Assembly: GCA_016193565.1 (NCBI GenBank)
Contig: JACPRY010000024.1
Coordinates: forward strand, 1-40,943
DNA: 40,943 nt
Origin: Armatimonadota bacterium
GTDB taxonomy: Bacteria > Sysuimicrobiota > Sysuimicrobiia > Sysuimicrobiales > Kaftiobacteriaceae
Direction of reading: 5' to 3'
The notes beneath the pieces were generated by a model. That model saw nothing but the letters and a program-made list of their open reading frames with translations, had not been told where the DNA came from and did not search any database. Shown here one piece after another: positions 1 through 40,943 of this stretch. Positions within the stretch are counted from its first letter, which is position 1. Each line of letters begins with the position of its first letter. Position numbers and translations under genes: made by a program.

Positions 1-602
1 AGGAAGCGTTCGGCGTTAGCCGGGCGACGATCCGGCAGGCCCTTCAGGAACTTGTCGCTGAGGGGCTGCTGATCCGCAAGCAGGGCCGGGGGACTTTTGC
101 GGCCACGCCCAAGATCGCCGAGGCCCTGCCCCGTCTCGTGAGCTTCACCGAGGAGATGCGCATGCAAACCCTGGCCCCATCGACCAGGGAAGCGGCGGTG
201 CAGATCGTGGAAGCGCCGAAGCGGGTGGCCGAGGCGCTGGCCACGCCGCCCCGCGAAAGGTTCCTGCGTATCGAGCGCGTGCGCTGCGCCAACGCGGAGC
301 CGATCGTACTGCTGATCTCCTATCTGCCCCGCGCCTTGGGCGTGGATCCCAACGAGGATTTCAGCGGCTCGCTGTATGCCCTGCTGGAGGGGAAGTACGG
401 GGTCAGGTTTGGGAAGGCGTTCCAGGTGATCGAGGCCGCCGCGGCTGACGATTACGTCGCGCAGAAGCTGGAGATCGATGAAGGCGACCCCATTCTTATC
501 ATCCGCCGTGGCGTTTTCTCGAAGTCCGAAGCCCCCGTGGAGTACGTAGAGGGTTTCTACCGGGCGGACCGCTATCGCTACTCGATCCGGTTGGAGCGGT
601 AG
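1..602 (+). CDS. GntR-family transcriptional regulator with UTRA ligand domain (5' end outside window)
   Basis: The reading frame is open from the first bases, so the gene starts upstream; about 199 residues are visible. Residues just inside the window (EAFGVSRATIRQALQEL) are the recognition part of a GntR-type winged helix, followed by the wing (GLLIRKQGRGTFAA). The rest, from about residue 48, matches a UTRA/HutC-like effector domain, with the typical LYALLEGKYGV and a C-terminal YVEGFYRADRYRYSIRLER. Family members usually repress the neighbouring sugar operon and release DNA when a sugar phosphate binds UTRA. The ten-gene sugar operon starts 123 bp downstream on the same strand, so it is the likely target (inference). 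An ATG at 138 opens a shorter frame but would discard the DNA-binding domain. Confidence 0.9.
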   Translation, partial: EAFGVSRATIRQALQELVAEGLLIRKQGRGTFAATPKIAEALPRLVSFTEEMRMQTLAPSTREAAVQIVEAPKRVAEALATPPRERFLRIERVRCANAEPIVLLISYLPRALGVDPNEDFSGSLYALLEGKYGVRFGKAFQVIEAAAADDYVAQKLEIDEGDPILIIRRGVFSKSEAPVEYVEGFYRADRYRYSIRLER

Positions 603-725
603 CCTCTGGGCACCACATGCGCGGAACTGGGCCGCGCAGCACAGACGGCGTGAAAAGGAGGTGGGAGGTGTGGGTGTGCCGATGCCTGCCTATCAATTGA
701 CTCGATACTCGGGGAGGGTTGAGAG

Positions 726-1868
726 ATGTTCATAGGTCGCAAGCGAGCAGGCCAAGTCGCGCTGTTGAGCCTCCTGCTGGGCGGCGTTCTTGCAGTCACC
801 GGGATGACCGGCGCAGCAGCGCCAGCGCGCAAGATCACCGTGTGCTGGACGCCGCCGGATATCACCGGCGTCTTTAAGACAGCTACCGACTTCTTCGAGA
901 AGTCGGCCACCGACGCCAAGAAGCACGCGATCAATGTCGAGGTCATCAGCCGGTCCCCTGCTACCCATGTGGCCTTCGCCGACCAGGTGGCGATCATCGA
1001 GGACTACATCCAGCGTAGGTGCACCGCCATCGCCATCTCGCCGATCGAGGTCGAAGTGGTTATCCCTGCCATCAAGAAAGCCAACTCGGCAAAGATTCCG
1101 GTAATCGTCGTGAACCTGTTGGAGCCCATTCGGGGGGTTGAGGTTGCTTCGTACATCGGATTCGACAACACGGTGGCCGGCATGATCTCCGCGTACTCCC
1201 TGCTGGACTACTACGGCGGCCCCGGAGTGCTCGGCAAGGGCCAGAAGGTATCCGTAAAGTCCGGCACCTTCCTGGATCTCAAATGGTGGGAGACCCTGTA
1301 CAAAAAGGTTAATCCCGAGACGGCTAACATCAAGGCCAATGTGGCGATCATCGAGGGCGTGGCCGGCGGGTTCTTCTCGACGGCCCGGCTGAACGGCTTC
1401 AAGAAGGTCACTGGGCCCTTCTCGGGCGTCAAGGTCGTCGGCGTCCGGGCGGCGGACTGGAACCGGGAGAAGGGGCGGAAGGCTGCGGAGGACTTCCTCA
1501 CCGCGCACCCCAAAGGGACTTTGGACGCGTTCTGGGCTGCATCGAACGAGATGGGACTGGGCGCGATGCTGGCGGCAGAGGCGGCGGGCCGCACCGAGGT
1601 GAAGGTCTTCACCAACGATGTCACCCCGGAATCTGCGGCGCGTATCGCCGAGGGCCGGCTGATCGCCGAAACCTGGCACGGTTTCCCCGAGTGGGGCTGG
1701 TTTGGCACGAAGTTTGCGGTGATGCTGGCTCTCGGGCAGAAGGGCAAGGTGCCGCAGTTGTTCGACATCCGCCCGCGCACGGTTTACAAGGAAAATGCCC
1801 GCCAGTACTATCCGAACACGAAGCTTGAGCCGATCGACTGGGAGGCTATCAAGAAAGCGGCGAAGTAA
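726..1868 (+). CDS. Sugar ABC transporter substrate-binding protein (ribose/periplasmic-binding type)
   Basis: 380 residues. The N-terminus has a basic stretch (MFIGRKRAGQ), a hydrophobic core (LLSLLLGGVLAVTG) and small residues before APARKITV, so it is a secreted or lipid-anchored binding protein. The mature part has the periplasmic-binding-protein type 1 pattern: DQVAIIEDYIQRRCTAIAISP, then IPVIVVN, then a WAASNEMGLGAM segment near the C-terminal lobe. A good ribosome site (GGGGAGGG) lies about 6 bp before the ATG. It is the first gene of the operon and is followed, after an SDR gene, by an RbsA-like double ATPase and an RbsC-like permease, which fixes it as the binding component of a ribose/xylose-type importer. 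The exact sugar cannot be read from sequence. Confidence 0.9.
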   Translation: MFIGRKRAGQVALLSLLLGGVLAVTGMTGAAAPARKITVCWTPPDITGVFKTATDFFEKSATDAKKHAINVEVISRSPATHVAFADQVAIIEDYIQRRCTAIAISPIEVEVVIPAIKKANSAKIPVIVVNLLEPIRGVEVASYIGFDNTVAGMISAYSLLDYYGGPGVLGKGQKVSVKSGTFLDLKWWETLYKKVNPETANIKANVAIIEGVAGGFFSTARLNGFKKVTGPFSGVKVVGVRAADWNREKGRKAAEDFLTAHPKGTLDAFWAASNEMGLGAMLAAEAAGRTEVKVFTNDVTPESAARIAEGRLIAETWHGFPEWGWFGTKFAVMLALGQKGKVPQLFDIRPRTVYKENARQYYPNTKLEPIDWEAIKKAAK

Positions 1869-1879
1869 ATAACGGAACC

Positions 1880-1909
1880 AGGCGGGGGAGAGAGCCATCT
1901 CCCCCGCCT
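1880..1909 (+). promoter_or_regulatory. Intercistronic stem-loop after the binding-protein gene
   Basis: Perfect 12-bp inverted repeat (AGGCGGGGGAGA / TCTCCCCCGCCT) with a 6-nt loop, starting 11 bp after the binding-protein stop codon and ending 18 bp before the SDR start. There is no run of T after it. Such hairpins often protect the 3' end of the binding-protein message or partly terminate it, so that more binding protein than membrane subunits is made. That role is inferred from position. Confidence 0.55.
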
Positions 1910-1927
1910 TCCAGCCTGGAGACGCCC

Positions 1928-2666
1928 ATGGAGCCACCAAGAAGAGTGGCGATGGTCACCGGTGCTGGGAAGGGCATCGGGCAGGCCACGGCTCTGGCGT
2001 TCGTTGAGCGGGGCTTCGCCGTGGGGATCATCAACCGCGGCGAGGAGGCCGGCCGCGCGACGCTGCGCCTGCTGGAGGAGCGGGGCGGCCGCGGCGCGTT
2101 CGTTCAGGCAGATATCTCGAAGCCTGCCGACACCGCCCGCGCCGTGCGGGAGGTGGTGGAGGCCTTCGGCCGGCTGGACGTCCTGGTTAACAACGCCGGC
2201 ATCCACCGGCAGGGGACGGTGCTAGACACCTCAGAGGACGCATGGGACGAGGTGCTGCGGGTGAACCTGACGGGGGCCTTCTTGTGCGCCAAGCACGCCG
2301 CCGCAGAGATGGTCAGGCAGGGGAGCGGGGTGATCATCAACGTCGCCTCTGAGGCCGGGTTAGTGGCGATCAGGGGCCAGGTGGCATACAACGTCTCCAA
2401 GGCTGGGATGGTGATGCTCACCAAGAGCCTGGCCGTCGATCTCGCGCCGCACAACATCCGGGTGAACTGCGTGTGCCCCGGCACCACGGAGACTCCGCTG
2501 GTCTTGGCCATCCTTGAGCGCGCCTCCAATCCCGATGCGGTTCGACGCGATCTCGAGTCGCGCCGACCACAGGGGCGTCTAGGCCGCCCGGAGGAGATCG
2601 CGGAGGCGATCGTCTTCCTGGCGTCGGATGCCTGCGCGTATGCCACCGGCGCCATCCTTTCCGTCG

Positions 2667-2689
<23 letters not shown>
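1928..2689 (+). CDS. SDR-family NAD(P)-dependent oxidoreductase
   Basis: 253 residues, the usual length for a classical short-chain dehydrogenase. The cofactor motif TGAGKGIG is at about residues 11-18, NNAG at about 88-91, the catalytic Ser in INVASEAG and the Tyr-x-x-x-Lys in AYNVSKAG at about 155-159. The C-terminus has the common GAILSVDGGYTAQ ending. Family members oxidise or reduce sugar and polyol hydroxyls (glucose, gluconate, sorbitol types). It sits between the binding protein and the ATPase of the same importer, and its last 23 bases overlap the chosen ATPase start, so the two are translationally linked. The substrate is probably the imported sugar or a derivative (inference). Confidence 0.88.
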
Positions 2690-4192
<1,503 letters not shown>

Positions 4193-4196
<4 letters not shown>

Positions 4197-5236
4197 GAGG
4201 GGATCGGTCGGCACCTGACGTTGCGGTAGAGCGGATTGAAGCGCGGCCGAGTCGTGTCGCGGAGACCGTACTGCAAACCGTGCTTGTCAGAGGGGGTCCG
4301 ATTCTGGCCCTGTTGGTGCTGGCGGCCTACCTGTCTGTGGCCACGCCTTACTTTCTGACTGCAGGGAACTTGACCAACATCCTGCAGCAGTCGGCAGTCA
4401 CCGCCATCCTAGCGGTCGGTCAGACCATCGTCATCATCGGCGCTGGGATCGACCTCTCCGTCGCGGCGGTGCTGGCCTTGTCAGCCTCGCTGGCAGCGGT
4501 GACCATGACGCAGTGGGCGCAGAGCGTGTGGCTCGGTATCCTGCTGGGCCTGCTGGTAGGAACCTTGGTGGGCTTCCTCAACGGGGTGATCATTACCAAA
4601 GGCCGGATCCCTGATTTCATCTCCACCCTGGGCATGATGTCGGCCGCCCGCGGCGTGGCATTGATCATCACCGGCGGCCTGCCTGTACCGTCGCACCTCA
4701 CCGCCACCGTGCTACGCGCCTACCTCCCGCCTCAGGTCATCTGGCTGGGAAGCGGGATGATCTTCGGCGTACCGGTGGCGCCGTTGGTGGCCCTGATGGT
4801 GGCCATCGCGGGTTGGGTGATCCTCCAGCACACGGCCCTGGGGCGGGCCACCTATGCCGTGGGCGGGAACCGCGAGGCCGCCCGTGTGTCGGGCATCGAC
4901 GTGGACCGGATCAAGATTGCGGGCTACACGATCGCCGGCTTAATGGCTGCGATCGGAGGCCTGGTACTCACGGGCCGGCTGAACTCAGCGAACGCATTGA
5001 TGGCGGAGGGGGTAGAACTGCAGTCCATCGCCGCCGTGGTGCTGGGCGGGACGAACCTTTTTGGGGGCGAGGGAAACGTGGGCGGCACCATCGTCGGCGC
5101 GCTGCTGATGGGCGTGCTGGGCAACGGATTGAACCTGCTCAACGTCTCCGCCTTCTGGCAGCGGGTGATCATGGGCACGGTGATCATATTGGTGGTGGTG
5201 GCCGACCAGTGGCGTCGGCGCCGCTTCGCTGCCTGA
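4193..5236 (+). CDS. Sugar ABC transporter permease (RbsC/XylH type)
   Basis: 347 residues from a GTG that overlaps the ATPase stop by 4 bp (GTGA), with a ribosome site GAAGGGG just upstream. The open frame extends much further 5', but that part lies inside the ATPase gene and is not protein-like. From about residue 30 there are eight to ten hydrophobic segments. Family signatures include GAGIDLSVAAVLALSA and, near the C-terminus, AVVLGGTNLFGGEGNVGGT. The product is the inner-membrane pore of the ribose-type importer; members of this family usually work as homodimers. Confidence 0.9.
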
Positions 5237-5254
5237 CAGCAGCCAGGACCGCCG

Positions 5255-6136
5255 ATGCGATACGCAGTCAGCAACTGGATCTATGGTGACGAGCCGCTAG
5301 AGCGGACGTTCAGCCAGCTCCGGCGCTTCGGGTACGACGGGGTGGAGATCAAGGGGGAGCCGGACTACTATGATCCGGTCGAGGTGCGCCGGCTATCTCG
5401 AGAGTACGGCATCCCGGTGACGTCTATCGCCGGCTGGGTCCCCTGGCCCACCGAGAGCCGGGACCTGGCGCATCCCGATCCCCTCGTGCGCGAACGGGCG
5501 GTGGTCTACTTCTCCCGCTGCGTCGACTTCGCATTCGCGGTCGGGGCGGAAATCGTCATCGTCGTCCCCGCCGCCGTGCCCCGGCTTGTGCCGATGGGGT
5601 TTTCGGACGACCCGGAGGTGTGGCCTCAGCTCGTGGAGGCCGAGTGGCGGCTGGCGGTGGAGTCGGTGCAGCGCGCCGCGGACTACGCCCGGCGTCGCAG
5701 AGTCACCCTGGCGATCGAGCCGGTCAACCGGTTTGAGACATTCCTGGTCACGACGGCCGCACAGGCGCTGCAGTTCCTCGACCAGGTCGGCTCGGCGGCG
5801 GTGAAGATCCATCTCGACACGTTCCACATGAACATCGAGGAGGCAGACCCTGCGGGCACTATCCGTCTGGTGGGCTCCCGCCTGGCGAGTATGCACGTTT
5901 CCGACAGCAACCGGCTGGCGGTGGGAGAAGGCCACACGGATTTCCGGGCCCTCCTGCGCGCGCTGGGAGAGGTCGGGTTCGGCGGACCCCTGGTGCTCGA
6001 GCCCCTGCCCCCGGTTCCCAACGCCTTCGTAGCGGCCAGGCTGCAGCGGCTGGCGGATCTGCGCGACACCTACGCCGAGGTCTCCCTGCAGCGCCTGAAG
6101 GAGCTGGAGCGGTCGTTGCGGCAGCCGGTATCCTAG
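5255..6136 (+). CDS. Sugar phosphate isomerase/epimerase (xylose-isomerase-like TIM barrel)
   Basis: 293 residues, typical for the AP-endonuclease 2/xylose-isomerase-like TIM-barrel family. It starts with a barrel strand (MRYAVSNWIYGDEP). The metal-site acids expected in 3-epimerase-like members are visible: Glu in LAIEPVNRFE, Asp/His in KIHLDTFHMN, His in SMHVSDSNR and Glu in PLVLEPLPP. This resembles D-tagatose/D-psicose 3-epimerases and inosose isomerases. It follows the permease by 18 bp and precedes the damaged Gfo/Idh gene, an association common in inositol and rare-sugar operons. Substrate not determined. Confidence 0.82.
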   Translation: MRYAVSNWIYGDEPLERTFSQLRRFGYDGVEIKGEPDYYDPVEVRRLSREYGIPVTSIAGWVPWPTESRDLAHPDPLVRERAVVYFSRCVDFAFAVGAEIVIVVPAAVPRLVPMGFSDDPEVWPQLVEAEWRLAVESVQRAADYARRRRVTLAIEPVNRFETFLVTTAAQALQFLDQVGSAAVKIHLDTFHMNIEEADPAGTIRLVGSRLASMHVSDSNRLAVGEGHTDFRALLRALGEVGFGGPLVLEPLPPVPNAFVAARLQRLADLRDTYAEVSLQRLKELERSLRQPVS

Positions 6137-6163
6137 GCCCAGGGGCAGCAGTCGGAGGGTGTG

Positions 6164-7181
6164 ATGCCTCGCGCAGTGGCGGCGGTGGGTCCATGGTCGC
6201 AACTTGTCGCGCCTGCTGGGCGTGTCCCTGGTCGCCGTCGTGGACTCCGTGGAGGCAGTGCGCGTCCGGGCGGCTCAGGAGCTTAACGCCGCCGCGGAGT
6301 TTGCCACCGTGGAGGAAGCGCTGGCGCACAGCGACTTCGATGCGGTTTGCATTGCCACACCCACGCACACACACCACCCACTCGTGCTTGCTGCGGCCCG
6401 CGCGGGCAAGCACATCTTCTGTGAGAAGCCAATGGCCGTCGCCGAGGATGAGGCGCTGCAGATGATGGAGGCGATCGAGCGGGCCGGGGTCATCTTCCAG
6501 ATCGGGTTCATGCGGCGGTTTGACGAGGAGTTCGTCCATGCAAAGGAACTGATCAGCTCCGGCGCGCTGGGCCACCTCATGGCCGTGCGCGCCACCACGC
6601 GCGGGCCGGGGCTCCCTCCTCCTTGGGCCTGGGACGATGCCAAGAGCGGCGGCTTGCTGGCAGAGGTGAATAGCCACGACTTCGACGCGGTGCGCTGGCT
6701 CACGGGCCGCGAGTTTGCCCGTGTCTTCACGCTCGTGGCCACGAGGAAGGCGGTGGAGGTGTTGCCACAGCATCCGACCTTCTATGATGTGGCGGTGGTG
6801 GCGTTTGCGCTTGACGACGGGACCCCAGGCTCCATCGACGGCGCTTGGCCGGTAGATTACGGCTACGACGCGCGGATGGAGGTGCTTGGGGCTGACGGGA
6901 TGCTGACGATCGGCGCTGTGGGCGCGGGCAGCCTCGTGCACACGACCCGCGACGGCCGGGTGGCCAGGCGGACATTCGGCAGCTGGCGCGACCGCCACCG
7001 AGAAGGGTACCTCGCTGAAGTTCTGCACTTCGTGGAGTGCGTACGAGAAGGAAAGATCCCTGTTGTGACGGCGATCGACGGTCTACGTGCGCTTGAGGTA
7101 GCCACGGCCGCCGCGCGCTCGGCTCGGACGGGCCAGCCCGAACCCGTACCCCGGGCACTGGCGCCGGCTCGGGGGAGCTAG
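6164..7181 (+). pseudogene. Gfo/Idh/MocA-family oxidoreductase, frameshifted in the NAD-binding glycine motif
   Basis: The long frame can only start at TTG 6204 and then lacks the first beta strand and glycine motif. An ATG at 6164, behind a good ribosome site (GGAGGG), opens another frame reading MPRAVAAVG up to about 6190. The long frame resumes as HGRNLSRLLGVSLVAVVDS from 6192. Joining them needs 8 bases that are absent: the expected GxGxxG would run G-(xGx)-H-G. Downstream the protein is intact: CEKPMAVAEDEA with the catalytic-loop Lys, GFMRRFDEEF, and EVNSHDFDAVRWLTG with the IolG-like His/Asp. Family members oxidise inositols or sugars with NAD(P). As written, cofactor binding should be lost; a sequencing error is the alternative. 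Confidence 0.72.
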
Positions 7182-7189
7182 GAGCGCCG

Positions 7190-8245
7190 ATGCATGCCGC
7201 GGTATACGAGGCGAACCGGGGGCTGTCCGTGCAGGAGATCCCCACGCCTCGGTTGCAACCGGGAGAGCTGCTGGTCCGTGTGCGGGCGGCGTCGCTGTGC
7301 GGGACGGATCTCAAGATTCTGCGACATGGTCACTTCAAGATCCCTCCGGGATGCCGGCGCGTGCTTGGCCATGAACTGGCCGGCGACGTCGAGGAGACAC
7401 GTGCGCTCGTTCCCGCTCCCCAGGTCGGCGCGCGCGTGGGCGTGGTACCCAACCTGGGCTGCGGACGGTGTGAGCGGTGCGCGGATGGGGAGGACAACCT
7501 TTGCCGGGAGCACGACGCACTCGGAATCACGCTGGATGGCGGATTTGCCGAGTACGTGCGTATCCCGGCAGCTGCAGTGGCCAGGGGCCACGTCGTGCCC
7601 CTCCCAGAAAGCGTCAGCTATGAGGAAGGCGTGCTCGTGGAGCCGATGTCGTGCGTACTTAACGCGCACGAGGCCGTGCAGACGGAGGCTGGCGATCGCG
7701 TGCTCATCTTCGGCGCCGGACCGATGGGCCTCATGCATCTCCTTATGGCCCGCGCCCGCGGCGCGCGCAGCGTCGTTGTCGCCGATCCCTGGCCCGAGCG
7801 CCGCCGGAGGGCAGAGGAGTTTGGCGCCGATGAGACCGTCCCGCCCGGAGAGGTCGGCGGGCTCGCCGGTGCGGATGGAAGGAAGGGCTTCGACGTGGTA
7901 ATGGTCACGGCTCCCCGTCCGGAGGCACAGCAGCAAGCGATCGAGGCTGCCGCCATTCGGGGCCGCGTGAACTTCTTCGCCGGCCTGCCCGCTGGGACAC
8001 CTCCCCCGGCACTGAACGTAGATGCCGTGCACTACCGTCAGCTGCTGATCACGGGCACGACAGGATCGAACGCGCGGCAGTACCGGCAGACGCTGGAACT
8101 GATTGGGTCGGGACGGCTGGAGCTGGGTCGCCTCATCTCTCGCCGGGCGCCGCTGCAGGATCTGGACGGCGTGGTCAGTGCGATTGCGGCCAAGAAGGAA
8201 CTTAAGGTCATCCTCTATCCCGAAGGGTTCGAGGGGAATATGTGA
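7190..8245 (+). CDS. Zinc-dependent alcohol dehydrogenase (sorbitol/threonine dehydrogenase-like MDR)
   Basis: 351 residues, full length for a medium-chain dehydrogenase. The catalytic zinc region is CGTDLKIL...LGHELAGDV; the structural-zinc lobe has four cysteines in GCGRCERCADGEDNLC. The Rossmann motif is VLIFGAGPMGLMHLL at about residues 165-180, and the acid in VVADPWPERR suggests NAD preference. An AGGAG site precedes the ATG by 5 bases, and the gene follows the Gfo/Idh frame by 8 bp. It probably oxidises a polyol or sugar alcohol brought in by the operon's importer, with the adjacent aldehyde dehydrogenase taking the product further (inference from order). Confidence 0.87.
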   Translation: MHAAVYEANRGLSVQEIPTPRLQPGELLVRVRAASLCGTDLKILRHGHFKIPPGCRRVLGHELAGDVEETRALVPAPQVGARVGVVPNLGCGRCERCADGEDNLCREHDALGITLDGGFAEYVRIPAAAVARGHVVPLPESVSYEEGVLVEPMSCVLNAHEAVQTEAGDRVLIFGAGPMGLMHLLMARARGARSVVVADPWPERRRRAEEFGADETVPPGEVGGLAGADGRKGFDVVMVTAPRPEAQQQAIEAAAIRGRVNFFAGLPAGTPPPALNVDAVHYRQLLITGTTGSNARQYRQTLELIGSGRLELGRLISRRAPLQDLDGVVSAIAAKKELKVILYPEGFEGNM

Positions 8246-8280
8246 AACCGGCCGCGGGGTGACAGAGGCGGGAGGAGCTG

Positions 8281-9720
8281 ATGAGCGTGGAGCGCGTGCA
8301 GCTGTTGATAGATGGTGCGTGGGCCGATGGCCGGGGACGCGAGGAGTTTGTAGTCATCGATCCTGCGGAGGAGGAGGCGATGGGTACGGCCGCAGTCGCC
8401 AGCACAGACGATGTGGACGCCGCGGCGCATGCCGCGGCCCGGGCGTTTGAGCAGTGGTCGTGGACACCCCCGTCTAGTCGTACGTCCATTCTGCGCAAAG
8501 CGGGAGCGCTGGCCAGGGAACGGCTCCCAGAGCTGGCGCGGCTGCTGACGCTGGAGCAGGGTAAACCGCTCAGGGATGCACGCGGCGAGATCCAGGCCAG
8601 CATCGATGCCTTAGAGTACTACAGCGAGGAGACACGACGGATCTTCGGCAAGACGATCCCCACCGAGCAGCCAACCAGGCGGAGCCTCGTCATCCGCCAG
8701 CCGGTGGGGCCCGTGGCCGCCATCGGCCCGTGGAACTATCCCGTGCTGCTCCTGGCGTGGAAGGTCGCTCCTGCACTGGCCGCGGGATGCACCGTGGTGG
8801 TCAAGCCTCCGTCCAGGACCCCGGTGGCCATCACGCGCTTCTTACAGTGCCTGGCGGACGCCGGCGCGCCGCCCGGCGTGGTGAACACGGTGGTCGGTGC
8901 CGGCCGCACGATCGGAACCCACTTAGTCCGGCACCCGTTGATCCGCAAGATCGCCTTCACCGGCGAGACCGAAACGGGGAAGGCCATCATGCGCATGGCT
9001 GCCGACGGGATGAAGCAGATCTCGCTGGAGCTAGGGGGGCAGTGCCCGCTGCTGGTGTTCCGGGACGCAAACCTGGAAGCTGCAGTGAAGGGCGCGGTGT
9101 ACCGCTCGTTCCGGAACACGGGGCAGATCTGCAACGCAGTGAACCGCATCTACGTCCACCGCGACATCTACGACAGGTTCACCGAGGCGTTTGTGGAGCA
9201 GACCCGGCTGCTCCGCCTTGGCCCCGGCCTCGCGGATCCCGACCTGGGGCCGATGACGACGCCGGAGGGATTGCAGAAAGCGATGGAGCACGTGGAGGAT
9301 GCCCGCGCCAGGGGAGCGGTGGTCGCCACCGGCGGCGCGCGACCGTCTGAGTTCAACCGCGGCTACTTTTACATGCCCACCGTGCTGCTGGATGTCAACC
9401 ACTCCATGAAGGTGATGCAGGAGGAGACGTTTGGGCCCGTGGCGCCCATCATGCCCTTCACCTCGGTGGAGGAGGCGATCAGGCTGGCTAACGATACGCC
9501 ATACGGCCTTGTGGCGTACGCCTACACCAGCGACCTGCGCACTGCCACACTGGTAGGAGAGGGGCTGGAAGCCGGGACCGTGGGCATCAACAACGTCGCA
9601 GGCGGCGAGGTGCCCTTCCCGTACGGAGGGTGGAAACAAAGCGGGTTTGGCCTGGAGCTCTCGCACGAGGGATTAGAGGAATACCTCCTGGTCAAGCACA
9701 TTCGCATCGAGCTCTTGTAG
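8281..9720 (+). CDS. NAD(P)-dependent aldehyde dehydrogenase
   Basis: 479 residues, standard for the ALDH superfamily. The cofactor region has GPWNYPVLL and KPPSRTPV; the catalytic Glu is in SLELGGQCPL and the catalytic Cys in RNTGQICNAVNR at about residue 285. The EETFGPVAP motif and the C-terminal PFGG-like region (VPFPYGGWKQSG) are present. A strong ribosome site (GGGAGGAG) lies 5 bp before the ATG. It resembles betaine-aldehyde, succinate-semialdehyde and glycolaldehyde dehydrogenases. Placed between an alcohol dehydrogenase and a phosphoglucose isomerase, it probably turns a sugar-derived aldehyde into an acid. Confidence 0.88.
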   Translation: MSVERVQLLIDGAWADGRGREEFVVIDPAEEEAMGTAAVASTDDVDAAAHAAARAFEQWSWTPPSSRTSILRKAGALARERLPELARLLTLEQGKPLRDARGEIQASIDALEYYSEETRRIFGKTIPTEQPTRRSLVIRQPVGPVAAIGPWNYPVLLLAWKVAPALAAGCTVVVKPPSRTPVAITRFLQCLADAGAPPGVVNTVVGAGRTIGTHLVRHPLIRKIAFTGETETGKAIMRMAADGMKQISLELGGQCPLLVFRDANLEAAVKGAVYRSFRNTGQICNAVNRIYVHRDIYDRFTEAFVEQTRLLRLGPGLADPDLGPMTTPEGLQKAMEHVEDARARGAVVATGGARPSEFNRGYFYMPTVLLDVNHSMKVMQEETFGPVAPIMPFTSVEEAIRLANDTPYGLVAYAYTSDLRTATLVGEGLEAGTVGINNVAGGEVPFPYGGWKQSGFGLELSHEGLEEYLLVKHIRIELL

Positions 9721-9736
9721 CGCAGTGTGGCCACCG

Positions 9737-10333
9737 ATGGAACCGCTAAAGAATCAGGTGCGGCTTGACGGTATGCCCGCGCTGCTGCCACACGCGCGCC
9801 GGGTGGCGCGGCGGGCGAGCGACTTGCGTGGGTATTTCGTCGACGACGCGGCCCTGGAGGCGCTGATTCGCCGAGACAACCCGGTCATCTACGAAGTCTT
9901 TGAGCCGTCAGTGCCGGAAGCACCCGGACAGATCATGTACGGCATTACGGTGTTGTATCCGGGACGCGTGGGCCGAGAATACTTCATGACTAAAGGCCAC
10001 TATCACGCGCGGCGAAAGACAGCGGAGGTGTACTACGGGCTGGACGGTCAGGGCCGTCTGGTACTGCAGAGCGAGGACGGTCGGTCCCATGTCGACGATC
10101 TTGAGCCCGGCACTGTCATCTACGTTCCGCCGGGGTGGGCCCACCGGAGTGTCAATGTCGGCGTCAGGCCGCTCGTCTTCCTCTATGCCTTTCCGGCGGA
10201 GGCAGGACATGACTATGCCGCGATTGCGCAGCACGGATTTGCCAAACTCGTCGTGGATCAAGGGGGCACTGCTGCCGTAGTCGACCGATCATCCTGGCTG
10301 GCCGTGCCGTCGCGAGATCACCGAATGCGCTAG
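9737..10333 (+). CDS. Cupin-type (archaeal-type) glucose-6-phosphate isomerase
   Basis: 198 residues from the ATG at 9737, beginning 16 bp after the ALDH stop; a GTG at 9725 is possible. The fold-defining stretch is GHYHARRKTAEVYYGLDGQG, followed by PPGWAHRSVN. With this start the metal ligands fall at His88, His90, Glu97 and His136, the same numbers I recall for the Pyrococcus furiosus cupin phosphoglucose isomerase. The enzyme interconverts aldose and ketose 6-phosphates and is unrelated to the usual bacterial Pgi. In this operon it may act on a rare sugar phosphate rather than in central glycolysis (inference). Confidence 0.85.
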   Translation: MEPLKNQVRLDGMPALLPHARRVARRASDLRGYFVDDAALEALIRRDNPVIYEVFEPSVPEAPGQIMYGITVLYPGRVGREYFMTKGHYHARRKTAEVYYGLDGQGRLVLQSEDGRSHVDDLEPGTVIYVPPGWAHRSVNVGVRPLVFLYAFPAEAGHDYAAIAQHGFAKLVVDQGGTAAVVDRSSWLAVPSRDHRMR

Positions 10334-10377
10334 GTGCCGGGAAAGTTGGGACCGCGGCACCCGATCCGAGGGATTCC

Positions 10378-11907
10378 ATGGGCGTATATATGTGCGGGGT
10401 AGACCTGGGGACCAGCGGGACCAAGACGGTGTTGGTGGGCGCGGACGGGCGCATCGTCGCGGAAGCCTACGAAGCGTCGCGCCTTATCCAGCCGGCGCCT
10501 GGCTGGGTGGAGCAGGATCCGGATGAGATGGTCGGCGCGGCGTTGCGCACCCTGGCCCAATGCATCCAGCAGAGCACGGTGCCGCCACAAGAGATCGCGG
10601 CCGTGGCGTTCGATGGTCAAATGGCGGGGATCGCCACCGTTGACCGCCAGTGGCGTCCGGTCACCCCGTATGATTCCTGGCTGGATACCCGCTGTTCGCC
10701 GTACGTGGAGCGAATGCGTGCGTACGGCGATCGCATCCTCGCCCTGACGGGCGGCCCGCCCACATATTCACACGGTCCCAAGATCCTGTGGTGGCAGCAC
10801 GAGCATCCCGACGTCTTTAGACGGATTTACAAGTTCGTGATGCTCGCGGCGTACGTGGCCGGGCGGTTGGCCGGTCTACGGGGTGACGACGCCTTCATCG
10901 ACTCCACCTACCTTCACTTCTCCTGCCTCGGCGACACTCGGGCTGGCGCGTGGTCGGAGGAGCTCTGCGCTCGCTTCGACGTGCCGCTGGACAAACTGGC
11001 GCGCATCGTGCAGCCGTGGGAGGTCGTCGGCCGCTTGACCAAAGAGGCTGCAGCCCAGACGGGTCTACTGGCAGGCACACCAGTGGTCGCCGGGGCAGGT
11101 GATCAGGCCGCAGCGATGTTAGGAGCAGGAATCCTGCGCGCGGGGACGATCTACGATGCTGCGGGCACGGCGTCGGTTCTGGCCCTCGCCGTGACTCGCT
11201 TCGTCCCCGATACGGCTCATCAGACACTGCTGGCCGCGCGCATGGTTCCTTCTGACCTCTGGTACGTCATTGGGTACATCAACGGCGGCGGACTCAACCT
11301 GCGATGGTGGCGGGACATGCTGCGCGTGGTGACGGGCGAGCGGCTTGACTATCCTGTCCTGGATCAGATGGCCTCGCAAGTTCCCGCCGGTTCTGAGGGC
11401 ATCCTCTTCATCCCGCACCTCGGAGGCCGCGTGTGTCCCAACCAGCCGGATCTGCGCGGTGGCTGGGTCGGGTTGCAGTGGGCGCACGGCTTGGGCCACC
11501 TGTACCGCGCGCTGCTAGAAAGCGTAGCTTACGAGTATGCAATTTACCTGCGCATCGCCAGAGCGCTGGTGCCGGAGACAACGTTCGCCGAAGTCCGGGT
11601 GGTGGGCGGCGGTGCGCGCAGCGACCTATGGAACCAGCTGAAGGCCGATGTCCTCGGCGTGCCCTATCTGCAGCTGAATCAGACAGAGGCCGCCGCTCTG
11701 GGCTCCGCTATGCTGGCTGGCTTTGGCGTCGGCGTGTTCTCCGACTTCGAAGAAGCTGTCGGCCGGTTCGTCTTACCCATGCGCAGGTTCGAGCCCGATC
11801 CCGGGCGGACCCACCAGTATGCCCCAGTGGCCGCGCGCTACCAGGGACTGCTGGAGGACGCGCCGTTCTGGAAGCGCGTGGCCAGCCTCAGTGCCGCGCC
11901 GGGTTAG
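10378..11907 (+). CDS. xylB: FGGY-family carbohydrate kinase, xylulokinase-like
   Basis: 509 residues. The N-terminal phosphate-binding motif is VDLGTSGTKTVL, followed by the WVEQDPDEM motif of FGGY kinases and AFDGQMAG near residue 80. The catalytic Asp is in VAGAGDQAAAML, and the C-terminal domain has VRVVGGGARSDLWNQL. The match to xylulokinases is good, but related sugar kinases (fuculo-, ribulo-, erythritol kinase) have the same motifs, so the substrate is not certain. A GAGGG ribosome site precedes the ATG. It is the last gene of the operon and its stop codon overlaps that of the convergent gene at 11904 (TTAG). Confidence 0.82.
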   Translation: MGVYMCGVDLGTSGTKTVLVGADGRIVAEAYEASRLIQPAPGWVEQDPDEMVGAALRTLAQCIQQSTVPPQEIAAVAFDGQMAGIATVDRQWRPVTPYDSWLDTRCSPYVERMRAYGDRILALTGGPPTYSHGPKILWWQHEHPDVFRRIYKFVMLAAYVAGRLAGLRGDDAFIDSTYLHFSCLGDTRAGAWSEELCARFDVPLDKLARIVQPWEVVGRLTKEAAAQTGLLAGTPVVAGAGDQAAAMLGAGILRAGTIYDAAGTASVLALAVTRFVPDTAHQTLLAARMVPSDLWYVIGYINGGGLNLRWWRDMLRVVTGERLDYPVLDQMASQVPAGSEGILFIPHLGGRVCPNQPDLRGGWVGLQWAHGLGHLYRALLESVAYEYAIYLRIARALVPETTFAEVRVVGGGARSDLWNQLKADVLGVPYLQLNQTEAAALGSAMLAGFGVGVFSDFEEAVGRFVLPMRRFEPDPGRTHQYAPVAARYQGLLEDAPFWKRVASLSAAPG

Positions 11908-12893
11908 CGCGGCGGACTGCCGTAGACTTCGGGGTTAACCACGTTGGGTGCATGCTGTCCGTTTAGGACAGCCAACAGGTTCTGGACCGCTACCAGTGCG
12001 CCCCGCGCCGTTGCTTCGTACGTGTGCGCACCGATGTGCGGTGTGAGGAGCAGCCGCGGCGCTTGCAGCAGAGGCGAGCCCACGGGCGGCTCCTGCTCGA
12101 ACACGTCGGCGGCAGCCCCGGCGATCCATCTTTCGTGTAATGCCTGAGCCAGCGCGTGCTCGTCCACCACGCCGCCCCGTGCTGTGTTGATGAGGTATGC
12201 CGTCGGCTTCATCTGGCGTAACTCTGCCTGCCCGATCAGGTGGTGCGTCTGCGGCGTCAGCGGCACGTGGAGGCTGACGAAGTCAGCTTCGGCTATGACT
12301 ACCGATAGCGGAGCGAAGCGAACATCCAGTCCGGCCGCCGCGTGCTTATCCTGGATGATGTCGACGGCCAGCATTCGCATTTCAAATCCTCGTGCCCGGC
12401 GGGCAACCGCCTGCGCGATCTTTCCAAATCCCACCAGTCCCAGCGTCTTGCGAAATAGATCGTGTCCGAGGACGCGGTCCCACCGGCCGACGCGGACGCC
12501 GTCGTGGGCCTGAAGGATGTGGCGGGTGAGGACACTCATCAGCCCGATGACAAGATCGGCGACGGCGTCGGTGTTCACGCCGGGCGCATTCGTCACCACC
12601 ACGCCGGTGTGCGTCGCGGCCTTCAGATCGATGCCTTCGATCCCCACCCCGTTTCGGGCCACAACTTTCAGCCGGGGATGAGCGGCGGCGAACGTCTGCG
12701 GTCCGATACGGTCGACGCCGGCAATAATGCCGTCGATCTTTCCTACACGCGTGGCGAGCTCGCTGTCTGTGAGGGGCCGATCGCCCGGGATGGCGATGAC
12801 CTCGACCCCGGCGCCTTGTAGCAGGTCGGCGGGCTCAGGGCTGCCTTCGAAAAACGATCGGGCGGTGATGAGTACCTTCCACTGCGCCGGCAC
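11904..12893 (-). CDS. D-isomer-specific 2-hydroxyacid dehydrogenase (phosphoglycerate dehydrogenase-like)
   Basis: About 329 residues from the GTG at 12893, which has an AGAGGTG ribosome site and is followed closely by the usual first strand KVLITARSFF; an upstream in-frame ATG at 12926 is weaker. The NAD motif reads LGLVGFGKIAQAVARRA. The catalytic Arg is in INTARGGVVDE, the Glu in FEQEPP and the His in LTPHIGAHT. Single-domain relatives reduce or oxidise 2-hydroxyacids such as glycerate, lactate or phosphoglycerate. It is 208 bp downstream of the KDPG aldolase, so it may have its own start or be the tail of the long minus-strand unit. Confidence 0.85.
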   Translation of the reverse strand: MPAQWKVLITARSFFEGSPEPADLLQGAGVEVIAIPGDRPLTDSELATRVGKIDGIIAGVDRIGPQTFAAAHPRLKVVARNGVGIEGIDLKAATHTGVVVTNAPGVNTDAVADLVIGLMSVLTRHILQAHDGVRVGRWDRVLGHDLFRKTLGLVGFGKIAQAVARRARGFEMRMLAVDIIQDKHAAAGLDVRFAPLSVVIAEADFVSLHVPLTPQTHHLIGQAELRQMKPTAYLINTARGGVVDEHALAQALHERWIAGAAADVFEQEPPVGSPLLQAPRLLLTPHIGAHTYEATARGALVAVQNLLAVLNGQHAPNVVNPEVYGSPPR

Positions 12894-13101
12894 AGCAACA
12901 CCTCTGGCAATCTCATCTTCCACCATTGCCCCCAGAATCTGCAGTTCTTTGGCCGGTCGATCTTCTCGCCCAAGAGGATGCCTACCTTTTGCGCCCGTCT
13001 CGTGTGTGATGCGCGGTCGAAAGTGCATGGCCGGAAGATCCATGCGAGTGGAAGGGAAAAGAGATCATTAAGCCGCCTGCGCGGGATCGTATCGCTCTCG
13101 G

Positions 13102-13749
13102 TCACCTGGGCTGGACGGCCCTGCGGGCGCGTCGGACCGCTGCCATCAACTCCACCGCACGTTGCCTGAGGCTGGCGTAATCCCCCGTGGTAACTACGTC
13201 GCGGATTAAACCCGAGCCGACGCCCACCGCCACTGCGCCAGCGGCAAACCATTCGTGCACATTGGCGGAGTCCACGCCCCCGGTGGGGATGGCCCGAAGT
13301 GACGGGAGCGGCTCCTGCAACGCGCGGAGGTAGCCAGGGCCACCAACGCTGGCCGGGAAGAGTTTCACCACCTCGACGCCGAGTGTCAGTGCTGCCATGA
13401 TCTCCGATGGCGTAAAGGCTCCTGGAATGACAGGGATGCTGGTCTGACGGCCAACTGCGATCACTTCCGGTGGGGCGACGACGCTCACGAGAAACTCGGC
13501 TCCCGCATCAATCGCGTGGCGCGCCGCTGCTCCTTCGACCACGGTTCCAGCGCCGATAAGCAGTTCGGGAAAGGCGCCCCGCAGCTGCCGTATCACCTTC
13601 AGGGCATCGGGGACGGTGAATGTCACCTCAATGATGGGGATGCCCGCCTGGATCAACACCTCGCTGATCCGGAGGGCGGATTCCACCGATGGGGCCCGGA
13701 TTATCGGGATGACGCCGACCTGAACGATGCGATCAAGACTCGCGTTCAT
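13102..13749 (-). CDS. eda: KDPG/KHG aldolase (2-dehydro-3-deoxy-6-phosphogluconate aldolase)
   Basis: 215 residues, normal for the family. Features are GVIPIIRAPSVESAL at the start, the Glu in IPIIEVTFTVPDAL, GAGTVVEGAAARHAIDAGA, the Schiff-base Lys in VEVVKLFPAS, and IPTGGVDSANVHEWFAAGA near the end. The enzyme splits KDPG into pyruvate and glyceraldehyde 3-phosphate. A KDG kinase lies in the same co-directional gene set at 17586, so the pair would complete the lower Entner-Doudoroff branch. I start at the ATG at 13749, preceded almost directly by GGAGG (unusually short spacing); further upstream sequence is not protein-like. The gap of 129 bp to the next gene upstream is longer than elsewhere in this run. 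Confidence 0.9.
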   Translation of the reverse strand: MNASLDRIVQVGVIPIIRAPSVESALRISEVLIQAGIPIIEVTFTVPDALKVIRQLRGAFPELLIGAGTVVEGAAARHAIDAGAEFLVSVVAPPEVIAVGRQTSIPVIPGAFTPSEIMAALTLGVEVVKLFPASVGGPGYLRALQEPLPSLRAIPTGGVDSANVHEWFAAGAVAVGVGSGLIRDVVTTGDYASLRQRAVELMAAVRRARRAVQPR

Positions 13750-13878
13750 CCCTCCACTTTTCGCGCATCTGTCGCTACGTTTCCTGGCAACGGGAGCTTC
13801 TGCACCAGACGAGAACGGAGGGTGGTGATGTCCTGATGACCGCAAAGATGCCTTGCTCGAGGATGAAATCGAAGGTGG

Positions 13879-14220
13879 TCAGGGCTGCTCACCTTCCTTG
13901 GGGAGCGGCGCGATCTGGCTGACCCAGTAGAACCTAGCGATCTCCTTCACTCGATGCACGGGCACACTGCGCACTTCCACAGCATTGCCATCAGAACCCG
14001 ATACCCGCCCGAACCGCTGGAACGTTAGAATATGAAAGCGTTCCGGGGGAAAGCGTAGGGTGACGCGCAGATCCACCGTGCCCCGCGCCGAGGCATGCGC
14101 GCGGAGATCAGGCGGGACCTTTCCGGTGGCCTGGTATGTGAGCCAAGCCTGCCAGCTGATGATGACCAGGATGATCAGAAGGATAATGCGGCCGGGACGG
14201 GATGTCACGAGGCGCAGCAT
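13879..14220 (-). CDS. Small protein with one N-terminal membrane segment, function unknown
   Basis: About 113 residues from an ATG at 14220 that overlaps the stop of the ABC ATPase (TGATG). The N-terminus is MLRLVTSRPGR followed by a hydrophobic helix (IILLIILVIISWQAW), so it is either membrane-anchored or exported. The remainder is mixed, with TVDLRVTLRFPPERFHILTF, and I recognise no family. Tight coupling to the ATPase suggests it belongs to the NitT/TauT-type transporter cassette. Confidence 0.6.
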   Translation of the reverse strand: MLRLVTSRPGRIILLIILVIISWQAWLTYQATGKVPPDLRAHASARGTVDLRVTLRFPPERFHILTFQRFGRVSGSDGNAVEVRSVPVHRVKEIARFYWVSQIAPLPKEGEQP

Positions 14221-14852
14221 CACGCCACCGGCGCCCTAACCAGCGAGAGCACGCGCGCTGCCAACCCTTTATATCCGGGATCCTCGATCAGCTTCTGCCA
14301 AGTCCGTGGCCGCGGCAGCTCGACACCGACGATCTCCCGCACATGGCCGGGACGGGGCGTTAGCACGACCACCCGGTTGGCGAGGAAGACCGCCTCCTCC
14401 ACATCATGGGTGACAAAGAGGATGGTGGGCTGCTTCGCCTCCCAGATCCTAGTGAGTTCCTCCTGCAGCGTCATCCGGGTCTGCGCATCGACACTGGCGA
14501 AGGGCTCGTCCATCAACATCAGGTCGGGATGGTTTGCCAGCACACGGGCGACCCCCACGCGCTGTTGCATACCACCGGAGAGTTCGTGAGGGTACCGGTG
14601 CTCAAAACCCTCCAGACCGCCGAGCTCGATATACTCCCGTGCGATGCGGTCCCGCTCCACCTTGGCGATGCCCCGCATCTTCAATCCGAAGCCCACATTA
14701 TCCATGGTCTTGCCGCATCCGCTTGGCCCAAGGATTGCGACGAACTCACCGTTCTGGATCTCCAAAGAGACCTCGTCGATCGCCGTGACGTGGTGCCCCG
14801 CGTAGATGTCAAAATAGGTCTTGCTCAGATTGCGGATGATGAGACCACCCAT
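14220..14852 (-). CDS. NitT/TauT-type ABC transporter ATP-binding protein lacking the Q-loop region (probably inactive)
   Basis: The frame is open for 210 residues against the 250-265 usual for SsuB/TauB/NrtD proteins. Walker A (GPSGCGKT, residues 42-49) is followed directly by MDNVGFGLKMRG, which normally comes about 45 residues later, after the RecA-like strands and the Q-loop (consensus VFQ...LFPW.TV.DNV). The rest is intact: signature LSGGMQQRVGVARVL, Walker B LMLMDEPFASVD and H-loop FVTHD. The junction is at about 14705/14706 and is in frame. Without the Q-loop the protein should neither couple to the permeases nor hydrolyse ATP normally. The ATG at 14852 is 7 bp after the permease stop. 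Assembly error is the alternative. Confidence 0.8.
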   Translation of the reverse strand: MGGLIIRNLSKTYFDIYAGHHVTAIDEVSLEIQNGEFVAILGPSGCGKTMDNVGFGLKMRGIAKVERDRIAREYIELGGLEGFEHRYPHELSGGMQQRVGVARVLANHPDLMLMDEPFASVDAQTRMTLQEELTRIWEAKQPTILFVTHDVEEAVFLANRVVVLTPRPGHVREIVGVELPRPRTWQKLIEDPGYKGLAARVLSLVRAPVA

Positions 14853-14859
14853 CGCGTCC

Positions 14860-15642
14860 CTACGTAGCCGGGCGCATGAGTCCCCAGCGCTCGATCGTGG
14901 CGCGCTCCGCCGGCCGGAGCAGCCCAGCGTCCACCACGTACCAGAGGATGCCAAGCAGGATCATCCCGAGGATCATTTCTATCACGCTGCCGCTCCGACG
15001 GGCGTCGAACATCATGAAACCGACGCCGCTCGTGCCGATGATAATCTCGGCAGCGATGAGCGCACGCCAGCCGTACCCGAGCCCGTTTCGCAAGCCGGTG
15101 ATGATATTCGGCAGGGCGCCGGGGACGATCACGTCCCAGAGGATGCGAAATGGTGAGGCTCCCAGGCTCTGAGCGGCACGGATCATCTCCGTGGGAATCG
15201 TGCGCACGCCAAGAGCCGCGTTGAAGATCACCGGAAAGATGACTGTATAGACAATGACGAATGTCATCGTGGTGAGGGTAAAGCCGAACCAGATGAGCAG
15301 GATGGGCAGCCAGGCGATGTCCCCGATAGCCTGAAAGAAGATAATCAGGGGCCAAAAGAATCGATAGCTGGCGGGATGGAGGCCGATCAGCAGCCCGAAT
15401 GGGACACCCACCACGACCCCCGCCGCCGCGCCCACTGCCAGCCGCGTCATGCTGTCTTGGAGGTAAACAGGGAGTACCCCTTTGTAGACCAGTGTGCCAA
15501 ACGCACGGGCCACATCCAGTGGGCCCGGGAAGAAGGCGCGGGGGTAGACTTCCAGCTCCACCACAAGGCCCCAGATAGCGGTGAGCAGCAGGAAGGGCCC
15601 CAGGGTGTGCAGGGCAGGGCTGCGAGCAATCCAGCGCATCAT
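14860..15642 (-). CDS. NitT/TauT-type ABC transporter permease (second permease gene)
   Basis: About 260 residues from the ATG at 15642, which overlaps the stop of the upstream permease by 4 bp (ATGA). It has six hydrophobic segments and the binding-protein-dependent permease loop AAQSLGASPFRILWDVIVPGALPNIITGLRNGLG (given here in part: the EAA-like ASPFRILWDVIVPGALP is the ATPase contact). It is similar in layout to the preceding permease at 15639, so the two would form a heterodimeric pore with the binding protein at 16483. In most SsuC/TauC systems a single permease makes a homodimer; two tandem permease genes are less common but known. Confidence 0.87.
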   Translation of the reverse strand: MMRWIARSPALHTLGPFLLLTAIWGLVVELEVYPRAFFPGPLDVARAFGTLVYKGVLPVYLQDSMTRLAVGAAAGVVVGVPFGLLIGLHPASYRFFWPLIIFFQAIGDIAWLPILLIWFGFTLTTMTFVIVYTVIFPVIFNAALGVRTIPTEMIRAAQSLGASPFRILWDVIVPGALPNIITGLRNGLGYGWRALIAAEIIIGTSGVGFMMFDARRSGSVIEMILGMILLGILWYVVDAGLLRPAERATIERWGLMRPAT

Positions 15643-16472
15643 GTCAGCGTCCGGGCCAGCCCCCACCGTTCAATCGTGCGCCGCTCGATGGGAGCGAGGA
15701 TCAGCCGGTCGATGGCGACCCAGATCGCACCGATGAGGATCATCCCCAACACGATTACTTCGGTGCGGTAGAAATCACGGGCCAGAAAGAGCATGTAGCC
15801 CAACCCGGCGTTCGTGGCGATGATCTCAGCGGCGATCAGTCCGCGCCAGGCGAACCCCATCCCGGTGCGGATCCCCGTCACGATATTGGGGAGGGCGCCC
15901 GGGAGGAGGACCTCGGTCAGCACCTGCCACCAATTGGCTCCTAGCGACCACGCAGCATCCCGCAGGGGCTGCGGGATGCTGCTGACTCCCAAGATCGTGT
16001 TGTAAGTAACGACGAAGAAGACCGCATTGAAGATGATGAACGTGATCGCCCCAAACCCGTATCCAAACCAAAGGGTAGCCAGGGGGATCCATGCAATCCC
16101 AGCGAGGACTGCGAAGAAGCGGAGGACAGGGGCAAAAAATGCGGCGACGAGCGGGTTAGTGCTGATCGCAACCCCCAGAGGAATGCTGGTGGTGACAGCC
16201 AGGATGCCTCCGACCAGCACGCGGCGCAGGCTCTGCCAGATGTGGTTGCCCAGTGCGCCCTCCCTCAGTTGCGCCATAAACGCAGCCCCCACATCCGCAG
16301 GTGCCGGGAAGACACGAAGCGGAATCCCATAGGTTCGTACGGCGACCACCCAGGCAGTCAAGAGCAGGGCGAAGGGTACGGCAAACCACAGGGCCGCGGA
16401 AATCGTAGCAGCCGCCGCTCTCCGAAGTGACCGTGGCGCCAGCAAGGGCGCCACGGTCTGCGCGTCGGTCAT
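15639..16472 (-). CDS. NitT/TauT-type ABC transporter permease (first permease gene)
   Basis: 277 residues with six predicted membrane segments, beginning after a short cytoplasmic N-terminus (MTDAQTVAPLLAPRSLRR). The cytoplasmic coupling loop reads AAWSLGANWWQVLTEVLLPG, followed by ALPNIVTGIRTGMGFAWRGL. The gene starts 10 bp after the stop of the substrate-binding gene and overlaps the next permease gene by 4 bp. The products of these neighbouring genes would form an importer for a small anion or an aromatic or sugar-derived acid; the family is known for nitrate, taurine, sulfonates and thiamine precursors, and the substrate here is unknown. Confidence 0.88.
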   Translation of the reverse strand: MTDAQTVAPLLAPRSLRRAAAATISAALWFAVPFALLLTAWVVAVRTYGIPLRVFPAPADVGAAFMAQLREGALGNHIWQSLRRVLVGGILAVTTSIPLGVAISTNPLVAAFFAPVLRFFAVLAGIAWIPLATLWFGYGFGAITFIIFNAVFFVVTYNTILGVSSIPQPLRDAAWSLGANWWQVLTEVLLPGALPNIVTGIRTGMGFAWRGLIAAEIIATNAGLGYMLFLARDFYRTEVIVLGMILIGAIWVAIDRLILAPIERRTIERWGLARTLT

Positions 16473-16482
16473 AAGAAGCGTC

Positions 16483-17589
16483 CTACCTCGAGGGCGGTTT
16501 GAATACGAACCCGGTGCTCACCCGTGCGGAGCCCGGGATCGGCGGAAGGTCCGAGAACAGATCAGGATACTTTGCAATGACACTGTTGATTGGCCCAGGC
16601 ATGAACACTTTGTTTACGTCGAACGTCCCCGGAATGAAGCCCAGACGGTTGAGCGTGTTCACAGCGTTGTGCAGGGCGAGATAGTTAAAGTAGGAGATAC
16701 GGATGTCGATCGTCGGCAGGTTGTTGCGCACGCCACGCAGGGCGACCTCAGGACGAAGTCCCGGCAGCCAGCGTACTGCGACAATGGCCGTCTTGACAGC
16801 CTCACCCCTCATGAACTTGTCCGCCTCGGCCCGGGCCGCCAGAAAGCGCTCGATGGTATCTGTGTTTCGCTCCGCCCAGGTGCGCAAGGCCACGTTGAAG
16901 CCCATGAACCCGATGAACCCGCCTCCACGCACGACTTCATAGGCGGTCGCAAGTTCTCCCAACGCGATGACCGGCCAGGGATCCCACGTCGCAAAAGCGT
17001 CCACCGCCCCGCCTCGCAACGCCACCGGCATCTCTCCGGGCGGCGTGTTCACCAATGTAACGTCCGCTACGGCCAACCCAGCGCGGTCGAGAATCCCCAG
17101 GATGTATAGGTGGCTGATGGTGCCGAACGACACTGCAACCTTCTTGCCTTTCAGATCGCGAATCGAGCGGATTCCCGTACCCTCCCGCGACACAAGGGCC
17201 ATGGTGTCATCGCCGCCCAACCGCACGGAGCTGCCGCTGTAGTTCCCCAGGATGACCAGGTCCATGCCGCGCAGGACGGCACCGATCATCGGCACACCGA
17301 CCTGTGCCATCTGGATCTCGCCGGCCTGCAGGGCGTTGAGTTGGTCTACCCCGGTGGGATATGGGGTGGCGATGGTCACATCAAGCCCCCACTTCTCGAA
17401 AAACCCGCGATCTAGCGCCACCGGCACGCCGAGCTGATCGATCGCAGCCACGATGCCCGCCTTCAGCTTGATGGGCGCCGGAGCTGCTCTTCCCACCGGC
17501 CCGAGTGCCAACAAGAAGGTGGCAATAACAGCACCTGCAAGAATAACAGGCCTCAGTCTTCGCGTTCCACCAAACCTGTGACTTCTCAC
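16483..17589 (-). CDS. NitT/TauT-type ABC transporter substrate-binding protein
   Basis: 368 residues. An N-terminal signal sequence (basic MRSHRFGGTRRLR, hydrophobic PVILAGAVIATFLLALG) is followed by KLKAGIVAAIDQLGVPVALD, the start of an SsuA/THI5-like two-lobed fold. Other landmarks are GVDQLNALQAGEIQMAQVG, KKVAVSFGTISHLYILGIL and GGAVDAFATWDPWPVIALG, all typical of taurine/sulfonate-type binding proteins. It overlaps the upstream kinase gene by 4 bp and precedes its two permeases. Its presence in the middle of a sugar-acid operon suggests a carboxylated or sulfonated sugar derivative as ligand, which is inference only. Confidence 0.88.
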   Translation of the reverse strand: MRSHRFGGTRRLRPVILAGAVIATFLLALGPVGRAAPAPIKLKAGIVAAIDQLGVPVALDRGFFEKWGLDVTIATPYPTGVDQLNALQAGEIQMAQVGVPMIGAVLRGMDLVILGNYSGSSVRLGGDDTMALVSREGTGIRSIRDLKGKKVAVSFGTISHLYILGILDRAGLAVADVTLVNTPPGEMPVALRGGAVDAFATWDPWPVIALGELATAYEVVRGGGFIGFMGFNVALRTWAERNTDTIERFLAARAEADKFMRGEAVKTAIVAVRWLPGLRPEVALRGVRNNLPTIDIRISYFNYLALHNAVNTLNRLGFIPGTFDVNKVFMPGPINSVIAKYPDLFSDLPPIPGSARVSTGFVFKPPSR

Positions 17590-18554
17590 TCCGTACTCCC
17601 CCCTTTCGTAGTACCTGTTTCCACTTGGGTCATGAACACTTCAACACGCGCGCGAGTCGGAATCGGATGCACTGCACCTAACCCAGTTGACGTCAGTGCG
17701 CCCACAGCGTTAGCGAAACGCCCTGCCTTCTCCAAAGGAGTACCCCGCATCCATTCGACCAGGAAGGCCGCGTCAAAGGCATCGCCCGCCCCCGTGGTAT
17801 CGAGAACCTGCACCTGCCATCCAGGCACCTGGATAGGGGCTCCTTCAGTAGAGCCGATGAGACAGCCGCCTGCTCCCTGCTTCAGCACCACAAGCCGCGG
17901 GCCGGCTGCCAGGACGTGGTTCGCGACATCTTCTGCTCTCATGCCGCCGTAGAGGTACTCCGCATCCTCGGTACTCAGGAAGACGACGTCTGTGCGAGAG
18001 ATGGTCGCCTTGATGACGGACTGGGCCGTCGCCAGGGGCCAGAGTTTTGGACGAACGTTCGCGTCGTAGCTGACCAATACCCCGCGGCTTTTCGCGAGGT
18101 CAACGGCGGCATCGACGGTAGCGCGAGTGGAATCGGAGATGGCCTGAGAGATACCACTTGTGTGGAAGACGCGGGCCGCACCGAGGTAGGCCGGATCCAT
18201 ATCCTGAGGCTGCAACCGGCTCGCAGCAGCGCCGGAGCGATAGTAGGTGAAGTCATGCTCCCCCGCTTCTTCTAGTGCAATGAAGTAGAGCCCCGTGAAG
18301 CCGTCATGATCAACGATCACTTGGGAGGCGTCAACACCTTCCTTCCTCCATAGGTTGAGGAATGACCGGCCAAACTCATCGCCGCCGAGCCGGGTGATAT
18401 ACCCGACAGAAGCTCCCATCCGAGCGGCGGCCACGACGAAGTTCGAGGTGTCTCCTCCCCAGCCCCGCCGGAACGCTGTCACGCTGCTTAGCCGGCCACG
18501 CTGCTCCGCAGCGAACTCAACCAGGGGTTCTCCTAGAGCGAGAATCTCCTCCAC
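17586..18554 (-). CDS. kdgK: PfkB-family sugar kinase, probable 2-keto-3-deoxygluconate kinase
   Basis: 322 residues from the GTG at 18554, directly before the first strand EEILALGEPLVEF; the frame stays open further 5' but is not protein-like there. The N-terminal PfkB region has GWGGDTSNFVVAAARMG and RLGGDEFGRSFLNLW; the C-terminal anion-hole/catalytic motif is DTTGAGDAFDAAFL at about residues 252-265. The pattern YYRSGAAASRLQPQDM is typical of KDG kinases. The reaction is 2-keto-3-deoxygluconate + ATP to KDPG, matching the KDPG aldolase downstream at 13102. The stop overlaps the start of the binding-protein gene by 4 bp. Confidence 0.83.
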   Translation of the reverse strand: MEEILALGEPLVEFAAEQRGRLSSVTAFRRGWGGDTSNFVVAAARMGASVGYITRLGGDEFGRSFLNLWRKEGVDASQVIVDHDGFTGLYFIALEEAGEHDFTYYRSGAAASRLQPQDMDPAYLGAARVFHTSGISQAISDSTRATVDAAVDLAKSRGVLVSYDANVRPKLWPLATAQSVIKATISRTDVVFLSTEDAEYLYGGMRAEDVANHVLAAGPRLVVLKQGAGGCLIGSTEGAPIQVPGWQVQVLDTTGAGDAFDAAFLVEWMRGTPLEKAGRFANAVGALTSTGLGAVHPIPTRARVEVFMTQVETGTTKGGSTE

Positions 18555-18580
18555 TCCGCGGTCCTCTCGTCGATCGTCAT

Positions 18581-19240
18581 CTAGATGCGAGCGAACTCCT
18601 TGACGGCCTTCGTGATCGAGCCCAAGCGCTTGATGGCTTCCGTCATTCGTCGTTCCGTTTCCTCGATCTGCTCGGCAGTGACAAGGATCTCCTCTGCCCG
18701 TTCCTGGGGAACGACGACGACTCCATCGGTATCGCCGACGATAATATCGCCCGGGTGGACCTGGACGCCGCCGCATACCACCGGAATGTTCTTGGCGACG
18801 GTCACATATCGTCCCACGGTGCTGGAGGGGATGACGGTGCGGGAGAAGACTGGAAAGCCGGCTTGCCTGACCTCTTCGACGTCTCGCACCCCCGCGTCGA
18901 GAACGGCACCTCCCAGACGCCGCACCACAGCCCCCGCTGTCATCAACCCACCCCACTGCGCAACGTCTCTGCTGCCCTCCGCATCCTCCATCCCGATGAT
19001 AATGATCGCTCCTGGCGCCGCCTCATCGATCGCCTCGAGGGCATGCAGCGGAGGTTGGCTTTCTGTACTGGCGCGTTCCAGGACCGTCACCGCTGGCCCC
19101 ACAATCTTGGACGGCATGATGGGCTTGATCTCATACGACATAAATCCGGCACGCTTCGCCACGCGGTCGACCGCATCCGCGACTGAAGCCGTCGTCACGG
19201 CGCGAAACCGTTCTACCACATGCCGCAAGTCGCCTGTCAT
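18581..19240 (-). CDS. RraA-family protein (HMG/oxaloacetate aldolase-like)
   Basis: 219 residues, the normal RraA-like length. Conserved stretches are TTASVADAVDR near the start, GPAVTVLERA, the loop GGLMTAGAVVRRLGGAVLDA with GVRDVEEVRQAGFPVF, and GGVQVHPGDIIVGDTDGVVV. The Gly-Gly and Arg/Asp of GAVLDAGVRD correspond to the pyruvate/metal site of 4-hydroxy-4-methyl-2-oxoglutarate/oxaloacetate aldolases of this fold. In sugar-acid operons such proteins are commonly annotated without a proven reaction. Its start overlaps the IclR gene stop by 4 bp, and it lies 26 bp before the KDG kinase. It may be an additional retro-aldol or decarboxylation enzyme for keto-acid intermediates. Confidence 0.83.
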   Translation of the reverse strand: MTGDLRHVVERFRAVTTASVADAVDRVAKRAGFMSYEIKPIMPSKIVGPAVTVLERASTESQPPLHALEAIDEAAPGAIIIIGMEDAEGSRDVAQWGGLMTAGAVVRRLGGAVLDAGVRDVEEVRQAGFPVFSRTVIPSSTVGRYVTVAKNIPVVCGGVQVHPGDIIVGDTDGVVVVPQERAEEILVTAEQIEETERRMTEAIKRLGSITKAVKEFARI

Positions 19241-20079
19241 CTCCTCTCACCGTCCCTCCGCGCCACAGTCCCCGTCCATCCCAGGGCTTTCGAAATTCGC
19301 AATGCGGCCTCGCGGACCTCCGGCCCCAGCGATCGCCGGATCCGCTCAACGGTCAGACTTCGCATGGATCCTGAGAGGCTAATCGCCCCCGCCACCTGTC
19401 CACGGTGGTCAAAGATCGGCGCGCCCACACACCGGATTCCATCTTCGTTCTCAACATTATCGATGGCAAAGCCTCGTGACCGCGCGGCGGCCAACTCCTC
19501 AAAAAAGTTGGGCTGATCAGCAATCGTATTGGGCGTGCGCCGGGGCATACCGCATGTCTGCAGAATGTGTCGGACCTCGTCCTCCGGGAGGTAGGCCAGC
19601 ATCGCCTTGCCCAGCGCCGTGCTGTGTGCCGGCATGATCTTGCCGATGGCAGAGGCCATGCGAAGGGGTCCGTTTGGCTCCACCTTGTCGATGTAGACTA
19701 CCTGTCCCTGCTCCAAGACTGCCATATGCGCTGTCTCCCTGGTTCGATCGCGCAGGCCAAGCAAGACCGGTCTGCCAACAGCACGCAACTCAATCTGGTC
19801 CAGGCGCTGGGCTGCAAGCCAGAGCACACGGGGTCCGATGGCAAAACCGCCATCGGTGGCCACGACCATCCCATGAGAACTCAGGGTTTGCAGGAGCCGG
19901 TAAACGGTGGGACGAGGCAAGGCTACCTGCGCGCTAAGCTCACGGACATTCAGCGGCCGTGCGGCGGTTCCGAGCGCCTCCAGAAGGTTAATCACCCGTT
20001 TGACGGACTGGACCGCGTCGCGGGGTGATCCCTGCCTCCGATCTGAAGAATGCACAGGCGCGCGTTTGGACGTTCGCAT
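19237..20079 (-). CDS. IclR-family transcriptional regulator
   Basis: 280 residues. The N-terminal winged helix lies at about residues 22-85 (AVQSVKRVINLLEALG ... ALPRPTVYRLLQTLSSHGMV). The C-terminal effector domain has MAVLEQGQVVYIDKVEP, PAHSTALGKAMLAYL, GIRCVGAPIFDHRGQVAGAI (quoted in part) and AISLSGSMRSL. Members such as KdgR control sugar-acid degradation and respond to KDG or related keto acids. The gene lies inside the long catabolic unit, so it probably autoregulates the operon. A perfect inverted repeat in the operon's promoter region (26127-26145) is a candidate binding site, but no experiment supports this. Confidence 0.92.
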   Translation of the reverse strand: MRTSKRAPVHSSDRRQGSPRDAVQSVKRVINLLEALGTAARPLNVRELSAQVALPRPTVYRLLQTLSSHGMVVATDGGFAIGPRVLWLAAQRLDQIELRAVGRPVLLGLRDRTRETAHMAVLEQGQVVYIDKVEPNGPLRMASAIGKIMPAHSTALGKAMLAYLPEDEVRHILQTCGMPRRTPNTIADQPNFFEELAAARSRGFAIDNVENEDGIRCVGAPIFDHRGQVAGAISLSGSMRSLTVERIRRSLGPEVREAALRISKALGWTGTVARRDGERR

Positions 20080-20086
20080 GGAAGAT

Positions 20087-21139
20087 TCAGCTCCCTACCG
20101 GTGCGGCGATCCCGATCTCACCCGCCACCCGTTGGATCTCTGCTACCACGTCGGGAGGCAACGGGATGCCACGCTCCTGATATTCAATCGTTCGCAGGTG
20201 CTCGATCTCTCCGGGCAGATATACGCGTGTGTGCCCTTCCGCAGGAGGCAGAGACCGGATGTCGCGGATAAAACGATCGACCCGTTCCGTGAATCCTTCC
20301 AGATCCGTGAATGCCTCCACGGAGAAGGCGACGAAGAGATGCCCCAGCCCCTGAGCACGATCGAGTTGCTGATACAGCGGCGTGATCATCGGGCCCGAGA
20401 GCGCCCCAGTCCACAGCCCTGCCAACACGTCGATGATCAGAGCAAGCCCTGAACCCTTGGCGCCGCCAAACGGCAGGAGCGCCCCCTGCAGAGCTTGGTG
20501 AGGATCGGTCGTCATTCGGCCATCGCCATCCACAGCCCACCCCGCAGGGATCGTCTCGCCCCGCGTGGCGGCAGCCACGATCCTGCCGTGGGCAACAAAG
20601 CTAGTCGCCATGTCCAGGATGATCGGCGGTTCGTGCGCCGTCGGAATGGCAATCGCGATGGGATTCGTCCCAAGGTACTTTGTTCTTGCGCCCCAGGGCG
20701 CTACCTTGGCGTCCGCGTTACTCATCGCAATCCCAATCATCTTCATACGGACGGCCCGCATGGTCGGCCATGCCAGCATTCCACAGTGACTGCTGTTGCG
20801 TACGCCGACCACACCCACGCCGTGCAATTGCGCACGCTGGATCGCCATATCCATAGCCCTGGCCGCCATTGCGATGCCCAGTCCATCTCCTGCATCGGCG
20901 AGGACCAATGGCCCGGCGTCATGGACGACGCGGAGAGAGCCATTCGCATTAATCGAGCCGTGCTTGAGCCGAAGGACGTAGATTCGTGTACGTACCACGC
21001 CATGTGAATGCACCCCGCGGAGATCAGCCGCCGTCAACCCCTCGGCGACCAGGTTAGCATCTTCACCCCTGGCGCCAGCCCACCTGAGCGCGTGAGCGGC
21101 GAAGTGCTGGAGGCTGCCTGCAGCATACCGTCGTTCCAT
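20087..21139 (-). CDS. Ldh-family (malate/L-lactate dehydrogenase type 2) NAD(P)-dependent oxidoreductase
   Basis: 350 residues, normal for the family that includes YiaK (2,3-diketo-L-gulonate reductase), AllD and ComC. The N-terminal helical part has LTAADLRGVHSHGVVR, containing the catalytic His. Further landmarks are GVGVVGVRNSSHCGML, the APWGARTKYLGTNPIAIAIP substrate/cofactor region and LPFGGAKGSGLALIIDVLAG. The family uses an unusual NAD(P)-binding fold and reduces 2-keto acids. In this operon a diketo- or keto-sugar acid is the natural guess. The gene begins 9 bp after the SDR and ends 7 bp before the IclR gene. Confidence 0.88.
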   Translation of the reverse strand: MERRYAAGSLQHFAAHALRWAGARGEDANLVAEGLTAADLRGVHSHGVVRTRIYVLRLKHGSINANGSLRVVHDAGPLVLADAGDGLGIAMAARAMDMAIQRAQLHGVGVVGVRNSSHCGMLAWPTMRAVRMKMIGIAMSNADAKVAPWGARTKYLGTNPIAIAIPTAHEPPIILDMATSFVAHGRIVAAATRGETIPAGWAVDGDGRMTTDPHQALQGALLPFGGAKGSGLALIIDVLAGLWTGALSGPMITPLYQQLDRAQGLGHLFVAFSVEAFTDLEGFTERVDRFIRDIRSLPPAEGHTRVYLPGEIEHLRTIEYQERGIPLPPDVVAEIQRVAGEIGIAAPVGS

Positions 21140-21148
21140 GCGTGATGC

Positions 21149-21895
21149 TCAGTCCATGGAGGCGCCGCCGTTGACATTCAGCGTCTCGCCCGTGATGAAC
21201 CCTGCCTCAGGAGAAGCCAGGAACGTTACGGCCCCGGCGACCTCCTCCGCGGTCGCCAGCCGCCCCAGGGGGATGCCGGCCGCGATCGCGGCCCGCCTTT
21301 CGGTCGGCATCTGCGTGCTCATTCCGATTTCGACTGTATGTGGCGCCACGGCATTCACAGTCACCCCCCATGGCGCAAGCTCACGCGCGAGCGTTTTGGT
21401 GAGCGCAATGACTCCCGCCTTCGAGGGACCGTACCCCGGGGCGGAGGTGATGTCGCCCACCTTCGCCGCGATGGAGGTGATGTTGATGACGCGCCCCCAG
21501 CCGCTGGCTTTCAGCAACGGCGCAGCCGCACGGCAGCAGTAGAAGGTGCCGGTGAGATTGACCGCGATCACGTCGTGCCAGTCCTGCAGTGTCATCGTGT
21601 CGAGGGTGCCCCGGCGGATGATGCCAGCGTTATTCACGAGAATCTCAAGGCCCCCCAGCTCCGCCCGAGCGGTGGAGACCATTTCGACGACAGCATCCCA
21701 GTCAGTGACGTCGGCCTCTACCGCAATCGCACGACGGCCCGTGTTGCGGATCTCTTCGGCGACGGCCTCGACGTGCGCGGCAGTGACGCTGTTGACGAGC
21801 ACATCGGCCCCGGCCGCCGCCAGGTGTAACGCGATCACCCGACCGATCCCCCGGCCGGCGCCCGTGACGATCGCCCGACGTCCCTCTAGTTTCAT
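21149..21895 (-). CDS. SDR-family NAD(P)-dependent oxidoreductase
   Basis: 248 residues, classical SDR. The cofactor motif is TGAGRGIG at about residues 11-18, then NNAG at about 89-92, the catalytic Ser in INITSIAAKVG, and the Tyr/Lys pair in GYGPSKAGVIAL. The C-terminus has the familiar TGETLNVNGGASMD ending. Relatives include gluconate 5-dehydrogenase and 3-oxoacyl-ACP reductase; the surrounding sugar-acid genes favour an aldonate or uronate substrate. The start overlaps the stop of the zinc dehydrogenase gene by 4 bp. Confidence 0.88.
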   Translation of the reverse strand: MKLEGRRAIVTGAGRGIGRVIALHLAAAGADVLVNSVTAAHVEAVAEEIRNTGRRAIAVEADVTDWDAVVEMVSTARAELGGLEILVNNAGIIRRGTLDTMTLQDWHDVIAVNLTGTFYCCRAAAPLLKASGWGRVINITSIAAKVGDITSAPGYGPSKAGVIALTKTLARELAPWGVTVNAVAPHTVEIGMSTQMPTERRAAIAAGIPLGRLATAEEVAGAVTFLASPEAGFITGETLNVNGGASMD

Positions 21896-22938
21896 CCGGA
21901 GTCTGCGGGAATCAACAGGGCCTTCACCGCCCGGCCCCGGTCCTGAGCTTCAAACGCCTCGTGCCAGCGCTCGAGTGGCACTTCCACCGTCAGGAGCGGT
22001 TTGGCCAGTACTTGTCTGGCCGCAAGCAACCGGAGCGCCGTGAGCCAACTCGTGTGCCGACTGCTGAACGAGAACTGAACTTCTGCGCCTTTGAACAGCG
22101 CCAGGTCCCAGGGGAAGTCGACGGTGGGCCGCCCCACGACTCCCACCTGACAGATCCGTCCCAACCGTCGCACGAGCCGGGGCAACAGCGCGATTGCCGC
22201 AGGTGCGCCGGAGGCTTCGATGACCACATCGGCTCCCAGGCCATCGGTCACGGCCATGACCTGATCGACGAGGTTGTCTTCGGCGATGTTCACCACCACA
22301 TCCGCGCCCAGCGCCCGCGCTGCAGGGAGGCGGATCGCCCCACTGGCCGCAGTGCCACTGACAACGATCGGCCGCGCCCCAGACGCTCGCGCCACTTGTA
22401 GGCACAGCAGGCCGATCGGCCCAGGGCCCAGGATCACGACGCTCTCACCGGGCTGAACACGCGCGCGTTCGACCACCGCATGAACGGCGATCGCCGTTGG
22501 CTCACACAGCGCCGCCTCCTGCACAGTCAAGCCGTTAGGAATGCGGTGCAGCAGGGCGGCCGGCAGCAGCACATAAGGAGCGAATGCGCCGTCCCGGCCG
22601 ATCCCGAGCGCACGTTTGTCTGCACAGATGTGACGGTTACCGCTCTGGCATAGCGAACACACACCGCAGCTGCCTGTGCTGGTTTCAGAGACCACCCGGT
22701 CCCCCAAGACGTACTCTTTGACCTCCTCGCCCATGGCCGCGATAGTTCCAGCAAACTCATGTCCTAGAACTAGGGGAGGCCAGTAGGGATGCTCGTCGTG
22801 ATAGATGTGGAGGTCGGTACCGCAGATCGCCGCAGCGCTGACGCGGATCAGCACCTGACCCGGTCCGGGCGTCGGATCAGGAATCTCCCGCAGTTCCACC
22901 AGCCCCACACCGCGTCCGACCTTCATCACCCCACGCAT
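21892..22938 (-). CDS. Zinc-dependent alcohol dehydrogenase (L-idonate/sorbitol dehydrogenase-like MDR)
   Basis: 348 residues from the ATG at 22938 (MRGVMKVGRGVGL), which has GGAG 7 bp upstream. The frame extends further 5', but that stretch overlaps the permease gene. The catalytic-zinc region is CGTDLHIYHDEHPYWPP followed by LGHEFAG; the structural zinc lobe has SCGVCSLCQSGNRHIC. The Rossmann motif is VVILGPGPIGLLCLQVA. Many relatives oxidise a secondary alcohol of sugar acids or polyols (idonate, galactonate, sorbitol). It lies between the transporter genes and the SDR, so it is a likely first or second oxidation step in the pathway. Confidence 0.88.
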   Translation of the reverse strand: MRGVMKVGRGVGLVELREIPDPTPGPGQVLIRVSAAAICGTDLHIYHDEHPYWPPLVLGHEFAGTIAAMGEEVKEYVLGDRVVSETSTGSCGVCSLCQSGNRHICADKRALGIGRDGAFAPYVLLPAALLHRIPNGLTVQEAALCEPTAIAVHAVVERARVQPGESVVILGPGPIGLLCLQVARASGARPIVVSGTAASGAIRLPAARALGADVVVNIAEDNLVDQVMAVTDGLGADVVIEASGAPAAIALLPRLVRRLGRICQVGVVGRPTVDFPWDLALFKGAEVQFSFSSRHTSWLTALRLLAARQVLAKPLLTVEVPLERWHEAFEAQDRGRAVKALLIPADSG

Positions 22939-22949
22939 CAGAGCTCCGC

Positions 22950-23798
22950 CTACTGCTTGATCGCGCCGGCCGTCAATCCCTGAACGAGCCAGCGCTGCAT
23001 GACCAGATAGAGCACGATCCCCGGCAGTCCGCCCATTAACGCGCCAGCCATCAACTCTGGCCACTTCACGTAGAATTCCTGGACCGTACGGGCGATCGCC
23101 AGCGTCACCGTGACCATGGCCTCGCTGTTCGTCAGGGTCTGCACCCACAGCAGATCTCCCCACGCCAGGAGGAAGGCGAAGAGCGTGGTGGCGACCATTC
23201 CCGGCCGGATGAGGGGCACCACGATGCGGGCAAAGACCTCAAACCGTCCAGCCCCATCGACGATGGCCGCCTCATCCAGCTCGACGGGAATGCCGTCGAT
23301 GAACCCCTTGAGCATCCAGGTGGCAAAGGGCAGGCAAATGGTCAGAAAGGCGACGATCAGACCCGTTCGCGTGTCGTACAGCCCAACGCTGGAGAGAATC
23401 TGGAAGTACGGACCCACCAGCAACACGCCGGGAAGCATCTGCGTGGTGAGAATAAACCCCATGAGCCAGGCACGGCCACGCAGGCGAAACCGTGAGAACC
23501 CATACGCCGCCATCGCCCCGAGGAATGTGGAGATCACAGCGGTGCTCAGCGCCACGATCGTGCTGTTCAAAAAATACCGCGCATAGTTCTTACGGAGCCA
23601 CATCGTGACATAGGCCTCCACGGTCGGTGCCTGAGGGAGCCAGGTGGCCGGGACCCGCAGCGCTTCCGTCTCCTGTTTGAGCGACGTCAACAACATCCAG
23701 AGGAATGGGAAAAGCACGAAGATGCCGATCACGGTCAGGAGCGAATACACGAACCCCGCGACGAGTCGCGACCGGCTATAAATGACCGCGGTCTCCAC
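22950..23798 (-). CDS. Carbohydrate ABC transporter permease (MalG type)
   Basis: 282 residues with six membrane segments starting at about residue 14 (VYSLLTVIGIFVLFPFLWML). The coupling loop reads EAAIVDGAGRFEVFARIVVPLIRPG, quoted here only for its EAA...G...P pattern. The C-terminus is YLVMQRWLVQGLTAGAIKQ, the usual MalG-like ending. It starts 8 bp after the partner permease. The product pairs with the MalF-type protein at 23807. No intact MalK-type ATPase is present in the window; only a 3' fragment remains at 26441. Confidence 0.9.
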   Translation of the reverse strand: METAVIYSRSRLVAGFVYSLLTVIGIFVLFPFLWMLLTSLKQETEALRVPATWLPQAPTVEAYVTMWLRKNYARYFLNSTIVALSTAVISTFLGAMAAYGFSRFRLRGRAWLMGFILTTQMLPGVLLVGPYFQILSSVGLYDTRTGLIVAFLTICLPFATWMLKGFIDGIPVELDEAAIVDGAGRFEVFARIVVPLIRPGMVATTLFAFLLAWGDLLWVQTLTNSEAMVTVTLAIARTVQEFYVKWPELMAGALMGGLPGIVLYLVMQRWLVQGLTAGAIKQ

Positions 23799-23806
23799 GG
23801 TTACAG

Positions 23807-24736
23807 CTACTCCTCCCGAACGATCATTCGAACATAAGGAAGTGAAACGACGAGCAGCAGCCCGGTCATGGCGATGGCCATGGCGGAGGCATACTCAAAC
23901 TTGAAAAACTGAAAGTACTGCTTAAAGACCTGCGTGGAGAGCACCTCGCTCAGCGTGCCCGGGCCTCCACCGGTCATCGCCTGGATAAGGCCGAAACGGC
24001 GCACCTCCCAGATCGTATCCAGGGCCAGCGCCACAACGAAAATCTTGCGCAGCCCCGGGAGGGTGACATGGCGAAAGCGCTGCACCGTCCCTGCACCGTC
24101 GATCGCTGCCGCTTCATATAGCTCCGCGGGGATGCTCTGCAACCCCGCCAAGAAGATGATCATCACGAATGGAAACCCGCGCCAGACATTCGCCAGAATC
24201 ACGCTGGGCAGAACCAGCGTTGGTGCGGTGAGCCATTCGACCGGGGCCGCGATCACGTGCAGGCGAAACAGCCCTTCATTCAGCACGCCGTAGAGAGGAT
24301 TGAGGATCCACTTCCAGATAATCCCGGCGACGACGTCCGGCACAACCCAGGGTAGCAGCGCCAGGACGCGGAACGCCGTCCGTCCGTACAGGGGCCGGTT
24401 GAGCAGCAGGGCGATACCGAGTCCCAGCGCCACATGTAGCGCCACGCTGGCCACCACAAACAGCGCGGTGTTCCGGACCACCTGCCGGAACAGGCCTGAA
24501 CCCAGCAGTTCTCCGTATTGTAGAAGGGTGACGCCACCCGGACCGGGACCCGGGTGTGCAAGACTCAGGCGCAGGCTGCGCAGAGCCGGATAAGCCAGGA
24601 CTGCCACCAGCAGCAGGATTGCGGGGGCGATGAAGACATAGCCCGAATGACGATCCCGCAGGCTGAACCCGAGCACGCGAATCGCAGTCGACGGATGCGG
24701 CCGGGGACCTGGCGACAAGGGGTCCCCGGCCTTCAC
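23807..24736 (-). CDS. Carbohydrate ABC transporter permease (MalF type)
   Basis: 309 residues from a GTG at 24736, which lies immediately after the stop of the binding-protein gene; the open frame continues upstream into that gene, but is not protein-like there. A cytoplasmic N-terminus is followed by the first membrane helix GYVFIAPAILLLVAVLAYPAL and five more. The permease motif is ELYEAAAIDGAGTVQRFRHV followed by TLPGLR, the MalK contact loop. With the MalG-type partner it would form the channel of a CUT1-class importer for an oligosaccharide, polyol or glycerol phosphate. Confidence 0.89.
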   Translation of the reverse strand: MKAGDPLSPGPRPHPSTAIRVLGFSLRDRHSGYVFIAPAILLLVAVLAYPALRSLRLSLAHPGPGPGGVTLLQYGELLGSGLFRQVVRNTALFVVASVALHVALGLGIALLLNRPLYGRTAFRVLALLPWVVPDVVAGIIWKWILNPLYGVLNEGLFRLHVIAAPVEWLTAPTLVLPSVILANVWRGFPFVMIIFLAGLQSIPAELYEAAAIDGAGTVQRFRHVTLPGLRKIFVVALALDTIWEVRRFGLIQAMTGGGPGTLSEVLSTQVFKQYFQFFKFEYASAMAIAMTGLLLVVSLPYVRMIVREE

Positions 24737-24737
24737 C

Positions 24738-26054
24738 TCAGCGCGGGCGCGCCAGGATCGCGTTGACGCGGGCATGGGCGTCGGCCAGCGCGCGCTCCGA
24801 CGTCTTCGCTCCCGTGATAGCCTCCTGCAGGGCCGTGGCGAAGGCGTCAAAGATCTCCGGCCACTCTTTGATCAGAGGTTCAAGCCTCGCCTGGGACAGC
24901 TGCGAAACGATGACCCGAGAGAACTTGTCGGTCCGCACAAGGGGCAGCGTGTTGACGTCCCTTCGCGACGAAATCACGCGGTTGTCCTCAAAGAACTTCT
25001 TCTCGATGTCTTTGCTGCTTAGAAACTTGATGAACTTCCAGGCAGCGTCGGGGTTCCGCGTATGCGGGCTCATGATCCAGCCCGACAGCCAGGCCACCGT
25101 GGTCTGCTTTCTGCCGACGGGAACCGGCGCGGCTTCCAACGTCTCTGCGGCCTTCAGCGACGGATTGAGGTCGTTGATGATCGGATACGACCACCCTGAA
25201 CCGATCTTCATCGCCACCCGGCGGCTCGCCATCTGCGTGCGCACATCCCCGGGGCCGAAGGTCGTCACGCCAGGTGGGACCACTCGATGCACGGTGGCGA
25301 GCTCGACAATATACGTGAACGCCTCTCTGAATTCGCGCGAGTCCATCGCGGAGCTCCGCCCGTCTGGCGTGAGGAAGTCCGCGCCGAAACTGAAGACGAC
25401 CGGGAGAATCCGCAGCGGCAGGCCGGGATTCTTGGAGGCCGGCATGCTGAATCCCCACTGGTCGACCCGTCCGTCTCCATCGGTGTCGCGGGTCAACCGT
25501 CTGGCGTATTCGAGGAACTCCGTCCAGTTCTTCGGCGGCTTGTCCGGATCGAGTCCTGCCGCCTTGAATAGGTCGCGGTTATAGATCACCACCATCGACA
25601 TGAAATCGCCAGGCATCGCCATGATCTTTCCTTTGTGTGTCATGATTTGCATCGGCGTATCGTACCAGGTCTTGAGGAATCCCGGACCCTCGCGCTGGAT
25701 GAAGGAGGTGAGATCAGCCGCGCAGCCCAGTTCGAAGAACAACGTCAGAGAAAAATTGTGAAGTTTGACGACATCCGGCATTCGTCTGGCGGCACATTCG
25801 ATCTGATAGCGGGGTTCTTTCTCCGCATAGGAAATCGGCTCCGGGGAAATCCGGATCCCCGGGTTCCGACTCTCGAAGATGTTGATCGCTTCTCGGAGCG
25901 AGCGCCCCCATACCGTTTCCACTAGATGCCAGTTGGAGAACCGCAGCGTGACAACATCCTGGGAACGTGCGGGCACCAGGAGGCCCAACACCACCGTCAC
26001 GGTTAAGGTCAACAAGAGGCTGCTTCTCGCCCACAGCCAGGTCCTGTGCATCAT
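24738..26054 (-). CDS. ABC transporter extracellular solute-binding protein, family 1
   Basis: 438 residues from the ATG at 26054, chosen because GGAGGTGG lies about 5 bp upstream. The N-terminus (MMHRTWLWARSSLLLTLTVT) is a signal sequence. The mature region begins VVTLRFSNWHLVE, with typical family-1 landmarks: MPGDFMSMVVIYNRDLFKAAGL, DKPPKNWTEFLEYARRLT, and a Trp-rich C-lobe (AWLSGWIMSPHTRNPDAAWKFI). It is the first gene of the long minus-strand unit and supplies the binding component for the MalF/MalG-type permeases. The substrate is unknown; the downstream enzymes suggest a sugar-acid-containing saccharide. Confidence 0.9.
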   Translation of the reverse strand: MMHRTWLWARSSLLLTLTVTVVLGLLVPARSQDVVTLRFSNWHLVETVWGRSLREAINIFESRNPGIRISPEPISYAEKEPRYQIECAARRMPDVVKLHNFSLTLFFELGCAADLTSFIQREGPGFLKTWYDTPMQIMTHKGKIMAMPGDFMSMVVIYNRDLFKAAGLDPDKPPKNWTEFLEYARRLTRDTDGDGRVDQWGFSMPASKNPGLPLRILPVVFSFGADFLTPDGRSSAMDSREFREAFTYIVELATVHRVVPPGVTTFGPGDVRTQMASRRVAMKIGSGWSYPIINDLNPSLKAAETLEAAPVPVGRKQTTVAWLSGWIMSPHTRNPDAAWKFIKFLSSKDIEKKFFEDNRVISSRRDVNTLPLVRTDKFSRVIVSQLSQARLEPLIKEWPEIFDAFATALQEAITGAKTSERALADAHARVNAILARPR

Positions 26055-26126
26055 GCCCCACCTCCGGATCGTCTCTTCACCGTACCACTGTTGCCCTGAC
26101 ACGGACCTCTGTGGCGAACGTGCTCG

Positions 26127-26145
26127 TTGTCCGCATCATGGACAA
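26127..26145. promoter_or_regulatory. Inverted repeat TTGTCC-N7-GGACAA, candidate operator of the minus-strand operon
   Basis: A perfect 6+6 bp inverted repeat with a 7-bp spacer lies 72-91 bp upstream of the first gene of the long operon. A possible -10 element (CATTAT on the minus strand, about 26153-26158) sits just upstream of it in the direction of transcription, so the repeat would overlap the start point. That geometry suits repression. The IclR-type regulator encoded in the operon is the natural candidate to bind it; this is inference. Confidence 0.4.
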
Positions 26146-26262
26146 ATCGTCCTCATAATGAGATTTCACTTTCCCTCTCCCCTCACCTCCTCAGGTGTAG
26201 GTCTGGAATAGTGCGCGCCCATTAGTCCGCCGACGAGTTTATTGCCTGCTCTAAGCCTCTAC

Positions 26263-26448
26263 TTACTGCTGTACAGACCCGGCCTGGGTGATGCGGGACA
26301 CCCCCTCCCCTTCATATGCCACGGCCACCAAGACCGTCTCGATCGTCTGGTGCGGGGTCATGATCAGCGCTGTGCCGTTCTCGATCACCTTCGCCACGCC
26401 CGTCGGAAGCCAGCTCGTGAACGGTTCCAGCGCGCAGTTGTGTGCCAC
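26263..26448 (-). pseudogene. C-terminal fragment resembling an aldose 1-epimerase (mutarotase)-like protein
   Basis: About 61 residues are readable: CALEPFTSWLPTGVAKVIEN, then GTALIMTPHQTIETVLVAVA and a stop. The pattern (ALEP.TS, then G, then a hydrophobic pair before P.Q/E.T..) fits the last part of galactose-mutarotase-fold enzymes as I recall them. The 5' part is missing, and an in-frame stop lies just before the readable start. On the other strand, the remaining piece of a MalK gene begins at the same place. The family assignment is tentative; it could also be a chance open frame. Confidence 0.38.
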
Positions 26449-26941
26449 CGCCGACTATGAAGAGGCGATGGCACTGGCCGACCGCATCCTCGTGCTGCAC
26501 GATGGCGCGGTTGAACAGATTGGTACTCCAGAAGAGGTTTACCGACGTCCGGCAACGACGTTTACCGCCGCGATTACCGGAAGTCCGCCGATGAACCTTA
26601 TCCCATGCACGGTGCGGGATGGTGTCGCGGCCGCTGGCAATCTCGCCTTTCGAGTTTCCGGAATGCAAGGCGAGGCGGTCGTGGGCGTGAGGCCTGAGGA
26701 AGTGCGGATCGGCGCTGGACCGGAGGGAGTCGTTGATTTAGTTCAGCCGTTGGGGCGAAAGAAGATTGTAGACGTGATCCTGGGCGGGGTGCGGATCAAA
26801 GCCGTGACCGGGCCGGAATTCGTCGCGTCCCGCGGGACGCGCCTTAGTCTTGAGGTGGACCCGGCGGCTATCCGTGTCTACGACGACGAAGGTCGGCTCA
26901 GCGAGGCCCGTGCCTCAGGGTCCTGGGTGCTGCTTGGTTAA
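26441..26941 (+). pseudogene. C-terminal fragment of a MalK/UgpC-type sugar ABC transporter ATPase
   Basis: The recognisable part begins just after the H-loop position (DYEEAMALADRILVLHDG, aligned with the usual THDQEEAMALADR). It continues through QIGTPEEVYRRPAT, TGSPPMNLIPC and the regulatory OB-fold (VVGVRPEEVRIGAGPEG) to a stop at 26941. Walker A, signature and Walker B, about the first 195 residues, are absent. The H-loop His is an Ala here. The upstream bases code for something else in the opposite direction, so this is a truncated gene. It would have been the ATPase partner of the MalF/MalG permeases at 22950-24736, which now have no ATPase gene in the window. Confidence 0.78.
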
Positions 26942-26995
26942 CCGTCGGTTATGTCGATGACGCTGCCAGGTGCGCCTGCCCCTAACGTGTGATCT

Positions 26996-27796
26996 TTAAC
27001 GTCCGGCTGTAGGGATATTCCGTTCACTCAGGCCCTTTCTGATCTTTTCGTATGTGGATGCGGCTGCTGCGCCGAGCATCCGCGTATCTGAGCCGACAGA
27101 GATAAAACGGAATCCCTGGTCGACGCGAGCCAGGGTATCGTCGGCCCCCGCGGCCATGATGCCAGCTGCCTTGCGATGCGCACGGGCGGCCTGCAGGATC
27201 CGGTCGACTGCGTGCGTGAACTCGGGATCCTCGAATTTGCGGAAACGATCCAGGTTCGCCGACAGGTCGTTAGGACCGATAAACAACACATCAATTCCTG
27301 GAACCGTCGCAATCGACTCGGCGTTTTGCACGGCCTCCCTGGTCTCGAGCTGACAGATCACCAGTACCCGCTGGTTCCACTCGGCTACGTACTTGACGAG
27401 GTCCACCCCGTAGCGGTTCGCGCGGCCGCCGGCCACGCCTCGAATTCCATTTGGGGGGTATCTGCATGCGGCCGCTGCCGCCTTTGCCTGTTCTGCCGTG
27501 TTAACCAGAGGGACAACAACGCCGAAGGCGCCGCGGTCCAGCGCCTTCTTAATGAGCACCGGATCGTTTCCGGCCACCCGCACAAGGGGAACGACCTCCG
27601 TCCCTTTCATCGCGCGAATCATATCCTCGACGGTTTCCCATCCGGCAGGCCCGTGCTCGGTATCAACGAGCAGCCAATCCATGCCATAGCTGGCGAGTAG
27701 TTCTGTAATAGCAGGCGATGGCAACGTCAGCCACTGCCCAATAGCAAGCTGCCCTTGCTGAAGAAGTGTTTTGACCCCATTTGGAAGCACTGACAT
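26996..27796 (-). CDS. HpcH/HpaI-family aldolase (2-keto-3-deoxy sugar acid or hydroxy-keto acid aldolase)
   Basis: About 266 residues. Landmarks are IGQWLTLPSPAITELLASYG, MDWLLVDTEHGP, VPLVRVAGNDPVLIKKALDRGAFG (in part), the glycine-rich VNTAEQAKAAAAACRYPPNG, the metal ligand Glu in CQLETREAVQNAE, and GPNDLSANL. Members are class II pyruvate aldolases acting on hydroxy-keto acids such as 2-keto-3-deoxy-rhamnonate or HHED. I use the ATG at 27796, but GGAGG lies directly against it; a GTG two codons later (27790) has ideal spacing and may be the true start. It is transcribed alone, convergent with the MalK fragment. Confidence 0.87.
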   Translation of the reverse strand: MSVLPNGVKTLLQQGQLAIGQWLTLPSPAITELLASYGMDWLLVDTEHGPAGWETVEDMIRAMKGTEVVPLVRVAGNDPVLIKKALDRGAFGVVVPLVNTAEQAKAAAAACRYPPNGIRGVAGGRANRYGVDLVKYVAEWNQRVLVICQLETREAVQNAESIATVPGIDVLFIGPNDLSANLDRFRKFEDPEFTHAVDRILQAARAHRKAAGIMAAGADDTLARVDQGFRFISVGSDTRMLGAAAASTYEKIRKGLSERNIPTAGR

Positions 27797-28078
27797 CCTC
27801 CCGACCAACACACCTTCCCCAGCAGAAGCGCTCTTCCTCTGGTCGGTATCTCTCACCATTTTGCAGAGGCGTACACTTCGGGGATTGCGACGTGCTGCGG
27901 GAGCCGGCCGTTTAACACCGCCAGCACGTCCCTCCGCGATCGACAGAGCCATCCTCTTCAGGGCGTCTTCGGTGTGAGAGGCCGCTGCGGAGACAACAGC
28001 GTATTGGGGAGCCGACAGCAACGGGTGAGCAGGCCGGGGCGGCGCCGTTCAGAAAACACCCACAGCGGCGGTAGAATC

Positions 28079-28368
28079 AATCTCACGAGGATTCCTCTGC
28101 AGACCGCCGCGCGCGTTCGCGCCTGGCGTCTCGCAGGGGCTGGGGAGGGCGTCGCCCCACCCTTACCGTGACGGGCTTCGATAACGCCAGAAACGCCCGC
28201 CCGGCACCACGAATTTCGGAGTGAGAAGAGACCGGCCCGCGCCGGTCTCTTCCGCTTGTCCCGTCGAGCCACGTTAGTCCGCCTGATAGAAAAGTAGCGA
28301 GTTTTCGGCCAAATCGGTGCCAGGCACCGTTTCATAGCCAAATTGGTACCTGGCACCAATTTCCTGCC
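28079..28368. repeat. Dispersed repeat, copy 1 (long form, 290 bp)
   Basis: This stretch matches 31742-32030 at roughly nine bases in ten, and its right part (28199-28368) also matches 37587-37754. In order it contains a GC-rich left part, GCCCGGCACCA (28199-28209), a perfect 11-bp hairpin AAGAGACCGGC / GCCGGTCTCTT (28226-28251), then two related palindromes: GGTGCCAGGCACC (28316-28328) and GGTACCTGGCACC (28345-28357). All three copies end with CCTGCC. It lies in the gap between the HpaI aldolase and cyclase genes; the remaining bases of that gap (27797-28078, 28369-28483) hold nothing I recognise. Confidence 0.88.
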
Positions 28369-28483
28369 TCGGCCATCGACCCCGCGACCTCGAGGGAAGT
28401 GTAGGCTAACCTGTCTTCTTGGACGCTGCCGGGGAACTTTTCGATTGCTTCATGCGACTCTCTGCTGTGATGAGGATAAAGAA

Positions 28484-31162
28484 TTACGAATCAGCAAGTG
28501 CGAGCGCGACGGCCTGCTCCAGCGACATCGCACGCCCCTCAGCCCAGGCGGCCCGGAACGCTTGGTCGCCAAGCTTTGATCCCGCTACCGCAATGGTGCG
28601 ATCGTATCCATTCTGGTCGGTTCGGGGCAGGGGAGACCCCATGGTTTCCCGGAACTGGTTTACGGCTCCCAGCAATTGGGCAGCACGCGGAAACTGTCCC
28701 TGTGCTGCTGCCGCACCCGCCATTCCCTGCAGGCAACGGACCAGCCACCACATGTCTCTCAGTTCTGCAGCGGTTGTGAGCGCTTCTCGATATAAGGCCC
28801 CGGCCCGATCGTAGTTCTGGTCGTGTGCAGCGACGTTCCCGAGGCTCACGAGAGCGCGTGTCATTGCCACCTTATCCTTCTGCACTCGCGACGATGTCAG
28901 GCTCTCTTCGTAGAGCGCTCCGGCGCGACTGTATTGTTTAGCGCCTAGGGCGGCTTCACCGAGCAGGAGCAGTGCGTCGGCGGTAGCAGATCGATCCCCG
29001 AGGAGTCGCGAGAGGTGCAGGTATTCGTCTGCCAGCTGCGCAAGTCGCTCGTAGTCACCTATGTGCCACGCCACGTAGCCAAACTCGCGCAGTGAGGAGG
29101 CCAGTGTGCGCTGGTCCTGCGACCTTTTGGCGAGTTTTAGGCTTTCATCACACAACTGCGCGGGCCGGGTTGCATCGCCCATGTGCCAGAGCGTGTGGCC
29201 GAGAATGGCCAGGGCGATGGCCATCCCCTGCTGGTCTCCCTCTGCGCGGGCAATGGTGTGGGCCTCCTCGCAGAGCGCTGTTGCGCGTGCATAGTCGTCC
29301 TGCGTCAGAGCCATGTACCCGGCCCCGCTTAAAGCTCTAGCACGTAGAGAGGGAGACGCGTTTCCCGCCACACTCAGGGCACGTTCCAAAATGCTGCGTC
29401 CTTCACTTAGGTAGCCTCGGTGTACCCAGAACCGCCACATTGCTGTGGCAAGCTGCAGTCCGGCATTGGGCGCTGCTCCATCTAAAGCCCAATCGAGTGC
29501 AGTCCTCACGTTATCGTGCTCTTCCTCGATTCGCTCAAGCCACTGGTCGAATGTCGGTCCGTGGGGTGCGTAGTGCGGCTCCTCCGCCATCGCCAGGAAG
29601 AACTCCAGGTGCCGTCCCTGCAGCGCATCGGACTCGCCGGATGCAGAGAATTTCTCGCGCGCGTATTGCCGAATCGGTTCCAGCAGCCGGTACCGCACCC
29701 TGTCGTCCCGCCGCTCGGCAATGACCAGAGATTTTTCCACCAGACGAGTGAGGAGATTGACCACCTCTGGTGCCCTTGCGTCTTCCCCGCAGACTTTCTC
29801 GACAGCCTCTAGGGCGAAACCACCCGCAAAGACTCCCAATTGCCGGAGCAGTTGACGCTCCTCTCCGGACAGCAAGTCGTAACTCCAGTCCAGGGTGGCG
29901 CGAAGCGTCTGATGCTGCGGGAGTACGGTGCGGCCCCCGGCTGTGAGCAAGCGGAACTGATCGTCCAGTCTGGTCGCGATCTGCTCGACGGAAAGGGCCT
30001 TCAGGCGTGCCGCCGCCATCTCAATGGCTAGCGGTATGGGCAGCGCGGCCGCGGCCCGTTCAACAAATAGCCGTACTGCTTCAAACTGCGATATGGAAAC
30101 TGCGGACGTACGCCGCGAATCCGGAATCGAGAGCGAGGGAACGAGCCAGGCGGTCTCGCCCGCAACTCCGAGCGCTTCGCGGCTGGTTGCCAGGATCCGT
30201 AGATGAGCACAGGTACGCAGTAGTGAGTGTGCAAACTGTGCACAGGCCGCGATGAGATGCTCGCAGTTGTCCAGCACGAGGAGAAGACGTCTGGGGCCCA
30301 GAGAGTCTGCGAGGGTGGTGAGTACAGGACGGCCAGACTGCTCCCGGATCCCCAGCACCGCTGCAACGGTCTGAGGAACAAGTTCCGGATCGGGGAGCGC
30401 TGCGAGTTCCACCAACCAGACTCCGTCGGAGAACTCCTCCAGAACTTCCGCTGACACCTGGAGGGCCAGGCGAGTCTTGCCGACGCCACCCGCTCCAGTC
30501 AGAGTCAACAGACGCGTGGAGAAGAGTGCTTGCATGAGTTCATTGATTTCCCGCTCTCGCCCGACGAAACTAGTCAACTGGATTGGAAGATTATTGGGCA
30601 GAACGTTCAACGACCTTAGCCGAGGAAACTCGGCTGGAAGATCCGTGGCCACGAGTTGGAAAAGATGCTCCGGCCTGGCGAGGTCTTTCAGGCGATGTTC
30701 TCCAAGATTCCGCAGGGAGACGCCTTCGAGGAGATCGTTTCCAATCAGAACGCGTGTGGACTCTGACAGTAGGATTTGCCCTCCGTACCCTGCGGCGCAC
30801 ACGCGCGCTGCCCGGTGGACATCCATTCCGACATAGCCAGTGGTTGTAACCAGGGGCTCACCCGTATGCAGTCCCATCCGCACACGCAGCTCTACACCCT
30901 GAGGCCAGGAGTGTGCGGTGATTGCGCGCTGTGCTTCAAGCGCCGCCTGTGCAGCGTCTTTGGCGCGCGCAAAGGCGACAAAGAAGGCGTCGCCTTGGGT
31001 ATCGATTTCATGACCACCGTGTTTCTCGAAAGTTCCGCGCAGCAACCGGTGGTGTTGGGCTAGTACCCCTGCATATTGCTCGCGGAGGCGCTCGAGCAGC
31101 AGCGTTGATCCTTCGATGTCCGTAAAGAGGAAAGTGACTGTGCCGGTTGGCAGCCGAGGCAT
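28484..31162 (-). CDS. Multidomain regulator: adenylate-cyclase domain, STAND/NB-ARC-like ATPase, TPR-like repeats
   Basis: 892 residues from the ATG at 31162 (MPRLPTGTVTFLFTDIEGST). Residues 1-170 form a class III nucleotide cyclase domain with both metal Asp (FTDIEGS, DTQGDAFF); the usual Asn in the VNxAAR motif is His (GMDVHRAARV) and the base-specifying Lys seems replaced, as in a clade of signalling relatives. From about 200 there is an NTPase with Walker A LTGAGGVGKTRLAL, Walker B RRLLLVLDNCEH and ILATSREALGV. The stretch before PLAIEMAAARLKAL is about 22 residues short (junction near residue 371). From 560 onward it has helical TPR-like repeats. Such proteins are signal-dependent regulators; ligand and target are unknown. 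Confidence 0.82.
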   Translation of the reverse strand: MPRLPTGTVTFLFTDIEGSTLLLERLREQYAGVLAQHHRLLRGTFEKHGGHEIDTQGDAFFVAFARAKDAAQAALEAQRAITAHSWPQGVELRVRMGLHTGEPLVTTTGYVGMDVHRAARVCAAGYGGQILLSESTRVLIGNDLLEGVSLRNLGEHRLKDLARPEHLFQLVATDLPAEFPRLRSLNVLPNNLPIQLTSFVGREREINELMQALFSTRLLTLTGAGGVGKTRLALQVSAEVLEEFSDGVWLVELAALPDPELVPQTVAAVLGIREQSGRPVLTTLADSLGPRRLLLVLDNCEHLIAACAQFAHSLLRTCAHLRILATSREALGVAGETAWLVPSLSIPDSRRTSAVSISQFEAVRLFVERAAAALPIPLAIEMAAARLKALSVEQIATRLDDQFRLLTAGGRTVLPQHQTLRATLDWSYDLLSGEERQLLRQLGVFAGGFALEAVEKVCGEDARAPEVVNLLTRLVEKSLVIAERRDDRVRYRLLEPIRQYAREKFSASGESDALQGRHLEFFLAMAEEPHYAPHGPTFDQWLERIEEEHDNVRTALDWALDGAAPNAGLQLATAMWRFWVHRGYLSEGRSILERALSVAGNASPSLRARALSGAGYMALTQDDYARATALCEEAHTIARAEGDQQGMAIALAILGHTLWHMGDATRPAQLCDESLKLAKRSQDQRTLASSLREFGYVAWHIGDYERLAQLADEYLHLSRLLGDRSATADALLLLGEAALGAKQYSRAGALYEESLTSSRVQKDKVAMTRALVSLGNVAAHDQNYDRAGALYREALTTAAELRDMWWLVRCLQGMAGAAAAQGQFPRAAQLLGAVNQFRETMGSPLPRTDQNGYDRTIAVAGSKLGDQAFRAAWAEGRAMSLEQAVALALADS

Positions 31163-31381
31163 GGAAGGCCTCCGCACGGTCGTGCAAAGCGAGTTCGATG
31201 CTGCGCCTAGCCGTTTCCTTTGCTGGCGCACCCTCGCGGATACCTTCAAACCAGTTGCCCGAATCCGACCACGGAACAGAGTGCAGCGAATCGACATCCC
31301 TGCTACCGGATTGCTACCGGACGGCACGGAACGGGGCGGCACAGGACGACACAGGACGGGAAACTGTGCACCAAATTTGCA

Positions 31382-31420
31382 CGCAGGGGGTCGCGGGTTC
31401 AAATCCCGCCGTCTCCACCA
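31382..31420 (+). other. tRNA/tmRNA-like 3' end without a 5' half (possible attachment-site scar)
   Basis: A perfect T-arm (GCGGG, loop TTCAAAT, CCCGC) is followed by a 7-nt acceptor strand CGTCTCC, discriminator A and an encoded CCA. The 5' acceptor strand expected (GGAGACG) and the D and anticodon arms are not found upstream, so no complete tRNA can be folded. Such fragments are typical of integration sites, where an element carries or leaves a tRNA or tmRNA 3' end. The first 16 bases recur at 32031. Confidence 0.6.
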
Positions 31421-31464
31421 GAACCTCGCTGAGAAAATTGAACCCGCGACCCCGAGGGGGGAGC

Positions 31465-31483
31465 GGGGGAGCGCAGCTCCCCC
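31465..31483. other. Perfect hairpin GGGGGAGC-GCA-GCTCCCCC
   Basis: An 8-bp perfect stem with a 3-nt loop lies between the two tRNA-like 3' ends; a second hairpin of the same style is at 31554-31574. There is no T-run after it, so it is not a normal intrinsic terminator. The surrounding 570 bp (31163-31741) carry no protein gene that I can support. Confidence 0.5.
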
Positions 31484-31553
31484 AGGTGGTAAAGGGGGCA
31501 GCGAGCGCCAGAAGATCCTCGCTGATGATTCCCGATACCTCTGCGCGAGCGAT

Positions 31554-31574
31554 CCGGGGGACCTAGTCCCCCGG
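31554..31574. other. Perfect hairpin CCGGGGGAC-CTA-GTCCCCCGG
   Basis: A 9-bp perfect stem with a 3-nt loop, 27 bp before the second tRNA-like 3' end. It may be a remnant of a long variable arm or a recombination-associated structure; its function is not determined. Confidence 0.5.
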
Positions 31575-31600
31575 AGGAGGGAAGCGTAGCGACCGACGGG

Positions 31601-31627
31601 TTAGGGGTTCGAATCCCCTCGTGTCCA
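31601..31627 (+). other. Second tRNA-like 3' end without a 5' half
   Basis: A T-arm AGGGG, loop TTCGAAT, CCCCT is followed by the 7-nt acceptor strand CGTGTCC and discriminator A; CCA is not encoded. No matching 5' strand (GGACACG) is found upstream. With the fragment at 31382 this makes two different tRNA-like tails within 250 bp. Confidence 0.55.
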
Positions 31628-31741
31628 TGAGTTGCCATTGCCGAGAGAGGTTTGACGAGGTACTCGCTTTGGCAGGCGAAAACGCCGTATCAGGGTTTCC
31701 GCGCTCGTCTCCCTCCCAGACGCCGGCCTTTGATAGCTCTG

Positions 31742-32030
31742 ATCTCACAAGGTTGTCCCGGCAGACCGCTGCGCGCGTTCGCGCCTGGCGTCTTGCAGGG
31801 ACTGTGGAGGGCGTCGACCCACCCTTATCGTGACGGGCTTCGATAGCGCCAGAAACGCCCGCCCGGCACCACGAATTTCGGAGTGAGAAGAGACCGGCCC
31901 GCGCCGGTCTCTTCCGCTTGTCCCGTCGAGCCACGTTAGTCCGCCTGACAGAAAAGTAGCGAGTTTTCGGCCAAATCGGTGCCAGGCACCGTTTCACGGC
32001 CAAATTGGTACCTGGCACCAATTTCCTGCC
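31742..32030. repeat. Dispersed repeat, copy 2 (long form, 289 bp)
   Basis: It matches copy 1 along its whole length. GCCCGGCACCA is at 31861-31871, the 11-bp hairpin at 31888-31913 and the two palindromes at the right end, again stopping at CCTGCC. Immediately after it begins a 16-bp sequence that also occurs at 31382. The open frames that cross both copies on the minus strand are caused by the shared repeat and are not likely genes. Confidence 0.88.
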
Positions 32031-32046
32031 CGCAGGGGGTCGCGGG
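32031..32046. repeat. 16-bp direct repeat CGCAGGGGGTCGCGGG, second copy
   Basis: It is identical to 31382-31397 (the start of the first tRNA-like 3' end). The two copies bracket a 633-bp segment holding the second tRNA-like tail and repeat copy 2, abutting the end of copy 2. This could be an att-type or target duplication, or a rearrangement scar. Confidence 0.5.
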
Positions 32047-32074
32047 GGAGGTACTCCCATAGGCGGTAAAGGGC

Positions 32075-32213
32075 CCGGCCGAGCAGCGCGTCTACGACGA
32101 GCTCTATCAAGATTACCTGGCGCTCGCCCGGTATTTCGGCGAAGGGCGGCAACGATGTGATGAAGCGCCTGCGCCGGCTGGTGAAGGGCTCGCTATCAGG
32201 TGATCCGAATTAG
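32075..32213 (+). pseudogene. C-terminal remnant of an FGGY kinase, L-ribulokinase-like
   Basis: One frame reads PAEQRVYDELYQDYLALARY then FGEG, the pattern of the last helix region of AraB-type ribulokinases (Y..LY..Y..LH..FG). About two codons later the match continues in another frame as NDVMKRLRRLVKG to a stop at 32213. The frameshift is near 32150. Nothing upstream belongs to the kinase, so only its tail survives, beginning about 30 bp after repeat copy 2. Confidence 0.6.
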
Positions 32214-32250
32214 TCAGGGGGCCGTGAGAACGAGCTTCGGGGGGGTGGCC

Positions 32251-33168
32251 GTGGGCATCGAGCAGCGCTTAGGCGACGTCATTCTGCCCCTGCTGACACC
32301 GTTCGATGCCAGCGGAGAGATCGACGTCCCGACGCTCGGCGGCGTCATCGAGTACGTGCTGGCGCACCGCCTGTGCGACAGCCTGCTTACGGCCGGGACG
32401 ACAGGGGAGTTTTACGCCCTTTCGTTCAAGGAGCGCACCCGGCTGTTCGAGCAGACCCTGAATGTGGTCCGAAACCGGGTTCCCCTGGTCGCCGGGACCG
32501 GTGCCGTGACGACCCGGGACACCCTCCGGTTAACCGAACAGGCGGAGCGCCTCGGCTACGATGCCGTGGCGGTGATCGCGCCGTACTATAGCCGGCCTAC
32601 CCAGGAAGAACTCTACGAGCACTTCACCGCCGTGGCCCGTGCCACACGCCTGCCCATCATCGTCTACAACATTCCGCTCTTCACAGGGGTGAACGTGATG
32701 CCCGAGACGCTCGGGCGCATCGCCGAACAGCCGAACATCGTGGGCGTGAAGGATCAGGCCGGCGCGAATCCCGTGCAGGCGTCTGATTACCTGCGGGTCG
32801 CACCGCACCTGGCCGTCTACTCCGGGGACGATGCGATGACCCTGCAGGTCCTGGCCCAGGGCGGAGTGGGGGTTGTGAGCGGCGGCGCGCACGCGCTGGG
32901 GGATCTGATCAGAGAGATGATCAGGCGGTTCAAGGCCGGCGACGTGCGGGGGGCCACCGACCTGCATCACCGGATGATGCCGTTTCACCGGGCGCTGGGC
33001 GCCGGGGGGCGGGTCAACCCGATTCCCGCCATTCGCGAGGCGTTTAGCCTGGCGAGCGGCATCGACGTGGGTCCGCCACGGCGGCCTCTCTTGCCGCTGA
33101 GGGACGAAGAGCGGTCGCGGTTACGCAGCGTGCTGTCGCAACTTGAAAGGATGCAAGTAGGGAGGTGA
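32251..33168 (+). CDS. Dihydrodipicolinate synthase family (class I pyruvate aldolase)
   Basis: 305 residues from the GTG at 32251, preceded by GGGGGG with good spacing; GTG 32245 and GTG 32200 are in-frame alternatives. Family landmarks are ILPLLTPFDASGEIDVP, the carboxylate-binding GTTGEFYAL (residues 49-57), PYYSRPTQEELYEHF, the catalytic Tyr139 in IVYNIP and the Schiff-base Lys167 in VGVKDQAG. Members include DapA, N-acetylneuraminate lyase and KDG aldolase/dehydratase. Clustered with a TRAP transporter rather than with lysine genes, it is most likely a catabolic keto-acid aldolase. The first gene of the plus-strand TRAP operon. Confidence 0.88.
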   Translation: MGIEQRLGDVILPLLTPFDASGEIDVPTLGGVIEYVLAHRLCDSLLTAGTTGEFYALSFKERTRLFEQTLNVVRNRVPLVAGTGAVTTRDTLRLTEQAERLGYDAVAVIAPYYSRPTQEELYEHFTAVARATRLPIIVYNIPLFTGVNVMPETLGRIAEQPNIVGVKDQAGANPVQASDYLRVAPHLAVYSGDDAMTLQVLAQGGVGVVSGGAHALGDLIREMIRRFKAGDVRGATDLHHRMMPFHRALGAGGRVNPIPAIREAFSLASGIDVGPPRRPLLPLRDEERSRLRSVLSQLERMQVGR

Positions 33169-33247
33169 TGCGCGGTACCGAGACCCCATCGCGCTGGTTG
33201 GCGCGAGGGGATTCCATTGGGGGATCTCTCTGAAGGAGGCTGGGAGA

Positions 33248-34246
33248 ATGAGGCGCTTCGGAAGGCGCATACTCGCAGGCGCAGTGCTCACGACCCTCGT
33301 CCTGCTGGTCACCCTGCAGCCTCTGCAGGCGCAGCAGAAGATCGTCATCCGCTTCGGCACCAACAACCCGGTCGGCCACCCCGTGGACGTGGGCGCCAGG
33401 AAGGCCGCGGAGATCATCGCGCAGCGCTCCGGCGGCCGGATGGAGTTGCAGATCTTCCCGGGGGATCAACTGGGCAGCCAGGCTGAGCAGATGATCAACA
33501 CCATCCGCGGCACCCAGGACATGTGGTTCAGCAACCCGTCGTGGATGTCGCCGTACCTGGCCACCGTGGGCGTCCTGGAGGCCGCCTATCTATTCGCCGA
33601 TGTCGACCACATGTTCAAGATCATGAAGGGGCGCATTGGGCAGGAGTTGTTCAAGCAGCTCCCCAGCGCCACCAGCGTCCGCGTCGTCGACGTCTGGTAC
33701 TTGGGGACCCGCCACTTCACCACCAACAAGCCGTTCAAGACGCCGGCTGAGCTATCCAAGATGAAAATCCGGGTGCCGAACAACCCGATCTACATCGAGA
33801 ACCTGCGCTGCATGAGTGGGAACCCTGCGCCGATGGGGATCGGCGAAGTCTATCTGGCGATGAAGACCGGCGTGGTCGACGGTCAGGAGAACCCGTTCAC
33901 CAACATCAACGCCTTCAAGTTCTACGAGGTGGCCAAGTACCTGGTGCTGACCGGCCACCAGGTAGGACCGCTCATTCCGATCATTCATGAGAAAACCTGG
34001 CAAGCGCTCGGCCCCGACGGCCAGAAGATCCTGGTGCAGGCGTTCGAGGAGGGCGGGAAGGCCTCCAACGCCTTGGTTCTCAAGGATGAGGCCGAGTTGC
34101 AGAGCAAGTTCGTGGCGGCAGGCATGGAAGTCGTGAAGCCCGACATCGAGGCGTTCCGCGCAGCGGCGAAGCGCTGCCTGCCCGAGAAGTTTGGCAAGGT
34201 TTGGGGACAGGGCGTCTACGAGGCGATCTCGGCCGCGGGACGGTAA
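33248..34246 (+). CDS. dctP: TRAP transporter solute-binding subunit DctP
   Basis: 332 residues with a signal peptide (MRRFGRRILAGAVLTTLVLL ... LQAQQK). DctP-family landmarks follow: IVIRFGTNNPVGHPVDVGA, GGRMELQIFPGDQLGS, the conserved Arg-containing KMKIRVPNNPIYIE region (Arg binds the carboxylate of ligands) and EVYLAMKTGVVDGQENPFTN. A strong ribosome site (AAGGAGG) precedes the ATG. It delivers an organic acid to the DctQ/DctM membrane subunits next door. The flanking aldolase-family genes suggest a sugar acid or keto acid rather than C4-dicarboxylates (inference). Confidence 0.92.
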   Translation: MRRFGRRILAGAVLTTLVLLVTLQPLQAQQKIVIRFGTNNPVGHPVDVGARKAAEIIAQRSGGRMELQIFPGDQLGSQAEQMINTIRGTQDMWFSNPSWMSPYLATVGVLEAAYLFADVDHMFKIMKGRIGQELFKQLPSATSVRVVDVWYLGTRHFTTNKPFKTPAELSKMKIRVPNNPIYIENLRCMSGNPAPMGIGEVYLAMKTGVVDGQENPFTNINAFKFYEVAKYLVLTGHQVGPLIPIIHEKTWQALGPDGQKILVQAFEEGGKASNALVLKDEAELQSKFVAAGMEVVKPDIEAFRAAAKRCLPEKFGKVWGQGVYEAISAAGR

Positions 34247-34255
34247 GCCTGGCCG

Positions 34256-34759
34256 TTGACCTCCAAGCGTCCGCGTAGCAGCTGGCAGCGGTTCTGGGAG
34301 GGCGCCTTCCGTCTTGTCGAGCAAGGAGTGCCCTCCCTTGCGCTGTTTGTGATGTTCCTGGTCGTGGTCTACCAGGTCTTCATGCGCGACGTCCTGACGA
34401 AGCCGCCCACCTGGTCGGACGAACTGGCGCGCTACCTGTACATCTATCTCGTCTTCCTGGGCGCGGCCCACATCAGCCGGAAGCACGCCCATATTCGCAT
34501 GGACTTCCTGCCCACCAGGCTGCTGGGCCGTTCGCGGGCGCTGCTGCTCCTGGTCCACGAGGTCGTGATCATCGCGTTCCTGCTCTACGCCTTTCTGAGC
34601 GGCGTCACGTTCTACGCCTTCTACCACAAGATCCCGTCGCCGGCGATGGAGATGCCGTCCGGGTACCTTGTGGCCATCGTGCCCTTCGCATGCGTGCTCA
34701 TGCTCATTCACCACGGGAGTGCCGCGCTCGGACTGATCCAATCACTGAGGGCGCGCTAG
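34256..34759 (+). CDS. dctQ: TRAP transporter small permease DctQ
   Basis: 167 residues starting at a TTG 9 bp after the dctP stop. It has four membrane segments. The DctQ signature is visible: VYQVFMRDVLTKPPTWSDEL followed by ARYLYIYLVFLGAA and RKHAHIRMDF. It ends immediately before the ATG of the large permease. The subunit is required for Na+-driven TRAP transport and contacts DctM. Confidence 0.9.
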   Translation: MTSKRPRSSWQRFWEGAFRLVEQGVPSLALFVMFLVVVYQVFMRDVLTKPPTWSDELARYLYIYLVFLGAAHISRKHAHIRMDFLPTRLLGRSRALLLLVHEVVIIAFLLYAFLSGVTFYAFYHKIPSPAMEMPSGYLVAIVPFACVLMLIHHGSAALGLIQSLRAR

Positions 34760-36037
34760 ATGGAGAGGTGGATCCTGCTGGGAGTCGTCGCGGTGGGGTT
34801 CGCCTCCGGCCTGCCGGTGGCGTTCGCGCTCGGCGTGGGCTGCGCGATTTACATGGTGATGGTCGGCAACATCGACCTCACCATTGTCGCGGTGCGGATG
34901 ATCTTCGGCATCGACTCGTTCCTGCTGCTGTCAGTGCCGTTCTTCATCCTGGCGGCCGAGGTCATGAACACGTCGGGAACCACCAGGCGGATCTTCACCT
35001 TCGCGCAAGCGCTGGTCGGGCACATCCCCGGCGGCCTCGCGCACGTGAACGTCGTGAACAGCATGATCTTCGCGGGCATGTCTGGATCGGCCATCGCCGA
35101 CGCGGCCGGCGTGGGCATGATGGAAGTCGAGGCGATGGTGCAGGAAGGATACCCCAAGCCCTTTGCCGCCGCGCTCTCGACGGCCACCTCGACCATCGGA
35201 CCCATCATTCCGCCTAGCATTCCGATGGTGATCTACGGCTCGATCGCGCAGGTATCGGTTGGCGCGCTGTTTCTAGGAGGCATCATCCCCGGGATGATGA
35301 TGGGTCTGGCGATGATGGCCCTGGTGTATGTGCAGGCGCTGCAGCGGGGCTATCCGCGCGAGCCGCGCGTTGCGCTCCGCGGCTTCATCGCCGCGCTGCT
35401 GGCCGGCATCCCGCCGCTCCTGGCCCCGGCCATCCTCCTCGGCGGGATCTACACGGGCTTCTTCACCCCGACCGAGGCCGCAGCGGTCGCCGTCCTGTAT
35501 GCGCTGTTCCTGGGGATGGTGATCTACCGGGAGATCGGCTTGAAGCAGCTCCCGAAGTTGCTGCTGCGCGTCGTCGAGAACACGGCGATGATCATGTTCA
35601 TCGTCACGACCGCCTCGGTGTTCGGGTGGATCCTGGCCCGCGAGCAGATTCCCCAGACGATCGCGGCGGCCTTTCTCGAGGTCACGCGCAATCCGACTCT
35701 GATGCTGCTGATCCTGAACGTGCTCTTTCTCATCTTGGGCATGTTCATGGAGACCCTGGCGACTATGCTGATCTTCTTCCCCATCGTTGTGCCGATCATC
35801 CAGGCGGTCGGCATCGACCCGGTGCACTTCGGCGTGGTGGCCGTCTTGAACCTGATGATCGGGCTGCTGACGCCGCCCTTTGGCATGCTGCTTTTCCTGA
35901 TGAGCGGGCTCACCAAGCTGCCTATGGCGGAGATCCTGCGCGAGCTCGTCCCCTATATCGTGATCCTCATCGGCTGCCTGCTCCTCATTTCCATGGTCCC
36001 GCAGCTCGTGATGTTTGTGCCCAATCTGGTGCGGTAA
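34760..36037 (+). CDS. dctM: TRAP transporter large permease DctM
   Basis: 425 residues, normal for DctM/SiaM, with about 12 hydrophobic segments. Typical sequences are VPFFILAAEVMNTSGTTRRI, MSGSAIADAAGVGMMEVEAM, STIGPIIPPSIPMVIYG and TPPFGMLLFLMSGL. It begins at the base following the dctQ stop codon. It forms the elevator-type transport domain, driven by a sodium or proton gradient with DctP supplying the ligand. Confidence 0.93.
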   Translation: MERWILLGVVAVGFASGLPVAFALGVGCAIYMVMVGNIDLTIVAVRMIFGIDSFLLLSVPFFILAAEVMNTSGTTRRIFTFAQALVGHIPGGLAHVNVVNSMIFAGMSGSAIADAAGVGMMEVEAMVQEGYPKPFAAALSTATSTIGPIIPPSIPMVIYGSIAQVSVGALFLGGIIPGMMMGLAMMALVYVQALQRGYPREPRVALRGFIAALLAGIPPLLAPAILLGGIYTGFFTPTEAAAVAVLYALFLGMVIYREIGLKQLPKLLLRVVENTAMIMFIVTTASVFGWILAREQIPQTIAAAFLEVTRNPTLMLLILNVLFLILGMFMETLATMLIFFPIVVPIIQAVGIDPVHFGVVAVLNLMIGLLTPPFGMLLFLMSGLTKLPMAEILRELVPYIVILIGCLLLISMVPQLVMFVPNLVR

Positions 36038-36045
36038 GCGAAGGC

Positions 36046-36993
36046 ATGCGCACGGAGTCACTGCCAAAGGGCGTCGTGCCTGTGCTGCAGACCCCGTTCG
36101 ATCGAGACGGCCACATCGATTTCGACGACCTGCAGCGGCTCCTGGATGACGCCATCAACGGCGGCGCCGGCGGGATTTTGGCCCCGGCTGTGGCCAGCGA
36201 GGTCGCGTATCTCTCGGTCCAGGAGCGGCGCCAGCTCGTCCGGTTTGTGGCCGAGGCCGCGCGGCACCGGGTGCCGTTCATCGTTGGGGCCTCATCGGAT
36301 GAGGCGGCGGAGTGCGGAGCGTACGCCAGACTGGCAGCAGAGGTGGGGGCGGCGGCGTACCTGCTCGCGGTCCCTGACGCGCTGTGCGGTGTCCCCGGCG
36401 ACATCGCGGAGTTCTTGAAGGCGATCGCCTCGCAGATCGATCTCCCTCTGATCATCCAGGACCTCCAGTGGAACGGTCCGGGGCTGAGTCTTGCCGACCT
36501 CCGGATTCTCAAAGAGTTCATCCCGGCGTTCGCGGGGATCAAAATTGAGACGGTTCCCGCGGGACCGAAATACACCCAGGTGCGCCAGGAGTTTGGCGAG
36601 GCGTTCTACGTCTGTGGCGGCTGGGCTGTCCCGCAGATGATCGAGGCCTTGGATCGCGGCGTGAATGCCATGATTCCCGAAGCGTCAATGGTCAGGGTCT
36701 ACGCGGCGATCTACCGGGCCTACGCGTCGGGCCGCCGCGAGGAGGCGGTGGCCATCTTTCGCGAGTTGCTGCCCGTGATTGCGTTCACCAACCAGGAGAT
36801 CCGCCTCTCGATCGCGTTCTTCAAGCGGCTCCTGGTCCGCAAAGGAATCTTCCGCAGCGACGCGATGCGCTGGCAGGGGTTCCAGTGGGACTCGTACAGC
36901 CTTCGCATCGCGGAGGAATTGATCGATTACTACTTCGCGATCGAGGACCGACTCGGGCAGGTGAACCACTCCGCAGGGAGGCACAACCCATGA
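36046..36993 (+). CDS. Divergent dihydrodipicolinate synthase family protein
   Basis: 315 residues from the ATG at 36046; the open frame upstream is inside dctM. The TIM-barrel layout is that of the family (GVVPVLQTPFDRDGHIDFDD at the start, SEVAYLSVQERRQLV, VPFIVGASS), and the Schiff-base Lys is kept (AFAGIKIETV, residue 166). The GTTGE carboxylate loop is PAVASE and the catalytic Tyr position reads LIIQDLQWNG, so the usual Tyr is missing. The reaction therefore probably differs from DapA. It may be a dehydratase or lyase for the acid imported by the adjacent TRAP system (inference). Confidence 0.83.
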   Translation: MRTESLPKGVVPVLQTPFDRDGHIDFDDLQRLLDDAINGGAGGILAPAVASEVAYLSVQERRQLVRFVAEAARHRVPFIVGASSDEAAECGAYARLAAEVGAAAYLLAVPDALCGVPGDIAEFLKAIASQIDLPLIIQDLQWNGPGLSLADLRILKEFIPAFAGIKIETVPAGPKYTQVRQEFGEAFYVCGGWAVPQMIEALDRGVNAMIPEASMVRVYAAIYRAYASGRREEAVAIFRELLPVIAFTNQEIRLSIAFFKRLLVRKGIFRSDAMRWQGFQWDSYSLRIAEELIDYYFAIEDRLGQVNHSAGRHNP

Positions 36994-37162
36994 GCACGCC
37001 GCTGAGCTCCACACCCTACAAGCGGGCGTGCAAGAATCGTACCCTCCCCTATGTAACCCCGGCCGGTGAGGCAAAGAGGGCTGAGGGATCCCCACGACGG
37101 TGGAGATCTGCGCGGGCCCCAACATGTCCCGCCATTTGGGAAATTTCGGGAGGTGCAGATGA
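36990..37162 (+). pseudogene. Short disrupted gene between the DHDPS-like and hydroxyacid dehydrogenase genes
   Basis: An ATG at 36990 follows a good ribosome site (GGGAGG) and overlaps the previous stop (ATGA). It reads MSTPLSSTPYKRACKNRTLP through about AGEAKRAEG. Near 37085 a shift of one base (a missing G in a G run) leads into GIPTTVEICAGPNMSRHLGN and a stop at 37160-37162, overlapping the next ATG by 4 bp in the normal operon manner. The joined product would be only about 57 residues and matches no family I know. It is either the stump of a longer gene or a small protein with a sequencing error. Confidence 0.4.
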
Positions 37163-37541
37163 CTAAGCTGTCACGCGCAGTGGCATCTCCACGCGTCGTC
37201 AGCATCGAGGATTTCCGATCCTTGGCCGGTCGCAGGTTGCCGAAGGCGGTTTTCGACGACTTGGACGGCGGTGCAGAAGGCGAGGTCACACTCCGAGAGA
37301 ACTGCCGTGCATTTCATGACGTCACCTTCCGACCGCGTCATGCAGTAGCGGTGCCTCACTGCGATTTGCGGACGCGCGTCTTGGGCTTCGACCTTTCCTC
37401 CGCTCGGGCAGTCGGGGCGGCGGGCACTGCATACATTCTCTCCACCATCTCTGGGCACCGGCTGGAGGACGTGAAGGCAGCTTCCTCAGGGCACGTGTTC
37501 TACCAACTCTATCTGATGGGTGGCCGTGAGGCCGCCGAGCC
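37159..37541 (+). pseudogene. Truncated, internally deleted FMN-dependent alpha-hydroxy-acid dehydrogenase
   Basis: Starts at an ATG with GGGAGG upstream. VVSIEDFRSLAGRRLPKAVF, DDLDGGAEGEVTLRENCRAF and VTFRPRHAVAVP are the standard N-terminus of lactate/glycolate/mandelate dehydrogenases (LldD-like). After VLGFDLS the sequence jumps in frame (about 37400, residue 80) to ARAVGAAGTAYILSTISG, skipping about 23 residues that normally hold the LLAP..G...HP.GE FMN-proximal segment. The match goes on through HVFYQLYLMGGREAAE and stops at about 37541, where a tRNA-like 3' end and repeat copy 3 begin. About two thirds of the enzyme, with its catalytic His and Arg, is gone. Confidence 0.8.
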
Positions 37542-37544
37542 TCA

Positions 37545-37597
37545 TGGGGGTCGCGGCGAGCGACCCCGCGGCGGGTTCAATCCCTCGCCCGGCACCA
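37545..37597 (+). other. tRNA-Leu-like 3' half at the break point of the dehydrogenase gene
   Basis: An 8-bp hairpin GGGGTCGC/GCGACCCC, like a long variable arm, is followed by a T-arm-like GCGGGTTCAATCC and an acceptor-like GCCCGGC, discriminator A and CCA. tRNA-Leu genes end similarly (CCCGGCACCA after a long variable arm). The T-loop is imperfect and no 5' half is found, so this is a remnant or mimic, not a working tRNA. It joins repeat copy 3 directly. Confidence 0.45.
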
Positions 37598-37754
37598 GGA
37601 ATTTCGGAGTGAGAAGAGACCGGCCCGCGCCGGTCTCTTCCGCTTGTCCCGTCGAGCCACGTTAGTCCGCCTGATAGAAGTAGCGAGTTTTCGGCCAAAT
37701 CGGTGCCAGGCACCGTTTCACGGCCAAATTGGTACCTGGCACCAACTTCCTGCC
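37587..37754. repeat. Dispersed repeat, copy 3 (short form, 168 bp)
   Basis: Matches the right part of copies 1 and 2 with only a few changes and a 2-nt deletion. The 11-bp hairpin is at 37614-37639; the two GGTGCC/GGCACC palindromes follow, and the copy ends at CCTGCC. The left 120 bp found in copies 1 and 2 are absent and are replaced by the tRNA-Leu-like end. Confidence 0.88.
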
Positions 37755-38172
37755 CTATATGCCTTTCCGATTTCCAGCCTGTGGACCTGGCGGCTAGCAA
37801 GGGATCGTCGCTCCGCCGCGGCTCGGTCTCGCGCGAGGGTTGAGCGGGCGCGCAGACACTAACGCCCCAATCCTCTCGACCGACTTGGTAAAGGATCACC
37901 CGCGCGTGGTTTGGGGAACGGCCAGGGTCTCGCCTATCAAGGTTTTCCGCGCTCGACTGCTACCCAGGGCCTTTCAGAGTCCAAGTCGTTCGCTTTATCC
38001 GTCAGTGGCACAATGTCTATCTGGAACCATGCCTGGGAACCGTTTATGCATTGATCGACCCTGGAACGCTGGCTCCAATTCAAAGCTCATGGCTGTGACG
38101 GCGAAGCCCTCGACTCGGAATCTACTTCCGGGTTTTGTGGGAAACACCGCACCAAGCGCTAGGAGGGTAGCA
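37755..38172. other. Stretch without a recognisable gene
   Basis: No reading frame here looks like a protein I can name. A short piece near 37990-38090 (VRFIRQWHNVYLEPCLG then TVYALIDPGT) looks protein-like, but has no start or continuation. A 21-bp stretch at about 37934-37954 resembles 31687-31706, but the match is too short to interpret. Confidence 0.4.
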
Positions 38173-38448
38173 TGGGAGAAAAGGCGCGAGACGTTTGGAG
38201 CAGAGATAGTCACTGGCGTCCCAGACCTGCCGCAGGGCGCGGATCACCTCTGGGCCGTAGCGGCGAGGCCGACCGCGCGCACGCTGGGCTGGACGCGGCT
38301 GGCGCCGGAGCAAACGGATCGCGGATTTCCTATGGTAACCGGTGACCCGGCAGACCTCCGCGAGGAAGCGGGCCTTCTCCTTGCGGGAGGCCACTCGATA
38401 GGGCGGCCGGATGGTGGCGGCGTATTCTTCGATGCTTCGTCGGGTCAT
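38173..38448 (-). pseudogene. N-terminal fragment of an integrase-core transposase (IS remnant)
   Basis: The start is clear: MTRRSIEEYAATIRPPYRVA, then SRKEKARFLAEVCRVTGYHR, KSAIRLLRR and a basic GRPRRYGPEVIRALRQVW, ending CSKRLAPFLP. This is the helix-turn-helix N-terminus of a DDE/integrase-core transposase type that usually has about 400 residues. After about 92 residues the similarity stops and the frame runs into unrelated sequence, so the DDE catalytic domain is missing. Confidence 0.7.
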
Positions 38449-38460
38449 GTTGGCCCCAGC

Positions 38461-38530
38461 CCTTCGGTAACAGGGTTTTTGAGGCAACAGTACCCGATTC
38501 GGTAACCTCGGTAACCATATTTATGAGGCA
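38461..38530. repeat. Pair of direct repeats at the IS end (probable transposase-binding sites)
   Basis: On the minus strand TGCCTCA-AAA(C)-GTTACCGA-type sequence occurs twice, at 38461-38486 and 38506-38530, 45 bp apart, with the same order of conserved bases. They lie just upstream of the transposase start, where multiple transposase-binding repeats are often found at an IS end. The outer one stops 10 bp before the -35 box of the downstream promoter. Confidence 0.55.
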
Positions 38531-38540
38531 CATCGCACCC

Positions 38541-38569
38541 TTGACAACCTGGCCGACCTCTGCTAAAGT
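38541..38569 (+). promoter_or_regulatory. Sigma-70-type promoter of the riboswitch leader
   Basis: A perfect -35 box TTGACA (38541-38546), a 17-bp spacer and the -10 box TAAAGT (38564-38569, 4 of 6 consensus bases). Transcription would begin at about 38576, about 20 nt before the first aptamer. It is the best promoter match I noticed in the window. Confidence 0.72.
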
Positions 38570-38589
38570 TCACTGAAATTCCATAGTTC

Positions 38590-38730
38590 GAGGAAGTGCG
38601 CCTAGGGTTCCACGGCTGATCGATTGAGCCGGTCGGTCCAAGCGGCGCAGGCGGTTGATCGCAACCGCTACACCGTCAGGAGAAAAGCCTGAGGGATAGG
38701 TTCCTCCAGGGATCTATCGCTCAGGCTTTT
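38590..38730 (+). promoter_or_regulatory. ykkC-class riboswitch (subtype undetermined; ppGpp-type 2a favoured by context)
   Basis: Conserved blocks of the ykkC motif appear in order: CTAGGGTTCC (38602-38611), CGGTCCAAGCGG (38634-38645), a 7-bp hairpin GCGGTTG/CAACCGC, then ACACCG (38670-38675) and GGAGAAAAGCCTG (38679-38691). ykkC RNAs sense guanidine (subtype 1), ppGpp (2a), PRPP (2b) or ADP-type ligands (2c). Subtype 2a is known near branched-chain amino-acid genes, and here a leucine-type T-box follows, hence the preference; the sequence alone does not settle it. The 3' strand of the aptamer is shared with the terminator at 38683, so ligand binding should prevent termination (ON switch). 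Confidence 0.75.
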
Positions 38731-38736
38731 CTTTAT
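38683..38736 (+). terminator. Intrinsic terminator of the ykkC-type riboswitch
   Basis: Perfect 11-bp stem AAAAGCCTGAG (38683-38693) / CTCAGGCTTTT (38720-38730), extended inward by GATAG/CTATC, followed by a T-rich tail (CTTTATC). The left arm is part of the conserved aptamer core (AAAAGCC), which gives the mutually exclusive folding needed for a switch. Confidence 0.78.
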
Positions 38737-38749
38737 CTCCAGAGCATTT

Positions 38750-38985
38750 GCGAGGAAGGGAAGTAGTAGGCGGGGACAGGCTCACAAGAGAGCCGGACGT
38801 GGTGAAATCCGGCAGCCGTCGCCTCCGCTGAACTCATCCCGGAGCTGCCGCGACGAGCCAGAGCCAGTCGCGGCCGGACACCGCCGATATAGGTGTGAGT
38901 GCCAACCCGTCACGCATGCGGGTTGGAACTAAGGTGGTACCGCGGGAGCATCCGCCCTTAGGATGTCTCCCGCATCTGTTTTCTT
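38750..38985 (+). promoter_or_regulatory. T-box leader with CUC (leucine) specifier
   Basis: The T-box sequence AACTAAGGTGGTACCGCG is at 38927-38944 and is followed by a terminator. Stem I can be read: GGGA (38758-38761), AGTAGTA, GCGG (38770-38773) on the 5' side pair with CCGC (38825-38828) and TCCC (38837-38840), leaving the specifier loop TGAACTCA, in which GAA is followed by CTC (38833-38835). AGAGAGCC and GGTGAAATCCGGC fit the AG bulge and distal loop. UGGU in the bulge would pair with ACCA, matching the A discriminator of tRNA-Leu. Uncharged tRNA-Leu should stabilise the antiterminator and switch on the downstream gene. Confidence 0.9.
38942..38985 (+). terminator. Intrinsic terminator of the T-box leader
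   Basis: GCGGGAG-CATCC (38942-38953) pairs with GGATG-T-CTCCCGC (38961-38973) with one bulged T and a 7-nt loop, followed by ATCTGTTTTCTT. The left arm overlaps the T-box antiterminator strand (ACCGCGGG), the classical alternative-fold arrangement. Confidence 0.88.
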
Positions 38986-39029
38986 GCCCGGACCGCGGAT
39001 CGATCACGGCGGGCAGGCAGGGGGCGAAC

Positions 39030-40811
39030 ATGGCAACGGTGTCCCAGGTGGCGGCAGTCCCGCGCGGCGCAGGGCTGGAGGAGGTCAGCGGCAACCGGAT
39101 CCTGATTGACACCCTGCGCCGGTGGGGCATCACGTTCTTCGCCGGTGTCAACGGCGGAGGCGTGATCCACGTTGCCAAACAGATGGAGCCGTTTACGGAT
39201 CTGGCGCAGGCCGCAGACGGCGTGACACGCATGCTCACGATGAGCGAGTATGCGGCGGGGTTTGTTCCGCTGGGATACTATTTCGCGTCCGGCAGGATCG
39301 CCGGGTGCGTGACCACCACCGGAGCCGCGACGAAGCTCGGGGGCTGCGGCCTTACCGACGCGAAGCTCCACAACGTTCCCGCCGTCTACCTGATCGCGCT
39401 GAACTCCACGCTGTCGATCGGCCAGGCTCCCCTCCAGGACGTGTCGGCGTACGGCATGAACACCGTGCCCCAACTTCAGGCCGAACTGGGCGACGGCTGC
39501 ATCGTCATCGACAACATGCAGCGGCTGGACACGCAGCTGCGGCGCGCCCAGGAGGTCTTGCAGGAGTCCCGCCCGGTCGCCATCGCCTTCCATCCGGACA
39601 TTCTCTCCAAGCCGGGGGAGGCGGACGTCCCCTGGGTGGAGCGGCCGCGTCGATTCTCGCGTGATGATCTCAAGGAGTTCTTCCGCAGTTTCCCCGCCCG
39701 CTCAGCCGGCCGCAGGGTGATCCTGTACGTCGGAAGCGAGGCGGCCCGGTATGCCGGGATGGAGCGGCTGACGACGCATCTCGCCGAGGTGCTGCGCGCG
39801 CCCACGGTCTGGTCGGTCAACGGCGCCAGCGCTGTCTCCCGCACGAACCGCTACGGCTATGGCTACATCTCCTTCGGCGGGAACGACAGGGCGATGGAGT
39901 TGTGGCGCAGCATCACGCCTGAGGACATCGTGATCGCGCTGGGATTTGATGCGGGCGAATACTCGCTCAATCTGAGCAAGATTCCGGCCGGCGTCGTCTG
40001 GCACATCACCGACCTGCCCGCTGCCTACGGGCACAAGCACGGAGAGTTCAAGCACCGGGTTGCGGGCGAGTACCACCTCGTGCGCGGCGATCTCGGACTG
40101 ATCGTGGAAGAGATCCTGGCCCGTTTCGGGCGTGAGGGATTTCCGAAGCGGCCGGATGCCGATCTTCCCGGCTCGCTCAACACGCGAACGATTTCCAGAG
40201 ATGTGAAGCAAGGGTGCGTGGATTTCATCGCCTTCTATGAGATGCTGGACCGCCTGTGGCGGCCGCACAGCATCGGCTTCGATGATGTGTGCATCGCCTA
40301 CAAAGACCGCCAGTATGTCACACAGCGGCCGCATCCATCCATCCGCTTCTTCACGACGCACGACGGCTCGGCGATGGGCGGCGCGTTCGGTCTCGGCGTC
40401 GGCGCCAAGATAGCCGATCCGAGCCTGCACACCTTTGTCTTCACTGGGGACGGGTGCTGGCGGCTCTTTGGCGGGGCATTGGCTGATGCCGCTGCGCTGG
40501 ATCTCCGCGTGTTCATCATCAACAACGGGACGTATGCCATCGTGGACAAGGGTCTGGAGGTCGTCATCCCAGAGGTGGACAAGCGGCGGTATCACAGCCG
40601 GCTGCCCGGCATCGATTTTGTCGCGGCGGCCAAAGCGCACGGCTGGGACGGCTACGCCGTCAAGCCCGATTTGAGCAATCTGCGGGAGATCATCGAAGCC
40701 TGTTACGCCCCGCGGGGACGCTCGATCCTGGTCGATGTGCCGGTCGACGGCGATCAGATCGTCGGGCTGAACCCGAGACTGCTCAATCTGACAATGAAGA
40801 CGTATCTGTAG
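39030..40811 (+). CDS. Thiamine-diphosphate-dependent enzyme, acetolactate-synthase-like
   Basis: 593 residues from the ATG at 39030 (GGGGG site upstream); the open frame extends 5' into the T-box, which is not coding. The N-terminal domain has RILIDTLRRWGITFFAGVNG and the ThDP-activating Glu73 in LTMSEYAAGFVPLGYYF. The middle domain lies at about 215-370. The C-terminal ThDP/Mg motif is GDGCWRLFGGALADAAALDL...NN (473-499). The three-domain plan is that of acetolactate synthase, sulfopyruvate decarboxylase and IolD, but the glycine loops differ enough that I cannot name the reaction. Control by a leucine T-box suggests a role linked to branched-chain amino acids or keto acids. No small regulatory subunit follows within the window. 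Confidence 0.8.
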   Translation: MATVSQVAAVPRGAGLEEVSGNRILIDTLRRWGITFFAGVNGGGVIHVAKQMEPFTDLAQAADGVTRMLTMSEYAAGFVPLGYYFASGRIAGCVTTTGAATKLGGCGLTDAKLHNVPAVYLIALNSTLSIGQAPLQDVSAYGMNTVPQLQAELGDGCIVIDNMQRLDTQLRRAQEVLQESRPVAIAFHPDILSKPGEADVPWVERPRRFSRDDLKEFFRSFPARSAGRRVILYVGSEAARYAGMERLTTHLAEVLRAPTVWSVNGASAVSRTNRYGYGYISFGGNDRAMELWRSITPEDIVIALGFDAGEYSLNLSKIPAGVVWHITDLPAAYGHKHGEFKHRVAGEYHLVRGDLGLIVEEILARFGREGFPKRPDADLPGSLNTRTISRDVKQGCVDFIAFYEMLDRLWRPHSIGFDDVCIAYKDRQYVTQRPHPSIRFFTTHDGSAMGGAFGLGVGAKIADPSLHTFVFTGDGCWRLFGGALADAAALDLRVFIINNGTYAIVDKGLEVVIPEVDKRRYHSRLPGIDFVAAAKAHGWDGYAVKPDLSNLREIIEACYAPRGRSILVDVPVDGDQIVGLNPRLLNLTMKTYL

Positions 40812-40943
40812 GACGGACGCTTTAAGAGGGTGGCGGCCCACCAACGTTGCCCGCGAAGCGGGCCGGCGGCGCCGCGAGGCCGAATCGCAAAAGATTGGAC
40901 GGACGAGGCAGTAGCGGATGTCTCATGTGGGCAGGCGGTGAGG

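Follow-up and report, generated by a model that had tools for sequence, protein, structure and literature searches.

Near the end of the window, the whole 40,943-nt contig of an Armatimonadota bacterium, two regulatory RNA elements stand in series upstream of a single enzyme gene. The question raised by this locus is which signals the leader reads and which genes are placed under its control. From the sequence, we consider it highly probable that the leader combines a ppGpp riboswitch (ykkC subtype 2a) with a leucine T-box, that each element has a separate terminator, and that the leader precedes an ilv-leu operon whose first gene encodes a divergent ThDP enzyme.

Two RNA elements behind one promoter

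Upstream of position 39030, the forward strand contains a promoter, a ykkC aptamer, terminator 1, a T-box and terminator 2, one after the other. The promoter is a σ70-type site (TTGACA-17-TAAAGT, 38541..38569, + strand), which was found once compared with 0.1 times in shuffled sequences. The TTGACA hexamer, a 17-18 nt spacer and TAnnnT are retained upstream of 18 of 18 tandem leaders of the window's order. The promoter scan of the leader region returned this single promoter-like site and none between the two elements; an internal promoter between the ykkC aptamer and the T-box, which would offer a bypass, was therefore rejected. The fold of the whole leader region has a z of −6.15. A chance origin of the tandem was rejected by the E-values of its elements and by its conservation across 18 genomes.

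The ykkC-family aptamer (38590..38706, + strand) was identified by a match to RF00442 at 38591-38697 (57.9 bits, model 1-107, E = 4.6e-10 in 271 nt searched), which contains P1-P3 and the CUAGGGUUCC core. This is the single match in the whole genome (genome-wide E = 7e-10). Although the match is significant, its score lies below the Rfam gathering cut-off of 63 for this Guanidine-I model, as is expected when a non-guanidine subtype is scored by a guanidine-I model. When the aptamer is folded by itself, residues 38590-38595 pair with 38701-38706 to form a P0 helix (GAGGAA/UUCCUC), an element missing from guanidine-I aptamers (PMC6031431).

Terminator 1 (38681..38732, + strand) has a predicted fold of −37.8 kcal/mol and is followed by a U-rich stretch. 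Its 5' arm (38681-38706) consists of the 3' strands of the aptamer helices P3 and P0; the aptamer and terminator 1 are therefore predicted to be mutually exclusive, and ligand binding should consequently favour read-through.

The second element is a full-length T-box leader (38744..38962, + strand), extending from stem I to the antiterminator. It matches RF00230 over model positions 1-219 with 110.8 bits, above the cut-off of 93 (E = 8e-24), and contains the T-box sequence and a specifier loop. The codon in the specifier position is CUC (Leu; 38833..38835, + strand) in the context GAA-CUC-AUC, and it is unchanged in 18 of 18 tandem leaders of the order (that of G012 was read by eye). The register was fixed by six control T-boxes of the same genome, whose specifiers read AUC before IleRS, ACC before ThrRS, UUC before PheS, UGG before DAHP synthase, AUG before MetRS and GUC before ValRS, the downstream genes being named by eye from sequence; a codon other than CUC was rejected on this basis. 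The antiterminator bulge UGGU (38935..38938, + strand) is complementary to the tRNA 3' end A73-C-C-A, and the four tRNA-Leu genes found in the genome end in ACCA, so that A73 fits the bulge. The natural reader of CUC is tRNA-Leu(GAG), which is absent among the tRNA matches of this 87% complete MAG, where four other Leu isoacceptors are present. In several T-box leaders, we also observed palindromic mini-repeats (GTGAATAGTGAATCGTGAATGG... or GTTGGAGAGTTGGAAAGTTGG...), namely in L002, L003, L004 and L005 of the same genome and in G004 and G006. The repeats occupy about the same spot in the T-box leaders of this genome, indicating that such repeats are either tolerated in T-boxes or accumulate there.

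Terminator 2 of the T-box (38942..38973, + strand; −23.2 kcal/mol) is kept in the tandem relatives, and its U tract is weak and displaced, with a U4 only about 5 nt past the stem. A simple terminator scan picked neither terminator 1 nor terminator 2. The arrangement foreseen in the original prediction, with a ykkC element followed by a T-box with a CUC specifier and with two terminators in series, thus agrees with the covariance-model matches, the T-box alignment and the folds.

Predicted ligand and gate logic

The subtype of a ykkC aptamer can be read from two positions. A at position 49 marks guanidine-I and a pyrimidine marks subtype 2, whereas at position 96 G marks the PRPP type (>97%) and A, C, U or an absent residue marks the ppGpp type (PMC6031431). 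In the window's aptamer (+ strand), position 49 is C 38643, C75-A76-C77 corresponds to 38671-38673, and position 96, counted from C75-A76-C77, is A 38692. The comparison covered 44 aptamers of the window's order, together with 40 of the phylum to which G094 belongs, taken as Bacillota by gene content. C49 and A96 occur together in 44 of the 44 (42 read by script and two by eye), and G96 is present in 33 of 33 script-parsed Bacillota aptamers that precede purine genes (PRPP-type). The guanidine-I subtype was rejected because position 49 is not A; the PRPP subtype 2b was rejected because position 96 is not G and no purine biosynthesis context is found among the 44.

The genes downstream of the order's 44 aptamers are gltB in 24 cases (no T-box), BCAA operons in 18 (with a T-box) and a leuA/cimA-like gene in two; purine, guanidine and NUDIX genes follow none of the 44. 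The three contexts observed are those on which the ppGpp (2a) assignment was based (PMC5912903). In sequence, the aptamer has the pyrimidine at 49, the non-G residue at 96, C75 and the P0 helix of subtype 2a, and in context it belongs with BCAA or glutamate synthase genes. Because residues 49 and 96 and the gene contexts match those of the published ppGpp types, ppGpp is most likely the ligand, in line with the subtype that the original prediction had put forward conditionally.

The same aptamer class stands alone before glutamate synthase, without a T-box, at 24 loci of the order (G001:C125:17695-17800 and 23 more). At G003:C10:3030 and G005:C1:400565, ppGpp-type aptamers lie before a leuA/cimA-like synthase gene, and a T-box is apparently lacking. 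In the phylum of G094, two ykkC aptamers (L136 and L162) have C at position 96 and lie before an ABC-transporter permease; they are perhaps ppGpp types.

In the proposed mechanism, low ppGpp would let the aptamer's 3' strand, with its parts of P3 and P0, fold into terminator 1, and bound ppGpp would hold P0 and P3 in place so that RNA polymerase passes this terminator. Uncharged tRNA-Leu would then pair with CUC and UGGU and stabilise the antiterminator, which removes terminator 2. The leader has the anatomy of an AND gate, namely two predicted ON switches with separate terminators and a single promoter; for this reason, full expression should need both ppGpp and uncharged tRNA-Leu. Ligand binding, switching and the logic itself are predictions, and with this qualification the AND gate of the original prediction holds.

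Target operon and its first enzyme

The original prediction had described the target as one enzyme gene and as not an obvious leucine gene. A single gene is correct for the contig, which ends 132 nt past the enzyme gene and before ilvC, but not for the operon, whose continuation we inferred from a relative of the same genus (G001; JAHZOA010000014, filed as Armatimonadetes). There, the same leader precedes a contiguous series of TPP enzyme, ilvC, leuA, leuC, leuD and leuB genes; further along, ilvD is present and gltB is preceded by another aptamer of the ppGpp type. Most other genomes of the order have the tandem leader before ilvB, and in G036 it precedes a ThDP enzyme followed by ilvB, ilvN, ilvC, leuA and leuC. 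Because of these contexts in G001 and G036, the predicted target of the leader is the branched-chain amino acid (ilv-leu) operon, contrary to the second part of that description. Elsewhere in the window, the best match of an ORF at 37066-37665 spans only residues 1-57 of a 350-residue FMN-dependent dehydrogenase profile, and the ORF is probably a broken gene or a frameshift.

The first gene of the operon (39030..40811, + strand) encodes a ThDP (TPP)-dependent enzyme of 593 aa in the slot of ilvB-ilvN, and its domains, context and homologues make it a candidate non-canonical acetohydroxyacid synthase (AHAS). A profile search found three ThDP-enzyme domains. The protein is 22% identical to ilvB of the window's own order and scores 37.8 bits with the AHAS family model TIGR00118 against a cut-off of 538; because of this score, we do not file it as an AHAS, and it is at most a candidate functional replacement. 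It retains E73, the catalytic Glu, and the GDG...NN motif, but other residues replace the RFDDR Arg and the MVRQW Trp. The closest solved folds to a structure model of moderate confidence (pLDDT 72.5) are HKA synthase and acetolactate synthases.

In G000 and G001, we found no ilvB above the TIGR00118 cut-off and no ilvN; as the G001 operon is contiguous, the absence of ilvBN from it is direct. Both ilvB and ilvN are present in G003, G005, G008 and G036. A TPP protein of G001 that scores 104 bits (C167) is unlikely to be the missing AHAS because it best matches PRK08327, the model of a generic ThDP protein, and because G008 bears a similar match (96 bits) alongside a true ilvB.

Homologues of the enzyme occur in similar positions elsewhere. 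In a Nitrospinae genome, the homologue adjoins ilvC and ilvD and is the sole match to the AHAS model, and in Chloroflexi MAGs without an above-cut-off AHAS the homologues adjoin ilvC, leuA or ilvD. Together with the window gene (39030-40811), the loci at which this family occupies the AHAS slot near ilvC, leuA or ilvD, with canonical AHAS over the cut-off lacking, are L010, L013, L015, L018, L019 and L051. Literature searches on BbmA/CsmA and on non-orthologous AHAS returned nothing usable.

Our best guess for the ThDP enzyme, which we hold tentatively, is a non-canonical AHAS. On the wider reading, also tentative, the gate drives the BCAA operon of a genus that has lost ilvB-ilvN, whose job a divergent ThDP carboligase family may do; that family may likewise serve the AHAS-less Nitrospinae and Chloroflexi. 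If true, a universal biosynthetic enzyme that is also a herbicide target would exist in a non-orthologous form that has gone unrecognised and that works without the usual regulatory subunit. A regulatory RNA and an operon slot would then have pointed to the function of an enzyme family, here as a candidate AHAS replacement.

Alternative readings and known systems

The aptamer might sense another ykkC ligand (PRPP, guanidine or a nucleoside diphosphate), and the gate would then join that signal to uncharged tRNA-Leu. The sole matching Rfam family does bear the name Guanidine-I, and T-box and "guanidine" tandems before BCAA operons have been read as guanidine sensing (PMC12452182). We nevertheless regard this as very improbable, since the window's aptamer has C49 and A96 with C75 kept, since the order's aptamers lack purine, guanidine and NUDIX contexts, and since G96A alone was enough to make a PRPP aptamer recognise ppGpp instead (PMC6031431). 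It is even harder to credit that the enzyme under the control of the tandem has no link to leucine. The low identity of the ThDP enzyme to canonical AHAS and its score far under the AHAS cut-off would suit such a reading, as would its cyanobacterial homologues, which coexist with a normal AHAS and are located elsewhere than the ilv cluster; the operon contexts in G001 and G036 and the Nitrospinae and Chloroflexi homologues that adjoin ilvC, ilvD or leuA argue against it.

A weightier alternative, though still an unlikely one, accepts both elements and questions the gate: one terminator may leak or be bypassed, so that one input dominates in practice. The displaced U tract of terminator 2 is consistent with leakage. 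In addition, uncharged tRNA-Leu itself raises ppGpp as part of the stringent response, which correlates the two inputs in vivo; the main effect of the gate may then be to make one response sharper. Against this, both terminators and the one upstream promoter are common to 18 of 18 tandem leaders, and no internal promoter-like site was found in the scan of the leader. A ppGpp riboswitch and a leucine T-box acting as an AND gate before the BCAA operon is the reading that we prefer.

Such gates are less uncommon than the original prediction supposed. Tandems of ppGpp and T box-Leu elements have been published as AND gates (PMC9481103, PMC5912903), with 31 cases (Sherlock et al. 2018, tabulated in PMC9481103), 15 of them ppGpp-first and 16 T box-first. 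The combination is thus already described, and the window's leader adds another case; it extends a known RNA AND gate, which would join a global starvation alarm to a specific leucine shortage, to an uncultured lineage in which it is kept in 18 genomes. Like the published tandems, it combines two classes of ON switches with separate expression platforms, BCAA genes and predicted AND logic, and its ppGpp-first order is that of the 15. Apparent differences are that it is kept through one uncultured order, the closest named member of which carries the label Armatimonadetes, and that one genus has a ThDP enzyme gene in first position rather than ilvB-ilvN. By the diagnostic residues applied here, the T-box and "guanidine" tandems found before BCAA operons, for which guanidine was discussed (PMC12452182), could well carry ppGpp-type aptamers.

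At the level of the parts, the aptamer resembles ppGpp riboswitch subtype 2a in its P0, its residues at 49, 75 and 96, its gltB and BCAA contexts and a terminator overlapping P3 and P0; position 96 is fixed as A in this order, compared with A, C, U or an absent residue in the literature. The T-box shows no essential difference from leucine T-boxes of RF00230, with a full-length match, CUC, the UGGU bulge and a terminator/antiterminator pair. The enzyme shares with the AHAS large subunit (TIGR00118) the ThDP domains, the catalytic Glu, GDG...NN and the slot before ilvC, and it differs in its 22% identity, in a score of about 38 bits versus 538, in the replaced RFDDR Arg and MVRQW Trp and in having no ilvN. 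The lead on the enzyme side may be a more original result than the RNA gate.
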